Below, piece by piece: positions 1 through 64,000 of a stretch of DNA of 64,000 nt (the first letter of the stretch is position 1; every line of letters begins with the position of its first letter). The DNA comes from Mycobacterium sp. MS1601 (GTDB lineage: Bacteria > Actinomycetota > Actinomycetes > Mycobacteriales > Mycobacteriaceae), in assembly GCF_001984215.1 (NCBI RefSeq), contig NZ_CP019420.1:1240001-1304000 (forward strand), written 5' to 3'. Both the position numbers and the translations under genes were made by a program. Under the pieces are notes generated by a model. The model ran no database searches. It saw nothing but the letters and a program-made list of their open reading frames with translations, and was not told the origin of the DNA.

Positions 1-116
1 TGGCCCATTTCTACCGCCAGATCGCCGAGACCGAACGACTGCTGATCGCCGCGTTCGAGCGCGACAGCGAATGGCGCCCGGCCACCCGCGAGGAAATCGA
101 GGAGATACAGCAATGA
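1..116 (+). CDS. mrpE: Na+/H+ antiporter subunit E, C-terminal end (partial)
   Basis: The frame starting at base 3 reads 37 residues and stops at TGA 114-116; the 5' part lies before the window. The tail carries the charged cytoplasmic segment (HFYRQIAETERLL then AFERD) seen at the end of MrpE/MnhE proteins. MrpE is a small membrane subunit of the multi-subunit Mrp cation/proton antiporter. Identification rests mostly on the two genes that follow, which are clear MrpF and MrpG subunits in the usual E-F-G order. Confidence 0.75.
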   Translation, partial: AHFYRQIAETERLLIAAFERDSEWRPATREEIEEIQQ

Positions 117-168
117 CATCCCAGCGCGGAGTGAGGGTGCGAGGAACGAGCACACGAACGGATTGCGC

Positions 169-444
169 GTGACCACCGTCTGGCTGATCGCCGCGGTGAT
201 GCTGGTGGCCGCCGCCGCGGTCACCATGTACCGGTTGTTGGCCGGTCCCAGCACGCTCGACCGCCTGGTGGCCCTGGACACCCTGGTGGCCGTGACCATG
301 TGCTCCATCGGCACCTGGGCGGCGTTCAGTCTCGACACCACGGTCACCTACAGCCTGGCCGCCTTGGCACTGATCAGCTTCGTCGGGTCTGTCAGTGTGG
401 CTCGTTTCCGCGTCCCCGACCGTCCCGAGAAGGCCAAACGATGA
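169..444 (+). CDS. mrpF: Na+/H+ antiporter subunit F (MrpF/MnhF)
   Basis: About 91 residues, the usual MrpF length, with three hydrophobic membrane segments (roughly residues 3-20, 33-53 and 59-78) and the conserved GPSTLDRLVALD stretch after the first. It is an inner-membrane subunit of the Mrp antiporter, which exports Na+ in exchange for H+. GTG 169 is preferred; a TTG lies two codons upstream at 163. The stop overlaps the start of mrpG (ATGA), so the two are probably translationally coupled. Confidence 0.85.
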   Translation: MTTVWLIAAVMLVAAAAVTMYRLLAGPSTLDRLVALDTLVAVTMCSIGTWAAFSLDTTVTYSLAALALISFVGSVSVARFRVPDRPEKAKR

Positions 445-770
445 ACACGTTCGACGTCATCTCCGGCGTGCTGATCCTGGGAGGTTCGGCGCTGGCGCTC
501 ACCGCCGCGATCGGCGTGGTGCGCTTCCCCGACACGCTGTCGCGCATGCACGCGGCCAGCAAGCCACAGACGCTCGGGCTGCTGCTGGTGCTGATGGGTG
601 CGGCGCTGCGGCTGCGTGGCCACCCGGACGTCGGCATGATCATCCTGACCGGACTGTTCACCCTCATCACCGCTCCGGTGGTGGCCCAGCGGGTCGGCCA
701 GCTGGCCTACCGTGAGCAGGGGTCCCGCGAGGGCCTTTTCGCCACCGACGAGATGCGCGACGCCAAGTAG
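441..770 (+). CDS. mrpG: Na+/H+ antiporter subunit G (MrpG/MnhG)
   Basis: 109 residues with three membrane segments and the typical MrpG stretch IGVVRFPDTLSRMHAASKP followed by TLGLLL. It completes the E-F-G end of the Mrp operon whose larger subunits lie upstream of the window. ATG 441 overlaps the mrpF stop by four bases. The next gene is convergent and begins only three bases after the TAG, so transcription units meet here. Confidence 0.88.
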   Translation: MNTFDVISGVLILGGSALALTAAIGVVRFPDTLSRMHAASKPQTLGLLLVLMGAALRLRGHPDVGMIILTGLFTLITAPVVAQRVGQLAYREQGSREGLFATDEMRDAK

Positions 771-773
771 GGC

Positions 774-1406
774 TCAGTCCCCCGACAGCTGGAACTCCAC
801 CATGGCGGTGACGGTGTCGACGGCTTCCTGCAGCGCTGTCAGCCGATCTGCCGGCGATGCCGCCGCCAGCACCGAGTACTTGTCGGCGGTCCCCATCGGC
901 ATCCGGGCCGCCAGCTCGTAGAGGCGTTGTCCCGCAGTCACATCCAGGCCTGTGCCCAGCACGTCGGCCCGGTCCGGCAGGTGCGCGTCACGTGCCATCG
1001 CGATGCGTTCGAACAGTCCCCAGATGCGGTCCTCGACCTCGACGATGCTGCTCTGGCTCACCGGCCCGGGTTCGTCGGGCCACGACTGGACCACCGCGCG
1101 GGGATACGGATCATCGGACAACCACTCCGTCACCCGGATCCGTTCGGTCAGTGGGCAGCGCAGCCGGTACGTGCCGTCGCCATAGTCCTCGAACGCCGCG
1201 ATACGTGCCCGCACCCCGATGTCATGGCGGTCGTCGCCGCCACCCACCTCGCGGCCGCGCGAGATCAACACCACCCCGAACGATTTGTCGTCGCGGTCCA
1301 AGGTGTCCTGAACCAGCGCGGCGTAGCGCGGCTCGAACACCCGCAGAGGCAGTTCCTCACCGGGCAGCATCGCCGACTCCAGTGGGAACATCGGGGTCGA
1401 GCTCAC
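774..1406 (-). CDS. LON peptidase substrate-binding domain protein
   Basis: 210 residues. The N-terminal FPLESAMLPGEELPLRVFEPRY segment is the start of the Lon N-terminal (substrate-binding) domain fold; there is no AAA or protease domain, so it is a stand-alone LON-domain protein of unknown role, perhaps an adaptor. GTG 1406 was chosen because SSTPMFPLES follows directly and the codon overlaps the stop of the upstream lipoprotein gene (GTGA), indicating coupling. Confidence 0.75.
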   Translation of the reverse strand: MSSTPMFPLESAMLPGEELPLRVFEPRYAALVQDTLDRDDKSFGVVLISRGREVGGGDDRHDIGVRARIAAFEDYGDGTYRLRCPLTERIRVTEWLSDDPYPRAVVQSWPDEPGPVSQSSIVEVEDRIWGLFERIAMARDAHLPDRADVLGTGLDVTAGQRLYELAARMPMGTADKYSVLAAASPADRLTALQEAVDTVTAMVEFQLSGD

Positions 1407-1810
1407 CGGATGCCCTGCCCTTCCAAGACATCGCGCACCGGTGTCGACGGCTCGGCGAAGGTGCACAGGGCGCTGGTCAGCGTGATCCACAGTTCGGGGT
1501 TCAGGGTCACCAGTTCGTTCTCTTTACCGATGGCGACGATGACCTGACGTTGGGCGTCCTCGTCCAGATCGATGTACTCGTCACACGTGGTGTCCTCGAT
1601 CGGAGCCCCCGGCGTCGCGGTCCTGGTGGGCACGCTCGGGACGGTGGGGGCACCAGGCGGGGTCGTCCTGGTGGTGGAGGTGTCGGGAAACTCCGTCGTC
1701 GTCAACGGGGACGTGTCAGGGCCGGCCTGGGGGCTGCCGTCGACGGTGGTGCTGCATGCCGCCACGATCACGGCCCCGGCGACCACCAGACCAACCTTCG
1801 TGAAGTCCAT
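1403..1810 (-). CDS. Small secreted lipoprotein
   Basis: 135 residues. A short signal peptide ends in the lipobox VAAC (Cys19), followed by a long Thr/Pro/Ser-rich linker and a C-terminal domain of about 65 residues with two cysteines (CDEYIDLDEDAQRQVIVAIG and LCTFAEP). It should be lipid-anchored on the outer face of the membrane. The function is unknown. It lies 16 bases downstream of the ligase gene and overlaps the LON-domain gene by four bases, so the three are likely co-transcribed. Confidence 0.7.
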   Translation of the reverse strand: MDFTKVGLVVAGAVIVAACSTTVDGSPQAGPDTSPLTTTEFPDTSTTRTTPPGAPTVPSVPTRTATPGAPIEDTTCDEYIDLDEDAQRQVIVAIGKENELVTLNPELWITLTSALCTFAEPSTPVRDVLEGQGIR

Positions 1811-1826
1811 GGCTGCACCCAGATCC

Positions 1827-2960
1827 CTAGATGATGAGCTCGTCGACCAACGCATCGACCACCATACGCAGATCGCCGTCGCTCTCCTCGGCCACCCGGC
1901 GTTGCCGCTGGTAGGACCCCCCTCGCCGGGGAATGTCGGCCACCCGCGCCAGTTCGTCGGTGCAGTGCAGCGAGCGCGCCACCGGCTGCAGGCGGTCCAG
2001 CAGGTCATCGAGGTCCTCGGTGACCAGCCGCTCGTTGCTCTCGGCGTCCTGGATGATGATGGCGTCCAGGCCGTAGCGTGCCGCGCGCCACTTGTTCTCC
2101 TGCACGTGCCACGGCGGCATGACCGGCAGCGCCTCGCCGGCATCGAGGCGACGGTCCAGGTCCACCACCAGACAGTGCGTCAGCGCCACCAGCGCACTGA
2201 GCTCCTCGAGGTTGGACACCCCGTCGAAGATGCGGATCTCGACAGTCCCCAGATGCGGTGACGGCCGGATGTCCCAGCGCACCTCGTTGATGTGGTCGAT
2301 GATGCCGGTCTTCTTCTGGTCGTGCACAAAGCGTTCGAACTCACGCCACGACTGGAACTGGAAGGGCAGGCCCGCGGTGGGCAGCTGCTGGAACATCATC
2401 GCGCGGTTGCTGGCGTAGCCGGTGTCCTCACCCTCCCACCATGGCGACGACGCCGACAGCGCCAGCAGGTGCGGGTAGTAGTTGAGCAGTGAGCTGATGA
2501 TCGGCATCACCTTGTGCGCCGAGGACACCCCGACGTGGACATGCACACCCCAGATCAGCATCTGTCGTCCCCACCACTGGGTGCGGTTGATCAGTTCGGC
2601 GTAGCGCGGTGCGTCGGTGAGCTTCTGCGCCGACGCCTCGGCGAACGGGTGTGTTCCGGCGCAGAACAATTCCATGCCGCGGTCTCGCACCACCTGCCGC
2701 ACGGTGTGCAACGTCGTGGCGAGGTCTTCCATCGCCTGCCCGGAGTTGAAGCAGATTCCGGTGACGATCTCGACGGTGTTGCGCAGCAATTCCTTGTGCA
2801 CGTGCGGGTTCTCACCCAGCTCGGCGATCACCCCGGCGGCCTCGTTGGACAGATCGCGGGTCACCGCGTCGACTAGCGCGAACTCCCACTCGACTCCGAC
2901 GGTAGGCCGGTAGGAGCCGGCGAAATCGATATGGTCGGCGTTACTCGCCGCCGATAACAC
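1827..2960 (-). CDS. YbdK-type carboxylate-amine (glutamate-cysteine) ligase, Rv0433-like
   Basis: 377 residues, the family length. The N-terminus has the [10 protein letters not shown] motif of glutamate-cysteine ligase family 2; WGVHVHVGV and [10 protein letters not shown] are further family motifs that build the ATP- and metal-binding site. The enzyme joins glutamate to an amine; the true acceptor of this subgroup in mycobacteria is not settled. GTG 2960 overlaps the end of sodC by about 20 bases, and the sodC-Rv0433 order matches M. tuberculosis. Confidence 0.82.
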
Positions 2961-3654
2961 CGCAAGCCACCCGGCCACCGGCGTCACCGGTGGACATGGT
3001 TGTGGCATCCGGGCCGGGAGTGCCGTTGACCTGGTTGTAGCGCTCCGGAGGGATGTTGGCGAAGTTGTCCGGACCCTCGTGGATCATGATCGACGTGCCC
3101 TGACCGGCCAGCAGGTCGTCCTCGGTGAAGGCGTCGGTGGTGGTGACCAGAAGCGCCGAGCCGTCCTCACGCACCTGCAGTGAGCTCAAGTCGCCGCTGG
3201 CGGGGTGTCCGCTGTGTCCGGGCGCCTGGAAATGTCCACCGGCGGACAGGAAGTCGCCGGGCGCGCCGCCGGCGGGGGCCACCGAGTCGGCTTCGCACTG
3301 GCCGACGGAGTGGATGTGCAGGCCGTGGAAGCCGGGAGACAGGACACCGGTCTCGGTGGTCTCGACCGTGATGGTGGTGTAGCCGGGGCTGAACTCGAAT
3401 GTGGCGGTTGCCACTTCGGTTCCGTCCGGTGTGTTGATGGGCACCTCGAGCACCGACTCGCTGCCGGTGTTGCCATGACCTTCGGCTCCGCCATGGCCTT
3501 CTTCCGACGCCGGCGCCGGTGAGCCGGTCCAGACCGCCGGGGTGGTCCCCGGCTCAGAGGCGATGGGCTCGTACGGGGCGCACGCGGTCAGTCCGACAAC
3601 GGGAGCGATGACTGCGACGGCGAGCGCGGGCTTCTTCAGAAGTCTGGCGGACAT
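2941..3654 (-). CDS. sodC: Periplasmic Cu/Zn superoxide dismutase lipoprotein
   Basis: 237 residues. Signal peptide with lipobox LTAC, then a Pro/Gly/His-rich linker and the SodC fold. [13 protein letters not shown] supplies copper-ligand histidines and one disulphide Cys, [17 protein letters not shown] the zinc-site residues, and RVACGVI the second Cys. It converts superoxide to H2O2 and O2 outside the membrane. ATG 3654 gives the signal peptide. The virR-sodC-Rv0433 order is the same as in M. tuberculosis. Confidence 0.93.
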
Positions 3655-3730
3655 GCGCGCCAGCCTAACGGTTCGGGGTCCGGCCCTGCCTCCCCGGCCT
3701 CGTCCCTCGGCCGCGTCCCCTCGCTTCGCT

Positions 3731-3742
3731 GGGGGTGCCCCC
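3731..3742 (-). terminator. Possible intrinsic hairpin between virR and sodC
   Basis: GGGGG-TG-CCCCC dyad eight bases beyond the virR stop, preceded by a second GC-rich stem (CCCC...GGGG around 3717-3734) that could pair alternatively. No T-run follows, so this is only a terminator-like or attenuator-like hairpin. It sits in the 96-base gap between virR and sodC. Confidence 0.3.
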
Positions 3743-3750
3743 AACCCGGC

Positions 3751-4215
3751 CTAGCCTGCCACCACGACCACGATCAGCCCGGGTGGTTGCTCGGCGACCT
3801 CCGGAATACGGGGTTCGACAGGGGCTTCCAGCAGCCGTCCGAGTTCTTCGGCCGCTTCCTGTTCCCCTTCACCGAAGTAGACCGTGGTGACGGGAACGTT
3901 CGGCAGCACCAGGTTGCCCACTTCGGTGACATTCCAGTTGTCGTCGCGCACCCGGGTGGCGATGTCCTCTGCCGCACCGGGGACCTCGGAGATGTTGAAC
4001 ACCCGGACCTCGGGGCGAGGCGCGGGCTCCTCGGTCTCCGACGTCGGAGGCGGCGTTGTCGTGGTGGTGACCGTCGGCCCCGTCGAGGTGTCCTCGTCGC
4101 CACCCGAGCCGAGAGCCTGGAAGCCCACCAGCAGGAAGACAATGCCGAGGAACAACAGCACCATCACGATGGCGCGCAGTGGCAGCCCGGAGGAGTCAGG
4201 TACGCGCTCGTTCAT
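3751..4215 (-). CDS. virR: VirR-like membrane protein with LytR C-terminal domain (Rv0431 homologue)
   Basis: 154 residues: short basic cytoplasmic start, one membrane helix (about residues 15-35), a Thr/Pro/Glu-rich linker, then a LytR_C domain beginning at VRVFNISEVPG. M. tuberculosis VirR (Rv0431) has the same layout and influences envelope integrity and vesicle release. ATG 4215 begins MNERVPDSSGLPLRAI. The neighbours (DUF3263 upstream, sodC downstream) match the Rv0430-Rv0432 order, which supports orthology. Confidence 0.82.
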   Translation of the reverse strand: MNERVPDSSGLPLRAIVMVLLFLGIVFLLVGFQALGSGGDEDTSTGPTVTTTTTPPPTSETEEPAPRPEVRVFNISEVPGAAEDIATRVRDDNWNVTEVGNLVLPNVPVTTVYFGEGEQEAAEELGRLLEAPVEPRIPEVAEQPPGLIVVVVAG

Positions 4216-4230
4216 CGCGCCCACCCTAAC

Positions 4231-4539
4231 TCAGGTGATGTCGAAGCCCAGTTTCCGAGCCGCGCGCGCCTTCTGGCGGGTTGCGCGCAGCCTGCGCAGA
4301 CGCTTGACCAGCATGGGATCGGCGGCCAGCGCCTCGGGACGTTCGACAAGTGCGTTGAGGACCTGGTAGTAGCGGGTAGCCGACATCGAAAAGAGCTCTT
4401 TGATCGCCTCTTCTTTGGACCCCGCGTACTTCCACCACTGGCGTTCGAATCCCAGGATGTCGTGTTCACGACGGGTCAGCCCATCGGTGAGCTCAGCGTC
4501 GTCCCCCGACCGCTCAGCCCTTGCCATGGCGCCTTCCAT
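4231..4539 (-). CDS. DUF3263 family protein (Rv0430 homologue)
   Basis: 102 residues. The core TRREHDILGFERQWWKYAGSK then EEAIKELF and RYYQVLNAL is the DUF3263 signature, resembling a small helix-turn-helix fold; the C-terminus is Arg/Lys rich. ATG 4539 was chosen because GGGGAG lies directly upstream; an in-frame ATG also exists at 4527. It is probably a small DNA-binding or regulatory protein, but function is not established. Divergent from def, 15 bases upstream of virR. Confidence 0.8.
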   Translation of the reverse strand: MEGAMARAERSGDDAELTDGLTRREHDILGFERQWWKYAGSKEEAIKELFSMSATRYYQVLNALVERPEALAADPMLVKRLRRLRATRQKARAARKLGFDIT

Positions 4540-4666
4540 ATCGCTCCCCTGGCCGTCTCCGGCAACTAAATGACACCACTGTTGTTCTGCGCGAGTATTC
4601 AACCACGCCCACGTCATTTGGGAGGGCACCCTGGCCCGCGCGTCGACTGACTTAAGCTAGCCGACC

Positions 4667-5259
4667 ATGGCAGTCGTTCCGATCCGCATCGTGGGGGACC
4701 CCGTCCTCCATACTCCGACACAGCCGGTGGAGGTCGGCGCGGGGGATCGATACCCGCCGACGTCACCGCGCTCATCACCGACATGTACGAGACCATGGAC
4801 GCCGCATACGGAGTCGGGTTGGCGGCCAACCAGATCGGCGTCCCACTACGGGTGTTCGTCTATGACTGCGCCGATGATCGCAAGGGGTCCCAGCGCCGAC
4901 GCGGTGTTGTGATCAACCCGGTGCTCGAGACCTCCGAGATCCCCGAGACCATGCCCGACCCCGATGACGACGACGAGGGCTGCCTGTCGGTACCCGGGGA
5001 GAACTTCCCGACCGGCCGGGCCACGTGGGCAAAAGTCACCGGACTCGACGCCGACGGCTCCCCCGTCGAGATCGAGGGCACCGGCCTGTTCGCGCGCATG
5101 CTGCAGCACGAGACCGGACACCTCGACGGCTTCCTCTACCTGGATCGGTTGATCGGCAGGCACGCCCGGGCCGCCAAGCGGGCCGTCAAGAAGCAGGGCT
5201 GGGGTGTTCCCGGCTTGTCCTGGACCCCGGGCGAGGGACCCGACCCCTTCGGGCATTGA
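4667..5259 (+). pseudogene. def: Peptide deformylase, broken by a one-base frameshift
   Basis: Reading from ATG 4667 gives [23 protein letters not shown], a normal PDF start, but the frame is lost at the run of five Gs at 4741-4745. From there the neighbouring frame continues with family motifs [18 protein letters not shown] and QHETGHLDG (metal-binding Cys and HExxH), ending TGA 5257-5259. Adding one base restores 197 codons, the length of the M. tuberculosis enzyme. PDF removes the formyl group from new proteins and is normally essential, so a sequencing error in the G-run is likely. All catalytic motifs lie 3' of the shift. Confidence 0.85.
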
Positions 5260-6137
5260 CCGAGCTTCCGGGGATCGGGAACCGGGTCAGCATCCGGTAC
5301 CGGGTTCCCGAGGGGTTGACCGACGTCATCGGCCACCTGGACGCGGCGTTCCCGGTGGTGCTGGTGCGCACCGCGTCGGACGGGGTGGTCGCCGTCGATC
5401 CCGACACCATCGTCAGCGTCCGCGAACTCAGCGGCAGGCCGGTACGCAACTCCGAGATCCGCGCACTGGAGCACGCAGCCGCGCTGGCCTGGCCCGGCAC
5501 CGAACACCAGTGGATCGGCGGGTGGTTGCTGCGGGCCGCTTCAGGTCACACCAGCCGCGCCAACTCTGCTGTCCCACTCCAGATGTCAGCGACACTGGCC
5601 GACCTGCCCGCCGTGGTCGACTGGTATCACGACCGCGGGCTGCCCGCGTGGCTGGCCCTGCCGGAGCGGCTGTTGAAGATCAGCGCGGCAGGCGTCAAGG
5701 ACAACCGGGTACTGGTGCGCGATATCGGCCTGTCCCCCGCCGCGTCGGTGGGTTTCGCCGATCAACCGGACCCCGACTGGCTCCGCGTCTACGAACGACC
5801 GATTCCCGCCGAGGTGCTCACCGCGGTGGTCGACGGCGAGGTCACCTTCGCCTCCGTCGAGGGTTCCGCGGTGGGCCGCGGTGCTGTCACAGCGGCCCCG
5901 GATGGCGTTCGCTGGCTGGGCATCTCATCGGTGCGGGTCGCCGATGCGCAGCGGCGCCGAGGCCACGCGCGCGCGATCTGCCAGGGCTTGATGCACTGGG
6001 GCGCCGCGCGCGGTGCCACCCGGTGCTACGTGCAGGTGCTCGCCGACAACGAGGCCGCGATCGGACTGTACGAATCGATGGGCTTCACGCTGCATCATCG
6101 GGTGCGGTATGTGGAGGCGACGTCGGTCCTGGGGTGA
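5256..6137 (+). CDS. GNAT family N-acetyltransferase (Rv0428c homologue)
   Basis: 293 residues. The C-terminal third carries the GNAT core: [28 protein letters not shown] (acetyl-CoA loop with R-R-R-G-H-A) and [20 protein letters not shown]. The N-terminal half, including [21 protein letters not shown], matches the long mycobacterial Rv0428c type. TTG 5256 overlaps the def stop, suggesting coupling to def as in M. tuberculosis (Rv0428c-Rv0429c). The acceptor substrate is unknown. Its last 53 bases overlap the convergent beta-propeller gene. Confidence 0.8.
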
Positions 6138-7032
6138 GCCTGGTGACGAACCCGGCCAGGCTGGTCACATACAGCGACTGCGCGTCCCAGCCCGGCCCGG
6201 CGCCGAATTTGACCGACGTGCTGCCCAGCAGCACCGGAGTCAGCCGGCAGGCGGTTCGACGGTCGGGGTCGATCCGCACAACGGGCCCGAGATCCATCGC
6301 CAGATAGATCATTCCGTCCGGGCCGACGGTGAGATCGTCGGGAAAGCCGACCAGGCCGAACAGCCCGAGGTCGATCCGCTGCAGGATCCGGTGGGAGTCG
6401 GCGGCGTCGATGATCGCCAATGTGGACACCGGCGAGAAGTCCAGCGACGTGATCACGGCGTTACGACCGGGGTCATAGGCCACCCCGTTGGTCAACACGA
6501 GGTGTGGCGCGAAACGACTGCTGGTGGCGCCGTCGGCGCTGACGCGCGTCAATCCGGTGCTCAGGCCGAGGTTGCGGCTCACCACGAACGACCCGTCGGG
6601 CAGTCGGGCCATCCCGTTGGGCATCGTCAGACCGGATGCGACGGTGCGGGTTGCCCCAGTCGACAGGTCGAGTTCCACGATGGCACCGTTGCCGAGTCCG
6701 AACAGCCCGGCCCACAAGCTGTTTCCCGTGGTGAAGTAGGTGGTGTCGCCCTCGACGGTGATGCCACCGGGCGCGTCGAGACCATTGGCCAGCGTTGCCC
6801 CTGCGCCGTCCGCTCCCAATCGGTAGAGCTGACCTGCACCACCGACGGTGCGCGACAGCAGCATTGCGCCGGAACCGTCGAAGGCCAGGTTCTCCAGCGA
6901 ACCGAGTCCGGACTTCACGGTGCTGACTGCCCACGGGCAGGACGGGATGCCCGCTTGGGCCGACGGCGCCGTCGTGATGCCCAGCAGTATCGCAGCGATG
7001 GCCACCACCGTCCGAATCCTTCGCCTCACCAT
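6085..7032 (-). CDS. Secreted SMP-30/gluconolactonase-like beta-propeller protein
   Basis: 315 residues. An N-terminal signal peptide (hydrophobic to about residue 25, ending SAQA-G) precedes repeated blades such as GLDAPGGITVEGDTTYFTTG, GLTMPNGMARLPDGSFVVS and FPDDLTVGPDGMIYLAMD. These are typical of the SMP-30/strictosidine-synthase propeller class, usually calcium-dependent lactonases or esterases. It should act outside the cytoplasm. It is divergent from a TetR regulator, and two matching operators lie in the gap, so the regulator probably represses it. Confidence 0.75.
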   Translation of the reverse strand: MVRRRIRTVVAIAAILLGITTAPSAQAGIPSCPWAVSTVKSGLGSLENLAFDGSGAMLLSRTVGGAGQLYRLGADGAGATLANGLDAPGGITVEGDTTYFTTGNSLWAGLFGLGNGAIVELDLSTGATRTVASGLTMPNGMARLPDGSFVVSRNLGLSTGLTRVSADGATSSRFAPHLVLTNGVAYDPGRNAVITSLDFSPVSTLAIIDAADSHRILQRIDLGLFGLVGFPDDLTVGPDGMIYLAMDLGPVVRIDPDRRTACRLTPVLLGSTSVKFGAGPGWDAQSLYVTSLAGFVTRLTPGPTSPPHTAPDDAA

Positions 7033-7046
7033 ATGCTCCCACCTGC

Positions 7047-7094
7047 GGGTACGAGGTCGTACCCAACGATGAGCTGACGGTACGGTACCGTACC
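7047..7094. promoter_or_regulatory. Two TetR-type operators in the divergent gap
   Basis: Operator 1 (7047-7064) is GGGTACGAGGTCGTACCC, an 18-bp inverted repeat. Operator 2 (7079-7094) is the perfect palindrome GGTACGGTACCGTACC. Both fit GGTACG-N4-CGTACC, and their centres are 31 bp apart, about three helical turns. They lie between the starts of the propeller gene and tetR, so the regulator likely represses both genes, including itself. Confidence 0.75.
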
Positions 7095-7117
7095 CACGTC
7101 CGCAAGTGGAGAAGACG

Positions 7118-7714
7118 ATGACCGAAGAACCAACCGACGGAACACGTGACCGGCTGTTGTCTGCATTCGCCGAACTGATCGACGAACGGGGTTACGCCCA
7201 CACCAGCGTGGTGGACATCGTTCGTGTGGCCCGGGCCTCCAAACGCACCTTCTACGACCACTTCCCCAACAAGGAAGCGGCTTTCGTCGCGTTGCTGCTG
7301 CGTGCCACCGACGATCTGGCGGCCCGCATTCGCGCGACCGTCGACCCGGAGGCACCCTGGCAGGATCAGGTCACCCAGGCCGTCGAGGCCTACGCCGTCA
7401 ACATCGAGGTGCGCCCTGCCATCGCCTTGAGCTGGATCCGTGACCTTCCCGCCCTCGGCGCCGCAGCTCGCCCCGGCCAGCGCCGCAACTTCGCGACACT
7501 GACTGCCATGATCATCGACCTCACCCGAAGCCCCGGCTTCGTTCGCGCCGACATCGCACCCCTGTCCGAAGACGCAGCCACGGTGCTGGTGGGTGGATTA
7601 CGCGAGCTGGCCGCCAGGGCAGTCGAAGACGGCCGCGACATCCACAGCATCGTCGCCCCCGGCGCCGGCGCAGCGATAGCGCTGTTGAGCCACCCGGGCA
7701 CAGACAGCTTCTAG
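7118..7714 (+). CDS. TetR family transcriptional regulator
   Basis: 198 residues. The N-terminal HTH (RDRLLSAFAELIDERGYAHTSVVDIVRVARASKRTFYDHFPNKEAAF) is a standard TetR_N domain; the C-terminal ligand domain is not recognisable at family level. ATG 7118 is preferred because GGAGAAG lies just upstream; a GTG at 7106 is in frame. Two operators with the same half-site lie upstream, between this gene and the divergent secreted lactonase-like gene. Confidence 0.88.
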   Translation: MTEEPTDGTRDRLLSAFAELIDERGYAHTSVVDIVRVARASKRTFYDHFPNKEAAFVALLLRATDDLAARIRATVDPEAPWQDQVTQAVEAYAVNIEVRPAIALSWIRDLPALGAAARPGQRRNFATLTAMIIDLTRSPGFVRADIAPLSEDAATVLVGGLRELAARAVEDGRDIHSIVAPGAGAAIALLSHPGTDSF

Positions 7715-7724
7715 GGTGGTCGCT

Positions 7725-8549
7725 ATGCGATTGGCCACCTGGAATGTGAACTCGATCCGCACCAGGGTGGATCGGGTGACCGATTGGCTGGAGCGGGCCG
7801 ACGTCGACGTCCTGGCCATGCAGGAGACCAAGTGCACCGACGCGCAGTTCCCGTCGATGCCGTTTGCCGCACTCGGCTACGAGGTGGCACACGTCGGGTT
7901 CAATCAGTGGAACGGGGTGGCCATCGCCAGCCGTGTCGGGCTGCAGGATGTCCAGATCGGGTTCGACGGACAACCGACCTGGAGCAGCAAGCCCGAGCTC
8001 GAAGCCGCGGCGGAAGCCCGTGCGCTCGGGGCCACCTGTGGCGGAGTGCGGGTGTGGAGCCTCTACGTGCCCAACGGCCGCAGCCTCGCCGACCCGCACT
8101 ACGCCTACAAGCTGGATTGGCTTGCCGCACTGCGCGATACCGCAGCCGGCTGGCTGAAGGACGACCCGGCCGCACCGATCGCGCTGGTCGGTGACTGGAA
8201 CATCGCCCCCACCGACGAAGACGTCTGGAGTGTCGAAGCCTATGAGGGCCACACCCATGTCTCGGCGCCGGAACGAGCGGCGTTCCAGGCCATGAACGAC
8301 GCTCAATTCACCGACGTGGTACGGCCTTTCACACCTGGCCCGGGTGTCTACACCTATTGGGACTACACCCAGCTGAGCTTCCAGAAGCGCCGGGGTATGC
8401 GCATCGATTTCATCCTGGGCTCACCGGGACTGGCTACTGGTGTCCGTCATGCCGAGATCGGCAAAGACGAACGGCGCGGCAAAGGCGCCAGCGATCACGC
8501 TCCGGTGATGATCGATCTCGACGATCAACCGGGCGGCACCACACAGTAG
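7725..8549 (+). CDS. xthA: Exodeoxyribonuclease III (AP endonuclease)
   Basis: 274 residues. Motifs of the EEP nuclease family are present in order: ATWNVNSIRTR, AMQETK (metal-binding Glu), YVPNGR, VGDWNIAPTDEDVW (catalytic Asp and Asn) and the C-terminal GASDHAPVMIDL (Asp-His pair). The enzyme cuts DNA at abasic sites and trims 3' blocked ends in base excision repair. ATG 7725 is used; an in-frame GTG lies three codons upstream. It follows tetR by 10 bases, and the xthA/Rv0426c neighbourhood matches M. tuberculosis. Confidence 0.92.
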   Translation: MRLATWNVNSIRTRVDRVTDWLERADVDVLAMQETKCTDAQFPSMPFAALGYEVAHVGFNQWNGVAIASRVGLQDVQIGFDGQPTWSSKPELEAAAEARALGATCGGVRVWSLYVPNGRSLADPHYAYKLDWLAALRDTAAGWLKDDPAAPIALVGDWNIAPTDEDVWSVEAYEGHTHVSAPERAAFQAMNDAQFTDVVRPFTPGPGVYTYWDYTQLSFQKRRGMRIDFILGSPGLATGVRHAEIGKDERRGKGASDHAPVMIDLDDQPGGTTQ

Positions 8550-9298
8550 GTGCGGGACGGCTGCGGGAACGCCGCACCCTGCGGACCCGCCGGGCACAGG
8601 GTCAGGTCCTCGGCTCCCTCGATGATCCTGTCGATCCTGGAGTTGGCGCTGGGGTCGGTGCAGTCGACCGGCTTGAACAACTGCGCCTCCGGAACCACGG
8701 TGAAGCATTCACCCTCGGCGACGTTCAAGACAAAACAGAACGTGTGGGAGTTGTTGAACAACACCGCATAACCGGAGTCTTCGCGCGAGCCGTCCGGACA
8801 GATGGCAGTGGGGCCCTCTGCCTGGTACGCCAGTTCGTAGACGGCTTCGGGATCGGCGCAGTCCGTCGGCTCCGGCGACATCTCGGCGGCCGCATACTGC
8901 CCAGCGGTGATGCACTGACCCACCTGCAGCCGCTGCGGCGAGTCGGGCGGCGCGGTCAGCGACAGCCGCGCCGAGGGCGCCGAATCCTGCGTCGCACCCA
9001 GCACGGCCAGCGCGGTGCCCGCCAGTCCCAGCACCAGCAGCCCACTGCCCAACACGATCATCGTGACGGCAGCCCAGCCGGGCCGGGAATGCGGTACCGG
9101 CGGCGGCAGAGGAAGTTCCGGCGGTGGGTGCCAGCCGGGCGGGAGGTTCGGTGGTGGTTGCCAGTAGGGCGGTGTCCGATCCCTTGAGGCGGCCCGCTGA
9201 CTCCGGATTCCCAGCACCAGCAATATCAGCCCCACCACCGGTATCACCAGCATCACTGCGACGTAACCGAGGGATTCACCCACCCCAGCAGCAACCAT
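8525..9298 (-). CDS. Transmembrane protein, Rv0426c-like, with Pro-rich loop and extracytoplasmic domain
   Basis: 257 residues. Two hydrophobic helices (about 10-30 and 70-97) flank a Pro/Trp-rich segment (WQPPPNLPPGWHPPPELPLPPP). A C-terminal domain with repeated cysteines (VGQCITAG, PTDCADPEAVYELAYQ, ECFTVVP, PVDCTDPSANS) is likely outside the membrane and disulphide-bonded. Position next to xthA matches Rv0426c. ATG 9298 has GGGGGAAA upstream. It overlaps the xthA end by 25 bases. Function unknown. Confidence 0.72.
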   Translation of the reverse strand: MVAAGVGESLGYVAVMLVIPVVGLILLVLGIRSQRAASRDRTPPYWQPPPNLPPGWHPPPELPLPPPVPHSRPGWAAVTMIVLGSGLLVLGLAGTALAVLGATQDSAPSARLSLTAPPDSPQRLQVGQCITAGQYAAAEMSPEPTDCADPEAVYELAYQAEGPTAICPDGSREDSGYAVLFNNSHTFCFVLNVAEGECFTVVPEAQLFKPVDCTDPSANSRIDRIIEGAEDLTLCPAGPQGAAFPQPSRTYCVVPPG

Positions 9299-9406
9299 CA
9301 GCGTTTCCCCCACCCATGGGGCCCAGTGTGCCACCACCAATTAGCTGGCGCCGATCGGCAGCTGACACGTTGCAGAATCCGAGACCGAGTCGGGCAAGAT
9401 GTCTGG

Positions 9407-10762
9407 GTGCCCCCCTCAGGTGTGAAAAGGCTGCTACGGGCACTGACCCGACTGCTGTCGCTGCGGACCATCGTGATCATCTCCGAAATCGGTGTGATCG
9501 CCACGGTGCTGATCCTCGGCGCCTGGGTGTGGACCGGGATCACCAACGAGCAGTACAGCCAGCTGGACCGGCGACTGGACTCGGTGAGCAGTCTCGGCGA
9601 CTTCTCCAACCTGCTCAGCGCGCCCAGCGCCGGTGACGTCGACCAGGTGACCCCGGACGGGAACCTGGTCCGCACAGCGCGCATCGGCGGAGTCACGGTG
9701 TCAGCGCCGCCGTCGATCGTGCTGCCCGAGCTCGATACCGGCTACACCAACACCACCATCGACGGCGTCGAATACCGGGTGCGCACCTTCGCCGCCGGCC
9801 CGGCCTCCATCGCCCTCGGTGCGCCCGTCGCCGAGACGGAGCGGCGCATCGACGCCCAGCACCTGCGGGTGATGATCATCTGCGGCAGCGTCATCGCGGG
9901 CACGTTCGTGGTGGGCTGGTTCATCTCACTGATCATGGTCAACCCGTTCCGATTGCTGGCCCAGCAGGCCAGGGCCATCAACGCCCAGTCCAACCCGGAC
10001 GACGTGCAGGTGCGTGGTGTGCGGGAAGCCGAGGAGATCGCCGAGGCTGTCGAGGGCATGCTGGCGCGCATCGGCACCGAACAACAGCGCACCAAAGAGG
10101 CACTGGAGTCGGCCCGCGACTTCGCCGCGGTGGCATCCCACGAACTGCGCACACCGTTGACGGCCATGCGCACCAATCTCGAAGTGCTCTCGACGCTGGA
10201 TCTGGACCGTCCCCAGCGCGAGGAACTGGTCAGCGACATCATGCGCACCCAGACACGCATCGAGGCCACGCTGACAGCGCTGGAGCGGTTGGCGCAGGGC
10301 CAGCTCACCACCGCCGACGACCATGTGCCGTTGGACATCACCGAATTGCTGGACCGCGCGGCCCATGACGCCATCCGCAGCTATCCGGACCTCAAGGTGT
10401 CGCTGGCGCCGTCGCCGACGGTGTTGATGCTGGGCCTGCCCGCGGGGCTGCGGCTGGTGATCGACAATGCGATCGCCAATGCCGTCAAACACGGTGGTGC
10501 CACCGAGGTGCAGCTGAGCGCGGTCAGCTCGGCGGCCGGGGTGGAGATCGCCGTCGACGACAACGGCTCCGGTGTGCCCGAGGCCGAACGCAGCGAGGTC
10601 TTCGAGCGCTTCGCCCGCGGCTCGACGGCCTCCCGCTCGGGTTCCGGCCTGGGCCTGGCGCTGGTGGCGCAGCAGGCCGAATTACACGGCGGCACAGCGG
10701 CGTTGGAGAAAAGCGAACTCGGCGGCGCGCGGTTGGTGCTGCGACTGCCGATCGTGCACTAA
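9407..10762 (+). CDS. PrrB-like sensor histidine kinase, no cognate regulator nearby
   Basis: 451 residues. Membrane helices at about 21-45 and 155-178 bracket an extracytoplasmic sensor; HAMP follows, then the H-box AVASHELRTPLTAM (His245), N-box DNAIANAVKHG, DDNGSGV and GSGLGLALVAQQAELHGG. The H-box to C-terminus closely resembles PrrB of M. tuberculosis. It should autophosphorylate on His and pass phosphate to a response regulator, yet no regulator gene is adjacent, unlike prrA-prrB. GTG 9407 is used; GTG 9422 is possible. Confidence 0.85.
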   Translation: MPPSGVKRLLRALTRLLSLRTIVIISEIGVIATVLILGAWVWTGITNEQYSQLDRRLDSVSSLGDFSNLLSAPSAGDVDQVTPDGNLVRTARIGGVTVSAPPSIVLPELDTGYTNTTIDGVEYRVRTFAAGPASIALGAPVAETERRIDAQHLRVMIICGSVIAGTFVVGWFISLIMVNPFRLLAQQARAINAQSNPDDVQVRGVREAEEIAEAVEGMLARIGTEQQRTKEALESARDFAAVASHELRTPLTAMRTNLEVLSTLDLDRPQREELVSDIMRTQTRIEATLTALERLAQGQLTTADDHVPLDITELLDRAAHDAIRSYPDLKVSLAPSPTVLMLGLPAGLRLVIDNAIANAVKHGGATEVQLSAVSSAAGVEIAVDDNGSGVPEAERSEVFERFARGSTASRSGSGLGLALVAQQAELHGGTAALEKSELGGARLVLRLPIVH

Positions 10763-11397
10763 CTCTTGACGCCCACGGTGATCAGATCGGACAGCAGCTG
10801 GGTCCACAGCGGCCGCGCCACGCGGTGCTGATCGGCCACGGTCAGGCCGGCATCGGTGAACAGCGTGTGCATCTCCCGCGGTGAGGGGATGTGCGCCGGA
10901 TTGCGCAGATCGGCCGAGAGCCGCTGCAGGGGCAGCCGGGGACCGATGGTGGTCACCGCCACCAGCCCACCGGGCGCCAGCACGCGGTGGAACTCGCGCA
11001 GCGCCGCGGGCTGATCGAAGAAGTGGAACGCCGAGGTGGTGACCACGGCATCGAGGAATTCGTCGGCGAACGGCAGTTCCTCGGCAGGGCCTTTCATCCA
11101 GCGCACCCGGTCGCTGCGTTGCCGGGCCTGCGCCAGCATGCCGTCGGACATGTCCACGCCGTACACCTCGTCGGGGCGCAGCTCACGCTCGATGCGGTCG
11201 GTGAGGATCCCTGTGCCGCAAGCGATATCGGCGACACGTTGCGATCCTCGGGAGCGTAGCGTGTTCACCACCTCGTCCTGGGCCGGCCGGTAGACCCAGC
11301 GCTGCAGACACGGCTGGTTGTACGCCGGAGCAGCAAAGCTCCAGAACTTCGTGATCGAGTCGTTCAGGCCGCGTCGTTGCGTCTGCTGTGCACCCAT
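10759..11397 (-). CDS. Class I SAM-dependent methyltransferase
   Basis: 212 residues. Motif I VADIACGTGILTDRI binds S-adenosylmethionine; GVDMSDGMLAQAR, GPAEELPFADEFLDAVVTTSAFHFFD and REFHRVLAPGGLVAVTT complete the Methyltransf_11 pattern. The substrate is unknown; the small size and ubiE-like core suggest a small molecule or lipid. ATG 11397 is chosen over an upstream in-frame codon because MGAQQTQRRGLN fits better. The stop overlaps the convergent kinase stop by four bases. Confidence 0.82.
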   Translation of the reverse strand: MGAQQTQRRGLNDSITKFWSFAAPAYNQPCLQRWVYRPAQDEVVNTLRSRGSQRVADIACGTGILTDRIERELRPDEVYGVDMSDGMLAQARQRSDRVRWMKGPAEELPFADEFLDAVVTTSAFHFFDQPAALREFHRVLAPGGLVAVTTIGPRLPLQRLSADLRNPAHIPSPREMHTLFTDAGLTVADQHRVARPLWTQLLSDLITVGVKS

Positions 11398-11465
11398 GTA
11401 CCCGAGTGTAGGCACGGGTATCGGTCGTCCCGGGGTTGTCGGTGCCCCGGTCTAGCGTTCACCCC

Positions 11466-11777
11466 ATGAGTACGAACAACGAGATTCTCACCGCGCTGGA
11501 CAGCATCGAGGTGGCGCTGCGCACCGTCGCAAGACTGCCTCTGGAGCAGATGCGGCCCGTCGATCAGCGGGCGCTGCTGTTACGTGTGGAAGAGGCGGGG
11601 AAACAGTTGGCGGCTTTCGACCGCAAGGTGCTGCGCACGCTGGTCACCGGGCCCAAGCCGGTGCAGTTCGGCGACAGTTCGTGGGCTGACGTGCTGGCAC
11701 GACGGCTGCGCATTTCCGTCGGTGAAGCACAGCGCCGCATCACCGAAGCGCTGCATGAGGAGCCGAGAAGCGCCTGA
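11466..11777 (+). CDS. Short DUF222/13E12-type N-terminal domain protein
   Basis: 103 residues. The helical stretch RALLLRVEEAGKQLAAFDRKVL followed by SSWADVLARRLRISVGEAQRRITEA resembles the N-terminal DUF222 region of mycobacterial REP13E12 proteins, which normally continue into an HNH nuclease. No HNH part follows, so this is either a stand-alone domain or a remnant. ATG 11466 is used. It is convergent with the AMP-ligase gene, 22 bases away. Confidence 0.6.
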   Translation: MSTNNEILTALDSIEVALRTVARLPLEQMRPVDQRALLLRVEEAGKQLAAFDRKVLRTLVTGPKPVQFGDSSWADVLARRLRISVGEAQRRITEALHEEPRSA

Positions 11778-11799
11778 GCGGCAACCGGACCCCTTCGCC

Positions 11800-13434
11800 C
11801 TAGGTGACCAGTGCCACCGAGTTGGCGCGGCGCAGCTTGCCCGAGGGCGTCTTCGGGATGGTGCCCGGTCCGAGGACAACGACGTTGCGCGGACGGACGT
11901 CCACCTCGGTCACCACCTCGTGGGCCACCTGGCGCTCGATGCGGTGCACCTCGTCGGGGTCCTGGTAGGCGTTGGATTCGACGGCGACGGCGAACGTCTC
12001 GCGCGAGTGTCCGGCGTCCAGCCGGACGGCGACGGCGCACCCGGGGCGCACACCCTCGACGCGGCCGGCGGCCCGCTCGATATCGGTCGGGTAGATGTTG
12101 CGCCCGGCCATGATGATGACGTCCTTGACGCGGCCACAGACCACGACGTGCCCGTTGTCGGTCAGGTAGCCGAGGTCGCCGGTGTCGTACCAGCCGTGCT
12201 CGTCCTGGGCGGGGATGAATCCGCCCATGGTGATGTAGCCGGGCGTCAGGCACTCACCGCGCAGCTCGATCACCCCGACGCCGCGAGGCGGCATGACATT
12301 GCCGTGCTCGTCGACGATGCGGGCCTCCAGATCGGTCAGCAGCGGGCCCAGGGTGGCCAGGCGACGGGTGTTGCCCTTGGTGGCGGGAACAGCCTGCCGC
12401 AGGGCCGCCAGCAGGTCGGCATCCACCTCGTCGACCACCAGGCCGGCGTTGCACTCGGAGAACGACACCGCCAGCGTGGTCTCGGCCATGCCGTAGGCAG
12501 GCAGGATCGCCGAGGATTTCAATCCGAACGGCTTGCCGGCGTCCAGCAGGTCCTCGACGTCGGCGGGTTCCACCGGCTCGGCGCCTGAGAGTGCGAACCG
12601 CAGCGTGGACAGGTCGAACTGGCCGGGCTGAGCCTGGCGGCGCAGACGCTTGGCCAGCAGGGCATAGGCGAAGTTGGGGGCCGCCGTCATGGTGCCCTTG
12701 TACTTGTCGATCAGTTTGGCCCACAGCAGGGTGTCGCGCAGGAAGTCCATCGGCGTCACCTTGACCAGTTCGGCGCCGAAGTACATGGGGATGGTGAGGA
12801 AACCGACCATGCCCATGTCGTGGAAGCAGGGCAGCCAGCTGACCATGACGTCTTTGTCGACGTTGTACTCCGCGCCGATGAACATGGCCTCGGCGTTGGA
12901 GTAGATGTTGCGGTGCGTGATCTGCACGGCCTTCGGGGACCCGGTGGAACCGGAAGTCAGCTGCATCAGCGCCAGGTCGTCCTCGCCGGTCTCCACCGGG
13001 TCGATGGGCTCGGCGGCCAGCAGATCACCCACCGTGAGCACCTGGATGCCCTTTTCTTCGAGCACCGGGATGGCCGCCACGAACGGCTCGGCCACCACCA
13101 CGGCCTTGGCCTCGATCATCTGGATCACCGTGAGGGTGTCCTCGGCCCACACCGCCAGATCGGTGCGGGGGGTCGGCTGATGCAACATCGTCAAGCTGGC
13201 GCCGCGCATCCACAACGCCTGGGCGGTCGGAGCGATCTCGACGGGGTATCCGGCCAGCACACCGATGGCGTCTCCGGGTCCGACACCACCGGCGGCCAGG
13301 CCCCCGGCGATACGGCGGGCGCGCTCGTGCACTTCGCCCCAGGTGTGGCGGACCGGCTCGTGCGGCTCACCCGTGACCATGCCCTTCGAACTGGTCGCGG
13401 CGTTGTAGTACATCTTCTCGGTGAACCTGCTCAC
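11800..13434 (-). CDS. pks16: Fatty-acyl-AMP/CoA ligase, Pks16 (Rv1013) type
   Basis: 544 residues. ANL superfamily motifs: [21 protein letters not shown] (P-loop), [15 protein letters not shown] (A5), [10 protein letters not shown] (A7), [20 protein letters not shown] (A8) and [12 protein letters not shown] with the catalytic Lys. It closely matches the M. tuberculosis protein called pks16, which despite its name is an acyl-activating enzyme and not a polyketide synthase. GTG 13434 has a perfect AGGAGG upstream. It sits downstream of ispE on the same strand, as in Rv1011-Rv1013. The lipid substrate is not known. Confidence 0.88.
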
Positions 13435-13580
13435 GAGGACCTCCTCGGCTTCCGGAGCGACTCGAACGTATGGGATGTCTGCTGCGGACCATAAGAGGCG
13501 CGCGCACACGATAGAGCTGCGGTTAGGTCTCGAATCGGCTGAGAATCGGCAGCGGGTCCGGCACTGGAGGTGCGGTTGTC

Positions 13581-13613
13581 ACAACGCCCGCCGACGGAAT
13601 CGGAGGGCGTTGT
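13581..13613. other. Hairpin in the ispE-pks16 gap
   Basis: Arms ACAACGCCC (13581-13589) and GGGCGTTGT (13605-13613) are exact reverse complements, and an inner CCGA/TCGG pair extends the stem with a single mismatch. It lies in the 264-base gap between ispE and pks16, both transcribed leftward. No T-run follows, so it could be a processing site, attenuator or weak terminator. The rest of the gap shows no gene. Confidence 0.4.
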
Positions 13614-13698
13614 CGATGCATCGCGTGTCAGTCCGGTACTCACCACCGCGAGCCATCTTAAACTCCTCTTAAGTAACTGCCAAACGTTACCGATGGCG

Positions 13699-14655
13699 TC
13701 ACTGCCCCAGACGGGTGGGCACCACCCGCGCTCCCTGCACCGGCCCGCTGGCCACCCGCACTGTCCGGCACACGCCGGCACCGGCCAATTCTGTCCCGAC
13801 ATCCACCGCGGCGCCCGCCGAAGCGCACAAAAAAGCGCAGGTGGGTCCCGACCCGGAGACGATCCCCGCCAGCGCCCCGGCCTCCATCCCGGCCCGCAGA
13901 GTGCGGCGCAATCCCGGATCGAGGCTGAGCGCTGCGGCCTGCAACTCATTGCCCAGCAGCGGGGCAAGCTGCGCCGGATCGCCCGCCGCGAGCGCGGCCA
14001 GCAGCGGCTCGGTGTCACCCAGCCGCGGCGGATCCCCGGCCTCACGCAGGCGGTCGATCTCGGCGAACACCTTCGGCGTGGACAATCCGTCGGTGCCGAA
14101 GGCAAGCACCCAGTGGAAGGTGTTGCGCGCCAGGACGGTCGCCAGTTCCTCACCGCGGCCGGTGCCCAGCGCGGTGCCCCCGTGCAGCGCGAAGGGCACG
14201 TCACTGCCCAGTTCGGCGGCCAGTGCGTGCAGGTCTCGGCGCGGCACGCCCTGCTCCCAGAGGTGGTTGACGGCCACCAGCACCGCGGCGGCGTCGGCAC
14301 TGCCACCTGCCATGCCGCCGGCAACGGGAATCGCCTTGTCGATGGTGATCGCCACATCGGGGGTGCGCCCCACGTGCTCGGCCAGCAGCTCGGCAGCCTG
14401 CCAGGCGAGGTTGCGCTCGTCGACGGGCAGGAACTCCGCGCCCTCCCCCACGATGTCCAGCGACATCACATCGGCGGTGCGGACGGTGATCTCGTCGAAC
14501 AGCGAGACGGCGTGGAAGACAGTGGTCAGTTCGTGATACCCGTCGTCGCGGGTGTCGCCGACGGCGAGGAACAGATTGACCTTGCCCGGCACGCGTACGG
14601 TCACCGATCCAGTCGGTACCCACTCTGCGGCGGTGCTTCCGTCGGATGCGGACAC
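13699..14655 (-). CDS. ispE: 4-diphosphocytidyl-2-C-methyl-D-erythritol kinase
   Basis: 318 residues. GHMP-kinase motifs: [24 protein letters not shown] (substrate Lys), [17 protein letters not shown] (ATP loop), and [13 protein letters not shown] near the C-terminus. IspE phosphorylates CDP-methylerythritol in the MEP pathway to isoprenoids. GTG 14655 gives about twelve residues before the conserved core; a later start is not obvious. In M. tuberculosis ispE follows ksgA directly; here a kinase gene on the other strand separates them. Confidence 0.92.
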
Positions 14656-14672
14656 CGCACGAGCCTAACGGT

Positions 14673-15599
14673 ATGAGGGGTGTCGATGCCGAGGCCCGCA
14701 ACTACCATCAGAGCGTGCCGCATCCAGCAGGGGACTTCAACGGTTACGCCATCGGCAAAGTCCTCGGACACGGCGGCAGCGCCACCGTGTATCTGGCCCG
14801 TCAGCTGACCGACGGCGATCGCGAGGTGGCGCTGAAGGTTCTGGCGCCGGGCCACCGCACCGAGTCCCGACTCACGCGGATCTCCCGCGAATTCGATTTC
14901 GCCCGGCAGTTGGACCACCCGCACATCATCGAGATGTACGACCGCGGGCCGGACTGGTTGGCCATGCAGTATGTCGATGGCGGCAATGTCGCCACGCTGC
15001 ACAGTGTGGATCTGCGGCTGCAGGCACTCGCGCAGATCGCGGATGCACTGGACTTCGTGCACCGTCATGGCATCGTGCACTGCGACGTGAAGCCGGCGAA
15101 CATCTTGGTGCACAAGGATTTCGGCGCCCGGGGCGCGGTGCTCATCGATTTCGGCGTCGCCCACTCCGTGGCCGCCGACATGGCGCAGCGATTGTCTCGT
15201 GATGTCGCGGGCAGACTCTCGCTGGATCCCGCCAAACGCATCACCCACGCGCCCACCGAGCATGCCGCCACGGTTCAGGCGTCGTTGCCCTACGCGGCGC
15301 CGGAACTACTCTCCGGCCGCACTCCGTCGGCGGCCACCGATGAGTACGCACTGGCATGCACCGCCGTCGAATTGATCACCGGCACAACACCATTCGTCGC
15401 ACCTACGGCGGGCGCCCTGATCGACGCGCAGCTACGTCAGCCGCCGCCGAAGATATCGCGCCAACTGTCGTGGGTACCGCACGCCTTCGATTCCATCCTC
15501 GCGAAGGCCCTGGCCAAAGATCCCGACGCCAGGTATGAAACCTGCGCCGAGATGGTGGCTCTGATCACCCGGGTGCTGCGCCGTCGAGAGCACGACTAG
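14673..15599 (+). CDS. Soluble serine/threonine protein kinase (non-RD)
   Basis: 308 residues. Gly-loop GHGGSATVYLAR, VAIK-type lysine in VALKVL (Lys55), catalytic loop HCDVKPANIL (Asp138) and IDFGVAH (DFG Asp159) are all present. The residue before the catalytic Asp is Cys instead of Arg, making it a non-RD kinase. An insert (residues 166-195) precedes the SLPYAAPELL segment. There is no membrane helix or sensor domain. ATG 14673 is 17 bases from the divergent ispE start; GTG 14715 is an alternative. Confidence 0.85.
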   Translation: MRGVDAEARNYHQSVPHPAGDFNGYAIGKVLGHGGSATVYLARQLTDGDREVALKVLAPGHRTESRLTRISREFDFARQLDHPHIIEMYDRGPDWLAMQYVDGGNVATLHSVDLRLQALAQIADALDFVHRHGIVHCDVKPANILVHKDFGARGAVLIDFGVAHSVAADMAQRLSRDVAGRLSLDPAKRITHAPTEHAATVQASLPYAAPELLSGRTPSAATDEYALACTAVELITGTTPFVAPTAGALIDAQLRQPPPKISRQLSWVPHAFDSILAKALAKDPDARYETCAEMVALITRVLRRREHD

Positions 15600-15616
15600 C
15601 TGACCCCGGACACGAG

Positions 15617-17694
<2,078 letters not shown>

Positions 17695-17768
17695 TTATCA
17701 CGAGACGGTAACGAACCCGGGAGACGGGGGGCAACTCAGCGACGACCGCCATGGCCCCGACCTCCCTC

Positions 17769-18641
17769 TTAATTGACGCGTCTATCAACACTTGAATTCA
17801 AAGAGTACACTCTGGTCGCGTTTGCTGCCGTGTTCCTGGCAAGGACGTCCGCGGGCACATCGAGGAGCTCGGAAAGCGCCCTAACCGTGTACGGCAGACA
17901 GTACGGCTCATTGGGTGCACCCCGGTACGGATGGGGTGTCAGAAACGGTGCATCCGTCTCCACTAAAAGCAGGTCATCGGGAATGAGTGCGGCAGCGTCG
18001 CGCAGTGCGTGCGCGTTCTTGAAGCTGACCGTCCCCGACAGACTCAGATACCAGCCCTCGGCCGTGCACCGACGCGCCATCTCCGCGTCGGAGGAAAAGC
18101 AGTGAAAGATAACCGTGTCCGGTGCGCCAACGCTGTCGAGGACGTCCAACACCGCTGCATCGGCGTCGCGATTGTGGATCATCAACGGCTTGCCTGTCCG
18201 CTTCGCCAGATCGATGTGCCACGCAAATGCCTCTCGCTGAACCGCCGGATCGGCACAGCCGTCGAGGCGGCCCGGCCAGTACAGATCCATACCGGTCTCG
18301 CCGATGGCCACCACCCGCGGGTCCGCGGCCAGTTGTTCGAGTTCGGCACGGGCGGCATCGTCGAGGGCACCCGCCCGCGTGGGATGCAACGCGACGGCCG
18401 CGTACACGCGCGGATCCCAGTGTGCGGCCTGCACCACCCAGCGGGCCGAGTCCAGATCGTCGGCGATGGTGACCACCGCCCCCACCCCCGCCGCCTGCGC
18501 GCGGTCCAGGATCTCGGCGACGCTCGCGGCGTCGGTGGCCCCGCAGGCGTCCAGGTGGGTGTGGGCGTCGATCAGTGGCGCCAACGGCGTCGGCAGCGGC
18601 GGGGCCTCACGGCCGCCTGAACGTTTCGAACTCACCGCCAC
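17769..18641 (-). CDS. tatD: TatD family metal-dependent DNase
   Basis: 290 residues. [11 protein letters not shown] gives the first metal-binding H-x-[11 protein letters not shown] supplies the metal Glu; [14 protein letters not shown] and [13 protein letters not shown] supply further His ligands; [17 protein letters not shown] ends the TatD pattern. These enzymes are 3'-5' DNases of the amidohydrolase superfamily. GTG 18641 is the first in-frame start and GTG 18635 follows. It is divergent from metG, 20 bases away, and upstream of rpfB as in M. tuberculosis. Confidence 0.9.
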
Positions 18642-18661
18642 ACCATAAGGTGGAAGACCTG

Positions 18662-20209
18662 ATGAGCGACCCTTACTACCTCACCACCGCGATCGCGTAC
18701 CCCAACGGCGCACCGCACGTCGGGCACGCCTACGAGTACGTCGCCACGGACGCCATCGCGCGCTTCAAGCGGCTCGACGGATTCGACGTCCGCTACCTGA
18801 CCGGCACCGACGAGCACGGCTTGAAGATGGCGCAGACCGCCGCCGCCGAGGGCATCCCCACCGCGGAGCTGGCCCGGCGCAATTCCGATGTGTTCCAGCG
18901 GCTGCAGGAGGCGCTGGGGGCGTCGTTCGACCGCTTCATCCGCACCACCGACGCCGACCACATCGAGGCGTCCAAGGCCATCTGGGCCGCGATGAACGCC
19001 AACGGCGACATCTATCTGGATTCGTATGCGGGCTGGTACTCGGTGCGCGACGAACGGTTCTTCGCCGTCGACGAGACCGAAGAACTACCCGACGGCACCC
19101 GGATCGCCACCGAGACAGGCACCCCTGTCACCTGGACCGAAGAGCAGACCTACTTCTTCCGGCTGTCGGCCTACACCGACAAACTGCTCGAGCACTACCG
19201 GACACATCCGGAGTTCATCGCGCCCGAGGTGCGCCGCAACGAGATCGTCAGCTTCGTCTCCGGCGGGCTGACCGACCTGTCGATCTCGCGCACCACCTTC
19301 GACTGGGGTGTGCCGGTACCCGATCACCCCGACCATGTGATGTACGTCTGGGTGGACGCGCTGACCAATTACCTCACCGGCGTCGGCTACCCGGACACCG
19401 ACTCCGAGTCGTTCCGCCGGTTCTGGCCGGCCGATCTGCACATGATCGGCAAGGACATCATCCGGTTCCACACCGTGTACTGGCCGGCGTTCCTGATGTC
19501 GGCCGGACTGCCGCTGCCCAAGCGCGTCTTCGCCCACGGGTTCCTGTTCAACCGCGGCGAGAAGATGAGTAAGTCGGTGGGCAACGTGGTCGACCCGCTG
19601 GCCCTGGTGGACGCCTTCGGCCTGGATGCCGTCCGGTTCTTCCTGTTGCGGGAGGTCCCGTTCGGCCAGGACGGCAGCTACAGCGAAGACGCGATCATCT
19701 CGCGCATCAACACCGACCTGGCCAACGAGCTGGGCAACCTGGCGCAACGGTGTCTGTCGATGGTGGCCAAGAACCTCGGCGGGGTGGTACCCGACCCGGG
19801 TGCACTCGGCGACGACGACACCGCGCTGCTGGCCGAGGCCGGATCCCTGTTGGAGAAGTCGCGGAGCGCGTATGACCAGCAAGCCATGCACCAGTCGCTG
19901 GAGTCGATCTGGCTGACCCTGGGCGCCACCAACCGCTACTTCTCGGCGAACGAACCGTGGAAGCTGGCCAAATCCGAGAGCCCCGCCGACCAGCAGCGGT
20001 TGCGCACCGTGCTCTACGTGACCATGGAGGTGGTCCGGATCGCCGCCCTGCTGGTGCAGCCGGTGATGCCGACATCGGCGGCCAAGCTCCTGGACCTGCT
20101 GGGCCAGCCGGCCGAGCAGCGCGACTTCACCGCCATCTCGACACCGCTGGCCGTCGGCACGCAGTTGCCGGCCCCCAGCGGGGTGTTCCCGCGCTACCAG
20201 ATTCAGTGA
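18662..20209 (+). CDS. metG: Methionyl-tRNA synthetase
   Basis: 515 residues, the short actinobacterial form without zinc knuckle or tRNA-binding extension. Class I motifs are HIGH-type [13 protein letters not shown] and KMSKS (EKMSKSVGN); [13 protein letters not shown] [11 protein letters not shown] and [11 protein letters not shown] are MetRS-specific. It charges tRNA-Met. ATG 18662 gives [16 protein letters not shown], the usual start. Confidence 0.95.
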
Positions 20210-20279
20210 CCCCGCCCGGTCGACGAGCCCGAGGAACGAGGGGGAGAGAGGGCCGGGCGAAGTGATCCCAGTCACAACC

Positions 20280-20306
20280 TGTCACAGCCGATAAGCCCGC
20301 GGTGTC
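20280..20306 (+). promoter_or_regulatory. Predicted ECF41 sigma-factor promoter
   Basis: TGTCACA (20280-20286), 16 bases, then TGTC (20303-20306). Published ECF41 promoters have TGTCACA at -35 and CGTC at -10, so the -35 is exact and the -10 differs at one base. It lies about 53 bases before the oxidoreductase start, whose operon encodes an ECF41 sigma factor. Autoregulation is the likely meaning. Confidence 0.65.
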
Positions 20307-20358
20307 TCGAGGTCAGACGGTCCCCACCCGGGGCCCGCAGATCTCGGAGGAACCCGAC

Positions 20359-21519
20359 ATGAGTGACACCCGTGCGATCGTGATCGGCGGCGGCTACGCC
20401 GGCGTGCTCGCCGCCAACCGCCTCACCCAGCAGTGCACGGTCACGCTGATCAATCCACGCCCGACATTCGTCGAGCGCATCCGGTTGCATCAGCTGGCTG
20501 CGGGCAACGACGACGCCGTTGAGGGCTACGACAGCCTGCTACACCCCGATGTCGAGCTGGTGGTGGACACCGCGGTGCGCATCGATGCCGAGGCGCAGGC
20601 GGTGACGCTGGCCTCCGGTGCGCAGCTGGACTACGACTACCTGGTGTACGCGGTGGGCAGCACCGGTTCGGTGCCTGCCGCGGTGGCTGGGGCTGCCGAA
20701 TTCGGCTATCCGCTCAGTGAACTCGAGCAGGCTGCGCGGCTGCGCGACCGGCTGGCGGATGTGCCGCTGTCGACGCCGGTCGTGGTGGTGGGCGGTGGTC
20801 TCACCGGCATCGAAGCGGCCTCGGAATTCGCCGAGCGGGGCCGTGCCGTCACCATGGTCACCGATGTCCTCGGACCGTCGCTGTCCGCGGCCGGGCGTAG
20901 GTCGGTGGCCAAGCGGCTGCGCAAGCTCGGCGTCGAGGTCGTTGATGGGGCCCGGGTCGCTCACGTCGCAGCGCAGTGGATCGAACTGGCCGACGGTCGC
21001 CAACTACCCAGCGCCGCCACCGTCTGGACCGCAGGGTTCGGGGTGCCGACGCTGGCGCGAGACAGCGGGCTGTCCACGGATGCGTTGGGCCGCTTGCTCG
21101 TCGATGAGACACTGACCAGCGTGGACCACCCCCGGATCGTCGCCGCCGGTGACGCGGCCACCCCATCGAACCTGCCACTGCGAATGAGCTGCCAGGCCGC
21201 CCTGCCCATGGGCGCTCAGGCCGCCAACACCGTGCTGGCCCGCATCGCGGGCACCGACGCCGCGCAGCTGACCCAGGTGATGACCGGGCAGTGCATCAGC
21301 CTGGGCCGCGGTGGTGGCACCATCCAGCTGGCCCACACCGACGACACGGTGCGCAATCTCTACATCGGCGGCCGCACAGCGGCTTTCCTCAAGGAACAGG
21401 TATGCAAGGGCACGCTGGGCTTCCTGCGCAAGGAGGCCCGCAAGCCCGGCTCGTACTTCTGGGTCAAGGGCGGCAAGCGCGACCGCCGGCTCGCCGAGCA
21501 ACCGGTTGGCGCCCGATGA
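20359..21519 (+). CDS. FAD-dependent pyridine nucleotide oxidoreductase (NDH-2-like)
   Basis: 386 residues. N-terminal dinucleotide motif AIVIGGGYAGVLAANRL, a second Rossmann motif PVVVVGGGLTGIEAASEFA for NAD(P)H, and PRIVAAGDAATP for FAD near the C-terminal half. No C-terminal membrane helices are evident, so it is probably a soluble or peripheral oxidoreductase. It is followed by an ECF41 sigma factor with ATGA overlap; ECF41 sigma factors are characteristically encoded beside an oxidoreductase, carboxymuconolactone decarboxylase or epimerase, which this fits. ATG 20359 follows GGAGGA. Confidence 0.85.
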   Translation: MSDTRAIVIGGGYAGVLAANRLTQQCTVTLINPRPTFVERIRLHQLAAGNDDAVEGYDSLLHPDVELVVDTAVRIDAEAQAVTLASGAQLDYDYLVYAVGSTGSVPAAVAGAAEFGYPLSELEQAARLRDRLADVPLSTPVVVVGGGLTGIEAASEFAERGRAVTMVTDVLGPSLSAAGRRSVAKRLRKLGVEVVDGARVAHVAAQWIELADGRQLPSAATVWTAGFGVPTLARDSGLSTDALGRLLVDETLTSVDHPRIVAAGDAATPSNLPLRMSCQAALPMGAQAANTVLARIAGTDAAQLTQVMTGQCISLGRGGGTIQLAHTDDTVRNLYIGGRTAAFLKEQVCKGTLGFLRKEARKPGSYFWVKGGKRDRRLAEQPVGAR

Positions 21520-22403
21520 GTGAGCACTCCGAGCGGTTCACCAGCCTACGGCCGTTGTTGTTCACCATCGCCTACGAAATCCTGGGTACCGCAACGGAAT
21601 CCGACGATGTTCTGCAGGAGAGTTATCTGCGCTGGGCCGAGGTGGACCTGGAGCGGGTCACCGATACCAAGGCCTATCTGGCCCAGCTGGTGACCAGGCA
21701 ATCGCTGAATGCGTTGCGGCAGAGTTCGCGAAGGCGCGAGGAGTACGTCGGGCCGTGGCTGCCGGAGCCGCTGCTGATCGACGCCGGAGCGGACGCGTCG
21801 GCCGATGTCGTGTTGGCCGAATCGGTGTCGATGGCCATGATGGTGGTGCTGGAGACGCTGACCCCGGACGAGCGAGCGGTGTTCGTCCTGCGTGAGGTGT
21901 TCGGGTTCTCACATGACGAGATCGCCTCGGCGATCGGCAAATCCACGGCCGCGGTGCGTCAGATGGCCCACCGCGCCCGCGAACACGTGCAGGCGCGTCG
22001 CAAGCGGTTCACCCCTGTCGACCCGCAGGAGTCTGCGGAGTTGACCACCCGGTTTTTCGCGGCGGCAGCCGGTGGCGATCTGCAGGCTCTGGTGTCGATG
22101 CTGGCACCAGATGTGGTGTGGACCGCCGACAGTGACGGCAAGGTCAGCGCCGCCCGCAGGCCGGTGTCCGGTGCGGTCAACGTCGCCAGGCTGATAGTGG
22201 GCCTGATCCGGTTGGGAGGCGAGGCGGGCCGGGTGCAGCCGGCCGTCTTCAACAACACCCCGGCGCTGCTGACTTATCTGGGCGACGAACTGGCCGGTGT
22301 CGTCGTGATGGAGTTCACCGACGGCCTGGTCTCCAATTTCTACGCCATGCGCAATCCGGCGAAGCTGGGCACAGTGCTGGTGCCCCGGCAGATCGGCCGC
22401 TGA
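21516..22403 (+). CDS. ECF41-type RNA polymerase sigma factor with SnoaL-like C-terminal domain
   Basis: 295 residues. Sigma region 2 (residues 10-75) and region 4 (ETLTPDERAVFVLREVFGFSHDEIA, HTH at 125-160), then a SnoaL-like extension. The linker motif WLPEPL (81-86), DSDGK (205-209, the DGGGK motif position) and NPAKL (280-284, the NPDKL position) are ECF41 hallmarks; in that group the extension replaces an anti-sigma factor and tunes activity. The start overlaps the oxidoreductase stop, and a matching promoter lies upstream of that gene. Confidence 0.88.
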   Translation: MSEHSERFTSLRPLLFTIAYEILGTATESDDVLQESYLRWAEVDLERVTDTKAYLAQLVTRQSLNALRQSSRRREEYVGPWLPEPLLIDAGADASADVVLAESVSMAMMVVLETLTPDERAVFVLREVFGFSHDEIASAIGKSTAAVRQMAHRAREHVQARRKRFTPVDPQESAELTTRFFAAAAGGDLQALVSMLAPDVVWTADSDGKVSAARRPVSGAVNVARLIVGLIRLGGEAGRVQPAVFNNTPALLTYLGDELAGVVVMEFTDGLVSNFYAMRNPAKLGTVLVPRQIGR

Positions 22404-22428
22404 GGTCCCGGTCTGCCAAGCTGGACCC

Positions 22429-23661
22429 GTGCGTATCGAGCGGCTGGGCGACCTCGGCGGGTTTCCCGCCCTACTGCGCGCCGTCGCCGCAGCCACCACC
22501 CGGCTGGGTCTGGCGCCGCCGGCGGCGCTGTCGGGCGACTGGTTCGGTTCCAGCGCAGTGATCGCTCCGACGGTCCGCGCGGAGCCCACCGCACCCACGG
22601 ACGTCTTCGCCGTCGCTGCCGCACAGCACCCGTCTGCGGTGGGGGGCGGCTGGATCGGCTACCTGTCCTATCCCGAGGACGCCGGCACACCCTCGCGTTT
22701 ACCCGAGTCTGCGGGCGGCTGGACCGACTGTGTGCTGCGGCGCGATCTCGACGGCTGCTGGTGGTTCGAGGATCTGACCGGGGCGCCCATGCCGGGCTGG
22801 CTGGCGGACGCGCTGCGCACCCCGGCCGCACCGGCGCCGTGGCGCATCAGCTGGACCGCCCCCGACCGCGCCGCCCACGAGGCGGGCGTGCTGGCCTGCC
22901 TCGAGGCGATCAGCGCCGGTGAGGTGTACCAGGCCTGCGTCTGCACGCAGTTCACGGGGATTCTCGACGGGGCCCCACTGGATTTCTTCGCCGACGCCGT
23001 CCGCCGCACCTCGCCCGCGCGGGCGGCGTTCGTGGCAGGTGAGTGGGGTGCGGTGGCATCGTTGTCGCCCGAGCTGTTCCTGCGTCGCCGGGCCGACGCC
23101 GTGTGGTCGAGTCCCATCAAGGGCACGCTGCCGTTGCACGCGGACCCGGCGCTGCTGCGCGAGTCTGTCAAGGATGTGGCCGAAAACGTGATGATCGTGG
23201 ACCTGGTGCGCAACGACCTGGGCCGCGTGGCCACCACCGGGAGCGTGCGGGTGCCCGAACTGCTGACCATCCAGCCCGCACCCGGCGTGTGGCACCTGGT
23301 GTCGACGGTGACCGCGCAAGTGCCTGGGGAGGTGTCGAACCAGATGCTGCTGGATGCCACATTCCCGCCCGCGTCAGTCACCGGAACGCCGAAACAGCGC
23401 GCCCGCGAACTGCTTTCCCAGTGGGAGCCGCACCGGCGCGGGGTGTACTGCGGCACCGTCGGGCTCGCATCCCCCATCGCGGGCACCGAACTCAATGTCG
23501 CCATCCGCACGGTGGAGTTCGACGCCGGTGGCAACGCGGTGCTCGGTGTCGGCGGTGGTATCACCGCGGACTCCGACCCGGCGGCGGAGTGGAACGAGTG
23601 TCTGCACAAGGCATCACCCACTCTGCACCTCACAGCAGATGAGGTCACTCCCGCGACTTGA
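22429..23661 (+). CDS. pabB: Aminodeoxychorismate synthase component I
   Basis: 410 residues. The chorismate-binding fold is clear: ISAGEVYQACVCTQF, VASLSPELFLRR, SSPIKGTLPLHADP, ENVMIVDLVRNDLGRV, FPPASVTGTPKQRA and YCGTVGLASP. It converts chorismate and glutamine-derived ammonia to aminodeoxychorismate for folate. Position between metG and rsmI matches Rv1005c. GTG 22429 is used. The last 17 bases overlap the convergent rsmI gene. Confidence 0.88.
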   Translation: MRIERLGDLGGFPALLRAVAAATTRLGLAPPAALSGDWFGSSAVIAPTVRAEPTAPTDVFAVAAAQHPSAVGGGWIGYLSYPEDAGTPSRLPESAGGWTDCVLRRDLDGCWWFEDLTGAPMPGWLADALRTPAAPAPWRISWTAPDRAAHEAGVLACLEAISAGEVYQACVCTQFTGILDGAPLDFFADAVRRTSPARAAFVAGEWGAVASLSPELFLRRRADAVWSSPIKGTLPLHADPALLRESVKDVAENVMIVDLVRNDLGRVATTGSVRVPELLTIQPAPGVWHLVSTVTAQVPGEVSNQMLLDATFPPASVTGTPKQRARELLSQWEPHRRGVYCGTVGLASPIAGTELNVAIRTVEFDAGGNAVLGVGGGITADSDPAAEWNECLHKASPTLHLTADEVTPAT

Positions 23662-24490
23662 GCACTCCCGACTTCACCACCGCTTCGTAGAGTTCGCGCC
23701 GCGACGGCGCACCCGGATGGCTCGCCACCACCTGCGCGCAGGCGTCCTTCACGCGCATGCCGTCGGCCGCGAGTTCTTCCACCTCGACAACCAGGGCGTC
23801 CAGGTCCGCCGACGGCACCGCCCCCGCGAGCACCACGGTGATCTCCCCCAGCACCCCGTCTGCCGCCCACTCCGCCAACTCCGCCAACGTGCCGCGGACG
23901 ATCTCCTCGTGGGTCTTGGTCAGCTCGCGGCACACGACCACGCGGCGCTGTCCACCCAAAGCGTCGGCCGCATCGCGAAGGAGTTCGGCGAGTCGGCGCG
24001 GCGATTCGAAGAAGATGCAGGTGCGCTGCTCCCCGGCCAGCGTCGCGAACCAGGCCTGACGGCCCTTGCGGGGTGCGAAACCTTCGAAGCAGAACCTATC
24101 CGACGGCAGGCCCGAGACGGCCAAGGCGGTGGTGACCGCTGACGGACCGGGCAGACATGTCACCGGAACTCCGGCGTCCACACACATCGACACCAGGCGG
24201 TAGCCCGGGTCGGAGATCAGCGGCATCCCCGCGTCGGTGACAGCCAGTACCGTCGCACCCGATTTCATGTCCTCGATCAGGGCAGGTGCCCGCGTCGACT
24301 CGTTCTGGTCGAACAGGCTGACCACCTTGCCCACCATCCGCACCTCCAGGGCGGTGGCCAGCGCGCGCACCCGGCGGGTGTCCTCGGCGGCGACGATGTC
24401 GGCGGTGGCCAGGGCGTCCCGCAACCGTGCCGAAGCGTCCGACGGCTGCCCCAGCGGAGTGGCTCCCAGCAACAGTCGGCCACCACTCAT
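23645..24490 (-). CDS. rsmI: 16S rRNA (cytidine1402-2'-O)-methyltransferase
   Basis: 281 residues. LLLGATPLGQPSDASARLRDAL opens the tetrapyrrole-methylase fold; VAAEDTRR, VTDAGMPLISDPGYRLV (SAM site), CLPGPSAVTTALAVSGLPSDRFCFEGF and FFESPRRL are all RsmI motifs. It methylates the ribose of C1402 in 16S rRNA. ATG 24490 is 25 bases from the divergent pmt start. The rsmI-pmt pair matches Rv1003-Rv1002c. Confidence 0.92.
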   Translation of the reverse strand: MSGGRLLLGATPLGQPSDASARLRDALATADIVAAEDTRRVRALATALEVRMVGKVVSLFDQNESTRAPALIEDMKSGATVLAVTDAGMPLISDPGYRLVSMCVDAGVPVTCLPGPSAVTTALAVSGLPSDRFCFEGFAPRKGRQAWFATLAGEQRTCIFFESPRRLAELLRDAADALGGQRRVVVCRELTKTHEEIVRGTLAELAEWAADGVLGEITVVLAGAVPSADLDALVVEVEELAADGMRVKDACAQVVASHPGAPSRRELYEAVVKSGVLKSRE

Positions 24491-24515
24491 GAACCACAGC
24501 CTACGATCGTGTGCG

Positions 24516-26060
24516 ATGACCGCTCCCTCCACCGTGACACCGGAGCGTGCCGTACCCGTGATCAGCCCCGGCCCGCTCGTCCCCGTCGCCGATTTCGGAC
24601 CCGTCGACAAGGCCAACGGCTGGATCATGACGGCCGTGGTGACGGCGCTGGCGTTGGTGACGCGGTTCCTGAACCTGCAGTCGCCGACCGACAGCGGCAC
24701 CCCGGTGTTCGACGAGAAGCACTACGCGCCGCAGGCCTGGCAGGTGCTGCACAACGGTGGCATCGAGGACAATCCGGGCTACGGGCTGGTGGTGCACCCG
24801 CCGCTGGGCAAGCAGCTGATCGCGGTAGGCGAATGGATCTTCGGCTACAACGGCCTGGGCTGGCGGTTCACCGGGGCGCTGCTGGGAGTGCTGATGGTGG
24901 CGTTGGCGGCCAGGACGGTGCGACGGATCAGCCGCTCGACACTGGTCGGCGGGCTGGCCGGGGTGCTGCTGGTGGCCGAGAGCGTGTCCTTCGTGACGGC
25001 GCGGACGGCGCTGCTGGACGGCTTCCTGGTGTTCTTCGTGGTGGCCGCCTTCGGCGCGCTGATCGTCGACCGTGACCAGATGCGCGAGCGAATGCACACC
25101 GCGCTGCTCGAGGGCCGCATCAACGAGACGCCCTGGGGCCCCCGGCTCGGCGTGCGGTGGTGGCGGTTCGGCGCCGGTGTGCTGCTGGGTCTGGCGTTGG
25201 CGACGAAGTGGTCCGGGCTGTACTTCATGCTGTTCTTCGGTTTGATGTCGCTGGCGTTCGATGTCGCCGCGCGGCGCCAGTACCGGGTGCCGCGGCCCTG
25301 GCTGGGCACAGTGCGCCGCGACCTGGGCCCGTCGGCCTATGTCTTCGGGCTGATTCCGCTGGCGGTGTACCTGGGCAGCTACTGGGGCTGGTTCGCCTCG
25401 GAGACCGCGGTGGATCGGCATGCCGCGGGCGACGACATAGGCGAGCGGCAATGGTGGCAGCTCCCCGACGCCATCCGCTCGCTGTGGTACTACACGGCCA
25501 AGGCCTACGAGTTCCACGCCGGACTCACCAACGCGGCGGGCAACCACCACCCGTGGGAGTCCAAGCCGTGGACGTGGCCGATGTCGCTGCGGCCGGTGCT
25601 CTATGCGATCGATCAGGAGAACGTCCCGGGTTGCGGCGTGCAATCTTGTGTGAAGGCCGTGATGCTGGTCGGCACACCTGCGATGTGGTGGCTGGCCGTG
25701 CCGGTGCTGGTCTACGCGCTGTGGCGGTCGGTGTTTCGCCGCGATTGGCGCTACGCGGTGGTGCTGGTGGGCTACTGCGCCGGCTGGTTGCCCTGGTTCG
25801 CCGAGATCGACCGGCAGATGTACTTCTTCTACGCCGCCACCATGGCGCCGTTCCTGGTGATGGCGATCGCGCTGATCTGCGGCGACATCCTGTACAAACG
25901 CGGGCAGAACGCCGAGCGCCGCACTCTGGGTCTGCTGGTGGTGTGCTTTTACACCGCGGTGGTGCTGACCAACTTCGCGTGGCTGTTCCCGGTGCTCACC
26001 GGGCTGCCCATTTCCCAGGCCACCTGGAACATGCAGATCTGGCTGCCCAGCTGGCGGTAG
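24516..26060 (+). CDS. pmt: Dolichyl-phosphate-mannose-protein mannosyltransferase (protein O-mannosylation)
   Basis: 514 residues, a polytopic GT39 membrane enzyme. The first luminal loop carries the catalytic acidic motif PVFDEKHYAPQAW with VHPPLGKQLIAVGEWIFGY; ATKWSGLYFM and later helices complete the Pmt_C type topology. It transfers mannose from polyprenyl-phosphate-mannose to Ser/Thr of secreted proteins (Rv1002c homologue). ATG 24516 is used. A 14-bp tandem duplication covers its stop codon. Confidence 0.92.
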   Translation: MTAPSTVTPERAVPVISPGPLVPVADFGPVDKANGWIMTAVVTALALVTRFLNLQSPTDSGTPVFDEKHYAPQAWQVLHNGGIEDNPGYGLVVHPPLGKQLIAVGEWIFGYNGLGWRFTGALLGVLMVALAARTVRRISRSTLVGGLAGVLLVAESVSFVTARTALLDGFLVFFVVAAFGALIVDRDQMRERMHTALLEGRINETPWGPRLGVRWWRFGAGVLLGLALATKWSGLYFMLFFGLMSLAFDVAARRQYRVPRPWLGTVRRDLGPSAYVFGLIPLAVYLGSYWGWFASETAVDRHAAGDDIGERQWWQLPDAIRSLWYYTAKAYEFHAGLTNAAGNHHPWESKPWTWPMSLRPVLYAIDQENVPGCGVQSCVKAVMLVGTPAMWWLAVPVLVYALWRSVFRRDWRYAVVLVGYCAGWLPWFAEIDRQMYFFYAATMAPFLVMAIALICGDILYKRGQNAERRTLGLLVVCFYTAVVLTNFAWLFPVLTGLPISQATWNMQIWLPSWR

Positions 26061-26078
26061 GAAGCTGGCGGTAGGAAG
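26051..26078. repeat. 14-bp tandem duplication across the pmt stop
   Basis: CTGGCGGTAGGAAG occurs twice in direct succession (26051-26064 and 26065-26078). The first copy contains the pmt TAG, so translation ends before the second copy. It looks like a slippage duplication. The following 209 bases up to the next start contain no gene I can support. Confidence 0.85.
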
Positions 26079-26287
26079 TGTCCTTCGCGGGTGCTCTGGT
26101 CGGAACGTCGCTCACGGTCGTGAATCCGTCAGCGAACCGCCCCATCCACAACCATGGTGTACGTCTGGGTCATAGCACCGACTGAGGTACTTCTCACCCT
26201 CCAGAGATCGCCGCGCGTCCACAGCCTTCACCGCCGCGACGGGCGCCACGACGACGTGTGTGCCTGCGGTGCTGCACGATTTCGCAC

Positions 26288-27349
26288 ATGCGCCCATTTC
26301 TGGGGTCCGAAGCGCTTGCACTGGGAGTACTCACCCGGGGGCAGCTGCGGTGGCGGTACACCCCGATCCTGCCGGATGTCTACGTGCCGAAGGACTGGCC
26401 GGCGCTCGATGCCTGGCACTGGGCCGAAGGGACGTGGTTGTGGACCGGCCGGGCCGGTGTCATCACGGGCCTGGCCGCCGCCCACATGCTGGGGGCCTAC
26501 CGCATTCCCTTCACCGGGCCCGTCGAGGTCATCACTTCGAAACGGCGGCCGCCGAAGGAGGTGTGCGTACGCGCGGAGCAGATCGCCGACGACGAAATCA
26601 TCCGGTGGCCCGACTGTCACCTCACCACCGCCGCGCGGACCGCAGTGGACATCGGCCGCCGACGGCCGAGGGACGAGGCCGTGGCCATCCTCGATGCGCT
26701 GGCCCACGGCAGCTGCCTCACCGCGTCGGAAGTACTGCACGTGGCAGACAGATATGCGGGCACCCCGGGCATCGGCAACGCCCGATTGGCCGCCGTCCTG
26801 ATGGACGGCGGTGCGTTGTCACTGCGGCAAACGCGACTACGGCTGGACCTGTTCGACCGGGGATTGCCTTGGCCGCAGACCCAGATCACCATCGGCGATG
26901 ACGGGAGCAGCACCACGATCTCGCTCGGCTGGCCATGTTGGAAAGTGGCCGTGATGTTCCTGCCGGACCAGATTGCCGCCCACCCGAGCCTGCTGCGCCA
27001 ACACGAGATTCAACACGATGTGCTGCAAGCCCAGGGCTGGTTCACCGTCTGGACCGCCGAACGCTACTTTCCTCGAATCCTGGCTTCCCGGGTGTCCGCA
27101 GCCATCAGGACCCAGAAGCGACGGGGTGTCGAAGCCGGGTTCACAGCGGATCGCGCGCCGCCGGGCAAGACATGCAGCGTGGACCGCCGCGGCCGGTGCC
27201 CAACTCCGAGGCCGAGATGCGCAACACCTCGATGCCCGAATCCTCCAGGCGTGCATTGGTTTCGGTGTTGCGTTCGTAGGCGACGACGACGCCGGGAGCC
27301 AACGCCAGGGTGTTGTTGCCGTCGTCCCACTGCTCACGCTCGGCGGTGA
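26288..27349 (+). CDS. Mycobacterial AbiEi/DUF559-like protein with anomalous C-terminus
   Basis: 353 residues. [20 protein letters not shown] then [27 protein letters not shown] and [30 protein letters not shown] match a common mycobacterial family related to AbiEi antitoxin-like and DUF559/Vsr-like proteins. Family members usually end near residue 290. Here the frame continues through a Cys/Arg/Pro-rich tail that reads antisense across 209 bases of arcA, so the natural stop may be lost or shifted. The usual nuclease residues of the C-terminal domain are not evident. Function unknown. Confidence 0.6.
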
Positions 27350-28349
27350 CGGGGTCCAGGCCGGTGTCGATCACGCGCAGCTTCTCGATACCCATGGCGT
27401 CGGCGGCGGCGTTGACAAAGGGTGCCGCCCGGTCGATCTTCACCCCGCCGCTGTCCACGCGGTGAATGGTGAAGGCGGACAACGAATCCACAATGTTCGG
27501 GTACATCACCACCGCGTCGGTGTCGACCATCGTGCACACCGTGTCCAGGTGCATCTGGGCCCGCTCCTGGGCGATCGGCACCGCCAGCACGGTATGGGCC
27601 AGGTTGTCGTCGAACAGGCTGCGCGCCAGGGCTTCCGCACCGGCTGGAGTGGTGCGCTCCCCCACTCCCACGGCCACCACGCCCGGTGCCAGCAGCAGCA
27701 CATCGCCGCCTTCCACCGGGGCCGACCGCGACTCGTAAGCCCGTCGCACCCCCAGGAAACGCGGGTGGTGGGCATAGATGAGGTCGGTCAGCGACGTCTC
27801 CCGCATACGGGCGGGCATGGCAAGGGAGGTGATGGCCACCCGCGGGCCGATCCAGAACGACGAGTCGCGGGTGAACAACAGGTTGGGCAGCGGGTCGATC
27901 ACGAAGTCGGCGCCGTGATGCATCCGGCGCACCAGCGACAGCTCCTGCTCACCGAAGGGCAGCTCGTCGAACGTCATGCCCGCCATCAGCACATGGGCCA
28001 GCGAGGCCGCGTCGAGGGTGCGCAGGTAGGTAGCGAGCTCCTGAGACAGCGGCAGGCCGAGGCGTCGGGAATCCACCGCCGCGGAGATGCCGTGCATGCG
28101 CGCCGCACCGCTGGCCAGGGCCTCGGCCAACAGCTCGGGCAGCAGCAGCACCTCGACATCGCGGGAGCGCAGCAGTGCGGCGAAGGCGTCGTGCTCCTCC
28201 TGTGCCCGCGACACCCAGGGCAGGCCGTCGAACAGCAGTGTGTCGTTGTTGCGCGGGGTCAGCCGCTGCAGTTCGGCGCCGGGGCGATGCAGGATCACCG
28301 TACGCAGCCTGCCAACCTCTGAATTCGATCCCAGTGCAGCGACACTCAC
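27141..28349 (-). CDS. arcA: Arginine deiminase
   Basis: 402 residues, the same length as M. tuberculosis Rv1001. Family motifs: [65 protein letters not shown] (catalytic His) and [17 protein letters not shown] with the catalytic Cys near the C-terminus. It hydrolyses arginine to citrulline and ammonia. GTG 28349 matches the Rv1001 start; another GTG lies three codons upstream. No other deiminase-pathway genes are adjacent. Confidence 0.92.
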
Positions 28350-28375
28350 GCTTAGCACCGTAGCGCGATTTGCCG

Positions 28376-28393
28376 CCTCAACTATTGTTCAGG
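28376..28393. promoter_or_regulatory. Candidate SoxR box
   Basis: CCTCAACTATTGTTCAGG is an 18-bp dyad with arms CCTCAA/TTCAGG, close to known SoxR operators (CCTCAA...TTGAGG type). It ends three bases before the soxR ATG and lies 27 bases from the divergent arcA start, so SoxR may control itself and possibly arcA. The right arm has one mismatch. Confidence 0.6.
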
Positions 28394-28396
28394 TGT

Positions 28397-28828
28397 ATGG
28401 AGTCCCACGAACTGGCACCCGGTGAGCTGGCACACCGGGCCGGCGTCGCCGTCTCCGCACTGCATTTCTACGAGCGCGAAGGCCTGATCAGCAGCCGTCG
28501 CACCTCCGGCAACCAGCGCCGCTACAGTCGCGACACCCTGCGCCGAGTGGCTTTCATCCGGATGTCCCAGCGCCTGGGCATCCCGCTGGTCCGGGTGCGC
28601 GAGGCGCTGGCCACGTTGCCATCGGATCGTGTCCCCACCAGCAAGGACTGGGCCCGACTGTCGGCCGGATGGCGTCAGGATCTCGACGACCGCATCCTGC
28701 ACCTGCAGCGACTTCGCGACAATCTGGCCGATTGCATCGGCTGCGGCTGCCTGAGCCTGAAGAGCTGCCTGCTGAGCAACCCCGGGGACGTGCTCGCCGA
28801 AAACGGGCCGGGCGCCGCGCGACTCTAG
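28397..28828 (+). CDS. soxR: Redox-sensing MerR-family regulator SoxR
   Basis: 143 residues. N-terminal MerR HTH (ELAHRAGVAVSALHFYEREGLISSRRTSGNQRRY), dimer helix, and the [2Fe-2S] cluster motif C-X2-C-X-C-X5-C at Cys113, 116, 118 and 124. Oxidation of the cluster by redox-cycling compounds switches SoxR to an activator. ATG 28397 follows directly after a SoxR-type dyad, suggesting a very short leader or autorepression. AlkB is encoded downstream. Confidence 0.92.
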   Translation: MESHELAPGELAHRAGVAVSALHFYEREGLISSRRTSGNQRRYSRDTLRRVAFIRMSQRLGIPLVRVREALATLPSDRVPTSKDWARLSAGWRQDLDDRILHLQRLRDNLADCIGCGCLSLKSCLLSNPGDVLAENGPGAARL

Positions 28829-28853
28829 TTGATTCGAACGTCTGTGCGATACA

Positions 28854-29468
28854 GTGGCGGACGTGTCGGTTGCAGTTCAGGATTCCCTGTTCGACCATGC
28901 CGAACGACGGCAGCTCGAGCACGGTGCGTGGATCGACGTCCGATCTGGATGGATCGAGGACGTCGAGTGGGGCCGCACCCTGTTCGACGAACTCCGTGAC
29001 GGTATTGCGTGGCGCGCCGAACGCCGCAAGATGTACGACCGGGTGCTCGATGTCCCGAGGCTGGTCAGCTTCCACCATCTGCTCGACGAGCCGGTGCCGC
29101 ATCCCGCGCTCAAGCAGATGCGCCGTCGGCTCAACGACATCTACGCCGGCGAACTGGGTGAGCCGTTCGTCACCGCGGGTCTGTGCTACTACCGCGACGG
29201 CGAAGACAGCGTGGCCTGGCACGGCGACAACATCGGCCGCAGCCGCACCGAGGACACCATGGTGGCGATCGTGAGCCTGGGCGCGGCAAGGACATTCGCT
29301 TTGCGGCCGCGTGGCGGCGGGCACTCGCTGCGCATCCAGCACGGGCACGGCGACCTGCTGGTCATGGGCGGCTCGTGTCAGCGCACCTGGGAGCACGCCA
29401 TCCCGAAGACCACCAAGCCCACCGGACCGCGAATCAGCATCCAGTTCCGCCCGCGCGACGTCCGTTAG
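28854..29468 (+). CDS. alkB: AlkB-family alpha-ketoglutarate-dependent dioxygenase
   Basis: 204 residues. Iron ligands His123 and Asp125 (AWHGDNIG) and His181 (TWEHAIPK), with Arg193 and Arg199 (PRISIQFR) for 2-oxoglutarate. AlkB removes methyl groups from damaged bases by oxidative demethylation. It lies 25 bases after soxR. GTG 28854 is used; GTG 28863 is equally possible. It overlaps the convergent lipoprotein stop by four bases. Confidence 0.88.
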   Translation: MADVSVAVQDSLFDHAERRQLEHGAWIDVRSGWIEDVEWGRTLFDELRDGIAWRAERRKMYDRVLDVPRLVSFHHLLDEPVPHPALKQMRRRLNDIYAGELGEPFVTAGLCYYRDGEDSVAWHGDNIGRSRTEDTMVAIVSLGAARTFALRPRGGGHSLRIQHGHGDLLVMGGSCQRTWEHAIPKTTKPTGPRISIQFRPRDVR

Positions 29469-30130
29469 GACCGGATCGCCGAGACCGCCTCGGTGAGCAG
29501 CGCCTCCGCCCGCGCGGTGTCCACCGGCACCACCGGCTTGTCAGGCAGCACCAGGGGGTTGGCGGTGACGATCACCTGGTAGTCCCCGAAGTGCGCCAGG
29601 TAGCTGTAGATCTCGCCGGTCTGCGCCTGCCCGTTGACGGTGGTCTGCAACACCCGGTGCACAGCCTGGGTCTGCACCCCCTCGATCTGCGGCACCTGCG
29701 CCACCTCCACGGTGCCGCGCAGCGCGCCGCCGGCGAAGTTGACCTTCTGGCAGTTGTCGGCCGGTTCGACCATCGGCAACTCTTCGTTGGTTTCCATCGC
29801 GATGACGATGAACCGCAGCCCCTCACCCTCGGCGGACACCGCCGCCATGTTGCCCTTGAGATCGCCGGGCATCTGCTGGCCGGCGGCGAACTGCGCGCAG
29901 TCTGCGGGTTCGAACTTCAGCCCGTCCGGGAGTTTCTGCGCGGACAGCAGTTTCGGGTCGATACCCGTCACGGGCACTTCGGAGACGGTGAACTCCGGGC
30001 CGAACGAGGACTTCAGATCCGCCACTTTGGCGATATCGGCCGACGGGCCGTCGGCCGCTTCACCGGAGGACGAACACGCGGCCAGCAGACCGACGCACGA
30101 AAGGAGGACCAGCGCTCTGCGATTCCACAT
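29465..30130 (-). CDS. DUF5642-type lipoprotein (Rv0999-like)
   Basis: 221 residues. Signal peptide with lipobox LAAC, then a domain matching the mycobacterial Rv0999 family (SSFGPEFTVSEVPVTGIDP; EPADCAQFAAGQQMPGDLKGN; EPADNCQKV). Anchored to the outer membrane-side surface; role unknown. It follows a second lipoprotein of similar pattern by 11 bases, probably a paralogous pair in one transcript. Confidence 0.75.
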   Translation of the reverse strand: MWNRRALVLLSCVGLLAACSSSGEAADGPSADIAKVADLKSSFGPEFTVSEVPVTGIDPKLLSAQKLPDGLKFEPADCAQFAAGQQMPGDLKGNMAAVSAEGEGLRFIVIAMETNEELPMVEPADNCQKVNFAGGALRGTVEVAQVPQIEGVQTQAVHRVLQTTVNGQAQTGEIYSYLAHFGDYQVIVTANPLVLPDKPVVPVDTARAEALLTEAVSAIRS

Positions 30131-30141
30131 CGGAGGTCAAT

Positions 30142-30822
30142 CTACCCACGCAGAGTGTCGACCGTCGTCACCAGCAGGTCACTGGCGTACTGGGGTGGCA
30201 GCGGCGGATCCACCGCCCCCGGATCCGTGACCAGCGTCACGAAAACCGCATACTGGTCCACCAGCGCCATGAATGTGTCAGCGCGCGAATCAGTTTCGTT
30301 GCCGGACTCCACCCTGGCCCGAATGGTCGCCGCGGTGCCCACGGTTGCGGCGCCGTCGATCACCGGTGCGTCGAGCAGGCTGACCTCGGCCGTCGACGCC
30401 CCGTAGGCCATCGACCACCGACCGCACCCGCCGAGCAGCACCGGGTCCAGCCCCGCCTGCGGACGCGGCGGGCCCGTCACCACCACCACGTAGACGATCC
30501 CGCCGGCACCCGATCCCGACACCCCGATTGCGGGTCCGTCGGGCGCCGGGTCCACCAGAGCCGCGCACTGCGGCGGTTCGGCCGTCCAGCCTCGTCCGAA
30601 GCCCCAGAACGCCACCGGTGACGAGGCGTACCCGCCGACATCGGCGACTTCGTAACCCTCGGGAAGTTCGGGGCGGATCCGTCGGATCCGCTCAGGGTCG
30701 ACGGTGGCGCCTCGTGCCTGCACGGAGGTCGCCGAAGTGGTCTGGTCGGGAGGTGTCTCGGCCACCTGAGCGCATCCGCCCAGCACAGTCACCGCCAGGA
30801 CGACCAGCGCCAGTGACCGCAC
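30142..30822 (-). CDS. Lipoprotein, DUF5642-like paralogue
   Basis: 226 residues. Lipobox LGGC, then a domain with features shared with the next gene (RRIRPELPEGYEVADVGGYAS; QCAALVDPAPDGPAIGVSGSGAGG; a C-terminal YASDLLVTTVDTLRG helix). It is probably a diverged copy of the downstream lipoprotein. GTG 30822 is the start. Function unknown. Confidence 0.68.
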   Translation of the reverse strand: MRSLALVVLAVTVLGGCAQVAETPPDQTTSATSVQARGATVDPERIRRIRPELPEGYEVADVGGYASSPVAFWGFGRGWTAEPPQCAALVDPAPDGPAIGVSGSGAGGIVYVVVVTGPPRPQAGLDPVLLGGCGRWSMAYGASTAEVSLLDAPVIDGAATVGTAATIRARVESGNETDSRADTFMALVDQYAVFVTLVTDPGAVDPPLPPQYASDLLVTTVDTLRG

Positions 30823-30849
30823 CGGCCCTTACTACCACAGGCGCAGCAG

Positions 30850-31326
30850 TCAGCGGTTGAGGCGCCAGATGTCGGTCGACATCACCGTGGCGAACGCGCA
30901 CCACAGCGGGTACGGCGCCAGTGCCAGCCCGGCCGACGAATTCACCTTTGCTGTCCGCCTGGCCAGATCAGCGCTGCTGACGGTAAGGGCACCGGCCGCG
31001 ACCGCCGACGGACCCAGTTTGTGTGCCTTGAAGAACAGCCAGCTCCAGCCGGCGTTGAGCACCAGATTCACGCCGAGGGCGGCGGTGTACCCCGACACCG
31101 ATGCCGGATCCTGCGTGCGGAGCTTGTCGATGGTGGCCGCCGAGGTGACCGCGATATCGGTGTAGAGCGACGTCCACGCCACGGGGAAGACCCCGTTTGG
31201 CGGTACGTACCTGGGCTTGCGCAACGTCGGGTACCAGGTTTCGACGCCCGCCTTGCTGGCGACGCTTCCGATCACTGCGGCGGCGGCAGTGCCCAATCCG
31301 GTGGCGATGAGAGTGCGTGACGGCAT
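30850..31326 (-). CDS. TspO/MBR family membrane protein
   Basis: 158 residues, five predicted helices. WYPTLRKPRYVPPNGVFPVAWTSLY is the conserved TspO first loop, and LNAGWSWLFFKAHK plus LAPYPLWCAFATVMSTDIWRLN complete the family. TspO proteins bind porphyrins or related ligands in the membrane. ATG 31326 is chosen because upstream in-frame sequence is not hydrophobic. Divergent from the LpqN-like lipoprotein. Confidence 0.87.
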   Translation of the reverse strand: MPSRTLIATGLGTAAAAVIGSVASKAGVETWYPTLRKPRYVPPNGVFPVAWTSLYTDIAVTSAATIDKLRTQDPASVSGYTAALGVNLVLNAGWSWLFFKAHKLGPSAVAAGALTVSSADLARRTAKVNSSAGLALAPYPLWCAFATVMSTDIWRLNR

Positions 31327-31417
31327 GTTCTCGACGGTAGTCCGCCGCAATACCGACGAGCCGGCTTTGCCCACCGTAGGCTTCCCGGGGAGAACCAGCT
31401 CGAAGGAGACCACACCG

Positions 31418-32122
31418 ATGAAGAAGTTCACCTCCGTCGCAGGTGCGGGCGTGACCGCGCTCGCACTCGGCCTGGCCCTCGTGGGCTGCGGCTCGGATTC
31501 GTCGACCGAGGCCACCTCATCCAGCAGCAGCGCAGAAGAGTCCACGGCGGAGTCCACCTCGGCAGCCGCGGAGTCCACCGAACCGGCTGCACCCGCAGGA
31601 CCTAACGAGACCATCCAGGACTACATCGTCTCCAACGGAATCCAGGAATCGACGGTCAAGCGCGGTGACCCGGGTGTGCCGGTGGTGAACATGCCGGTGC
31701 CGCCCGGCTGGCAACAGCGCGACAACATCCCGGAGGCGCCGTTCGGTGCCATCGTGTTCACCGGCACCGCCGTGCCGGCGAACCCGCCGCGCATTCTGGC
31801 CCTGATGTCCAAACTCACCGGCGACGTCGACCCGCAGGCCATCCTCGACTACGCGCCGGGCGAGCTGGAGAACATGCCCGGGTGGCAGCCGATGAACCCG
31901 GGCACGCGCAACCAGCTCAGCGGTTTCGACGCCTTCCAGATCGCCGGCGCGTATGCGATCGACGGCCGCAAGGGCATGATCGCGCAGAAGACCGTGGTGA
32001 TCCCCGCCGACGACGGTGTGTACGTGTTGCAGCTCAACGCCTACTCCGATGAGCAGGAGGCGCCGGTGCTGGGCAACGCGACGCAGGTGATCGACGAACA
32101 GACCACCATCACGTTCGAGTAG
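31418..32122 (+). CDS. LpqN/LpqT-family lipoprotein
   Basis: 234 residues. Lipobox LVGC at about residue 24, a Ser/Thr/Ala/Glu-rich linker, and the LpqN domain from NETIQDYIVSNGIQE to the end (VNMPVPPGWQQRD; PPRILALMSKLTGDVD; LSGFDAFQIAGAY). Cell-surface lipoprotein; the family is linked to cell-envelope processes in mycobacteria. ATG 31418 follows GAAGGAGA. Its stop abuts that of the convergent gene. Confidence 0.85.
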   Translation: MKKFTSVAGAGVTALALGLALVGCGSDSSTEATSSSSSAEESTAESTSAAAESTEPAAPAGPNETIQDYIVSNGIQESTVKRGDPGVPVVNMPVPPGWQQRDNIPEAPFGAIVFTGTAVPANPPRILALMSKLTGDVDPQAILDYAPGELENMPGWQPMNPGTRNQLSGFDAFQIAGAYAIDGRKGMIAQKTVVIPADDGVYVLQLNAYSDEQEAPVLGNATQVIDEQTTITFE

Positions 32123-32944
32123 TCAGGCGCGCGAGATCCTGGACGCCTCCGCCACCAGGTCGGGCGACGGGCGCACCCCGGTGTATCGCGCGAACTGCTC
32201 GGCGGCCTGCAGCGCGATCACCTCTGCACCGGTGATCACCTGCTTGCCCGCCGAGCGGGCAGCGACGATCAGCGGCGTCTCCGACGGCAGTGCCACGACG
32301 TCGAACACGGTGTCGGCCGCGGCGATCGTCTCGGCACCGAACGGGCAGTCGCGTTCCTCGGGTGCGCCGGCCATGCCCACGGGCGTGACGTTGACGATGA
32401 TCGAGGCCTCCGCACCGCCGACGTGCGGACGCCAGTGGTAGCCGAGCCTTTCGGCCAGCTCGGGGCCGGCGGTCGGGTTGCGTGCCACCACGGTGCCGTG
32501 GTGAAAGCCGTTGTCTCGGAACGCTGAAGCCACGGCGCTGGCCATGCCACCGCTGCCGTGGATCAGCACCGACTGCGCGGGATCGAGGTGGTGGCTGTTG
32601 ATCAGTTGCTCGATGGCCAGGTAGTCGGTATTGGCTGCGGTCAGCACACCGTCGTCGTTGACGATGGTGTTCACCGAGTTGATCACCCGCGCCGAGTCCT
32701 CCACGTGGTCGACGAGAGCGAGCACGTCCTGTTTGAACGGCATGGACACCGAACATCCGCGGATTCCGAGAGCCCGCACGCCGCCGATGGCCGCGACGAT
32801 GTCGGTGGTGGTGAACGCCTTGTAGAGGAAGTCGAGACCCAACTGGTCGTACAGGTAGTTGTGGAATCTGGTGCCGATGTTGCTGGGTCTGGCGGCCAGC
32901 GAGATGCACAGCGTGGTGTCCTTGGACAACGGCGGTCTGGTCAT
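32123..32944 (-). CDS. Shikimate 5-dehydrogenase-like protein
   Basis: 273 residues. Substrate domain: SLAARPSNIGTRFHNYLYDQLGLDFLYKAF and GCSVSMPFKQD with the catalytic Lys; NAD(P) domain: VLIHGSGGMASAVASAF. The N-terminal motif is SLAARPSN where AroE has I-x-x-P-hxxSxSP, so this belongs to a shikimate-dehydrogenase-like subgroup whose substrate may differ. It is 13 bases downstream of the acetyltransferase gene and probably co-transcribed. Confidence 0.75.
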   Translation of the reverse strand: MTRPPLSKDTTLCISLAARPSNIGTRFHNYLYDQLGLDFLYKAFTTTDIVAAIGGVRALGIRGCSVSMPFKQDVLALVDHVEDSARVINSVNTIVNDDGVLTAANTDYLAIEQLINSHHLDPAQSVLIHGSGGMASAVASAFRDNGFHHGTVVARNPTAGPELAERLGYHWRPHVGGAEASIIVNVTPVGMAGAPEERDCPFGAETIAAADTVFDVVALPSETPLIVAARSAGKQVITGAEVIALQAAEQFARYTGVRPSPDLVAEASRISRA

Positions 32945-32957
32945 CTGGACTCCTGCT

Positions 32958-33944
32958 CTACAACGCCCGGATCATCTGGCGCGCAACGTTTTCGATGCGC
33001 TTCTCGGTCTCGGGACCGAACGGTACCGTGCTGGGCACGTTGACGACGGTGGTGACGATACCCAGATCCTCTCGCTCCCAGCGGGCGCCGGCGTGGTTGA
33101 AGATGGAGCGCATCGCTCGGTTCTCCGACAGCACCCGACCCGAGAAGGTCTTCACTCCGGCAACGTGGGCTGCCACTGTCAGGGCTCCCATCAGATAGGT
33201 GCCGATCCCGCGGCCCTGGTACTCGTCGCCGACAGTGAAGGCGATCTCGGCGGTGCTGTTGTCACGTTCGTCGCGCACGTACCGGGCGTCGGCCACCACG
33301 TCTCCCGATTCGGTGGTGACCACCCAGACGAAATGGTCCACGTAATCCACCTCGAAGAGGTAGCGCATCAGGCTGGGTGTCGGTGCCCGCGGCGACTGGA
33401 ACCGCCGGTAGAGCGTCTCGCTGGAGAACTCCACGGGACCGTTGGTGGTGCGCTCGCTGTCGCCGGGCAGCACCGGACGCACCAGCAGCCGGGTGCCGTC
33501 GGCAAGGTTCAACGGCACCGGGGTGATGAATGCCGCCAAGCGCTGCCGGGCGGTGCGGATCAGCAGCGCCAGCACGCCGGGTAGTTCGATCAGCTCATCG
33601 AAGGCGTCATCGCCGCCCACCCACCCGGTCAGGTCTTCCAAGGCGGTGACCGTGGCCGTGCGCGGAGAGTGGCGCAGCAACGCGATCTCACCGACGATGC
33701 GGCCTGGCGCGACGTCGGTCACGAAAGAGTGTCCGTCCTCGCTGCTGTGGCTCACCTCGACACGGCCCGTGTGGATGATCAGGAAGAAATCGGCCGGGTC
33801 CCCCTGGGTCATCAGAGTCTCGCCGGCGCCCGCGGTGATCGGCGTCAGCTCGCGGGCCAGCGGATACAGGTCGGCACCGAAGCAGTCTGCGAACACGGTG
33901 AGTGCCGCAAGATCGCTTGCGCGCTCGACTAGTCGTTCGGCCAC
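32958..33944 (-). CDS. cAMP-regulated protein lysine acetyltransferase (Rv0998/MtPat-like)
   Basis: 328 residues. An N-terminal cyclic nucleotide-binding domain (GDPADFFLIIHTGRVEVSH; phosphate-binding GEIALLRHSPRTATVTA) is fused to a C-terminal GNAT domain (IAFTVGDEYQGRGIGTYLM; LSENRAMRSIFNHAGA). This architecture is known from mycobacterial Pat enzymes, which acetylate acyl-CoA synthetases such as Acs and universal stress proteins when cAMP binds. GTG 33944 is the start. Position next to the Rv0999-like gene matches M. tuberculosis. Confidence 0.92.
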   Translation of the reverse strand: MAERLVERASDLAALTVFADCFGADLYPLARELTPITAGAGETLMTQGDPADFFLIIHTGRVEVSHSSEDGHSFVTDVAPGRIVGEIALLRHSPRTATVTALEDLTGWVGGDDAFDELIELPGVLALLIRTARQRLAAFITPVPLNLADGTRLLVRPVLPGDSERTTNGPVEFSSETLYRRFQSPRAPTPSLMRYLFEVDYVDHFVWVVTTESGDVVADARYVRDERDNSTAEIAFTVGDEYQGRGIGTYLMGALTVAAHVAGVKTFSGRVLSENRAMRSIFNHAGARWEREDLGIVTTVVNVPSTVPFGPETEKRIENVARQMIRAL

Positions 33945-34043
33945 ATCGTTCCGTTCTCTGCGATGCGGCCGACGTTACCGGAGTCCGGGCGTGCTTCGGG
34001 GCGGTTGAGGCGCAGCGAACAGTCACCCCGTGGTCGTGACGAT

Positions 34044-34853
34044 CTACTCCTGTGACGTGACCGCCGGACTCGACGGCCGGCAGCGGCACCGCTCCGATGA
34101 CAAATCCACCGAGTCCAGTGCCCTGCTGACGACTTTGCGCAGGGTGCCTCCGTCCCATGCGGCAATCCGGACCGCCCAACCCGCGGCGTTCGGCAGTTCG
34201 GTGGTCGCGACGTACACCCGGCGATCTCCGCCGAGCACGCTCAGCGATTCCATGTCCCCGACGGCCCCACACCCGAGGACGTACACCGTGGCGAAGGCCG
34301 TTGGCGCCCGGCAGGTCCGCGGAAACGACTCCAGCAGTTGCGCGTCCAGAGCCAGCAACACTTGATCGGATGACTCGATGCGGACCTCGGAGTCATATCC
34401 GCCGAACACCTCCGCGTCCAGGTCGGGATGCAACACCACGGCGTCGACCAGCACCGCCTGGCCCCCGGGATCGACGCAGACCCGGGTGCGCTGAAGGTAG
34501 CGGGCATACGGGGTGAGGATGCGGGGTGCTGGGTCGAACACCAGCCGGCTCGCGGCGCCGACACGAAGATCGGTGCGCTCGGCCGCCACAGCACCGCCGG
34601 GTATGCCGCTGACGGTGGTGGCGCCCTGCCCACGCACCCATGCGCTGCCTCCGTCGACCACCGCGATGTGTTGGGCCACAACGTCACCGGGGATCAGCGT
34701 GCCCGCGGCGTTCTGGACGGTCACCGACCCGAGTTTCGGATCAGCGCTGTCGGGGAAGACCCTGCCGACCAGCAGTGGCCAGCGGTGGCGCCGTCTGGTC
34801 AGTCTGGTTCGCCCGCCCACGTCGGCGAACATCAGATCCAGCGCGACGCTCAC
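34044..34853 (-). CDS. ureD: Urease accessory protein UreD
   Basis: 269 residues. Though UreD is poorly conserved, [33 protein letters not shown] and [30 protein letters not shown] match the family. UreD forms the activation complex with UreF and UreG that inserts nickel into urease. GTG 34853 overlaps the ureG stop (GTGA). This is the last gene of the long leftward operon. Confidence 0.85.
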
Positions 34854-35455
34854 ACGAACAGCACCTCGGATTCCAGCACGTCCATCACGGCGTCCACGCC
34901 GGCACCACCGCGGGCGCTGATCGCCACCACCGGTCGGCCGCCGCGGACGTCATCGGCCTCCTTGAGCATCAGCTGCAGATCCACTCCCACGTACGGTGCC
35001 AGGTCGATCTTGTTGACCACCAACAGATCACAGCGAAGGACACCTGGGCCGCGCTTGCGTGGGATATCGTCGCCGCCCGCGGTGTCGATGACGAACAGCC
35101 AGTAGTCCACCAGATCCCGCGAGAACGTCGACGCCAGATTGTCGCCACCGGATTCCAGCAGGATCAGCTCGGTGTCGGGGAACTCGCTCTCCAACTCGTC
35201 GGCGGCCGCCATGTTCAGCGACGGGTCCTCACGAATCACGGTGTGCGGGCAGCCTCCGGCTTCCACAGCCCGCACCCGTCTCGGGTCTATCAGGCCAGAG
35301 CGGCGAACCCGCTCGGCGTCCTCGGCGGTCACCAGGTCGTTGGTGATCACCGACACCACCCGGCCGCGCTGGGCGAAGCCGGCGAGCAGGGCCTCCACCA
35401 GCGCGGTCTTTCCAGACCCGACAGGCCCTCCGATACCGATGCGCGCAGCCGTCAT
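34850..35455 (-). CDS. ureG: Urease accessory GTPase UreG
   Basis: 201 residues. P-loop [45 protein letters not shown] (the CPH nickel-binding motif), [15 protein letters not shown] and [14 protein letters not shown]. UreG couples GTP hydrolysis to nickel delivery. ATG 35455 overlaps the ureC stop (ATGA). Confidence 0.95.
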
Positions 35456-37158
35456 CGCAGCATGAACTTCCTCGAAAAAGGCAGAGTTGCCGGGGCTTCC
35501 GCGGTGAGCAGGGTGCCGTCGGCATACACATCGAAGGTGCGCGGATCCACCTCCACCTGCGGCAGTGCACTGTTGCGCACCATGTCGGACTTGCGCAGCC
35601 CGCGCACCGAGCTGATGGGCAGCACGTTCTTGCGCAGCCCCAACTGTTGCGGCACACCGGCATCCACGGCCAGTGAGGACATGAACACGAAGCCCAACTC
35701 GGCCGCCGCGTCTCCGAGAGCACCCCAGTTGGGCCGCTGGATCACCGGCTCCGACGACGAGATGGAGCCGGCGGCATCGCCCAGCGCCGCCCACGCGATG
35801 AACCCGTTCTTGAACACCGCGCGCGGCTTCACTCCGAAGAACGCGGGCTGCCAGATCACCAGATCGGCAACCTTGCCCACTTCCACCGACCCGATGTGCG
35901 TGTCCACGCCCACCGAGATCGCCGGATTGATGGTCAGTTTCGCGATGTAGCGTTTGACACGCTCGTTGTCGGCGGCGACGGTGGTCTCTTCGGGCAGCCG
36001 GCCCACCCGCTGTTTCATCACGTGCGCCAGTTGCCAGCAGTTGGCGATGTTCTCGGCCACCCGCCCCATGCCCTGGGTGTCGCTGCCGAAGATGGAGATG
36101 GCTCCCATATCGTGCAGGAAGTCCTCGGCGACCATGGTCTGAGGCCGGATCCGCGCTTCGGCGAACGCGATGTCCTCCGGGGCCTCCCAGTTCATCAAGT
36201 GCGCCAGCATGGTCATCGGCACACCCTCGTCGAGTCCACCGAGGGTGTACGGGTTGGTCGGGTTGGTGGTGCCGGGGATGACGTTGGGGAAGCTGACACA
36301 GCGGATCAGGTCCGGCGCATGCCCGCCACCGGCACCTTCGATGTGATAGAGGTGGATGGTTCGGTCGCCGATGGTGTCCATGGTGGTCTCGGAGAAACCG
36401 AACTCGTTGATGGAGTCGGTGTGCAGATGCACGGCGAAGTCGGCGGAATCGGCTGCCACCAGGGTCTTGTCGATGATCGCCGGTGAGGCCCCGAAGTCCT
36501 CGTGGATCTTCACCGCGCCGGCACCTGCGGCAACCATCTCCAGCACCGCCGCAGGGTCCGAGGAGCCGCGGCCGAACGGCACATAGTTCATCGGCGTGTA
36601 CTCACCGGCTTTGAGGAACAACCCGAGATTGCGCGGCCCGCCGGTGGCCACCTCGAAGGTGGGGCCCAGCGACCCGCCGATCAGGGTGGTGGTGCCGGTG
36701 GACAGGGCGTGTTCGGTCTGCTGCGGGGAGATCAGATGGGCGTGGGTCTCGATCGCACCTGCGGTGACGATCATGCCTTCGGCGGGGATGGGTGTGGTGG
36801 CCGTGCCCACCACCATGCCCTCGGTCACACCGGGCATGGTGTCCGGGTTGCCCGCCTTGCCGATACCGACGATCCGACCGGCGCGAATGCCGATGTCCGC
36901 CTTGATGATCCCCGCCTTCGCGTCGATGATCAGCGCGTTCATGATGACGTGATCCAGTGCGCCGTCGGACACCTTGGTGGCGGGTCGGTAGCCCTCGCCG
37001 TCGCGCACCGACTTTCCTGCGCCGCTGAGCAGTTCATAGCCGGGAATGGTGAGGTCCTGTTCCACCTCGACAAACAGGTCGGAGTCGGCCAGCCGCACCC
37101 GGTCACCGGTGGTGGGACCGAACACCCGTGCATAGGCGCGCCGGTCGATAGACGTCAT
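35452..37158 (-). CDS. ureC: Urease alpha subunit with Cys-to-Ala flap
   Basis: 568 residues. Nickel ligands are His139/His141 (ETHAHL), carbamylated Lys217 (VKIHED), His246 (LHTDSINE), His272 (HIEGAGGGH) and Asp360 (GSDTQGMGR). The mobile flap reads MLAHLMNW where standard ureases have VCHHL: position 319 is Ala instead of Cys while His320 and Arg336 remain. The nickel site is thus intact but the subgroup differs from classical mycobacterial UreC. It hydrolyses urea to ammonia and carbamate. ATG 37158 overlaps the ureAB stop. Confidence 0.93.
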
Positions 37159-37787
37159 GAAACACCGTCCAGCGCACCATTGACCGCTCCTGAGAAGCCG
37201 TGGATCACCCGGTTGCCCGCCATCGGCACCAGCTGGACGTCCACCGGAATTCCTGGCTCGAAGCGCACCCCCGCGCCGGACGCGATGTCCAGTTTGTACC
37301 CCCACGCCGCGCGGCGGTCGAATTCCAGCGCGGCGTTGGTCTCGAAGAAGTGGGACTGACTGCGGACCTGGATGTCGCGGTCACCCCGGTTGATCACGGT
37401 CAGCGACAGCCGCTCGACTCCCGGGAACAGCTCGACGGGCTCCGGCCCCACCAGGATCTCCCCTGGCTGGATATCGCCTTCTCCCAATGGGATCGGATCG
37501 ATCAGCGTCACCAGCTTGGTGCCGTCGGCAAATGGAGCGTCAACGGTCAGGATGCGCACCAGCTCCGGCACACCCGGCTCACACTGGTGTGCTGCGAGCA
37601 AACCGCATGCCCGATCGATCACCTGGTCGTAGGGCAGGTTCTTGCGGGCATCCAGCAGTACCTCATCGACCAGTAGCGCCACCGCCTCGGGGTGGCTGAG
37701 CAGGATGCCCTCACGCAGATTGCGTCGGGCCAGTTCGGCGGCACTGAACAGGGTCAGCCGCTCGATCTCGGTGGGAGTCAGGTTCAC
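37155..37787 (-). CDS. ureAB: Urease gamma-beta fusion subunit
   Basis: 210 residues joining two subunits normally separate. Residues 1-95 are the gamma subunit (LTPTEIERLTLFSAAELARR; REGILLSHPEAVALLVDEVL) and residues 105-210 the beta subunit (PGEILVGPEPVELFPG; VRSQSHFFETNAALEFDRR; HGFSGAVNGALDG). Such fusions occur in some urease lineages. GTG 37787 is chosen for its GGAG upstream and the NLTPTEIE start; it lies 10 bases after ureF. Confidence 0.92.
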   Translation of the reverse strand: MNLTPTEIERLTLFSAAELARRNLREGILLSHPEAVALLVDEVLLDARKNLPYDQVIDRACGLLAAHQCEPGVPELVRILTVDAPFADGTKLVTLIDPIPLGEGDIQPGEILVGPEPVELFPGVERLSLTVINRGDRDIQVRSQSHFFETNAALEFDRRAAWGYKLDIASGAGVRFEPGIPVDVQLVPMAGNRVIHGFSGAVNGALDGVS

Positions 37788-37797
37788 ACAATCTCCT

Positions 37798-38454
37798 TCA
37801 GCTCGCGAACAACCGGGTGCCGTCACCGCGGCGCTGGGCGGCGATGTCGGCAAAAGCGGTGAACATCGCCGGTTCCCGGCGCGGTTCCCGGCGCAACAAG
37901 TCCAGCATCACCGGTGTCGAGGCCGAGGTGACCCGTTGCGCTCCGAGGTGTCCGATGATGCCGAGACGCACTGCTGCACCGGTGATTCCGGAGAGTACCT
38001 GCCAAGCAGCAACCGCCTCGGCCGTCTCCAGAGTCAGCCCGGCAGCCCGGAAACAGACGGCCTGCGCCACCGGCAGATGGCCCGGGGTGGTGCCCGCCAG
38101 GACCCGAGACCGGTACTCGGCGACCCCGTCGAGCACCGCGGCGAACGTACCCAGGGTGGCTGCCCCGGCGCGCCGCGACGCCAGGCGCAGCACCGACATG
38201 ACGGCCAGCGCTTCAGCCAGTTCGTCGGCCTCGTCCACGGCGCCCATCGCCCATGCCCGGCGCATCAGCACCCGGTCGCACTGATGCCAGCGGCCCTCCA
38301 GTGCCTCGGCGGCAAACCCCGCGACGTCGGCTTCGTCAGCCACCAGGCCGTCGCGGTGTGAGCCCTCCAGTCCCGACGAGAACGCGAAACCGCCCGATGG
38401 AAACGCACTGTCGGCAAAACGAATTGCCGACAGCAGCTGCCCCAGGTCAGCCAT
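37798..38454 (-). CDS. ureF: Urease accessory protein UreF
   Basis: 218 residues. RFADSAFPSGGFAFSSGLEG is the UreF N-terminal motif; helical remainder with LEGRWHQCDRVLMRRAW and GTTPGHLPVAQAVCF is typical. UreF acts with UreD to gate nickel insertion by UreG. ATG 38454 overlaps the ureE end by eight bases. Placement of E and F before the structural genes differs from the usual A-B-C-F-G-D order. Confidence 0.9.
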   Translation of the reverse strand: MADLGQLLSAIRFADSAFPSGGFAFSSGLEGSHRDGLVADEADVAGFAAEALEGRWHQCDRVLMRRAWAMGAVDEADELAEALAVMSVLRLASRRAGAATLGTFAAVLDGVAEYRSRVLAGTTPGHLPVAQAVCFRAAGLTLETAEAVAAWQVLSGITGAAVRLGIIGHLGAQRVTSASTPVMLDLLRREPRREPAMFTAFADIAAQRRGDGTRLFAS

Positions 38455-38893
38455 GTGACACCCGGCCGCTGTCCACCAGCTCGCGGACCCGGGCCAGGTA
38501 ATCGGCTTCCGGCGCTTCCAGGTGAACCACCAGGACGTCGTCGTGCTGGTCGACCTTCCAGTGCAGGTGCCCGGCCAGGAATCCCAGGCGTAGCGCGGCG
38601 GACAGGTCCGTCGCCCGCAGGGTCAGTGTCTGCGGTGCGCCGGCCCGCACCACCACGGCGCGGTCTGATTCCAGCAACAGCACCGCACCGTCGGCCAATT
38701 CGCTGTCGCGCGGCAGTACCACCGCATAGTCGGTCCCGGCATCGGAGGTCACCCGCAACCGTCTGCGATCCAGATCGTGGACGTCGAGGTGCACGTACTC
38801 CACGGCATGCTGATGCCGCAGCTCGTGCAGGTGCTCCTCGACCGCACGATCTCCTGCCCAGCCGACGATGCGATCCAGAACCTGCAGTGCCAT
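38447..38893 (-). CDS. ureE: Urease accessory nickel chaperone UreE-like
   Basis: 148 residues. DRRRLRVTSDAGTDYAVVLPRDSELADGAVLL fits the UreE N-terminal domain; DLSAALRLGFLAGHLHWKVDQHDD corresponds to the LGNRH-type metal-binding domain, with two His. The C-terminal His-rich tail of other UreE proteins is absent. ATG 38893 overlaps the upstream amidase stop by one base (TGATG), so urease synthesis is coupled to the amidase genes. Confidence 0.82.
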   Translation of the reverse strand: MALQVLDRIVGWAGDRAVEEHLHELRHQHAVEYVHLDVHDLDRRRLRVTSDAGTDYAVVLPRDSELADGAVLLLESDRAVVVRAGAPQTLTLRATDLSAALRLGFLAGHLHWKVDQHDDVLVVHLEAPEADYLARVRELVDSGRVSHG

Positions 38894-40290
38894 CAAGCCG
38901 CCACGGGGGCGATCTTGCCGACCACGTCGGTGTTCTGCTCCAGTGCGAACCCGACCTGGAGGATTTCCGGTTCTGCGAAGGGCTTTCCGAGTATCTGCAC
39001 CCCGACCGGCAGCCCGGCAGCGGTGAACGCGGCGGGCACCGACAGCGACGGCAACCCGGTGACGTTGGCCGGTGCCGAATACCGGACGTAGGCCGGGGTG
39101 GCGGCCTCCTTGCTGCCGTCGGGCCAGGTGATGAACGGGTCCGACCGCAGCGTGGCGGGAGCCACCAGCGTCGGCGCCAGCAGAACGTCGATCGAGTCGA
39201 ACATGTCCTTCCAGGCCGCTTGGATCAGGGTGCGCAGTCGCAACGCGTTGACGTAATCGGTGGCCAGTTCCGCAGCGCCGGTCTCCAACAGGGTGCGCAC
39301 CTCGTCGGTGAACTTCTCCGGCGAATTGCGCAGGTAATCCTGGTGATAGGCGGCGGCCTCGGGCATCATGATGGCCCACTCGGTCGAGATGATGTGCTCG
39401 GCCAGCGGAATGGTGACCTCCACCAGTTCAGCACCCAGGCCGGCCAGGGTGGCGGCTGCGGACTCGGCAGCCGCGGCGACCTCGGGGTCCAGCTGCTCGT
39501 TGTAGTAGTTGACCGGAATGCCGATCTTCTTGCCCGCAACACCGGCGGCGATCCCACTCACCATGTCCGGCACCGGGGTGTCGACACAGGCCGGGTCACG
39601 GCGGTCGTATCCGGACATCGCCGACATCACCAGGGCCGAGTCGGTCACGTTGCGACTCAACGGACCGACGTGATCCAGCGACCACGACAATGACGCCACG
39701 CCCACACGGGAAGCCCGGCCGTAGGTCGGCTTCAGCCCAACGGTGCCGCACAGCGATGCGGGGATGCGAATGGACCCGCCGGTGTCACTGCCGAGCGCCA
39801 CGTGCACCACACCCGCCCCCACTGCGGCACCTGAACCGCCGCTGGAACCGCCGGGCGTGCGGTCCGGCGCCCACGGGTTTCCGGTGGTGGGAGTGGTTGC
39901 CCCGTAAGCGAACTCGTGGGTGTGAGTCTTACCGATCAGGATCATCCCGGCGTCGTACAGCCTGGCCACCGACGCCGAGTCGGTGTCGGGAACGTAGTTC
40001 GCGCGCTGCTCCGAGCTCGAGGTGGTGAGCACGCCCGCGGTGTTGTAGAGGTCTTTGACCGCCAGCGGGATGCCGTGCAGCGGCCCGCGGTAGTTGCCGG
40101 CGGCGATCTCCTTCTCGGCGAGCCTCGCCTGCTCCAGTGCCAGGTCTGCGGTGACGGTGACAAACGCCGTCAACAGCGGCTCGGTGGCGGCCAGGCGGTC
40201 CAGCGCCGACTGTGTGACCTCGACCGGCGACACCTCCTTGGCTTCGATCTTGGCGGCGACGTCCACGAGCGGGAGTTCGTACAGTTCCAT
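38893..40290 (-). CDS. Amidase signature family enzyme (second in operon)
   Basis: 465 residues. Catalytic Lys in IPLAVKDLYNTAG, and the signature GGSSGGSGAAVGAGVVHVALGSDTGGSIRIPASLCGTVGLKPTYG with the cis-Ser and nucleophile Ser. It hydrolyses a C-N amide bond; the substrate is not deducible. Its neighbours (AtzG-like small protein, another amidase, urease) suggest a ureide or amide intermediate. ATG 40290 follows the AtzG-like gene by 11 bases. Resembles AtzE/GatA-type amidases. Confidence 0.88.
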   Translation of the reverse strand: MELYELPLVDVAAKIEAKEVSPVEVTQSALDRLAATEPLLTAFVTVTADLALEQARLAEKEIAAGNYRGPLHGIPLAVKDLYNTAGVLTTSSSEQRANYVPDTDSASVARLYDAGMILIGKTHTHEFAYGATTPTTGNPWAPDRTPGGSSGGSGAAVGAGVVHVALGSDTGGSIRIPASLCGTVGLKPTYGRASRVGVASLSWSLDHVGPLSRNVTDSALVMSAMSGYDRRDPACVDTPVPDMVSGIAAGVAGKKIGIPVNYYNEQLDPEVAAAAESAAATLAGLGAELVEVTIPLAEHIISTEWAIMMPEAAAYHQDYLRNSPEKFTDEVRTLLETGAAELATDYVNALRLRTLIQAAWKDMFDSIDVLLAPTLVAPATLRSDPFITWPDGSKEAATPAYVRYSAPANVTGLPSLSVPAAFTAAGLPVGVQILGKPFAEPEILQVGFALEQNTDVVGKIAPVAA

Positions 40291-40301
40291 GTGTTTGCCT
40301 T

Positions 40302-40499
40302 TCAGTCCCAGCTGGCCTTGAAGCCGACGGCAGGCACGGTCTCGCCGAGCCCGGGGGTGGACGCCTTGCGGATCAGCGCCAGTGTCGAGGTGTAGGTCTC
40401 GTGGTTCTCGGCCAGCCGCTCCGCTGCAACGGGTAGTTCGGCATAGGCGAACACAGCGGCCACATCGTCGAGCGACGGCGTGAACTCATTGTCGGACAT
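40302..40499 (-). CDS. AtzG-like (DUF4089) small amidase partner
   Basis: 65 residues. LDDVAAVFAYAELPVAAERLAENHETYTSTLALIRK resembles DUF4089/AtzG, a GatC-like subunit that binds and stabilises the amidase AtzE in cyanuric acid breakdown. It sits exactly between two amidase genes. ATG 40499 has AAGGAG five bases upstream; ATG 40502 is adjacent. The upstream amidase stop overlaps this start, so the pair is coupled, as expected for subunits. Assignment is by pattern and context. Confidence 0.72.
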   Translation of the reverse strand: MSDNEFTPSLDDVAAVFAYAELPVAAERLAENHETYTSTLALIRKASTPGLGETVPAVGFKASWD

Positions 40500-41860
40500 C
40501 ATTTCTCCTTGAGATCGGGTACGGCATCTGCAAGTCCTACGAGTGCTTCGAAGGCACGGCCGGCGCCCAGCACGCCCGGGTCCGATCCCGGCCTGCCCAT
40601 CAGTTGCAGGCCGACCGGCAGCCCGTCGGCGCCAAAGCCCGCGGGCACGGTCAGCGCGGGCATACCGGTGACGTTGGCCGGGACGGTCAGGGCATTGACC
40701 GCCCACAGGATCGGTGTGCTCTGCCCACCGAACGGCACGTCGGTGGCTCCGTAGGGCGGCGCGGTCATCGGGATCGTCGCCGACACCAGCAGGTCGATGC
40801 CGGTGTCGAACATCGCCGACATCCCTGCGATCACGGCGGCCCGGCCCCGCAGTCCTTCCAGATAGTCGACGCCGCTGTACGCCGCGCCCACGGCGAGAGC
40901 GTCCTGCACGTCGGCACCGAACTTGTCTCGGCTCATCCCGGTCTGCAGGGCGTGCCAGGCGGCGGCCTCGACCCCGCAGACCACCTTCACCACATCGGAG
41001 CTCAGCTCCACGTCGCCGAATTCGACGGCCCGGATGGTGGCGCCGGCAGATTCCAGCGTCCGCACCGCGGCCTCGAAGACCTCCGCCACGTCGGGATCCA
41101 GCCGATCGCAGAAGTAGGGCTCGGCCACACCGATGGTCAGACCCGCCAGTCCGCGGTCGAATTCGGCGCGGAAGTCGGGTACCGCGGCGGCGCTGCTGTA
41201 GGGATCGGCCGGGTCGTGTCCGGCGATGACCTCCAGCAGGGCCACCGCGTCGTCGACGGTGCGGCCCAGCGGCCCGGCGTGGTCCAGGGTGGAGCTCAGG
41301 GCGCTGACGCCGCGTCGGCTCACCATGCCGTAGGTCGGTTTGTGCCCGACGACACCGCACAGTGCAGCCGGGATACGGATGGATCCACCGGTGTCGGTAC
41401 CCAGCCCGCTGGTGACGACTCCTGCCGCGACGGCAGCTCCGGTTCCGCCGCTGGAACCGCCGGGAATGCGGTCCAGTGACCATGGGTTGCGGGTCGGCGG
41501 GGTGTTGACGCCGTAGGCGTACTCGTGGGTGGTGGTCTTGCCCAGGATGATGGCCCCCGCTGCCCGCAGCCGCCGGACCGCTTCGGAATCTGTGGCTGCC
41601 AGATGCTCGGGGGCTCCCAGCGATCCGTTGCCGGTGCGGTAGCCACCGACGTCGTAGATGTCCTTGACCACCACCGGAAGACCTGCCAGGGATCCGGTGG
41701 CTCCCCGGTCGTTCTGCTGCTGCGCCACGGCCAGCGCCTCGTCGGCGAAGACAGCGGCGAAGGCCTGGATCTTGTCCTCGGTGGCCGCGATCCGGGCCAG
41801 CGCGGCACGCACCGATTCGACCGGGTCGGCGGCGGTGGTGTCCAGCAGTGTGTCGGTCAT
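40499..41860 (-). CDS. Amidase signature family enzyme (first in operon, AtzE-like)
   Basis: 453 residues. Catalytic Lys in LPVVVKDIYDVGG, then GGSSGGTGAAVAAGVVTSGLGTDTGGSIRIPAALCGVVGHKPTYG with Ser-cisSer-Lys triad elements. Coupled to the AtzG-like gene, so an AtzE-AtzG-type heteromer is plausible. AtzE hydrolyses 1-carboxybiuret; other enzymes of that route (AtzD) are not present here, so the real substrate may differ. ATG 41860 lies 12 bases after the transporter genes. Confidence 0.88.
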   Translation of the reverse strand: MTDTLLDTTAADPVESVRAALARIAATEDKIQAFAAVFADEALAVAQQQNDRGATGSLAGLPVVVKDIYDVGGYRTGNGSLGAPEHLAATDSEAVRRLRAAGAIILGKTTTHEYAYGVNTPPTRNPWSLDRIPGGSSGGTGAAVAAGVVTSGLGTDTGGSIRIPAALCGVVGHKPTYGMVSRRGVSALSSTLDHAGPLGRTVDDAVALLEVIAGHDPADPYSSAAAVPDFRAEFDRGLAGLTIGVAEPYFCDRLDPDVAEVFEAAVRTLESAGATIRAVEFGDVELSSDVVKVVCGVEAAAWHALQTGMSRDKFGADVQDALAVGAAYSGVDYLEGLRGRAAVIAGMSAMFDTGIDLLVSATIPMTAPPYGATDVPFGGQSTPILWAVNALTVPANVTGMPALTVPAGFGADGLPVGLQLMGRPGSDPGVLGAGRAFEALVGLADAVPDLKEK

Positions 41861-41872
41861 GATCGCTCCTTA

Positions 41873-42679
41873 TCAGTTCGCCACTGCCAGAACGGGTTCC
41901 AGCACGGCGTCGACGAGTTTGCGGGTGATGTCGGTACCCGGAGTGGTCAGCAGCTGATCCACCGGACCCGACTCCACCAGCTTGCCGTGGTCGAGCACTC
42001 CTGCGTGTTCACACATGTGCTCGACGAGCGCCAAGTTGTGTGTGATCAGCAGCATGGTCAACTTCCGTTCACGCTGAAGGTCTTTGAGCAGGTTCAGGAT
42101 CTGCGCCTGCACCGACACATCCAGCGCGGCCGTCGGCTCGTCCAGCACCACGAAGTCCGGGTCGGTGATCAGTGCCCTGGCGATGCCCAAGCGCTGACGC
42201 TGGCCGCCGGAGAACTCGTGGATGTAGCGGTCGTAGTGTGACGGCAGCATCCCCACCCGGTCCAGCAGCTCCAGTGTCCTGGTCCGTGCTTCGGCGGCCG
42301 AGCAGGTGCGGAACAGCCTGAGCGGGTATGCGATCTGCGCGCCCACGCTGCGACGCGGGTTGAATGCCGAACCGGAATCCTGGAACACCATCTGGATCCG
42401 TTTGCGGTAGCGGCGCATGGCGAGATCGGACAATCCGACGAGTTCGTTCCCGTCGAACGTCACCGAACCCGAGGTGGCCTTCTCCAGCCCCATCACCATG
42501 CGTCCGGTGGTGGTCTTGCCGGAACCGGATTCGCCGATCAGGCCGAAGGTCTCACCGTGGGTGATGGTGAAGCTCATCGAGTCGACGGCCACGAACTCGG
42601 AGCGCTTGCCGTCCTCACCGCGCACCGAGAAGACCTTCGTGAGGTCCTTGACCCGCACCAGACGATTGTCAAGCGACAT
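41873..42679 (-). CDS. Oligopeptide/nickel-type ABC transporter ATP-binding protein (OppF-like)
   Basis: 268 residues. Walker A GLIGESGSGKTTTGRMV, Q-loop QMVFQDSGSAFNP, signature FSGGQRQRLGIARAL, Walker B FVVLDEPTAALDVS and H-loop LITHN. One of two ATPases of a PepT-type importer. It lacks the long C-terminal extension common in OppF. Its start overlaps the other ATPase gene by 11 bases. Substrate unknown; see the binding protein. Confidence 0.9.
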   Translation of the reverse strand: MSLDNRLVRVKDLTKVFSVRGEDGKRSEFVAVDSMSFTITHGETFGLIGESGSGKTTTGRMVMGLEKATSGSVTFDGNELVGLSDLAMRRYRKRIQMVFQDSGSAFNPRRSVGAQIAYPLRLFRTCSAAEARTRTLELLDRVGMLPSHYDRYIHEFSGGQRQRLGIARALITDPDFVVLDEPTAALDVSVQAQILNLLKDLQRERKLTMLLITHNLALVEHMCEHAGVLDHGKLVESGPVDQLLTTPGTDITRKLVDAVLEPVLAVAN

Positions 42680-43538
42680 GTTGTGTCTCCCCTCGGAACT
42701 CGAAAAGCCGGCGCTCTGCGCGCGGGATCTTGCGGGCGGAGGCGTCGAGGTGCAGCCGGGGCACCGCCCGCATCAGGCCCTGCGTGTAGGGATGCTCCGG
42801 TTTGGTGAGCACCTGATCCACGGTGCCCGTCTCCAGGACGTCACCGCGACGCATCACCGTGACGTCGGTGCAGACATGGGCGACGACGCCGAAGTCGTGG
42901 GTGACCAACAGGATCGAGGTACCCAACTCACGGTTGATGTCCAGGAGAAGATTCAGGATCTGCTTCTGCACGGTCGCGTCCAGCGCGGTGGTCGGTTCGT
43001 CGGCCAACAGCAGTTCCGGCCGGCAGGACAGGGCGATTGCGATCACCACCCGCTGGCGCTGGCCACCGGAGAGTTCATGCGGGTAGGCCTTCATCCGCCG
43101 CTTCGGCTCCGGAACGGCCACCAGTTCCAGCACTTCGAGCGCTTTGGCTCTGGCGGTGGACTTGTCCACACCCTGGTGCAGCCGGATCACTTCCATCAGC
43201 TGGGCGCCGACGGTGAAGGACGGGTCCAGCGCCGACAGCGCGTTCTGCGAAACCAGGCCGATGTGCGGGCCGCGGATGGCCCGCATCTGTTTGTCGGTCT
43301 TGTCCAGCAGGTTCTCCCCGCGGAACAGGATCTCACCGCTGGTGATCTTGGCCCGCGAGGTTCCCAGCAACCGCAGCACGGCCAGCGACGTCACCGACTT
43401 GCCCGATCCGGATTCGCCGACCAGCCCGAGGATGCCGCCCTCGCGCACCGAGATGTTCACGTTCTTGACCGCGTGCACCACACCGCCGTCGGTGTGAAAG
43501 TCGACGGAGAGGTTTTTCACGTCCAGGATGTTCTTCAT
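42669..43538 (-). CDS. Oligopeptide/nickel-type ABC transporter ATP-binding protein (OppD-like)
   Basis: 289 residues. Walker A GLVGESGSGKSVTSLAV, Q-loop GLVSQNALSALDPSFTVGAQL, signature LSGGQRQRVVIAIAL, Walker B LLLADEPTTALDAT and H-loop LVTHDFGVV. The second ATPase of the importer. ATG 43538 overlaps the permease stop (TGATG). Typical of the DppD/OppD subfamily by the ALDPSFTVGAQ stretch. Confidence 0.9.
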   Translation of the reverse strand: MKNILDVKNLSVDFHTDGGVVHAVKNVNISVREGGILGLVGESGSGKSVTSLAVLRLLGTSRAKITSGEILFRGENLLDKTDKQMRAIRGPHIGLVSQNALSALDPSFTVGAQLMEVIRLHQGVDKSTARAKALEVLELVAVPEPKRRMKAYPHELSGGQRQRVVIAIALSCRPELLLADEPTTALDATVQKQILNLLLDINRELGTSILLVTHDFGVVAHVCTDVTVMRRGDVLETGTVDQVLTKPEHPYTQGLMRAVPRLHLDASARKIPRAERRLFEFRGETQHVA

Positions 43539-44464
43539 CAGCTGGTCTGCTTCCTGGGGTCCAGCGCGTCGCGCACCCCGTCGCCGATCAGGTTGAACGC
43601 CAACGACACCACCAGGATCAGCAGCCCGGGGATGGTCGCGACGTGGTAGATGCCTTCCAAGAGCACGTTCTTGCCGTCGGCGGTCATGATGCCCCAGTCA
43701 GGAGTGGGCGGGATGACGCCGACGCCCAGGAAGCTCAGACCCGAGGCCACCACGATCATCAAGCCACACAACGTGGTTGCGTAGACCAGCAGCTGCACCA
43801 CCACATTGGGCATCAGTTCGCGGAACATCAACAGCAGCGGGTTGGCCCCATAGGCGCGGGCCGCCTCCACGTAGTCCTTGGACGACTCCTGCACCGTCGC
43901 GGTGTAGGCGACGCGGGCCATGTACGGGACCAGCGTGATCCCGATCGCGAGCATCACGTTGCCCAGGCCCGCCCCGAGCACGGCGGACAGCGCGATGGCC
44001 AGCAGCACCAGGGGAAAGGCGAACAGCACGTCGAGGACCCGCATCAGCACCTCACCGGCGCGGCTGCGTTGGTAGCCGGCGAACAGCCCGATCATCAAGG
44101 CCAGTGGGAAGACCACCAGCACCGGGACCACCGCGACCGTCAGCGAGTTCCGGCCGCCGTAGAGCAGTCTGGTCCAGATGTCGCGGCCCTGGCCGTCGAG
44201 ACCCAGCAGGTGTCCATCGGTTCCGATGCCGGCCAGCCGGTTCACCGGGTCGCCGGCCACCGGGCTGTAGGGCGTCAGCAGTGGGGCGAAGATCGCCGCC
44301 AATGCCACCACCACCAAGACGATCAGCGAGACCACCGCCCACTTGTCGCGGCTGAAGGCCCGAATCGCCAAACGCCACTGCGGTTGTGGAGCATCAGGTG
44401 TTGTCGCCGGTGGGACACCTCCGATAGCGGGGTCGGCTCCGACGTCCTGAGTGACTGCGCTCAT
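43538..44464 (-). CDS. ABC transporter permease (OppC/DppC-like)
   Basis: 308 residues, six helices. An N-terminal cytoplasmic tail precedes the first helix (VVSLIVLVVVALAAIFAPLLTPY); GTDGHLLGLDGQGRDIWTRLLYGGRNSL and the EAARAYGANPLLLMFRELMPN coupling loop (EAA motif) are characteristic of DppC/OppC. Forms the membrane channel with the OppB-like protein. Confidence 0.9.
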   Translation of the reverse strand: MSAVTQDVGADPAIGGVPPATTPDAPQPQWRLAIRAFSRDKWAVVSLIVLVVVALAAIFAPLLTPYSPVAGDPVNRLAGIGTDGHLLGLDGQGRDIWTRLLYGGRNSLTVAVVPVLVVFPLALMIGLFAGYQRSRAGEVLMRVLDVLFAFPLVLLAIALSAVLGAGLGNVMLAIGITLVPYMARVAYTATVQESSKDYVEAARAYGANPLLLMFRELMPNVVVQLLVYATTLCGLMIVVASGLSFLGVGVIPPTPDWGIMTADGKNVLLEGIYHVATIPGLLILVVSLAFNLIGDGVRDALDPRKQTS

Positions 44465-45414
44465 GCTGACCTCCTGGTCCGCGGATCGAGCAGGCCGACG
44501 GCCGTGTCGGCGACGAGGTTGATGATCACGAAGGCCAGTGCGATGAACAGCACCCCGGCCTGCACCACCGGGATGTCACGCTGGGTGATCGAGGTGTAGA
44601 GCTGCTGGCCGAGCCCCGGCCAGCCGAACACCACTTCCACGAACACCACACCACCGAGCAGATACCCGACCTGCAGACCGATGATGTTGACGATCGGCGG
44701 CAGCGCATTGCGCAGTCCGTGGCGCCACAACACCGAGGTGGTGGACAGTCCCGAGGCGCGCAGGGTGCGGATGTAGTCCTGCGACAGGATGTCGACCATG
44801 ACGCTGCGGGTCATGCGCGCGATCACGGCCAACGGCACCAGTGCCGCGGCGATGGCAGGAAGGATGAGGTGCGCCAAGAGATCCGGCAGCCCGCCGGGGA
44901 ATCGCGGGTTGTACATACCGGAGGTCGGCAACCAGCCCAGAGTGACGGCGAAGCCGCCGATCAGCAGCAGGCCGAACCAGTACACCGGCACACTGGCACC
45001 GGCCAGTGAGATCACCATGGAGGCGCGATCGAAGATGCTGTACTGCTTGTGCGCGGCGATCACCCCCAGCGGTACGGCGATCACGATGCACAGCACCAGA
45101 GCAGCGCCGGTGAGGATCAAGGTGTTGGCGAACCGGGGCACCATGATGTCGGTGACTGGCGCGTTGACAGTCAGCGACCTGCCCAGATCACCCTGGAGCA
45201 GCCCGCCCAGGTAGTCGAAGAACTGCACAGGCAGTGCACGGTCCAGCCCCAGTTCGGTGCGCAGGGCCGCCACCGCATCCGCGGTGGCTCCGGAGCCCAG
45301 GATGGTGACGGCGGGGTCACCCGGCACCATCTGCAGCAGCAAGAAGACCACGAGGCTGACGCCGAACAACACCAGAAGTGTTGACAACAGCCGGGATCCG
45401 ATCATGCGGGTCAT
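44461..45414 (-). CDS. ABC transporter permease (OppB/DppB-like)
   Basis: 317 residues, six helices. MIGSRLLSTLLVLFGVSLVVFLLLQMVPGDPA is the classic DppB/OppB N-terminus and YIRTLRASGLSTTSVLWRHGLRNA the EAA-type coupling loop. ATG 45414 overlaps the binding-protein stop by four bases and its own stop overlaps the next permease, so the whole importer is translationally coupled. Confidence 0.91.
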   Translation of the reverse strand: MTRMIGSRLLSTLLVLFGVSLVVFLLLQMVPGDPAVTILGSGATADAVAALRTELGLDRALPVQFFDYLGGLLQGDLGRSLTVNAPVTDIMVPRFANTLILTGAALVLCIVIAVPLGVIAAHKQYSIFDRASMVISLAGASVPVYWFGLLLIGGFAVTLGWLPTSGMYNPRFPGGLPDLLAHLILPAIAAALVPLAVIARMTRSVMVDILSQDYIRTLRASGLSTTSVLWRHGLRNALPPIVNIIGLQVGYLLGGVVFVEVVFGWPGLGQQLYTSITQRDIPVVQAGVLFIALAFVIINLVADTAVGLLDPRTRRSA

Positions 45415-47000
45415 TGTTCGAGCCTCACTTCCGTCAGGTCGTACCACTCCTCGCTGGCCGAGACGAACCCGGTGACATAAGGGGCGAGCATGTACGGAGC
45501 CTTGTCGTTGACGATGGGCACCAGCGCGGCGTCGTCGCTGACGATGTTGTTGGCCAGCTTCCAGAACTGCTCGGCCTCGGCCGGATCCAGCGCGGTGATC
45601 GCGTTGTCCATCGCCTCGTCCAGTGCCGGGTTGTCGTAGTACCCGACGTTGGGGCCGTTGGGGGCCTGCAGCTCCGAGGACGTGACGATGTAGAGCCAGT
45701 ACGGGCTGGTCATACCCCACGACATCTGGGCCATGCCGACCCCCTCTTGCATCCCCCGCGCCCACACTCCCAGATATGAGATCCATTCCTGGGTCTGGAT
45801 ATTGACGTCGATACCGATCTCGGCGAGGTTCTGCTGGATGAACTCGGCCATCTGCGCGGGCATGATCTGACCCGAGCCGTCCGTCGACGTGATCAGAGTG
45901 GTTTGGAAGCCGTTCTCCAGTCCCACCGACGCCAGCAGTTCCCTGGCCTTGTCGAGGTCGCGCTCGTAGACGTCGCGGCGCTCGACGTACCCGCCGGCGG
46001 ACATCGCCTGCACCCCGTAGGCGGGGTTGACGGAGCCGCGGAGGAGATCGCGCGCCATGCCCTCCCGGTCGACAGCCAGGTTGATCGCCCTGCGGACCTC
46101 GGGAATGGAGGTGTACTGGTCCTTCATGTTGAACGACAGGTACCAGGTGTGCGGCGGAATACCCTCCGACAGTTGATATCCCTCGCTGACCAGGTTGTCG
46201 ATGCTGTCGGGGTTGGGCACTGCGATCATGTCGACGTCGCCGGAGCGCAGCGCCGCGGTGCGCGCCGACGGATCCGGTAGCGGCCGGAACACCACGCCGT
46301 CGATGTTGGGCACCTTGCCCCAGTAGTCGTCGTTGCGGGCGAGATCGATCCGCTCACCACGGATACGCTCGACGAACTTGAACGGTCCGGTGCCCACCGG
46401 ATGGTCGGCGATGTCATCTCCGTAGCGCTCCAGCGCAGCCGGGCTCATGATAGCCGTCGAACCGTTGCCGCCCTGGGTCAGCATTCGCAGGAACTCCGAA
46501 AATGGCTGGGTCAGACGAATTTTCAAGGTGTATTCGTCGGCGGATTCCACCGAGTCGACGAACTTCCACACGAAGCTGGTCTGACCGGCCGCCCTGGCCG
46601 AGTACTGCGGCGCCTCCTCATCCCACATCCGCCGGATGTTGTACTCGACAGCCTCGGCGTTCAGCGGCGTTCCGTCGTGAAACCGCACCCCCTGGCGGAT
46701 GTGGAAGGTGTAGTCCAGCCCGTCGTCGGACACCTCCCAGGACTCGGCCAGCGCGGGCTTGAGCGGCGGAATGGTCGCCTCACTGGACGGGATGGTGAGG
46801 TCCTGGTCCACCAGCGGCTCGAAGATCTGCCGGTTGATCCGCCACGACACCCAACCGCCCGCCACCTGCGGATCAAGGATGTCAGCCTCGGATTCGATGG
46901 CGATCACCATGATGTTCCCGGTCTCCACCGGCCCCCGTGAACAGCCGGTGAGCGCGAGCATCACGATCACCACCACTGCGAGTAGTCGTTTCGCTGTCAT
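45411..47000 (-). CDS. ABC transporter substrate-binding lipoprotein (SBP family 5)
   Basis: 529 residues. Signal peptide with lipobox LTGC, then the family 5 (DppA/OppA) fold: AESWEVSDDGLDYTFHIRQGVRFHDGTPLNAE, HPVGTGPFKFVE and RRAINLAVDREGMARDLLRG. These proteins bind peptides, nickel chelates or other amide-bearing compounds. ATG 47000 follows GGAGG and starts the signal peptide. It is the first gene of the importer-amidase-urease operon, and candidate regulatory sites lie just upstream. Confidence 0.91.
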   Translation of the reverse strand: MTAKRLLAVVVIVMLALTGCSRGPVETGNIMVIAIESEADILDPQVAGGWVSWRINRQIFEPLVDQDLTIPSSEATIPPLKPALAESWEVSDDGLDYTFHIRQGVRFHDGTPLNAEAVEYNIRRMWDEEAPQYSARAAGQTSFVWKFVDSVESADEYTLKIRLTQPFSEFLRMLTQGGNGSTAIMSPAALERYGDDIADHPVGTGPFKFVERIRGERIDLARNDDYWGKVPNIDGVVFRPLPDPSARTAALRSGDVDMIAVPNPDSIDNLVSEGYQLSEGIPPHTWYLSFNMKDQYTSIPEVRRAINLAVDREGMARDLLRGSVNPAYGVQAMSAGGYVERRDVYERDLDKARELLASVGLENGFQTTLITSTDGSGQIMPAQMAEFIQQNLAEIGIDVNIQTQEWISYLGVWARGMQEGVGMAQMSWGMTSPYWLYIVTSSELQAPNGPNVGYYDNPALDEAMDNAITALDPAEAEQFWKLANNIVSDDAALVPIVNDKAPYMLAPYVTGFVSASEEWYDLTEVRLEQ

Positions 47001-47033
47001 TCGTGCAACCTCCGGGTCGCCTCGGCTGTCATC

Positions 47034-47060
47034 GTCGTCGACGTTAACCATGTCGACGAC
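47034..47060. promoter_or_regulatory. Inverted repeat upstream of the importer operon
   Basis: GTCGTCGAC (47034-47042) and GTCGACGAC (47052-47060) form perfect 9-bp arms around a 9-bp spacer, 34 bases before the binding-protein start. This is a plausible operator for the MocR or LuxR regulator of the locus. Confidence 0.5.
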
Positions 47061-47066
47061 TCAGCG

Positions 47067-47076
47067 ATATCCGTCA
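47067..47076 (-). promoter_or_regulatory. TGACGGATAT motif shared with the formamidase promoter
   Basis: Read on the minus strand this is TGACGGATAT, 67-76 bases before the binding-protein start. The same ten bases occur in the formamidase promoter at 51598-51607, and TGACGGAT occurs there at the same distance (65-72 bases) and orientation. A partly degenerate direct copy (GTCGGAT) precedes it at 47077-47083. Confidence 0.5.
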
Positions 47077-47123
47077 TCCGACGTATTCGCCTGCACCGGA
47101 ACATCTCCCGTGAACACACGAGT

Positions 47124-47154
47124 CACCCGGGTGACGTCTGACGTCACCCGGGTG
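47124..47154. other. Strong hairpin or paired dyads after luxR
   Basis: CACCCGGGTGACG (47124-47136) and CGTCACCCGGGTG (47142-47154) are perfect complements around a 5-base loop, starting 12 bases beyond the luxR stop. Each arm also contains the palindrome CACCCGGGTG, two copies 20 bp apart. It could be a terminator without a T-run or a double operator upstream of the importer operon. Confidence 0.55.
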
Positions 47155-47166
47155 CTCCCCCGACGG

Positions 47167-47922
47167 TCAGTAGGCGCTCAAGCCCCGTTGCGGTGGTACC
47201 TGCACCACCGGGCTCTTGGGTTCGACGAGTTCGAGTTCGGTGGCATGCACGGCGGCCGCCACCCGATTGGCCACGCCGAGTTTGCGCAGTACCCGTTCGA
47301 CGTGGGTGCTGACGGTCCGGGGCGACAGGAACAGCCGCTCGCTGATCTCGGTGTTGGACAGTCCGCCGCGCAGCAGAGCCAGGATCTCCTGTTCGCGCGG
47401 TGTCAGCCGGGCCTTGGCCCTGGCACGCATCCGCGTGACGTATTTGGTGAACAGCGGCCGTACGGTCTCGACCATGCACCGGCTGCGGGCGCTGAACTCC
47501 GGTCGCTCCATGTTGGCCTGGCACATTCCGACGATCTCGCCGGCACCGTCGTGCAGCACCATCATGAAGCCGTTGGTGAAACCCTCAGGGCGCAGGACTT
47601 TCGAGCCGCTGTACGACTCGGGGAACTCCGGTACGTCCACCCAGTCGGTGATCCTGGTGTAATCGGAGAACTGCTTGGTGAACTCCGGCAACGACTGGAT
47701 GTCCGAGCTCAGGTACTCGGCCACGCCGTCGGAGTAGCCGACCTGTTTGACCAGGTTGAAACCCTTGGTCTTCGGCGCCTTGTAGGCGAGAAGAAAGCTG
47801 TCACACCCGGTCTCGACGCGCAGGAAGTCGATGGTGCCGCGCAGTCGCACCTCACTGTCGGTCGACACCATGGCGGTGGCCAGCGATGCGAAGTCAGGTG
47901 TCTCGTTCCTGGCACGAGTCAT
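47167..47922 (-). CDS. LuxR-family transcriptional regulator
   Basis: 251 residues. N-terminal GAF-like or autoinducer-binding-like sensing region (residues 15-150) and a C-terminal HTH: ARLTPREQEILALLRGGLSNTEISERLFLSPRTVSTHVERVLRKLGVANR. ATG 47922 is chosen; GTG 47943 and a TTG are possible upstream. It lies between the formamidase genes and the importer operon on the same strand and is a likely regulator of the locus. Confidence 0.85.
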   Translation of the reverse strand: MTRARNETPDFASLATAMVSTDSEVRLRGTIDFLRVETGCDSFLLAYKAPKTKGFNLVKQVGYSDGVAEYLSSDIQSLPEFTKQFSDYTRITDWVDVPEFPESYSGSKVLRPEGFTNGFMMVLHDGAGEIVGMCQANMERPEFSARSRCMVETVRPLFTKYVTRMRARAKARLTPREQEILALLRGGLSNTEISERLFLSPRTVSTHVERVLRKLGVANRVAAAVHATELELVEPKSPVVQVPPQRGLSAY

Positions 47923-47989
47923 GTCTGCAAGTGGACAACGCACGGGCGTCAACGAGGTTCGGTGCCTGTTTCCTTGCGGTTAAGGCCCG

Positions 47990-48703
47990 TTACGAACAGC
48001 CGAATCCGGGGTGAGATGGCCCACACTGGCCCACACTGGCGCCCAGTTCGGCCCACAGCAGGGTGCTGCGCGTCGGGCCGGCGGGACGACTGATCACGGC
48101 GAATGTGGTGGTGCCCGCTCGGGCCAGCGCGACATTGGGCGCCACCTCCGAGACCGGCTCCCCCATCAACGCGGCCTCGCGGTGCGCGCTGACGAGCCAG
48201 CTGCCGGCCACCGGGGAAGATCCGGTCCGCAGCGCCGGGCCCGGAGCCGGTTGCGCAGCCACCGGCAGCGGCGCCGGGGAGCCCAGCGTGATGTTGAGGA
48301 ACAGAATCGAACCCCATTGTGCAAGAGGCATTTTCACCTCCCTTCGGCCGTCGCCCAGGAACTCCCGCCTGGCCCGCCCGTCAGGGTCTCGGGCGTTGTC
48401 CAACACGCCGGTGTCCTCGCTGAAAGCACAGGCCAGGTGCGGGCATCTGACATTGCGGGTGCTGCCACAATGCGCGGGCACCGACATGCAACCGCCGAAC
48501 GGCCTGGCGTTGACAGCGGCCACCAGACCGCTTTTGGTACGACGCACGTGGGTAGCGTGGTAGCCGACAGTGGCGGGCAGTACCGCACCCACCTCGGTCA
48601 GCTGCTCGGCGAAGCCCACACCGACCCAGGTTTCCGTCCAGTCCTCGCGATCGGCGCTGGCGTGCCTTCTTGTCGAGGCGGGCTGCAGCAGAAGATTTTT
48701 CAC
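47990..48703 (-). CDS. Rieske-oxygenase-like protein with degenerate cluster motif
   Basis: 237 residues. Sequence order resembles a ring-hydroxylating oxygenase alpha subunit: WVGVGFAEQLTEVGAVL, a Rieske-like segment (VAAVNARPFGGCMS to CPHLACAFSEDTGVL), QWGSILFLNITLGSPAP, and a short C-terminal SRPBCC-like piece (SEVAPNVALARAGTTTFAV). The normal C-X-H...C-X2-H cluster ligands are not present with correct spacing (Cys72, Cys79, Cys87, His89, Cys92 remain), and the iron-binding helix of the catalytic domain is missing. GTG 48703 overlaps the formamidase stop, so the two are coupled. It may be a structural or regulatory subunit. Confidence 0.6.
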   Translation of the reverse strand: MKNLLLQPASTRRHASADREDWTETWVGVGFAEQLTEVGAVLPATVGYHATHVRRTKSGLVAAVNARPFGGCMSVPAHCGSTRNVRCPHLACAFSEDTGVLDNARDPDGRARREFLGDGRREVKMPLAQWGSILFLNITLGSPAPLPVAAQPAPGPALRTGSSPVAGSWLVSAHREAALMGEPVSEVAPNVALARAGTTTFAVISRPAGPTRSTLLWAELGASVGQCGPSHPGFGCS

Positions 48704-51114
48704 TGTGGCACGTCCTCGGGGAACTGGAAGTTCAGTGCCGGCGTCGCATCGAACCGACCGCGTGCGTGGATCTGGGCGGGATCGGGTTCGGGCAGCGGAC
48801 CGTCCTGCGCGAAGTGGTTGAGCACATTGGCCGTCAACGTGGAGATGTTGTTGTCGTAGTTGTTGTGCGACAGGCTGCCGCAGTAGGAGATCGAACTGAA
48901 CGCCCACACCGCGCCGCCGTTGGGCGTCTCGTGGAACGCCATGTCGGCGCGGATCCTGGGGTTCTGGGTACCGGTGTGCCCAGGGGCGTTGGTGAGGATC
49001 AGTTCGGTCACCGTCAGATACGCGTCGGTGTGCAGACCCGCCGATGTCGCCACCAACAGGGTGTGCGGGGGTGAGCCCAACGTGGTGTCCACCGTGTCGA
49101 GTTCGGCTCCGGCGGCACCGCCGCCCACCAGCCCGAAGTCACCGAGCCGTTCGCCGTACTCGATGCCCTCGAAGGCCCACGCGACACGGGGATCGAGGCT
49201 GTCGGGGGTGCGCTTGAAGTAGGTGGAGATGTCGAACCCCTGTGCCACCATGGAGGTTCCGCTGACCGCGGCCATGTCGCGGCCCAGGAACCGCCACATG
49301 CCGCCCAGCCTGCCGTCGCTCTGGTGGTAGTACTCGCCGGGCTGCGCCTGCCAGGGGCGGATCCCTGATTCGCAGCGGCGCAGCTCGGTCACCTCGCCAC
49401 GTCCGTAGGCCGGGTGGAAGGTGTGGCGCCAGTAGAACCCGTCGCCGCCCATGTACATCAGCCGGCCGCCGCGTTCCTTGTAGGCCGCCAGCGCGTCGAG
49501 ATAGTGCCCGTCCTTGTGTTCCGGGTGCGAACCGGTGAGCAGGACGTTGTATCCCTCGATGCGCTCCAGGCCGTCGTAACTGATGTCTTCGTCGGTGATC
49601 ACGTCGAAGTCGTAGCCCAGTTCGGTGAGCCAGTCGATCAGGTGCAGGTCGGCGTTGAACTGCCAGGGTGACTGTGTGAGCCACGAGTCGTACTTCGGCG
49701 CCACGTTCAGCACGGGTCGCAGCCGGGAGGAGATGTGCACGCCCGAACCGTCACTGTGGGTGTCGTAGAGGGAGTAGCCGTACTCGCGGTGCACGGACAG
49801 GAAGATGTTCTCCAAAGCCATGATCGGCGTCCGGTACAGCAAGGCTTCCACGCTGCCGAAATTGCTGGCTTGGTGCTCGTTGGCGTAGGCCATGTAGTCG
49901 GTGGTGGACATGATGACGGCGATCCTGGCCTGCGGCCTGCCCAGTGGAGTGCGCACCATGAACGGGATGTAGGACTCGTCGTCGTCCGTGGTGAGCTTGA
50001 TCGCGTAGACGGCGCTGGGGAGGTCGGCCGGGACCGTCAGGGTGAAGTCGACATCCCAGCGCGCGTCGTCGACGTCGTCGTCGTGGAAGTGGATGGCCCC
50101 GTACTCACGGTGATCGACGCTCCAGGAGACAACCGCACCACTCCAGTTGTGCCCGGTCATCCCCCGGGCCGGCATGCCCACCAGTTCGCCGTCGAGCCGG
50201 TAGGGGCCGCAGTCGACGACGGTGCGGGTGGGGATCTGCAGCCCGAAATCCCACGCCGCCACCAGGACTGCCCCCAGGTCCGGGTTGGGCCCCACCCCGC
50301 GGCGTTCGTCCATCCCCGGAGCGGCACCGACTTTCATGGTCTCGATCTCGAGCCTGCTCAGCGCGCGGCAGCACAACCGGACGCCGTCGATCTTGCCGTT
50401 GTAGTGCGATGTCATCGTCCATCCGCCGGGCTGGCGGGAGGCAGCGTCGGCGACCGCGGCACGCGGGTGCGCGGCGAAGGTGAACGGCACGTCGGTGTGG
50501 ACGATGCGTTCACCGAACACGGCTTCGACGGGTTGCGGCGCGGGGTCCAGCGCGTAACGGAGCTGCGGTTCGTGGTGCAGTGCGGCGCGCCCGGTGGCCG
50601 CGTCGTAGGTGGCGGCCACAAAGTGCCAGGCGCGGTCGCGCAGCGGCTCCGCAGCGGTCAGTGTCCGGCCGTTGATCCGCAGGCTCAGGTGGCCCTGGAG
50701 GTTGACGAACAGCCCGTACCCGGCGCCGTCGGCCCACTTGCCCACGATCATCTGCTCTCCAGGACACCAGTAACCGTCCACTTTGGTGGGCATGGTCGGC
50801 CAGATCCAGCACTGCAGGGTGAAACTGTCCACCCGCAGCGGTGGGCGGTCGATCACCATGCCGTACGAGCCGGCGTGGATGGTCTGCGGCCGACCCGGGT
50901 AGGTGCCGTTGGCCGGGACGTCCACCGGCGATTCCTTGAACCCCGGTCCGCTGGGGTGGGTGTCGCCGTGGATCAGAGTCACCAGCTGTGCGTGGTACTC
51001 GGTGGGACCGTCACAATTGACGTGGAACTCGACGGTGTCGCCCTGCTGCACCGACCATTTGCTGCCGTAACCGGTGAGCCGCAGCATCGCGGGGTACATG
51101 TCGTCGTCGCTCAC
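48700..51114 (-). CDS. N,N-dimethylformamidase-like large subunit
   Basis: 804 residues. The N-terminal concanavalin-like region (residues 75-190) and the long catalytic region match the DMFase beta-subunit family. HREYGYSLYDTHSDGSG (Tyr450) and GSHPEH (His530, Glu532) correspond in order and spacing to the Tyr, His and Glu iron ligands known in Paracoccus DMFase. That enzyme hydrolyses dimethylformamide to dimethylamine and formate; the substrate here may be another amide. GTG 51114 overlaps the small-subunit stop. Confidence 0.85.
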   Translation of the reverse strand: MSDDDMYPAMLRLTGYGSKWSVQQGDTVEFHVNCDGPTEYHAQLVTLIHGDTHPSGPGFKESPVDVPANGTYPGRPQTIHAGSYGMVIDRPPLRVDSFTLQCWIWPTMPTKVDGYWCPGEQMIVGKWADGAGYGLFVNLQGHLSLRINGRTLTAAEPLRDRAWHFVAATYDAATGRAALHHEPQLRYALDPAPQPVEAVFGERIVHTDVPFTFAAHPRAAVADAASRQPGGWTMTSHYNGKIDGVRLCCRALSRLEIETMKVGAAPGMDERRGVGPNPDLGAVLVAAWDFGLQIPTRTVVDCGPYRLDGELVGMPARGMTGHNWSGAVVSWSVDHREYGAIHFHDDDVDDARWDVDFTLTVPADLPSAVYAIKLTTDDDESYIPFMVRTPLGRPQARIAVIMSTTDYMAYANEHQASNFGSVEALLYRTPIMALENIFLSVHREYGYSLYDTHSDGSGVHISSRLRPVLNVAPKYDSWLTQSPWQFNADLHLIDWLTELGYDFDVITDEDISYDGLERIEGYNVLLTGSHPEHKDGHYLDALAAYKERGGRLMYMGGDGFYWRHTFHPAYGRGEVTELRRCESGIRPWQAQPGEYYHQSDGRLGGMWRFLGRDMAAVSGTSMVAQGFDISTYFKRTPDSLDPRVAWAFEGIEYGERLGDFGLVGGGAAGAELDTVDTTLGSPPHTLLVATSAGLHTDAYLTVTELILTNAPGHTGTQNPRIRADMAFHETPNGGAVWAFSSISYCGSLSHNNYDNNISTLTANVLNHFAQDGPLPEPDPAQIHARGRFDATPALNFQFPEDVPQ

Positions 51115-51551
51115 GCCCAGTTCTCCCCACGTGCTTTCCAGGCCTGCGTGCAGTGCTCGGGCATCCCGTCTTCGGCCGGGTACTGATCGAGGCGCATCGA
51201 GAAGATCTCGGCCTGGGCGGCCTGCTCGTCGGTGAACACCCGGTCGTCGATGAACTTCGGTGGCACCCCGCGCACCCCGGACAGCCGGGCGATCCGCCAT
51301 TCCCGCTCGGGTTTGGTGCAGATGATGACGAACTTGCCGCCGAAGGCGCCCGCGGGCTGCATCCGCAGGCGGGTCAGCACGCGCTCGAGTTGCATGTCGT
51401 CCTGGATTCCACCGTGGGCGCCGATGGCGGTGCCGGGGCGTTCGGTGCGCACCACCGAGAACCCGGGCACCCCGTGGAAGTCCTCGACGCTCGCCTCGAT
51501 CTCCCGGCGCATCCGCTGCCGGGTTTCGTCGTCCGCAGGTATCGGGATCAT
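51111..51551 (-). CDS. N,N-dimethylformamidase-like small subunit
   Basis: 146 residues. Placed directly before and overlapping the large subunit, as in known DMFase gene pairs, and similar in size to the alpha subunit (about 130 residues). KFVIICTKPEREWRIARLSGVRG then PPKF and RVFTDEQAAQAEIFSMRL fit that family. ATG 51551 is preferred (GAGG upstream); ATG 51617 would add 22 residues but would place the start inside a palindrome. Confidence 0.75.
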   Translation of the reverse strand: MIPIPADDETRQRMRREIEASVEDFHGVPGFSVVRTERPGTAIGAHGGIQDDMQLERVLTRLRMQPAGAFGGKFVIICTKPEREWRIARLSGVRGVPPKFIDDRVFTDEQAAQAEIFSMRLDQYPAEDGMPEHCTQAWKARGENWA

Positions 51552-51597
51552 GCGCCTCAACGTTATGGATCGCGCCCCGTTCACACCATCGGCCATT

Positions 51598-51623
51598 TGA
51601 CGGATATTTGCCTCCATCCGTCA
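51598..51623. promoter_or_regulatory. TGACGGAT inverted repeat upstream of the formamidase genes
   Basis: TGACGGAT (51598-51605) and ATCCGTCA (51616-51623) form an inverted repeat with a 10-base spacer, 47-72 bases before the small-subunit start. The left arm extends to TGACGGATAT, identical to the site before the importer operon. This is a likely binding site for the locus regulator. Confidence 0.6.
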
Positions 51624-51693
51624 GCAACGCAGCCGAGATCGCTGCTCGCCTACGGGGGTTCGCCAAGCCCATCTGGGGCTGGTTGCACCACCG

Positions 51694-53238
51694 TCACTGC
51701 GACAGACCCGGCCGGTTCCCATTCTTCGCGGTGGCTCGTCTGCGCTGTCCGAGCCCCTTGTCGAGGATCTCGACCCCGGCTCGTGAATCGCGGTCCGTGG
51801 TTCCGGCGTAGCCGAGCAGAAGTGCGGGCGGCTGGTCTGTCCGGTAGGAGTGGATGGACAGCGGCCAGACGTGAATCCCTTGCCGCAGTGCATAATTGGC
51901 GAGTTCGGTATCGCTTTGCGCATCGGGTAATCGACCGAGCAGATGCAGGCCGCCGTCAGAGGGTGTCAAGACCATCCGATCACTGACCCGCTCGGCGTAT
52001 TCGATCAGTTTGTGTTGGCGCTCGAGGTGCAGAACTCGCATCCGGCGCAGATGCTGGGCGAAGTGTCCCTGCTCGATGAAGTCGGTCACCACCGCCTGGT
52101 CCATCAGGTGAGCATGCATATCGCTGCTGAGATGGGCGGCGGTGAAGCCGTCGACCACATTGGCGGGAGCAATCACATAGCCCAGCCGCAAGCTGGGGAA
52201 CAACGTCTTGCTGAAAGTACCGACGTAGACGACCCGGTCATGGGTGTCGATGGCCTTCAACGCAGCCTGGGGTTTGCCGACATACCGGAACTCCGTGTCG
52301 TAGTCGTCCTCGACAATCCATGCGGAATTGCTTGCAGCCCAATCGATCAGAGCCAAACGGCGTTCCAGTGACATGGTGTATCCGAGAGGGAACTGGTGCG
52401 ACGGTGTGACGATGGCCAGCCGCGCGGCGGCCTCGATTCCGACCCCCGCTGCCACATCGATCCCGGCCGCGTCGACCGGAACGGGGATGATCCGAGCGCC
52501 GGCAGAGATCAACGCAGCACGTGCACCGAGGTAGCCGGGATCCTCGAGCCAGGCGGCGTCACCCGGGTCCAGCAGAATCCGCGCGCAGAACTCCAACGCC
52601 TGCTGGGAACCAGTCGTCACGATCACCTGGTCGGCAGAACAATGAATGCCCCGCGCCACGCTGATGTAGGCGGCGATCGCCTCACGCAACGGACGGTATC
52701 CGGCAGCATCGTCATAGCGCATCAGTGCCGAGCCGGAATTGTTCAAGCGACCCGAGTACAGCCTGGCCCATGTCTTGAAGGGAAAAGCATCCAGTGCCGG
52801 CAGGCCGATGAGGAATGCCGTTGTCCGGGGCTGGCGGCCCAGCACCGAGGGAAGCGGCATCCGCGGCGCGCTGGCCAGTCGCTGCCCCCGGGCAGACAGC
52901 GCGGTGGCGGTGCTCGACGTGCGTGCCGCCGCCGACACCGAGGCGCTCGTGGTCTCGAGATACCGTTCGGGTAGGACCTTGGCCACATACGTCCCTGATC
53001 CTTGGCGCCCGATGGTGTATCCCTCTGCCTCCAGTTGCTCGAAGGCCGCCAGAACGGTGTTGCGCGACAACCCATTCTGACGCGCCAGCACCCGACTCGG
53101 CGGCAGCCTGGACCCAGCCGGCAGTTGCCCGTGCAGAATGCTCGACCGCAACTGCTCGTAGAGCGCCCGGTAGGCCGGCACCGTGGATCTCGGACGATTG
53201 CTCTGTTCCGATGCCCCCGTGTTTCGCGTCGATGTCAT
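51694..53238 (-). CDS. MocR/GntR-type PLP-dependent regulator
   Basis: 514 residues. N-terminal GntR winged helix (YRALYEQLRSSILHGQLPAGSRLPPSRVLARQNGLSRNTVLAAFEQLEAEGYTIGRQGSGTYVA) fused to an aminotransferase-like fold I domain: TTGSQQALEFCARILLDPGD, WIVEDDYDTEFRY and YVGTFSKTLFPSLRLGYV with the PLP Lys. MocR proteins sense amines or PLP adducts. ATG 53238 follows GGAG. It is divergent from the ABM/zinc-ribbon gene and upstream of the formamidase genes, so it is a prime candidate regulator. Confidence 0.9.
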   Translation of the reverse strand: MTSTRNTGASEQSNRPRSTVPAYRALYEQLRSSILHGQLPAGSRLPPSRVLARQNGLSRNTVLAAFEQLEAEGYTIGRQGSGTYVAKVLPERYLETTSASVSAAARTSSTATALSARGQRLASAPRMPLPSVLGRQPRTTAFLIGLPALDAFPFKTWARLYSGRLNNSGSALMRYDDAAGYRPLREAIAAYISVARGIHCSADQVIVTTGSQQALEFCARILLDPGDAAWLEDPGYLGARAALISAGARIIPVPVDAAGIDVAAGVGIEAAARLAIVTPSHQFPLGYTMSLERRLALIDWAASNSAWIVEDDYDTEFRYVGKPQAALKAIDTHDRVVYVGTFSKTLFPSLRLGYVIAPANVVDGFTAAHLSSDMHAHLMDQAVVTDFIEQGHFAQHLRRMRVLHLERQHKLIEYAERVSDRMVLTPSDGGLHLLGRLPDAQSDTELANYALRQGIHVWPLSIHSYRTDQPPALLLGYAGTTDRDSRAGVEILDKGLGQRRRATAKNGNRPGLSQ

Positions 53239-53300
53239 GTGGCTCCTGCAGATGCTGGCCGATTGGCTCTGGCGCAACTGTGCGCCCTGTCCAACCATAG

Positions 53301-53313
53301 GAACCAATTGTTC
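53301..53313. promoter_or_regulatory. Small dyad in the MocR divergent gap
   Basis: GAACCAATTGTTC is an imperfect palindrome centred in the 118-base gap between the MocR gene and the divergent ABM-domain gene. It could be an operator for either start, but MocR regulators usually bind direct repeats, so confidence is low. Confidence 0.25.
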
Positions 53314-53356
53314 ACGCTGCATAACAGCCCCGAGGCAGCCGATCACAGGAGGTTCG

Positions 53357-53887
53357 ATGCCGATCTATCTCAGCATGCAACGCGTGCGCTTCTCCAGCCC
53401 CGACGCCTACGAGAAGTTCAAAGTCGTGTTCGGCGACACGCGGCACTTCTTGATGAAGCTGCCCGGCTTCCTACACCTCACCTGGTGGGAGCACCCCGAC
53501 GATCCGGGCTGGTTCAACGAGTGCAGCTTCTGGACCAGCAAGGAAGCCCTGTACGACTGGCACACCGACACCTACCACAAGCACGCCAAGGCCTGGGCCG
53601 CCAACGGGGCCATCATGGAAGACATCATCACCAACTTCGAACTCGTCGGCACCCGCCTGTTGCGGATCTGCCCATGCTGCAACGAATTGCAGGACAAGCA
53701 GTATGACCTCAGCCAAGAACAAGCGGTGCTACGCGAGCAGTGCCCGAAATGCGGCTTCCACTTTCCCTATCTCACCGAACAACCCTCGAGCTTCGCAGTC
53801 TTCAAAGACGCGGCCCTACCGGATGTCGACAGCGAGCGCGCCGATGTGGTGGCCTCCGGCGTCGGCCTGCAGGCCGACACGCCGTGA
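53357..53887 (+). CDS. ABM-domain protein with C-terminal zinc ribbon
   Basis: 176 residues. Residues 1-100 resemble the antibiotic-biosynthesis-monooxygenase (dimeric alpha-beta barrel) fold (MPIYLSMQRVRFSSPDAYEKF; ECSFWTSKEALYDWHTDTYHKHAK). A second domain has CPCC (Cys105/108) and CPKC (Cys129/132), a four-Cys zinc ribbon. The combination is unusual. ATG 53357 follows CAGGAGG. It is divergent from the MocR regulator and probably part of the same locus. It ends 20 bases before the mobile-element boundary. Confidence 0.7.
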   Translation: MPIYLSMQRVRFSSPDAYEKFKVVFGDTRHFLMKLPGFLHLTWWEHPDDPGWFNECSFWTSKEALYDWHTDTYHKHAKAWAANGAIMEDIITNFELVGTRLLRICPCCNELQDKQYDLSQEQAVLREQCPKCGFHFPYLTEQPSSFAVFKDAALPDVDSERADVVASGVGLQADTP

Positions 53888-53907
53888 AAAACCCTACTCA
53901 AACTCTG

Positions 53908-53954
53908 TGGAGCTAAGGGGAATCGAACCCCTGACCTTCTCGATGCGAACGAGA
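53908..53954 (-). tRNA. 3' fragment of tRNA-Ala(CGC), element attachment site
   Basis: Read on the minus strand: anticodon stem-loop TCTCG-TTCGCAT-CGAGA (anticodon CGC), variable AGGTC, T-arm AGGGG-TTCGATT-CCCCT, acceptor TAGCTCC and discriminator A. U70 in the acceptor strand is the alanine identity position. The D-arm and 5' acceptor strand are missing. This is the duplicated 3' end left by an integrase that targets this tRNA gene; the intact copy should lie beyond the right edge. Confidence 0.85.
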
Positions 53955-54561
53955 CGACATGGACTTTCGGGGATGTTGGGATAGTTGGCTCGGTTAAGTA
54001 TTTGCAGGTCAGCAGGTTGCAACGGTTGGCGAGCGTTGAGCATTGCCGGAGCTACTGCGGACGGACTGCGGACACGCGCATGTAGGCCGAGGTTGACTGG
54101 GCCGCCATACTCCACAAGTTCCAGCGCCTTGACAGCCAGTCGCGCGTCCAAGACTCATCGGTGAATGCGTCGACCGCACCTTACTTCCTGTGTAGCGCGC
54201 GGAATGCCGGCTGCCCTATCCGGACCCGGGCCTGCCGCGACGTAGGTCCTCTGGCGAGAATCTGATCGCAGGCGATTACGAGCGACACAGAATGCGCGGC
54301 TCCGTTACCGCAACCCAGGCGGATACAAACCGGGGCCAGTTCGAATCGACCGGATGATGTCCTCAGATTACGTGGCGAGCTACGCAAGGTAGCGTCATCA
54401 AGCAATCCGGCTAGATCCAACCTTGCTGGTGGTCTGTTTGGTAGTGCACGACTTAACGATCCGCCCGTAGGTACGGCGAACTCATGGTGGCAGTCGCATG
54501 AAGCGCAAATGCTCTGCCAGCACAAGGATCCCAAGGGAATCGTGCCAACTACGACCCGCGC
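53955..54561. other. Left end of the mobile element, no clear gene
   Basis: About 600 bases with lower GC content than the chromosome to the left. A minus-strand reading frame at 54181-54534 (117 codons, Arg/Ser/Ala-rich) and another at 53894-54151 have no recognisable domain; the second runs through the tRNA fragment and is certainly spurious there. I regard the stretch as element-end sequence or decayed genes. Confidence 0.5.
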
Positions 54562-54885
54562 TCAATAGCCCGTTAGGTAGTTCAGTTCGGGGCACAAATT
54601 AATGACAGAGGCAGCCAACCACAGGTTGGCGTTCTCCGGGCTGCGACCATTGTTGATCATGTAAGAGAGCATTTGCGGGCCGCTGTTGTAGGTCTCCAGC
54701 AGATTGCAGATCGCGTATCCAACGTCCACGCTGGCGAGTGCGACTTCGGGTCCAGATACGTCTTCGCCGTAGCGGGCGAGCATGTTTACGAAGTTCTCAC
54801 TGTCGGAATCCGCAAACGCCGGTGCGGCGGTCCCGAGGCTCACGGCGGCAACGATCACGCCCGATGCGAATATTCTGGCGTTCAT
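54562..54885 (-). CDS. Secreted DUF732 protein
   Basis: 107 residues. Signal peptide (ARIFASGVIVAAVSLGTAAPAFA-D) then DSENFVNMLARYGEDVSGPEVALASVDVGYAICNLLE and a second Cys near the end (INLCPELN): the DUF732 pattern of small exported actinobacterial proteins with two Cys. ATG 54885 is two bases after the Excalibur stop; GTG 54894 is possible. Function unknown. Confidence 0.75.
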   Translation of the reverse strand: MNARIFASGVIVAAVSLGTAAPAFADSDSENFVNMLARYGEDVSGPEVALASVDVGYAICNLLETYNSGPQMLSYMINNGRSPENANLWLAASVINLCPELNYLTGY

Positions 54886-54887
54886 CG

Positions 54888-55085
54888 TCAGCACTCGCAG
54901 CCGAGACCGTCTTGGTCGCGGTCAAGCTTGGCCTGGTAGTAGGGCGAATCCGACGGAATGTTGCAGTGGCCGTTGGCTTTCGCTTCCGAACAGTTTGCAT
55001 AAGGAACGGCGTTAGCGATGACCTGCGGTGACAGAGTTCCGATTCCGGCAACGATAAGGCCGACGACAAGGGTACGAACTAGCAT
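54888..55085 (-). CDS. Secreted Excalibur calcium-binding domain protein
   Basis: 65 residues. Signal peptide, then the Excalibur motif: PYANCSEAKANGHCNIPSD and LDRDQDGLGCEC with the DxDxDGxxCE calcium loop. Such proteins are exported and probably bind calcium. GAGGACC precedes ATG 55085. It forms a two-gene unit with the DUF732 gene. Confidence 0.85.
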   Translation of the reverse strand: MLVRTLVVGLIVAGIGTLSPQVIANAVPYANCSEAKANGHCNIPSDSPYYQAKLDRDQDGLGCEC

Positions 55086-55784
55086 GTTGGTCCTCTAAGT
55101 GAAGTCATTGGGTGTGGAGGGGGCGGTTGACGCCCCGCTTTCGAGAGAGTTCTATAGCGGCGTTTCGAAGGCAGGAAAGCCTTGCCCCGAACGAGCAACG
55201 GGCGCATCTGTTGGGCCGACACAAACCCATTGCACACATTTCGGCAGCGAGTTACTTAAGGCGTCGCATTCTGGAACCCTTCGCCGCAAGGCTCCGTCCG
55301 ATCCGACTCCAAACCACCGGCACAGAGAGTAGAGGTGTCGTAGCCAAGCTCCGGAGACCGACGTGGTGCTTAGGCTGCCATCGGCGTTAGCCGCTGCCGC
55401 TAACCGCCCACTACGAACGCATCGCTGGACGACGCTAAAGACATTTAACCAAGATATTTACCCCCTCGTAAACTTTGGTGCCAGGGCAGTATTACATACT
55501 CATTCCACATTTGCTACATCTGCATCGACGGTTCACGTCTTCCGATCCTGACACTGGTTCGCGGTCATCCGCCCATTTGCTCCCAAACGGATCGAGGCGC
55601 TTGCGACCTTGCAACATGCAGAGACAGGAGGTGATCAGGGGTGCTTCGTAGGCGATCTTGGAGAGAGAGAAGCCGCTGGCCGAGTTAGGCGCTCACAGGA
55701 CAGCGGAATGGGGTACCCCCCACCCCCCTCGCCTGAGCGCCAAGAAGCCGCGCACCGAACACGGTTCGGCCTAGCTCCGCAGCG
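55086..55784. other. 700-base stretch without a recognisable gene
   Basis: Only short frames without family signatures are present. It contains an AT-rich segment (55436-55520) and a GC-rich stem (GCGTTAGC / GCTAACCGC, 55384-55407). It may hold the promoter for the leftward Excalibur unit and degraded sequence. I see no RNA gene or repeat I can support. Confidence 0.5.
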
Positions 55785-56186
55785 CTAATATGAGCCGTCT
55801 GCACAACCGGCGGGCGGGTTCGGCAACGTGCATGGGTGCGGCTCGGGCGGACCTGACGGCGGAGGCGGCGTGCTGAGCGACTTAATCCACGGCCACACGT
55901 CTGGACACATCGTGTTCGCGGCTGCGGTCATGATTATGGTTTTCTCGTGCGCGGTCCAGGTTCCGAAACTGTTCAGTTGACTAGCGAGCGCAGGCCCGTA
56001 GGTGCGGGCGCGCATCCCATGACAGGCAACCTTGCCAGCGTCGATCATGTCCAAGATGTTGGCATAGTAGATCCCGCTGCCGTCCACGGCTGAAATGAAG
56101 TCGTACTCGTCAGCATGGGCGGGTGAAGCTGCAATCCCACTGCAAGCCACCGCCGCTACTCCGGCAAGCATCGCCCGACCGAACAT
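55785..56186 (-). CDS. Secreted DUF732-like protein with Pro-rich tail
   Basis: 133 residues. Signal peptide MFGRAMLAGVAAVACSGIAASPAHA-D, a helical core (EYDFISAVDGSGIYYANILDMIDAGKVACHGMRA; NTMCPDVWPW) like DUF732, then a proline-rich C-terminus with two cysteines. ATG 56186 follows GGGGGTG; longer in-frame starts exist but lack a signal peptide. Function unknown. Confidence 0.7.
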   Translation of the reverse strand: MFGRAMLAGVAAVACSGIAASPAHADEYDFISAVDGSGIYYANILDMIDAGKVACHGMRARTYGPALASQLNSFGTWTAHEKTIIMTAAANTMCPDVWPWIKSLSTPPPPSGPPEPHPCTLPNPPAGCADGSY

Positions 56187-56416
56187 GACACCCCCGAACT
56201 GTCCTATTTTGCTAGCTAAGCATACGCACGTTGATCTCAACCGCATGCGTCAAGGTGAGGCACTCTAGTAGCCAGCGGCAAGAACGACGTCGAATCGTTG
56301 CCCTGCCTGCCACCGATGTTGCCTCAGTGTCTCGACGTCGGCTCCTCCGGGACATGCATACGGTGAGACAGCTCGGACATCGTGGCAGACATTCTTCTGC
56401 TCCTTCGCGACTGAGT

Positions 56417-56890
56417 TCAGTCGCTCTTCTGGAGCAGGAGGCCGATCTGGGTTGTCTTGGAGGTTGGAGTTCCAGCGGGCGGGTCTTGAGAAATCACCAC
56501 CCAATTCCATGGATTCCAAACGCTTTTTCCATTGGTCGTCTTGTATCCGATGTCAGTAAAGCCGGCGTCGCATAGAGCTCCGGTCGCATCTGCAAAGCTG
56601 CTGTACACAACATCAGGAACCACAGCGGTCCCCTGCTTCGGTGTCGTGCAGTCAGAGGCAGGTTCTGGCGCTTCCGATGTAGTCGTTGGCAAGGTTGTGG
56701 TTGTGGTCGTCGTTGTTGTGGTCGGCAGTTCCAACGGCGCAGGAGCTGTCGAGTACACGGTTACGACTGACGTCGACGTCTGAGTAATCGTGTCCATCGC
56801 GACGTCCGCTGGTGCCCCACAAGACGCCAGTCCGAACGATGCGGCTAACCCGAGAGCTACCGTTACCGACGCGCTTTTGACCAACTTCAT
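56417..56890 (-). CDS. PASTA-domain lipoprotein
   Basis: 157 residues. Signal peptide with lipobox LASC (Cys24), a Thr-rich linker with ten consecutive Thr, then a PASTA-like domain (VVPDVVYSSFADATGALCDAGFTDIGYKT; ISQDPPAGT). PASTA domains bind peptidoglycan or beta-lactam-like ligands. ATG 56890 follows GGGGGTTT. Part of the island's set of exported proteins. The 230 bases between this gene and the DUF732-like gene hold no supported feature. Confidence 0.75.
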   Translation of the reverse strand: MKLVKSASVTVALGLAASFGLASCGAPADVAMDTITQTSTSVVTVYSTAPAPLELPTTTTTTTTTTLPTTTSEAPEPASDCTTPKQGTAVVPDVVYSSFADATGALCDAGFTDIGYKTTNGKSVWNPWNWVVISQDPPAGTPTSKTTQIGLLLQKSD

Positions 56891-56958
56891 GAAACCCCCG
56901 AAGTGCAATGCAGGACTGTAATGCCTGCACATTTCACCACAGCCGACGACCACGACTC

Positions 56959-57093
56959 TTAGGTGTCGGCAAGCACCCGATAGACGGTGGCCCTACTGAC
57001 ACCCAGTGCCGCAGCAATGGTGGTCGCGGACTCGCCACTGGCGTGCATACGCTGCGCCAGGGCTGATTTAGATGCGTCCAGCACCTTTGGGAC
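56959..57093 (-). pseudogene. Serine-resolvase C-terminal fragment
   Basis: Minus-strand frame ending TAA 56959-56961 encodes VLDASKSALAQRMHASGESATTIAAALGVSRATVYRVLADT: the HTH_7 DNA-binding domain of a serine resolvase/invertase. The catalytic domain is absent, and upstream sequence (57094-57155) shows only a frameshifted trace of the linker. It marks an older transposon within the element. Confidence 0.7.
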
Positions 57094-57155
57094 CTGCAGC
57101 CAACCGCGAAACGCGCTCTACGCCTCGGAGACCTGGTTTCGCTCCGTCGACCGAA

Positions 57156-58754
57156 CTACCCCGATAGGTACTCGATTACCGCCATATGAGCGGCATTCCT
57201 CATCTGCCGAGCGCGCACCTCGCCGACATAATGCAGCTTCTTGAAGCTTTCTTCGTCGGTATTAAGGACTTCGCCAATCGTGCTTAGCTCAAGCTCAGAA
57301 AGCTTCGACCGTAGAAATGCTGTTAGATCGAGGCTGGAAATAGGTGATGTCAGCCTCGCTTCGAGCGCTACGTTCCCATCCTGCTCAAGCTGTTGTAGCG
57401 AGAAGTCCTGAATCGATCGATAAGCACCATGATTTGCGCCAAACTCGACCATTCGTCGCTTGTCCAACGAACCTCTTAGCCGCCGGCCATATGAAATTGG
57501 GCTAGCGTCCTGCGCCAAGTTGCAACCGACGTTGACCATATAGCGAGTGCCTACCTCACTCCTCGTCGCCCTTATGCCGGCCGTTCCTTCTTGCAAGATT
57601 CCGCTATAACACAGCAACCGAAGTGCCTCACGCACTACTTGCGGAGCATCGCGGTGAATCCAGATTGCCGAACTCGCCTCGGTTTCTTTCTGATTTCTCG
57701 CATGCAAAGCAGGGAGTACTTCGTTTTCAAGAAAGTTGCGACCCCAATCGATTAGCGTGCGATGGCCGGGGTACCTTTCAGCGAGCGTCGAGTGTTCGGC
57801 CCAAATCTCTTCGCGATAATATTCGCGAATCGTGCTCTGCGCTGAGTTCTGCCGCAACGGGGTACTTGCAGTTAAAGTCTTTAACAGAATTCTCGGGTTT
57901 CCGGTCGCCGCGAAAGCTAGAATGTCGAAGATCTCTCCATACTGTTCGATATCTTTTCGACGGCTGGGATCCTGACGGAAAACGATTTCGCGCATCGCAT
58001 TCGCATATGACGCATCCACGACGTTGCGTTCGATATCGAGCACCGCCGCGTCATGAGTAGGTTGAAATGATTCACCGTAGGATGTAGCGCCAGGATAAAC
58101 AGCAGCCTTGACGGATAGATAGGGACTTCGAAGATCGCGCATCAACGTGAAAAACTGCCGCTGCTGCTCGGGAATAAAGACATGTGCTGCTTCGTCAACG
58201 AGCAGCGCGATCCTTGCAACTCCTATATCGTCGCATAGATCCTCAATTGCATATCGGATTGCTTCTGGCTCAGGAGCACCGCTTATATCCTCAGACGGTT
58301 TATCTTTTGACCAGAATTGTTCAAAGACCGAAGTAAGTCGCTCCATCAATGTTGGCCCCTCGGACACCTGCGACGCTTGTGTGCCTGCTAGTGCTGCGAG
58401 GGCTGAGCTTTCTGGAACTTTGAGCCCGTACGAGGTAATGGACCTTTGGACGGAACTAGTAATTTTCGCGGTCATCCAGGGTAGAAAATTGTGTTGGTCC
58501 TGCTTAATCAGGCCAGCACGCGCGAACGTCAAATAGACCGGCAGCACGGCTTCTGTCTCGAAGCTAGCTTTCATCTCGGCCTCTGCCACGCGCAGGAGAA
58601 ATGATTTGCCAACACCCCTGCTGCCGCGGAGTAGCACTGCACTCCGCCCTTTGATAGCGTCGATTATCCTTCGGTCGCCGCTTGTCTCAACGAAGTACTT
58701 AGAAACTTCTTCGAGGCGAAGATCTTCGGTTCGGAAAAATAGCTCATTAGTCAT
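57156..58754 (-). CDS. P-loop ATPase with C-terminal helix-hairpin-helix
   Basis: 532 residues. Walker A GSRGVGKS (44-51), Walker B ALLVDEAA (183-190, Asp187/Glu188), an AAA/ORC-like or STAND-like ATPase core, a central winged-helix-like region, and a C-terminal HhH (STIGEVLNTDEESFKKLHYVGEVRARQM) resembling the RNA polymerase alpha CTD. Last gene of a four-gene operon; ATG 58754 overlaps the preceding stop. Lower GC content than flanking chromosome. It may act as the sensor or motor of the system. Confidence 0.75.
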   Translation of the reverse strand: MTNELFFRTEDLRLEEVSKYFVETSGDRRIIDAIKGRSAVLLRGSRGVGKSFLLRVAEAEMKASFETEAVLPVYLTFARAGLIKQDQHNFLPWMTAKITSSVQRSITSYGLKVPESSALAALAGTQASQVSEGPTLMERLTSVFEQFWSKDKPSEDISGAPEPEAIRYAIEDLCDDIGVARIALLVDEAAHVFIPEQQRQFFTLMRDLRSPYLSVKAAVYPGATSYGESFQPTHDAAVLDIERNVVDASYANAMREIVFRQDPSRRKDIEQYGEIFDILAFAATGNPRILLKTLTASTPLRQNSAQSTIREYYREEIWAEHSTLAERYPGHRTLIDWGRNFLENEVLPALHARNQKETEASSAIWIHRDAPQVVREALRLLCYSGILQEGTAGIRATRSEVGTRYMVNVGCNLAQDASPISYGRRLRGSLDKRRMVEFGANHGAYRSIQDFSLQQLEQDGNVALEARLTSPISSLDLTAFLRSKLSELELSTIGEVLNTDEESFKKLHYVGEVRARQMRNAAHMAVIEYLSG

Positions 58755-59464
58755 CCGTTACTAACTCCACCTAGACGGCTCCGAATCTGGGATATATGGT
58801 TGAACCGTGTTAACAACATCGTGCGGAGATCATCATTAGCTTTGTCGTTTGCAATATCACCGTACCGAACATACAAGACAAAAAGTACAACTTCGGTAGC
58901 TTGCTTTGCTTTCTCACACCATTCCGTTAACACGTCGGAAGAATATTCTAACGTGGTAGGGAGTCGCTCACTATCCTTATGCTTACCATGGATGAACTGT
59001 GAGCAATAGCGATAACATGCCTGCGCCCTCCGGCTATGATCAGTCGCGTCCATCATCAAGTCGGGTGCAAACTCGGAGACAAACATGCCTGATAAAATTC
59101 CTGTTTCAGAATTTAAGGCACTCGACCATGAAAAGTCGAATCTGTCAGACACCCAGCGCCGCCGTTCGAGCTCGTTGACTGAGAAATAGACCGCAGCAAA
59201 ATTTAGCTCTAGAAACAGACGTAGAGAAGCGAAAGCCTGCCGGTACAATCCGGACGCTGCACTGTATTCGGCAAGAGCAAGTTCCCTGCGAGCTGTGACC
59301 ATCATGGGGACGGTAGGGCCGTCAAGGTGGTTCAGCCAGAGGACGAGATCGGCGTCGCCTTGGTGAACTTCGCCCAGTTGAATCTGGTGGGATGCGAGCG
59401 TGCTTTGACGGCATTTGTCGCTTGCATCAGCCAGCAGAGTTAGGTGCGCTTCGATGCCGGCCAT
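58751..59464 (-). CDS. HEPN-like helical protein
   Basis: 237 residues, all-helical by appearance. The stretch ACYRYCSQFIHGK has the HEPN-type arrangement R-phi-X5-H (Arg152, His159), and its flanks (LRLFLELNFAAVYFSVNELERRRW; TLEYSSDVLTEWCEKA) fit proteins with a Y-x-x-x-S-x-x-x-H-G motif. HEPN domains with this motif are often RNases; here catalysis is inferred only. It overlaps both neighbours. Confidence 0.55.
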   Translation of the reverse strand: MAGIEAHLTLLADASDKCRQSTLASHQIQLGEVHQGDADLVLWLNHLDGPTVPMMVTARRELALAEYSAASGLYRQAFASLRLFLELNFAAVYFSVNELERRRWVSDRFDFSWSSALNSETGILSGMFVSEFAPDLMMDATDHSRRAQACYRYCSQFIHGKHKDSERLPTTLEYSSDVLTEWCEKAKQATEVVLFVLYVRYGDIANDKANDDLRTMLLTRFNHISQIRSRLGGVSNG

Positions 59465-59901
59465 TGAGACACCCTAGCCACTAAGTGCTGACGCAGTGAC
59501 GTAACAGGCACTCCTACATATGCGTAGCTCTGCGGTGGTACGCCGGAGGGAAGCAGCTCGGCAATGTGGGCGGGGCTGCGCAGTCTTACAGCTTTGCGGA
59601 TGCCGATACCCGCCCCAGTGTGGCTGTCGGCGTAGTACCGGTCAAAGTCGGCTCGGTCGATGCAGCCCACATCGGAGAATTTTCGCCAAAGGTCAGTCGG
59701 TTTAGCGGTGTGGATGGCTCCCACTTCGAAGTAGCCGATCACCTTCCTGACGGGAGCGGTGGCGTAGACCCAGACGACCGTCACGTCGTCGGCAAGACGA
59801 CGTTTGCGAAACTCAACCTTCTTGCGCCCGTCCATAATTGCCTCCGCGAACTGCGGATGCACGGACATAACTACATGGCGTCCAGTTGCTGATGCACCCA
59901 T
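59440..59901 (-). CDS. ASCH-domain protein
   Basis: 153 residues. VVMSVHPQFAEAIMDGRKKVEFRKR contains the ASCH motif G-x-K-x-x-E-x-R, followed by WVYATAPVRKVIGYFEVG. ASCH is a PUA-like fold thought to bind RNA or modified nucleotides. ATG 59901 is used because GGAGG lies upstream; it overlaps the end of the PIN-GNAT-EVE gene by 31 bases. Its stop overlaps the next gene by 25 bases. Confidence 0.82.
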   Translation of the reverse strand: MGASATGRHVVMSVHPQFAEAIMDGRKKVEFRKRRLADDVTVVWVYATAPVRKVIGYFEVGAIHTAKPTDLWRKFSDVGCIDRADFDRYYADSHTGAGIGIRKAVRLRSPAHIAELLPSGVPPQSYAYVGVPVTSLRQHLVARVSQWPASKRT

Positions 59902-61373
59902 CGGGTACCTGCCTCCTTTACTTTGGTGACGGTTTGCGGCGGCGCTTTCAGGACGTCGTGAGCTTGAAGCTCTGCCAATGTCCATTCAGGGTCAACGATG
60001 CGATCTTGCCGGAAGAGGATGACAAGCACCTGCGAGCTGTGGGATGCCAGTTCGGCTATGTCAGCAGGTCCGTATACGGTTCTTCCACCAACCAAGTTCA
60101 GTACTTCCTCGGGTGAGGACGTCCGAAAGGTCTCCTCGACCACTCCAATTACAGATACGGCCTGAATCCCTGAGCGGTAGAACAGAATCGCGTCTCCTGG
60201 CTGAACCTGCTTTGTGGGCGCGTTGCATAGGTACGCTTTCCGGAGCGCGTTACCCCATGGATGCGTCGCGCCATCCAGCCCAGGAATCATGAGCTGCTCA
60301 TCCTCGGGTATGCACTCGGGGAATAACTGATCGTGCCAGTGCTCGATGATTGGTATGACAAACACGCTGGCGTCACCCGACACCGCGGGTGGGCCGTACG
60401 CGATGTGGAAGTCTAACGGTGACAAGGAGGTATCGCGGGGCTGGTAGTGCTTGGCAAGGACGATCTCGCCGCGCGCCGACTTGCCAGCGCCGTAATACCC
60501 AAACATTCCCATGAAATCGATGAGCGGTTGGTGGTGCTCCCAGACCTCGACGTAGGCGCTTCCGACGCGGTGTTCATGGTGAGAGCGCAGAACGGCTTTG
60601 AGCAGAAGTTCTCCGTAGCGGTGTCCGCGAAAGTCTGGTTCCACCTTGAAGGTCGAAATCTTCGTGATGGGCTGAGGTAAGCCGTACGGACATTCAGAAA
60701 CGGGTTCGTTGGTCTTCAAGATAGCGATGGCGGCATAGATGCCACTGTCCTCGGCGATGACGAAACATTCGCGGTTCGGTGAATCCCCACGTACCTTGTC
60801 AATCCACGTATCGAAGCCTTCGTAATCGTCTCTGATGCTGGCAAAAATGTCCTGGTCGAGATCGAGAGCATAGGACTCTTTCGGCGTCACCTTCGGTGGA
60901 GGTTCGACGACGGTCGGTTCAAATGCTTCCAGCATTGCCACGGCATCGGCGAGCGTAAGGACGCGATCACCAAGTCCGACCCTCTTTGCCCGCCTGCCCA
61001 GGCCCGCGTCATCAGTGACAAGAAAGTTCACGGCGTTTGCGTCCAGTGCCGCCAAGATCCGCAAGTCGCGATGATCGTTGGAGTCCACAACGACCGGACC
61101 CAATTCATCCTGGAGGCGAGCACTGATTGGTACCTCAGCGAGCATCGCGATCTTGTCGAGCTCGGCAATCCGCTGCGTCGCGCGTGTCCTATCCTTGCCC
61201 TCGGCAAGCTCATCCCTTGTAGCGGGATGGACGAATACGAGATTGCGTTGCTTCATCACCAGCCGCATGAACGTGGCTGCTGGCCCAAGGCCGGGTTCTA
61301 TCTGTCCATCAAACGGCTCAAGAGCAATGAATGCGTTGGTGTCGAGCAGAAATCGGGTTGGCGACGTTGCCAC
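59871..61373 (-). CDS. PIN-GNAT-EVE three-domain fusion protein
   Basis: 500 residues. PIN nuclease domain at 1-150 (FLLDTNAF Asp11, RDEL Glu55, Asp99/Asp103, TDDAGL Asp121); GNAT domain at 165-310 (TFKVEPDFRGHRYGELLLKAVL acetyl-CoA loop, EVWEHHQPLIDFMGMFGY); and an EVE/PUA-like domain at 335-500 (PWGNALRKAYLCNAPTKQVQPGDAILFYRSG). Combining an RNase, an acetyltransferase and a modified-nucleotide-binding module suggests a toxin or defence effector. GTG 61373 follows GGAAAGGGGGA. First gene of the operon. Confidence 0.8.
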   Translation of the reverse strand: MATSPTRFLLDTNAFIALEPFDGQIEPGLGPAATFMRLVMKQRNLVFVHPATRDELAEGKDRTRATQRIAELDKIAMLAEVPISARLQDELGPVVVDSNDHRDLRILAALDANAVNFLVTDDAGLGRRAKRVGLGDRVLTLADAVAMLEAFEPTVVEPPPKVTPKESYALDLDQDIFASIRDDYEGFDTWIDKVRGDSPNRECFVIAEDSGIYAAIAILKTNEPVSECPYGLPQPITKISTFKVEPDFRGHRYGELLLKAVLRSHHEHRVGSAYVEVWEHHQPLIDFMGMFGYYGAGKSARGEIVLAKHYQPRDTSLSPLDFHIAYGPPAVSGDASVFVIPIIEHWHDQLFPECIPEDEQLMIPGLDGATHPWGNALRKAYLCNAPTKQVQPGDAILFYRSGIQAVSVIGVVEETFRTSSPEEVLNLVGGRTVYGPADIAELASHSSQVLVILFRQDRIVDPEWTLAELQAHDVLKAPPQTVTKVKEAGTRWVHQQLDAM

Positions 61374-61566
61374 CGCATCCCCCTTTCCCGCCACGGTCGT
61401 GATTATCACCCGCACCACCGGCCACGCCGGAATGAGACACGCCTCAGAACGAGGCGGGCGACTCCCCCATTTTTCAACGCGATTTCGGCGGCTGGGCGTC
61501 CAGCGGACTCGCTACCCAGTCCGGCGGGCCGGAACGACCTCTATGGAAGTCCCCGGCCCGCCGCAC

Positions 61567-61661
61567 TGTCACGCTGTCACAGTTGTCACATCTTCTATCA
61601 GGCGCTGGTCAGCAGTTCTTCGGTGCTGGGAGCATCTTGCGGCACTTGTGACACTGTGACA
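61567..61661. repeat. TGTCAC repeat cluster at the 3' end of the RepA-like gene
   Basis: TGTCAC occurs at 61567, 61575 and 61584 (8-9 bp spacing) and in inverted form GTGACA at 61648 and 61656. CTGTCACAG (61574-61582) and CTGTGACAG (61654-61662) are exact reverse complements. The spacing resembles initiator-binding iterons, placed beside the RepA-like gene. They could be a replication origin of the element or an autoregulatory site. Confidence 0.55.
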
Positions 61662-62575
61662 GGTCCGTACTGCCCATGGGCGATCCGCTCGATCAACCCG
61701 TAGTCGGATGCCAGGCGCGAGAGGTACTTACGCGCTGTTCCTTCCGGAACGTCGATGTACTCAGCTACCGCACTACTTGTTGACGCCACGCCAGAGTTCA
61801 CGATGTCCAGGGCCTCCTGCATCTTCGGACCGAACCTCCGAGTCCTGGCCCGCTGCGCAGCTTCCGCCAAGTCGCCACCATCCGTCGACCACCGTCCGTT
61901 AACGAAATTAACCCTGTAGACCATCTCGTCAACGTCGCGGCCAGTCACGCTCAGAGTGCCTGACGCACCCGTCCTTTCCCGGTTGAGCGTGATGATCGTA
62001 TCCACCGATCCGGAGAGACCTAATGTCCCGGACACTTGGTCCAGGAAATCGTCAGAATCGCCCTTTCTGTTGTGGTGTACTGCGATGACGGCACCGCCTG
62101 GAGCAAGCAACTCCTGTAGAAGCATCCCCGCCTTGTAGTCGTCCGAGTAGGCATTCTGAGACCGTCCGCCACGAATCTTTTCCAGCGTGTCCACGATGAC
62201 AAGTGGTTTCTCTGCATGGTGGGCGTTCACCCAGGCTTTCGCCGCCTCCATCGCACACTCGGTGTCCTCGCGAGTCATGAAGCAGAATTCGGCTGGCAAC
62301 GGTTCCTCTTCCAACAGCATCCGCGAACGCAGCTGCAATCGTCGCGGCCCGTCTTCGAGCGCCATGTAGAGCACCGGGCGAGGATCCACCTGCACACCGA
62401 GAACCGTGCCACCGCCAGCCGCCGACAATGCGACGTCGAGCACCAGGAACGATTTCCCGATCTTCGGATGGCCCGAGAGGATGCAGCACCCTTCCGGAAT
62501 GATGCCTGGCACACACCAGCTCGGCTCCGAGAACTCTTGCCGGTCGAGCCACTCGCCGTCCTGGATTGGACTCAT
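61598..62575 (-). CDS. RecA-fold ATPase (RepA/AAA_25-like) of the element
   Basis: 325 residues. Walker A ILSGHPKIGKSFLVLDVAL (35-42), VLYMALEDGPRRLQLRSRM, Walker B LVIVDTLEKIRGG and AVIAVHHNRKGDSDDF fit the hexameric RepA/DnaB-like helicase-loader group common in integrative elements and phages. A C-terminal winged-helix-like segment (GVASTSSAVAEYIDVPEGTARKYLSRLASDYGLIER) follows. ATG 62575 overlaps the tiny upstream ORF. Probably used for element replication. Confidence 0.82.
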   Translation of the reverse strand: MSPIQDGEWLDRQEFSEPSWCVPGIIPEGCCILSGHPKIGKSFLVLDVALSAAGGGTVLGVQVDPRPVLYMALEDGPRRLQLRSRMLLEEEPLPAEFCFMTREDTECAMEAAKAWVNAHHAEKPLVIVDTLEKIRGGRSQNAYSDDYKAGMLLQELLAPGGAVIAVHHNRKGDSDDFLDQVSGTLGLSGSVDTIITLNRERTGASGTLSVTGRDVDEMVYRVNFVNGRWSTDGGDLAEAAQRARTRRFGPKMQEALDIVNSGVASTSSAVAEYIDVPEGTARKYLSRLASDYGLIERIAHGQYGPVTVSQVPQDAPSTEELLTSA

Positions 62576-62646
62576 AAGTCACCGCCGCGGGCATGCTCGG
62601 CTTCCTGCGCCGTCGAATGGTTTGCGTCGCTGCGATATACCGTCAT
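62572..62646 (-). CDS. 24-codon coupled micro-ORF
   Basis: ATG 62646 overlaps the stop of the 69-residue gene (ATGA), and its TGA 62572-62574 overlaps the ATG of the RepA-like gene (ATGA). It encodes 24 hydrophilic residues (starts MTVYRSDANH, ends ARGGDL). Precise double coupling suggests it is translated, either as a peptide or as a ribosome relay. Confidence 0.45.
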   Translation of the reverse strand: MTVYRSDANHSTAQEAEHARGGDL

Positions 62647-62852
62647 GCCGCCGCCCTCAACCGATCAGTGGCCGAAATAAGCGCTGCTGCAAGCTGTTCA
62701 GCTTCGGTGACCGCGAGAAGAATCGCCTGCTCGGGGTGGCCAAGATCCTCCGCGTACAACGCGCCATAGAAAAGGAGCACGGCGACGTAATCTTCCTCCG
62801 CGACGACAATCACGGTCTGGTCCTCTGCGGCAATCCGCTTCACGACGCTCAT
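62643..62852 (-). CDS. Small hypothetical protein of the element
   Basis: 69 residues, acidic and Ala-rich: IAAEDQTVIVVAEEDYVAVLLFYGALYAEDL then helices ending ISATDRLRAAA. No family recognised. Start and stop both overlap the neighbouring genes by four bases, so it is part of the excisionase-RepA operon. Confidence 0.65.
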   Translation of the reverse strand: MSVVKRIAAEDQTVIVVAEEDYVAVLLFYGALYAEDLGHPEQAILLAVTEAEQLAAALISATDRLRAAA

Positions 62853-63034
62853 GCGACGAACTCGCCGCGCCTGGTGTTGCGCTCCTGCTCATCGACCCAC
62901 GCAAGGACATCAGTACGGCGGTACCGCACACGACCAGCCAATCGAAACGACATCGGCCCACGCTCCATCGAGCGGTAGTACCGCAGGGTGCCTACCGGAA
63001 TGCCCAATTCGTTCGAAACTTCTCGGGTGGTCAT
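62849..63034 (-). CDS. Excisionase/AlpA-like helix-turn-helix protein
   Basis: 61 residues from ATG 63034 (GAGG at eight bases); ATG 63064 is an in-frame alternative. MTTREVSNELGIPVGTLRYYRSMERGPMSFRLAGRVRYRRTDVLAWVDEQ is a MerR-like HTH_17 domain, as in excisionases and AlpA regulators of integrative elements. First gene of the leftward maintenance operon, divergent from the XRE-integrase pair. Confidence 0.82.
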   Translation of the reverse strand: MTTREVSNELGIPVGTLRYYRSMERGPMSFRLAGRVRYRRTDVLAWVDEQERNTRRGEFVA

Positions 63035-63098
63035 GAGATCCGCCTCGTCGTTAGTAGCCAACATTCCTCAATCTCATATCGCTTAGCTTTCCAAGCGT

Positions 63099-63111
63099 GT
63101 CGAGTCTCGAC
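63099..63111. promoter_or_regulatory. Candidate repressor operator between xis and XRE genes
   Basis: GTCGAGTCTCGAC is a 13-bp palindrome with flanking CCAA (63091-63094) and TTGG (63115-63118) extending the symmetry imperfectly. It lies between divergent maintenance operons and fits an operator for the XRE repressor. Confidence 0.45.
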
Positions 63112-63119
63112 GGGTTGGA

Positions 63120-63713
63120 ATGTTAAACGCATGGAGCTTGAAAATTCAAGCCCTAGAGACTTATGGTGTGCCGGTGACTAACCCTGAACCTTGGGCACTC
63201 GCCGCAGTCGAGGGCCAACAGCTTGTCCGTGATCTGCGCGAACAACTCCCTCCTGATACCGCTGACATCTCGATCAACGAAATCGCGCTGGCTCGTCAAC
63301 GACACGAGTCCTGGGAACGTCGATTCGGCGAGCACCTACGTGGCTGGCGACAGGACCGGAACTGGTCGCAGGAGGATGTCGCTGAACGGCTTCGCCGCCA
63401 GGGGTTCGAGATGCACCAAACCACCGTCGCGAAGATTGAACGCGGGGCACGTCCCCTCCGCGTAGCAGAGGCCGCTGCCCTCGCCGAGGTGTTCGAGATG
63501 CCGATTATTACCGTGCTCGGTGTTGAGGCAGCCACCGACTTCGCCGCAAGCCCCGACACGTACCAAAGGGAACTTGAACAGGCCCGAAAGCGCCTCGACC
63601 ACAGCCGCGAGAACCTTCATAGCGTTGCTCAGCAGCACGCTCATCTACTCGCCGAAGTCGAGAAACTACTTCTCCAAATGAATCAGCACAGCTCAGAGAC
63701 AGGTGAGAAATGA
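63120..63713 (+). CDS. XRE-family element repressor
   Basis: 197 residues. The HTH is at about 68-130: LRGWRQDRNWSQEDVAERLRRQGFEMHQTTVAKIERGARPLRVAEAAALAEVF. An N-terminal extension and a C-terminal coiled-coil-like segment (TYQRELEQARKRLDHSRENLHSVAQQHAHLLAEVEKLL) flank it. Stop overlaps the integrase start (ATGA), so the repressor and integrase are co-expressed. ATG 63120 is used; GTG 63168 or 63174 are alternatives. Confidence 0.82.
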   Translation: MLNAWSLKIQALETYGVPVTNPEPWALAAVEGQQLVRDLREQLPPDTADISINEIALARQRHESWERRFGEHLRGWRQDRNWSQEDVAERLRRQGFEMHQTTVAKIERGARPLRVAEAAALAEVFEMPIITVLGVEAATDFAASPDTYQRELEQARKRLDHSRENLHSVAQQHAHLLAEVEKLLLQMNQHSSETGEK

Positions 63714-64000
63714 CCCAGAAGCGCAACCAGCGAGCCGGGGTGGAAGACCGCTGGATGAAGACCTATCGCGATGAAGATGGGGCAGTCCGAAGTATCCCCA
63801 GCGCTAATCACGGCAAGGGGAAGCGTTACCGCGCAAGGTATGTCGACGACGCAGGGCGGGAGCGGGCTAGAGGATTCACACGGAAGTCCGACGCTCAAAA
63901 ATGGCTCGATTCAGAGGTGACGGCCAAGCTGGCTACAGGGACATACATCGAGCCCTCTGCCGGTCGAGTCACGGTTTCGGCTGTGTACCAGTCGTGGTTC
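63710..64000 (+). CDS. Tyrosine-type integrase, N-terminal part (cut by window edge)
   Basis: 97 codons to the window end. GKGKRYRARYVDDAGRERARGFTRKSDAQKWLDSEV is the AP2-like arm-binding domain and TGTYIEPSAGRVTVSAVYQSW the start of the core-binding SAM-like domain of phage-type integrases. It should recombine attachment sites in tRNA-Ala(CGC), whose 3' copy lies at 53908-53954. The catalytic R-H-R-Y part is beyond the window. Confidence 0.88.
   Translation, partial: MTQKRNQRAGVEDRWMKTYRDEDGAVRSIPSANHGKGKRYRARYVDDAGRERARGFTRKSDAQKWLDSEVTAKLATGTYIEPSAGRVTVSAVYQSWF

What the first reader, a model, noticed from the sequence alone, without database searches (positions are those of the whole stretch)
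57156..61373. Four-gene PIN-GNAT-EVE / ASCH / HEPN-like / ATPase operon on a mobile element
Four genes overlap by 4 to 31 bases and read in one direction. Three encode modules linked to RNA cleavage or modified-nucleotide recognition (PIN, EVE, ASCH, HEPN-like), joined with an acetyltransferase and a P-loop ATPase with an HhH tail. The operon is carried on an integrative element as non-maintenance cargo, where defence systems commonly sit. I know of no named defence system with this gene set. Seen: domain motifs, overlaps, location. Inference: defence or toxin function.
Basis: partly seen in the sequence, partly recalled or inferred. Interest (0 to 1): 0.85.

Follow-up and report, generated by a model that had tools for sequence, protein, structure and literature searches.

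The report
Two stacked defence-like gene pairs
What looked like one new four-gene defence operon in a probable mycobacterium appears to be two separate two-gene cassettes side by side on a small mobile element: one is an already predicted toxin-antitoxin type, the other a pair for which I found no name, an ATPase and a putative RNA-cutting HEPN-like protein that occur together in quite different bacteria and viral contigs.

Summary
The four overlapping genes are real and sit on an 11.0-kb tRNA-Ala integrative element. They look like two cassettes, not one system. Genes 1+2 (PIN-GNAT-EVE + ASCH) match PADLOC candidate PDC-M11A/B (E 2.8e-200, 2.7e-45), the predicted toxin-antitoxin type of Bell et al. 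2020; a phage record labels such a pair GevT toxin/GevA antitoxin. Genes 3+4 (HEPN-like + STAND/ORC-CDC6-like ATPase) are a second pair: in 16 of 16 outside records tested one lies next to the other, their distances correlate (r 0.94), and no locus tested outside the window has all four. GC differs, 57-59% against 51-52%. Residues hold: R152 19/20, H159 20/20, Walker A/B 28/28, three PIN aspartates 20/20. A defence-type gene lies next to or near the pair in five of eight mobile loci. Searches gave no name for it. Best reading: an ATPase-gated HEPN RNase, probably phage defence; nothing was assayed, and the HEPN fold match alone is not decisive. Interest moderate.

The parts
59871..61373 (-). 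g1: PIN-GNAT-EVE fusion (500 aa), PDC-M11A / GevT-like predicted toxin
   Evidence: PADLOC PDLC04421 PDC-M11A 2.8e-200 over residues 7-498; Pfam GNAT 9.6e-7, PIN_3 3.6e-4, EVE 0.019
59440..59901 (-). g2: ASCH-domain protein, PDC-M11B / GevA-like predicted antitoxin or regulator
   Evidence: PADLOC PDC-M11B 2.7e-45; AAAGGAGG before ATG 59901
58751..59464 (-). g3: HEPN-like protein (237 aa), putative RNase effector, motif YRxxSxxVHG
57156..58754 (-). g4: STAND/ORC-CDC6-like P-loop ATPase (532 aa) with a tail (about residues 455-514) that weakly resembles the RNA polymerase alpha C-terminal domain
   Evidence: Pfam PF24389 38.5 bits vs cut-off 27; fold; K50, D187, E188 28/28; tail vs alpha subunits E 0.03-0.47
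53905..53956 (+). attL-like 52-bp exact repeat of the tRNA-Ala end; its partner is at 64932-64983, just outside the window
63710..64000 (+). tyrosine integrase of the element (runs on to 64894 beyond the window)
   Evidence: PF00589 6.1e-22; ORF in L002
61598..62575 (-). AAA_25 replication/helicase-like gene of the element (not part of the cargo pairs)
   Evidence: PF13481 1.6e-24; PHROG primase/helicase families
62849..63064 (-). excisionase-like HTH_17 protein of the element
   Evidence: PF12728 6.2e-8
63120..63713 (+). HTH regulator of the element
   Evidence: PF13560 5.6e-11

Best explanation
Two independent two-gene cassettes were stacked in one direction as cargo of an 11-kb tRNA-Ala integrative element. 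Cassette A (g1+g2) is a (PIN)-GNAT-EVE/ASCH toxin-antitoxin-like pair (PDC-M11): g1 the predicted toxin (nuclease plus acetyltransferase with an EVE base reader), g2 its ASCH partner, antitoxin or regulator. Cassette B (g3+g4) is an ATPase-gated HEPN ribonuclease: g4, a STAND/ORC-CDC6-like ATPase with an alpha-CTD-like tail, holds g3 inactive or recruits it, and on an infection cue (probably a DNA or transcription state) changes its nucleotide-dependent assembly so that g3 cuts RNA and growth stops. Shown: gene pairs, pairing in several phyla, co-inheritance, ATPase fold, conserved residues, defence neighbours in part of the loci. Inferred: HEPN RNase activity, gating, trigger, phage defence.
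For: Pairing: 8 of 8 g3-seeded genome loci have g4 next to it and no g1 or g2 in the fetched stretch; 7 of 7 g4-seeded viral contigs have a g3 relative directly upstream and no g1 relative; one plasmid has both. g1 and a g2 relative are neighbours in 10 of 10 genomes or records tested, with no g3 or g4 profile hit. Census: g1 7/401, g3 2/401, g4 2/401, shared only by the own genome. Distances of 16 g3/g4 pairs: Mantel r 0.943, 0 of 5000 permutations as high. GC3 65% in g1/g2, 52-54% in g3/g4. Residues intact. Defence-type neighbours of B: type II RM in L030 and L034, SspC/SspD and an MzaB-like gene in L026, TIR in L033, a deaminase protein in L035. Precedents: RloC, whose ABC ATPase keeps its HEPN nuclease inactive, and HEPN/ParA-like dyads (passages, PMC3710099).
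Confidence: 0.55

Rival explanations
1. g3+g4 is a toxin-antitoxin addiction module that stabilises mobile elements: HEPN RNase toxin, ATPase antitoxin that modifies or sequesters it, with phage defence secondary or absent.
For: Compact pair on viral contigs, a plasmid and this integrative element; HEPN dyads with a ParA/Soj-like ATPase were proposed as toxin-antitoxin with the ATPase as antitoxin (passage, PMC3710099).
Against: g4 is about 530 aa, strongly conserved, and its fold rows include RdrA and BrxC; large for an antitoxin (recalled); defence-type genes near it in five of eight mobile loci.
Confidence: 0.25
2. All four genes act together in one layered system: a modified-base-sensing toxin (EVE/ASCH) with an ATPase-triggered HEPN backup, joined into one transcript by selection.
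For: 25-nt overlap of g2 and g3 in one direction; layered main and backup effectors are proposed for BREX-related systems (passages, PMC12839542).
Against: No other locus tested has all four; different GC; in one relative (G028) the next gene after g2 instead matches PDC-S11.
Confidence: 0.08
3. g3+g4 is not a weapon but a regulator of replication or transcription of mobile elements (ORC/CDC6-like ATPase with alpha-CTD-like tail; g3 a structural helical partner).
For: ORC/CDC6 and TnsC rows in the fold comparison; weak alpha-CTD resemblance of the tail.
Against: Invariant H159 and near-invariant R152; defence-type neighbours.
Confidence: 0.1

Closest known systems
PDC-M11 (PADLOC-DB candidate) and (PIN)-GNAT-EVE/ASCH predicted toxin-antitoxin (Bell, Wolf, Koonin 2020, PMC7641849)
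   Same: g1 and g2 match both models over most of their length; same domain order PIN-GNAT-EVE with an ASCH neighbour.
   Different: Here a second pair follows. An AAA_17 ATPase, often present there, was not seen among the neighbours scanned.
GevT/GevA of Escherichia phage PhiR47_2 (PV340567.1, record annotation only)
   Same: GevT and GevA match the PDC-M11A/B models; GevA is ASCH.
   Different: GevT lacks the PIN part and is 24% identical to g1.
ABC-ATPase-HEPN nucleases PrrC/RloC (passages in PMC3710099)
   Same: An ATPase controlling a HEPN nuclease is the working model for g3+g4.
   Different: Fused to an ABC ATPase; g4 is a separate STAND/ORC-type ATPase.
HEPN (MAE_18760) + ParA/Soj-like ATPase dyads (passage in PMC3710099)
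   Same: Two-gene HEPN + ATPase arrangement.
   Different: Different ATPase family; g3 matched no HEPN family model.
DUF499-centred BREX-related (Hma) systems with HEPN-fused STAND/ORC-CDC6 ATPase (passages in PMC12839542)
   Same: HEPN coupled to an ORC/CDC6-type ATPase.
   Different: Those have methyltransferase and helicase partners; no fixed third partner was recognised beside g3+g4.
RADAR RdrA ATPase
   Different: Partner is HEPN-like, not an adenosine deaminase (RdrB: recalled).

Membership tests
PDC-M11 | M11A and M11B model matches | tested here: met
   PDLC04421 2.8e-200; PDLC04425 2.7e-45
PDC-M11 | A and B adjacent | tested here: met
   window and 10 of 10 relatives; in one (L028) the ASCH gene lies before g1
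PDC-M11 | anti-phage activity | not testable with these tools
   a database candidate; a paper search for PDC-M11 gave none
(PIN)-GNAT-EVE/ASCH toxin-antitoxin | PIN acidic residues | tested here: met
   D11, D103, D122 in 20 of 20 PIN-bearing rows of A3; which residues are catalytic is recalled
(PIN)-GNAT-EVE/ASCH toxin-antitoxin | GNAT domain | tested here: met
   PF00583 29.5 bits vs cut-off 20.7
(PIN)-GNAT-EVE/ASCH toxin-antitoxin | EVE domain by Pfam | tested here: inconclusive
   15.4 bits vs cut-off 23
(PIN)-GNAT-EVE/ASCH toxin-antitoxin | toxicity neutralised by the ASCH protein | not testable with these tools
   GevT/GevA labels are record annotation only
HEPN superfamily (g3) | HEPN fold | tested here: inconclusive
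HEPN superfamily (g3) | Rx4-6H motif | tested here: met
   R152-x6-H159: R 19/20, H 20/20; R in 75 of 79 protein-search hits, own included
HEPN superfamily (g3) | RNase activity | not testable with these tools
   needs an assay
STAND/ORC-CDC6-like ATPase (g4) | family model PF24389 | tested here: met
   38.5 bits vs cut-off 27; best stretch residues 7-64 only
STAND/ORC-CDC6-like ATPase (g4) | Walker A and B | tested here: met
   G44, G49, K50, D187, E188 in 28 of 28
STAND/ORC-CDC6-like ATPase (g4) | fold | tested here: met
DS-41 (NF053860) | equivalog model at cut-off | tested here: not met
   18.3 bits vs 370
HEPN-MNT toxin-antitoxin | minimal nucleotidyltransferase partner | tested here: not met
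   partner is a P-loop ATPase
RADAR | adenosine deaminase partner | tested here: not met
   no deaminase family in g1-g4

The most novel reading that the evidence does not exclude
g3+g4 is an unnamed, widely mobile immune family in which an ORC/CDC6-type ATPase carries an RNA-polymerase-alpha-CTD-like tail and uses it to watch the state of transcription or promoter DNA (for example phage takeover of RNA polymerase), and unleashes a HEPN RNase when that state changes.
Probability: 0.12. Interest if true: 0.72.

Novelty: new variant of a known kind. Interest (0 to 1): 0.5.

Why it matters
It turns an apparent new four-gene system into two testable units. The PIN-GNAT-EVE/ASCH type was predicted to be toxin-antitoxin and said to be experimentally uncharacterised in 2020 (PMC7641849); the window adds a case on a mobile element. 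The HEPN-like/ATPase pair is kept as a unit in Actinomycetota, Clostridia/Bacillales, a cyanobacterial plasmid and viral contigs, with defence-type genes near it in five of eight mobile loci; g3 has no family model and g4 only the broad PF24389. At 2.3 kb it is easy to test.

Tried and rejected
One four-gene system: not supported, because no other locus tested has all four. Matching contig lengths of the protein-search lists (30 shared lengths for g3 and g4, 1 for g3 and g1, 0 for g4 and g1) agrees but is weak: only the best 120 of 352 (g1) and 120 of 1488 (g4) hits are listed, a cluster shows only its longest contig, and equal lengths are not proof of one contig. The one g3/g1 coincidence (2963) was not resolved. 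A g4 relative at 75% identity is named from Mycobacteroides abscessus subsp. bolletii (P0083) and a g1 relative from Mycobacteroides (P0202); I could not look at those loci.

DS-41, RADAR, HEPN-MNT and HEPN/ParA membership were considered and not met. Weak PADLOC matches of g4 or its relatives (PglW, mad8, PDC-S01) are 12-20 bits and were not followed as membership; the PglW one falls on the tail, and PMC12839542 describes an alpha-CTD-like helical domain in PglW (passage). Promoter-like 4 (2.5 expected) and terminator-like 2 (4.6 expected) sites: a shared transcript is neither shown nor excluded.

A clean empty site was not found: in four relatives, of 13 genomes searched, right-flank homology begins within about 22 bases of the tRNA end, but what lies left of it there does not match the window's left flank.

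E. coli genomes hold no DNA match to the L032 pair; phage records no protein match to g4 of the window or of L032. A viral scan with g3 found no relative although one search shows some. An order scan for g4 had 3 of 397 genomes, a phylum scan 1 of 386, own included. Of 26 plasmid and 15 phage records with a g1 match I opened two each. Distant g4-like plasmid ATPases (24-25% identity; two of three opened) follow a methyltransferase gene; not tested for a g3 relative.

Papers: GevT gave 8 unrelated papers, PhiR47 one, whose passage does not mention Gev. Iyer et al. 2013 is not held; known only as cited in PMC7641849. Passages without bearing: PMC12458937, PMC12429752, PMC11811056.
Full report
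What is there. Window 57156-61373 holds four minus-strand genes that overlap by 31, 25 and 4 bases, taking the g2 start with the better ribosome-binding-like site. They are cargo of an integrative element with a tyrosine integrase (63710-64894), HTH regulator, excisionase-like and AAA_25 genes, bounded by exact 52-bp repeats at 53905-53956 and 64932-64983, 11,027 bases apart, the right one over the 3' part of tRNA-Ala(CGC). No relaxase or capsid family was seen among the element proteins scanned; not every ORF was scanned.

Two pairs, not four. PADLOC-DB models assign g1 to PDC-M11A (2.8e-200) and g2 to PDC-M11B (2.7e-45); g3 has none and g4 only a weak PglW match on its tail (0.0037). In 401 genomes of the family g1 occurs in 7 (E<=1e-30), g3 in 2 (1e-10) and g4 in 2 (1e-15), own genome included; only the own genome has both kinds. 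Around g1 relatives (nine complete loci, one genome split over two contigs) a g2 relative is the neighbour in 10 of 10, before g1 in L028 and after it in the rest, and the g3 and g4 profiles hit nothing in these stretches. The eight genome loci found with g3 all have g4 adjacent and no g1 or g2 in the fetched stretch; the seven viral contigs found with g4 all have a g3 relative directly upstream and no g1 relative (g2 not tested); a Planktothrix plasmid has both (g1 not tested by script, none annotated). That is 16 of 16 records; L007, L009 and L010 are close to one another. Loci (L022, L023, L046) repeat the Micromonospora, Amycolatopsis and Williamsia loci, judged by ORF starts and contig length, and are not counted twice. 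Distances of 16 pairs (the window and 15 outside; L010 left out as very like L009) correlate at r 0.943, 0 of 5000 permutations as high. GC is 57.3/59.1% in g1/g2 and 50.6/52.2% in g3/g4, against 67.0% in window 1-53900. In one relative (G028) the next gene after g2 instead matches PDC-S11, so the slot behind g2 can vary. Against a fixed pair: 1488 g4 but 79 g3 relatives in the protein searches; many g4 relatives may have other partners, or g3 diverges faster (identity to the window 20-50% for g3, 33-74% for g4).

Cassette A. Bell, Wolf and Koonin 2020 (PMC7641849; passages) describe GNAT-EVE fusions, often with an N-terminal PIN domain, almost all with an ASCH gene, predict toxin-antitoxin function and state that the modules were not experimentally characterised. 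They also float another role: PIN-GNAT-EVE may degrade acetylated charged tRNAs made by phage GNAT-EVE. A lambda-like phage record annotates GevT toxin and GevA antitoxin; both match PDC-M11A/B; I found no paper on them. ORFD and ORF5 of archaeal prophage psiM100 match too. PIN D11, D103 and D122 are in 20 of 20 PIN-bearing rows. Likely action: PIN and GNAT attack RNA or charged tRNA, EVE and ASCH read modified bases; inferred.

Neighbourhood of cassette B. Of eight mobile loci (seven viral contigs, one plasmid) five have a defence-type gene next to or near the pair: L034 behind a type II methyltransferase and REase; L030 near a convergent type II RM pair; Planktothrix p2 with SspC-SspD upstream and a helicase and MzaB-like gene downstream; L033 with a TIR protein and L035 with a dCMP-deaminase-domain protein downstream. 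L035 also has an ORF upstream whose start resembles the L034 methyltransferase (not scanned). In L029, L031 and L032 none was recognised, and few of their ORFs were scanned. Flanks of L003-L010 were listed, not scanned.

Novelty. HEPN-ATPase combinations are known as PrrC/RloC, DUF499 fusions and ParA dyads (passages of PMC3710099; PMC12839542), and ORC/CDC6 ATPases are called a mainstay of conflict systems (PMC10853773, passage). DefensePredictor validated systems with HEPN domains (PMC13092281, passages); the DS-41 model is not met. I found no description of this pair in searches (1, 24 and 26 papers; 20 of the last listed); I read passages of eight of these papers, and subscription journals are missing, so absence is provisional.

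Verdict. Observation confirmed; one-system interpretation not. Cassette A is a known predicted kind; cassette B a plausible new variant of ATPase-controlled HEPN effectors. I put about 0.9 on the two-cassette anatomy and about 0.5 on ATPase-gated HEPN defence.

Noticed in passing
window 53905-53956 and L002 14933-14984 (window 64932-64983): Exact 52-bp attL/attR-like repeats at tRNA-Ala(CGC) define an element of 11,027 bp.
   Followed up: yes
window 54050-54073 and 64861-64884 (L002 4051-4074, 14862-14885): A perfect 24-bp direct repeat lies inside both ends of the element, one copy in the integrase 3' end; possible integrase arm sites.
   Followed up: no
about window 56957-57110, minus strand: Fragment that looks like the HTH end of a resolvase (label recalled, not scanned) just downstream of g4, apparently a remnant.
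   Followed up: partly
window 54888-56953, minus strand: Three small genes inside the element with Excalibur, DUF732 and PASTA domains.
   Followed up: partly
L024 3956-5384 (PV340567.1): A lambda-like coliphage carries GevT/GevA (PDC-M11A/B type) between cI and kil.
   Followed up: partly
L025 2551-5843 (psiM100): The annotated inserted fragment IFa of archaeal prophage psiM100 covers most of ORFD (PDC-M11A type); its ASCH neighbour ORF5 lies outside and is noted as shared with psiM2.
   Followed up: partly
L026 4266-6623: In a Planktothrix plasmid the HEPN-like/ATPase pair sits between an SspD-type gene and a helicase gene.
   Followed up: yes
L037 2718-6523 and L038 2712-6651: Distant g4-like ATPases on Cupriavidus and Rhizobium plasmids lie between a DNA methyltransferase gene and an unannotated gene.
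   Followed up: no
L042 4912-6072: An Abi_2/AbiD gene is divergent to a PDC-M11A-type gene in a relative of the same family.
   Followed up: partly
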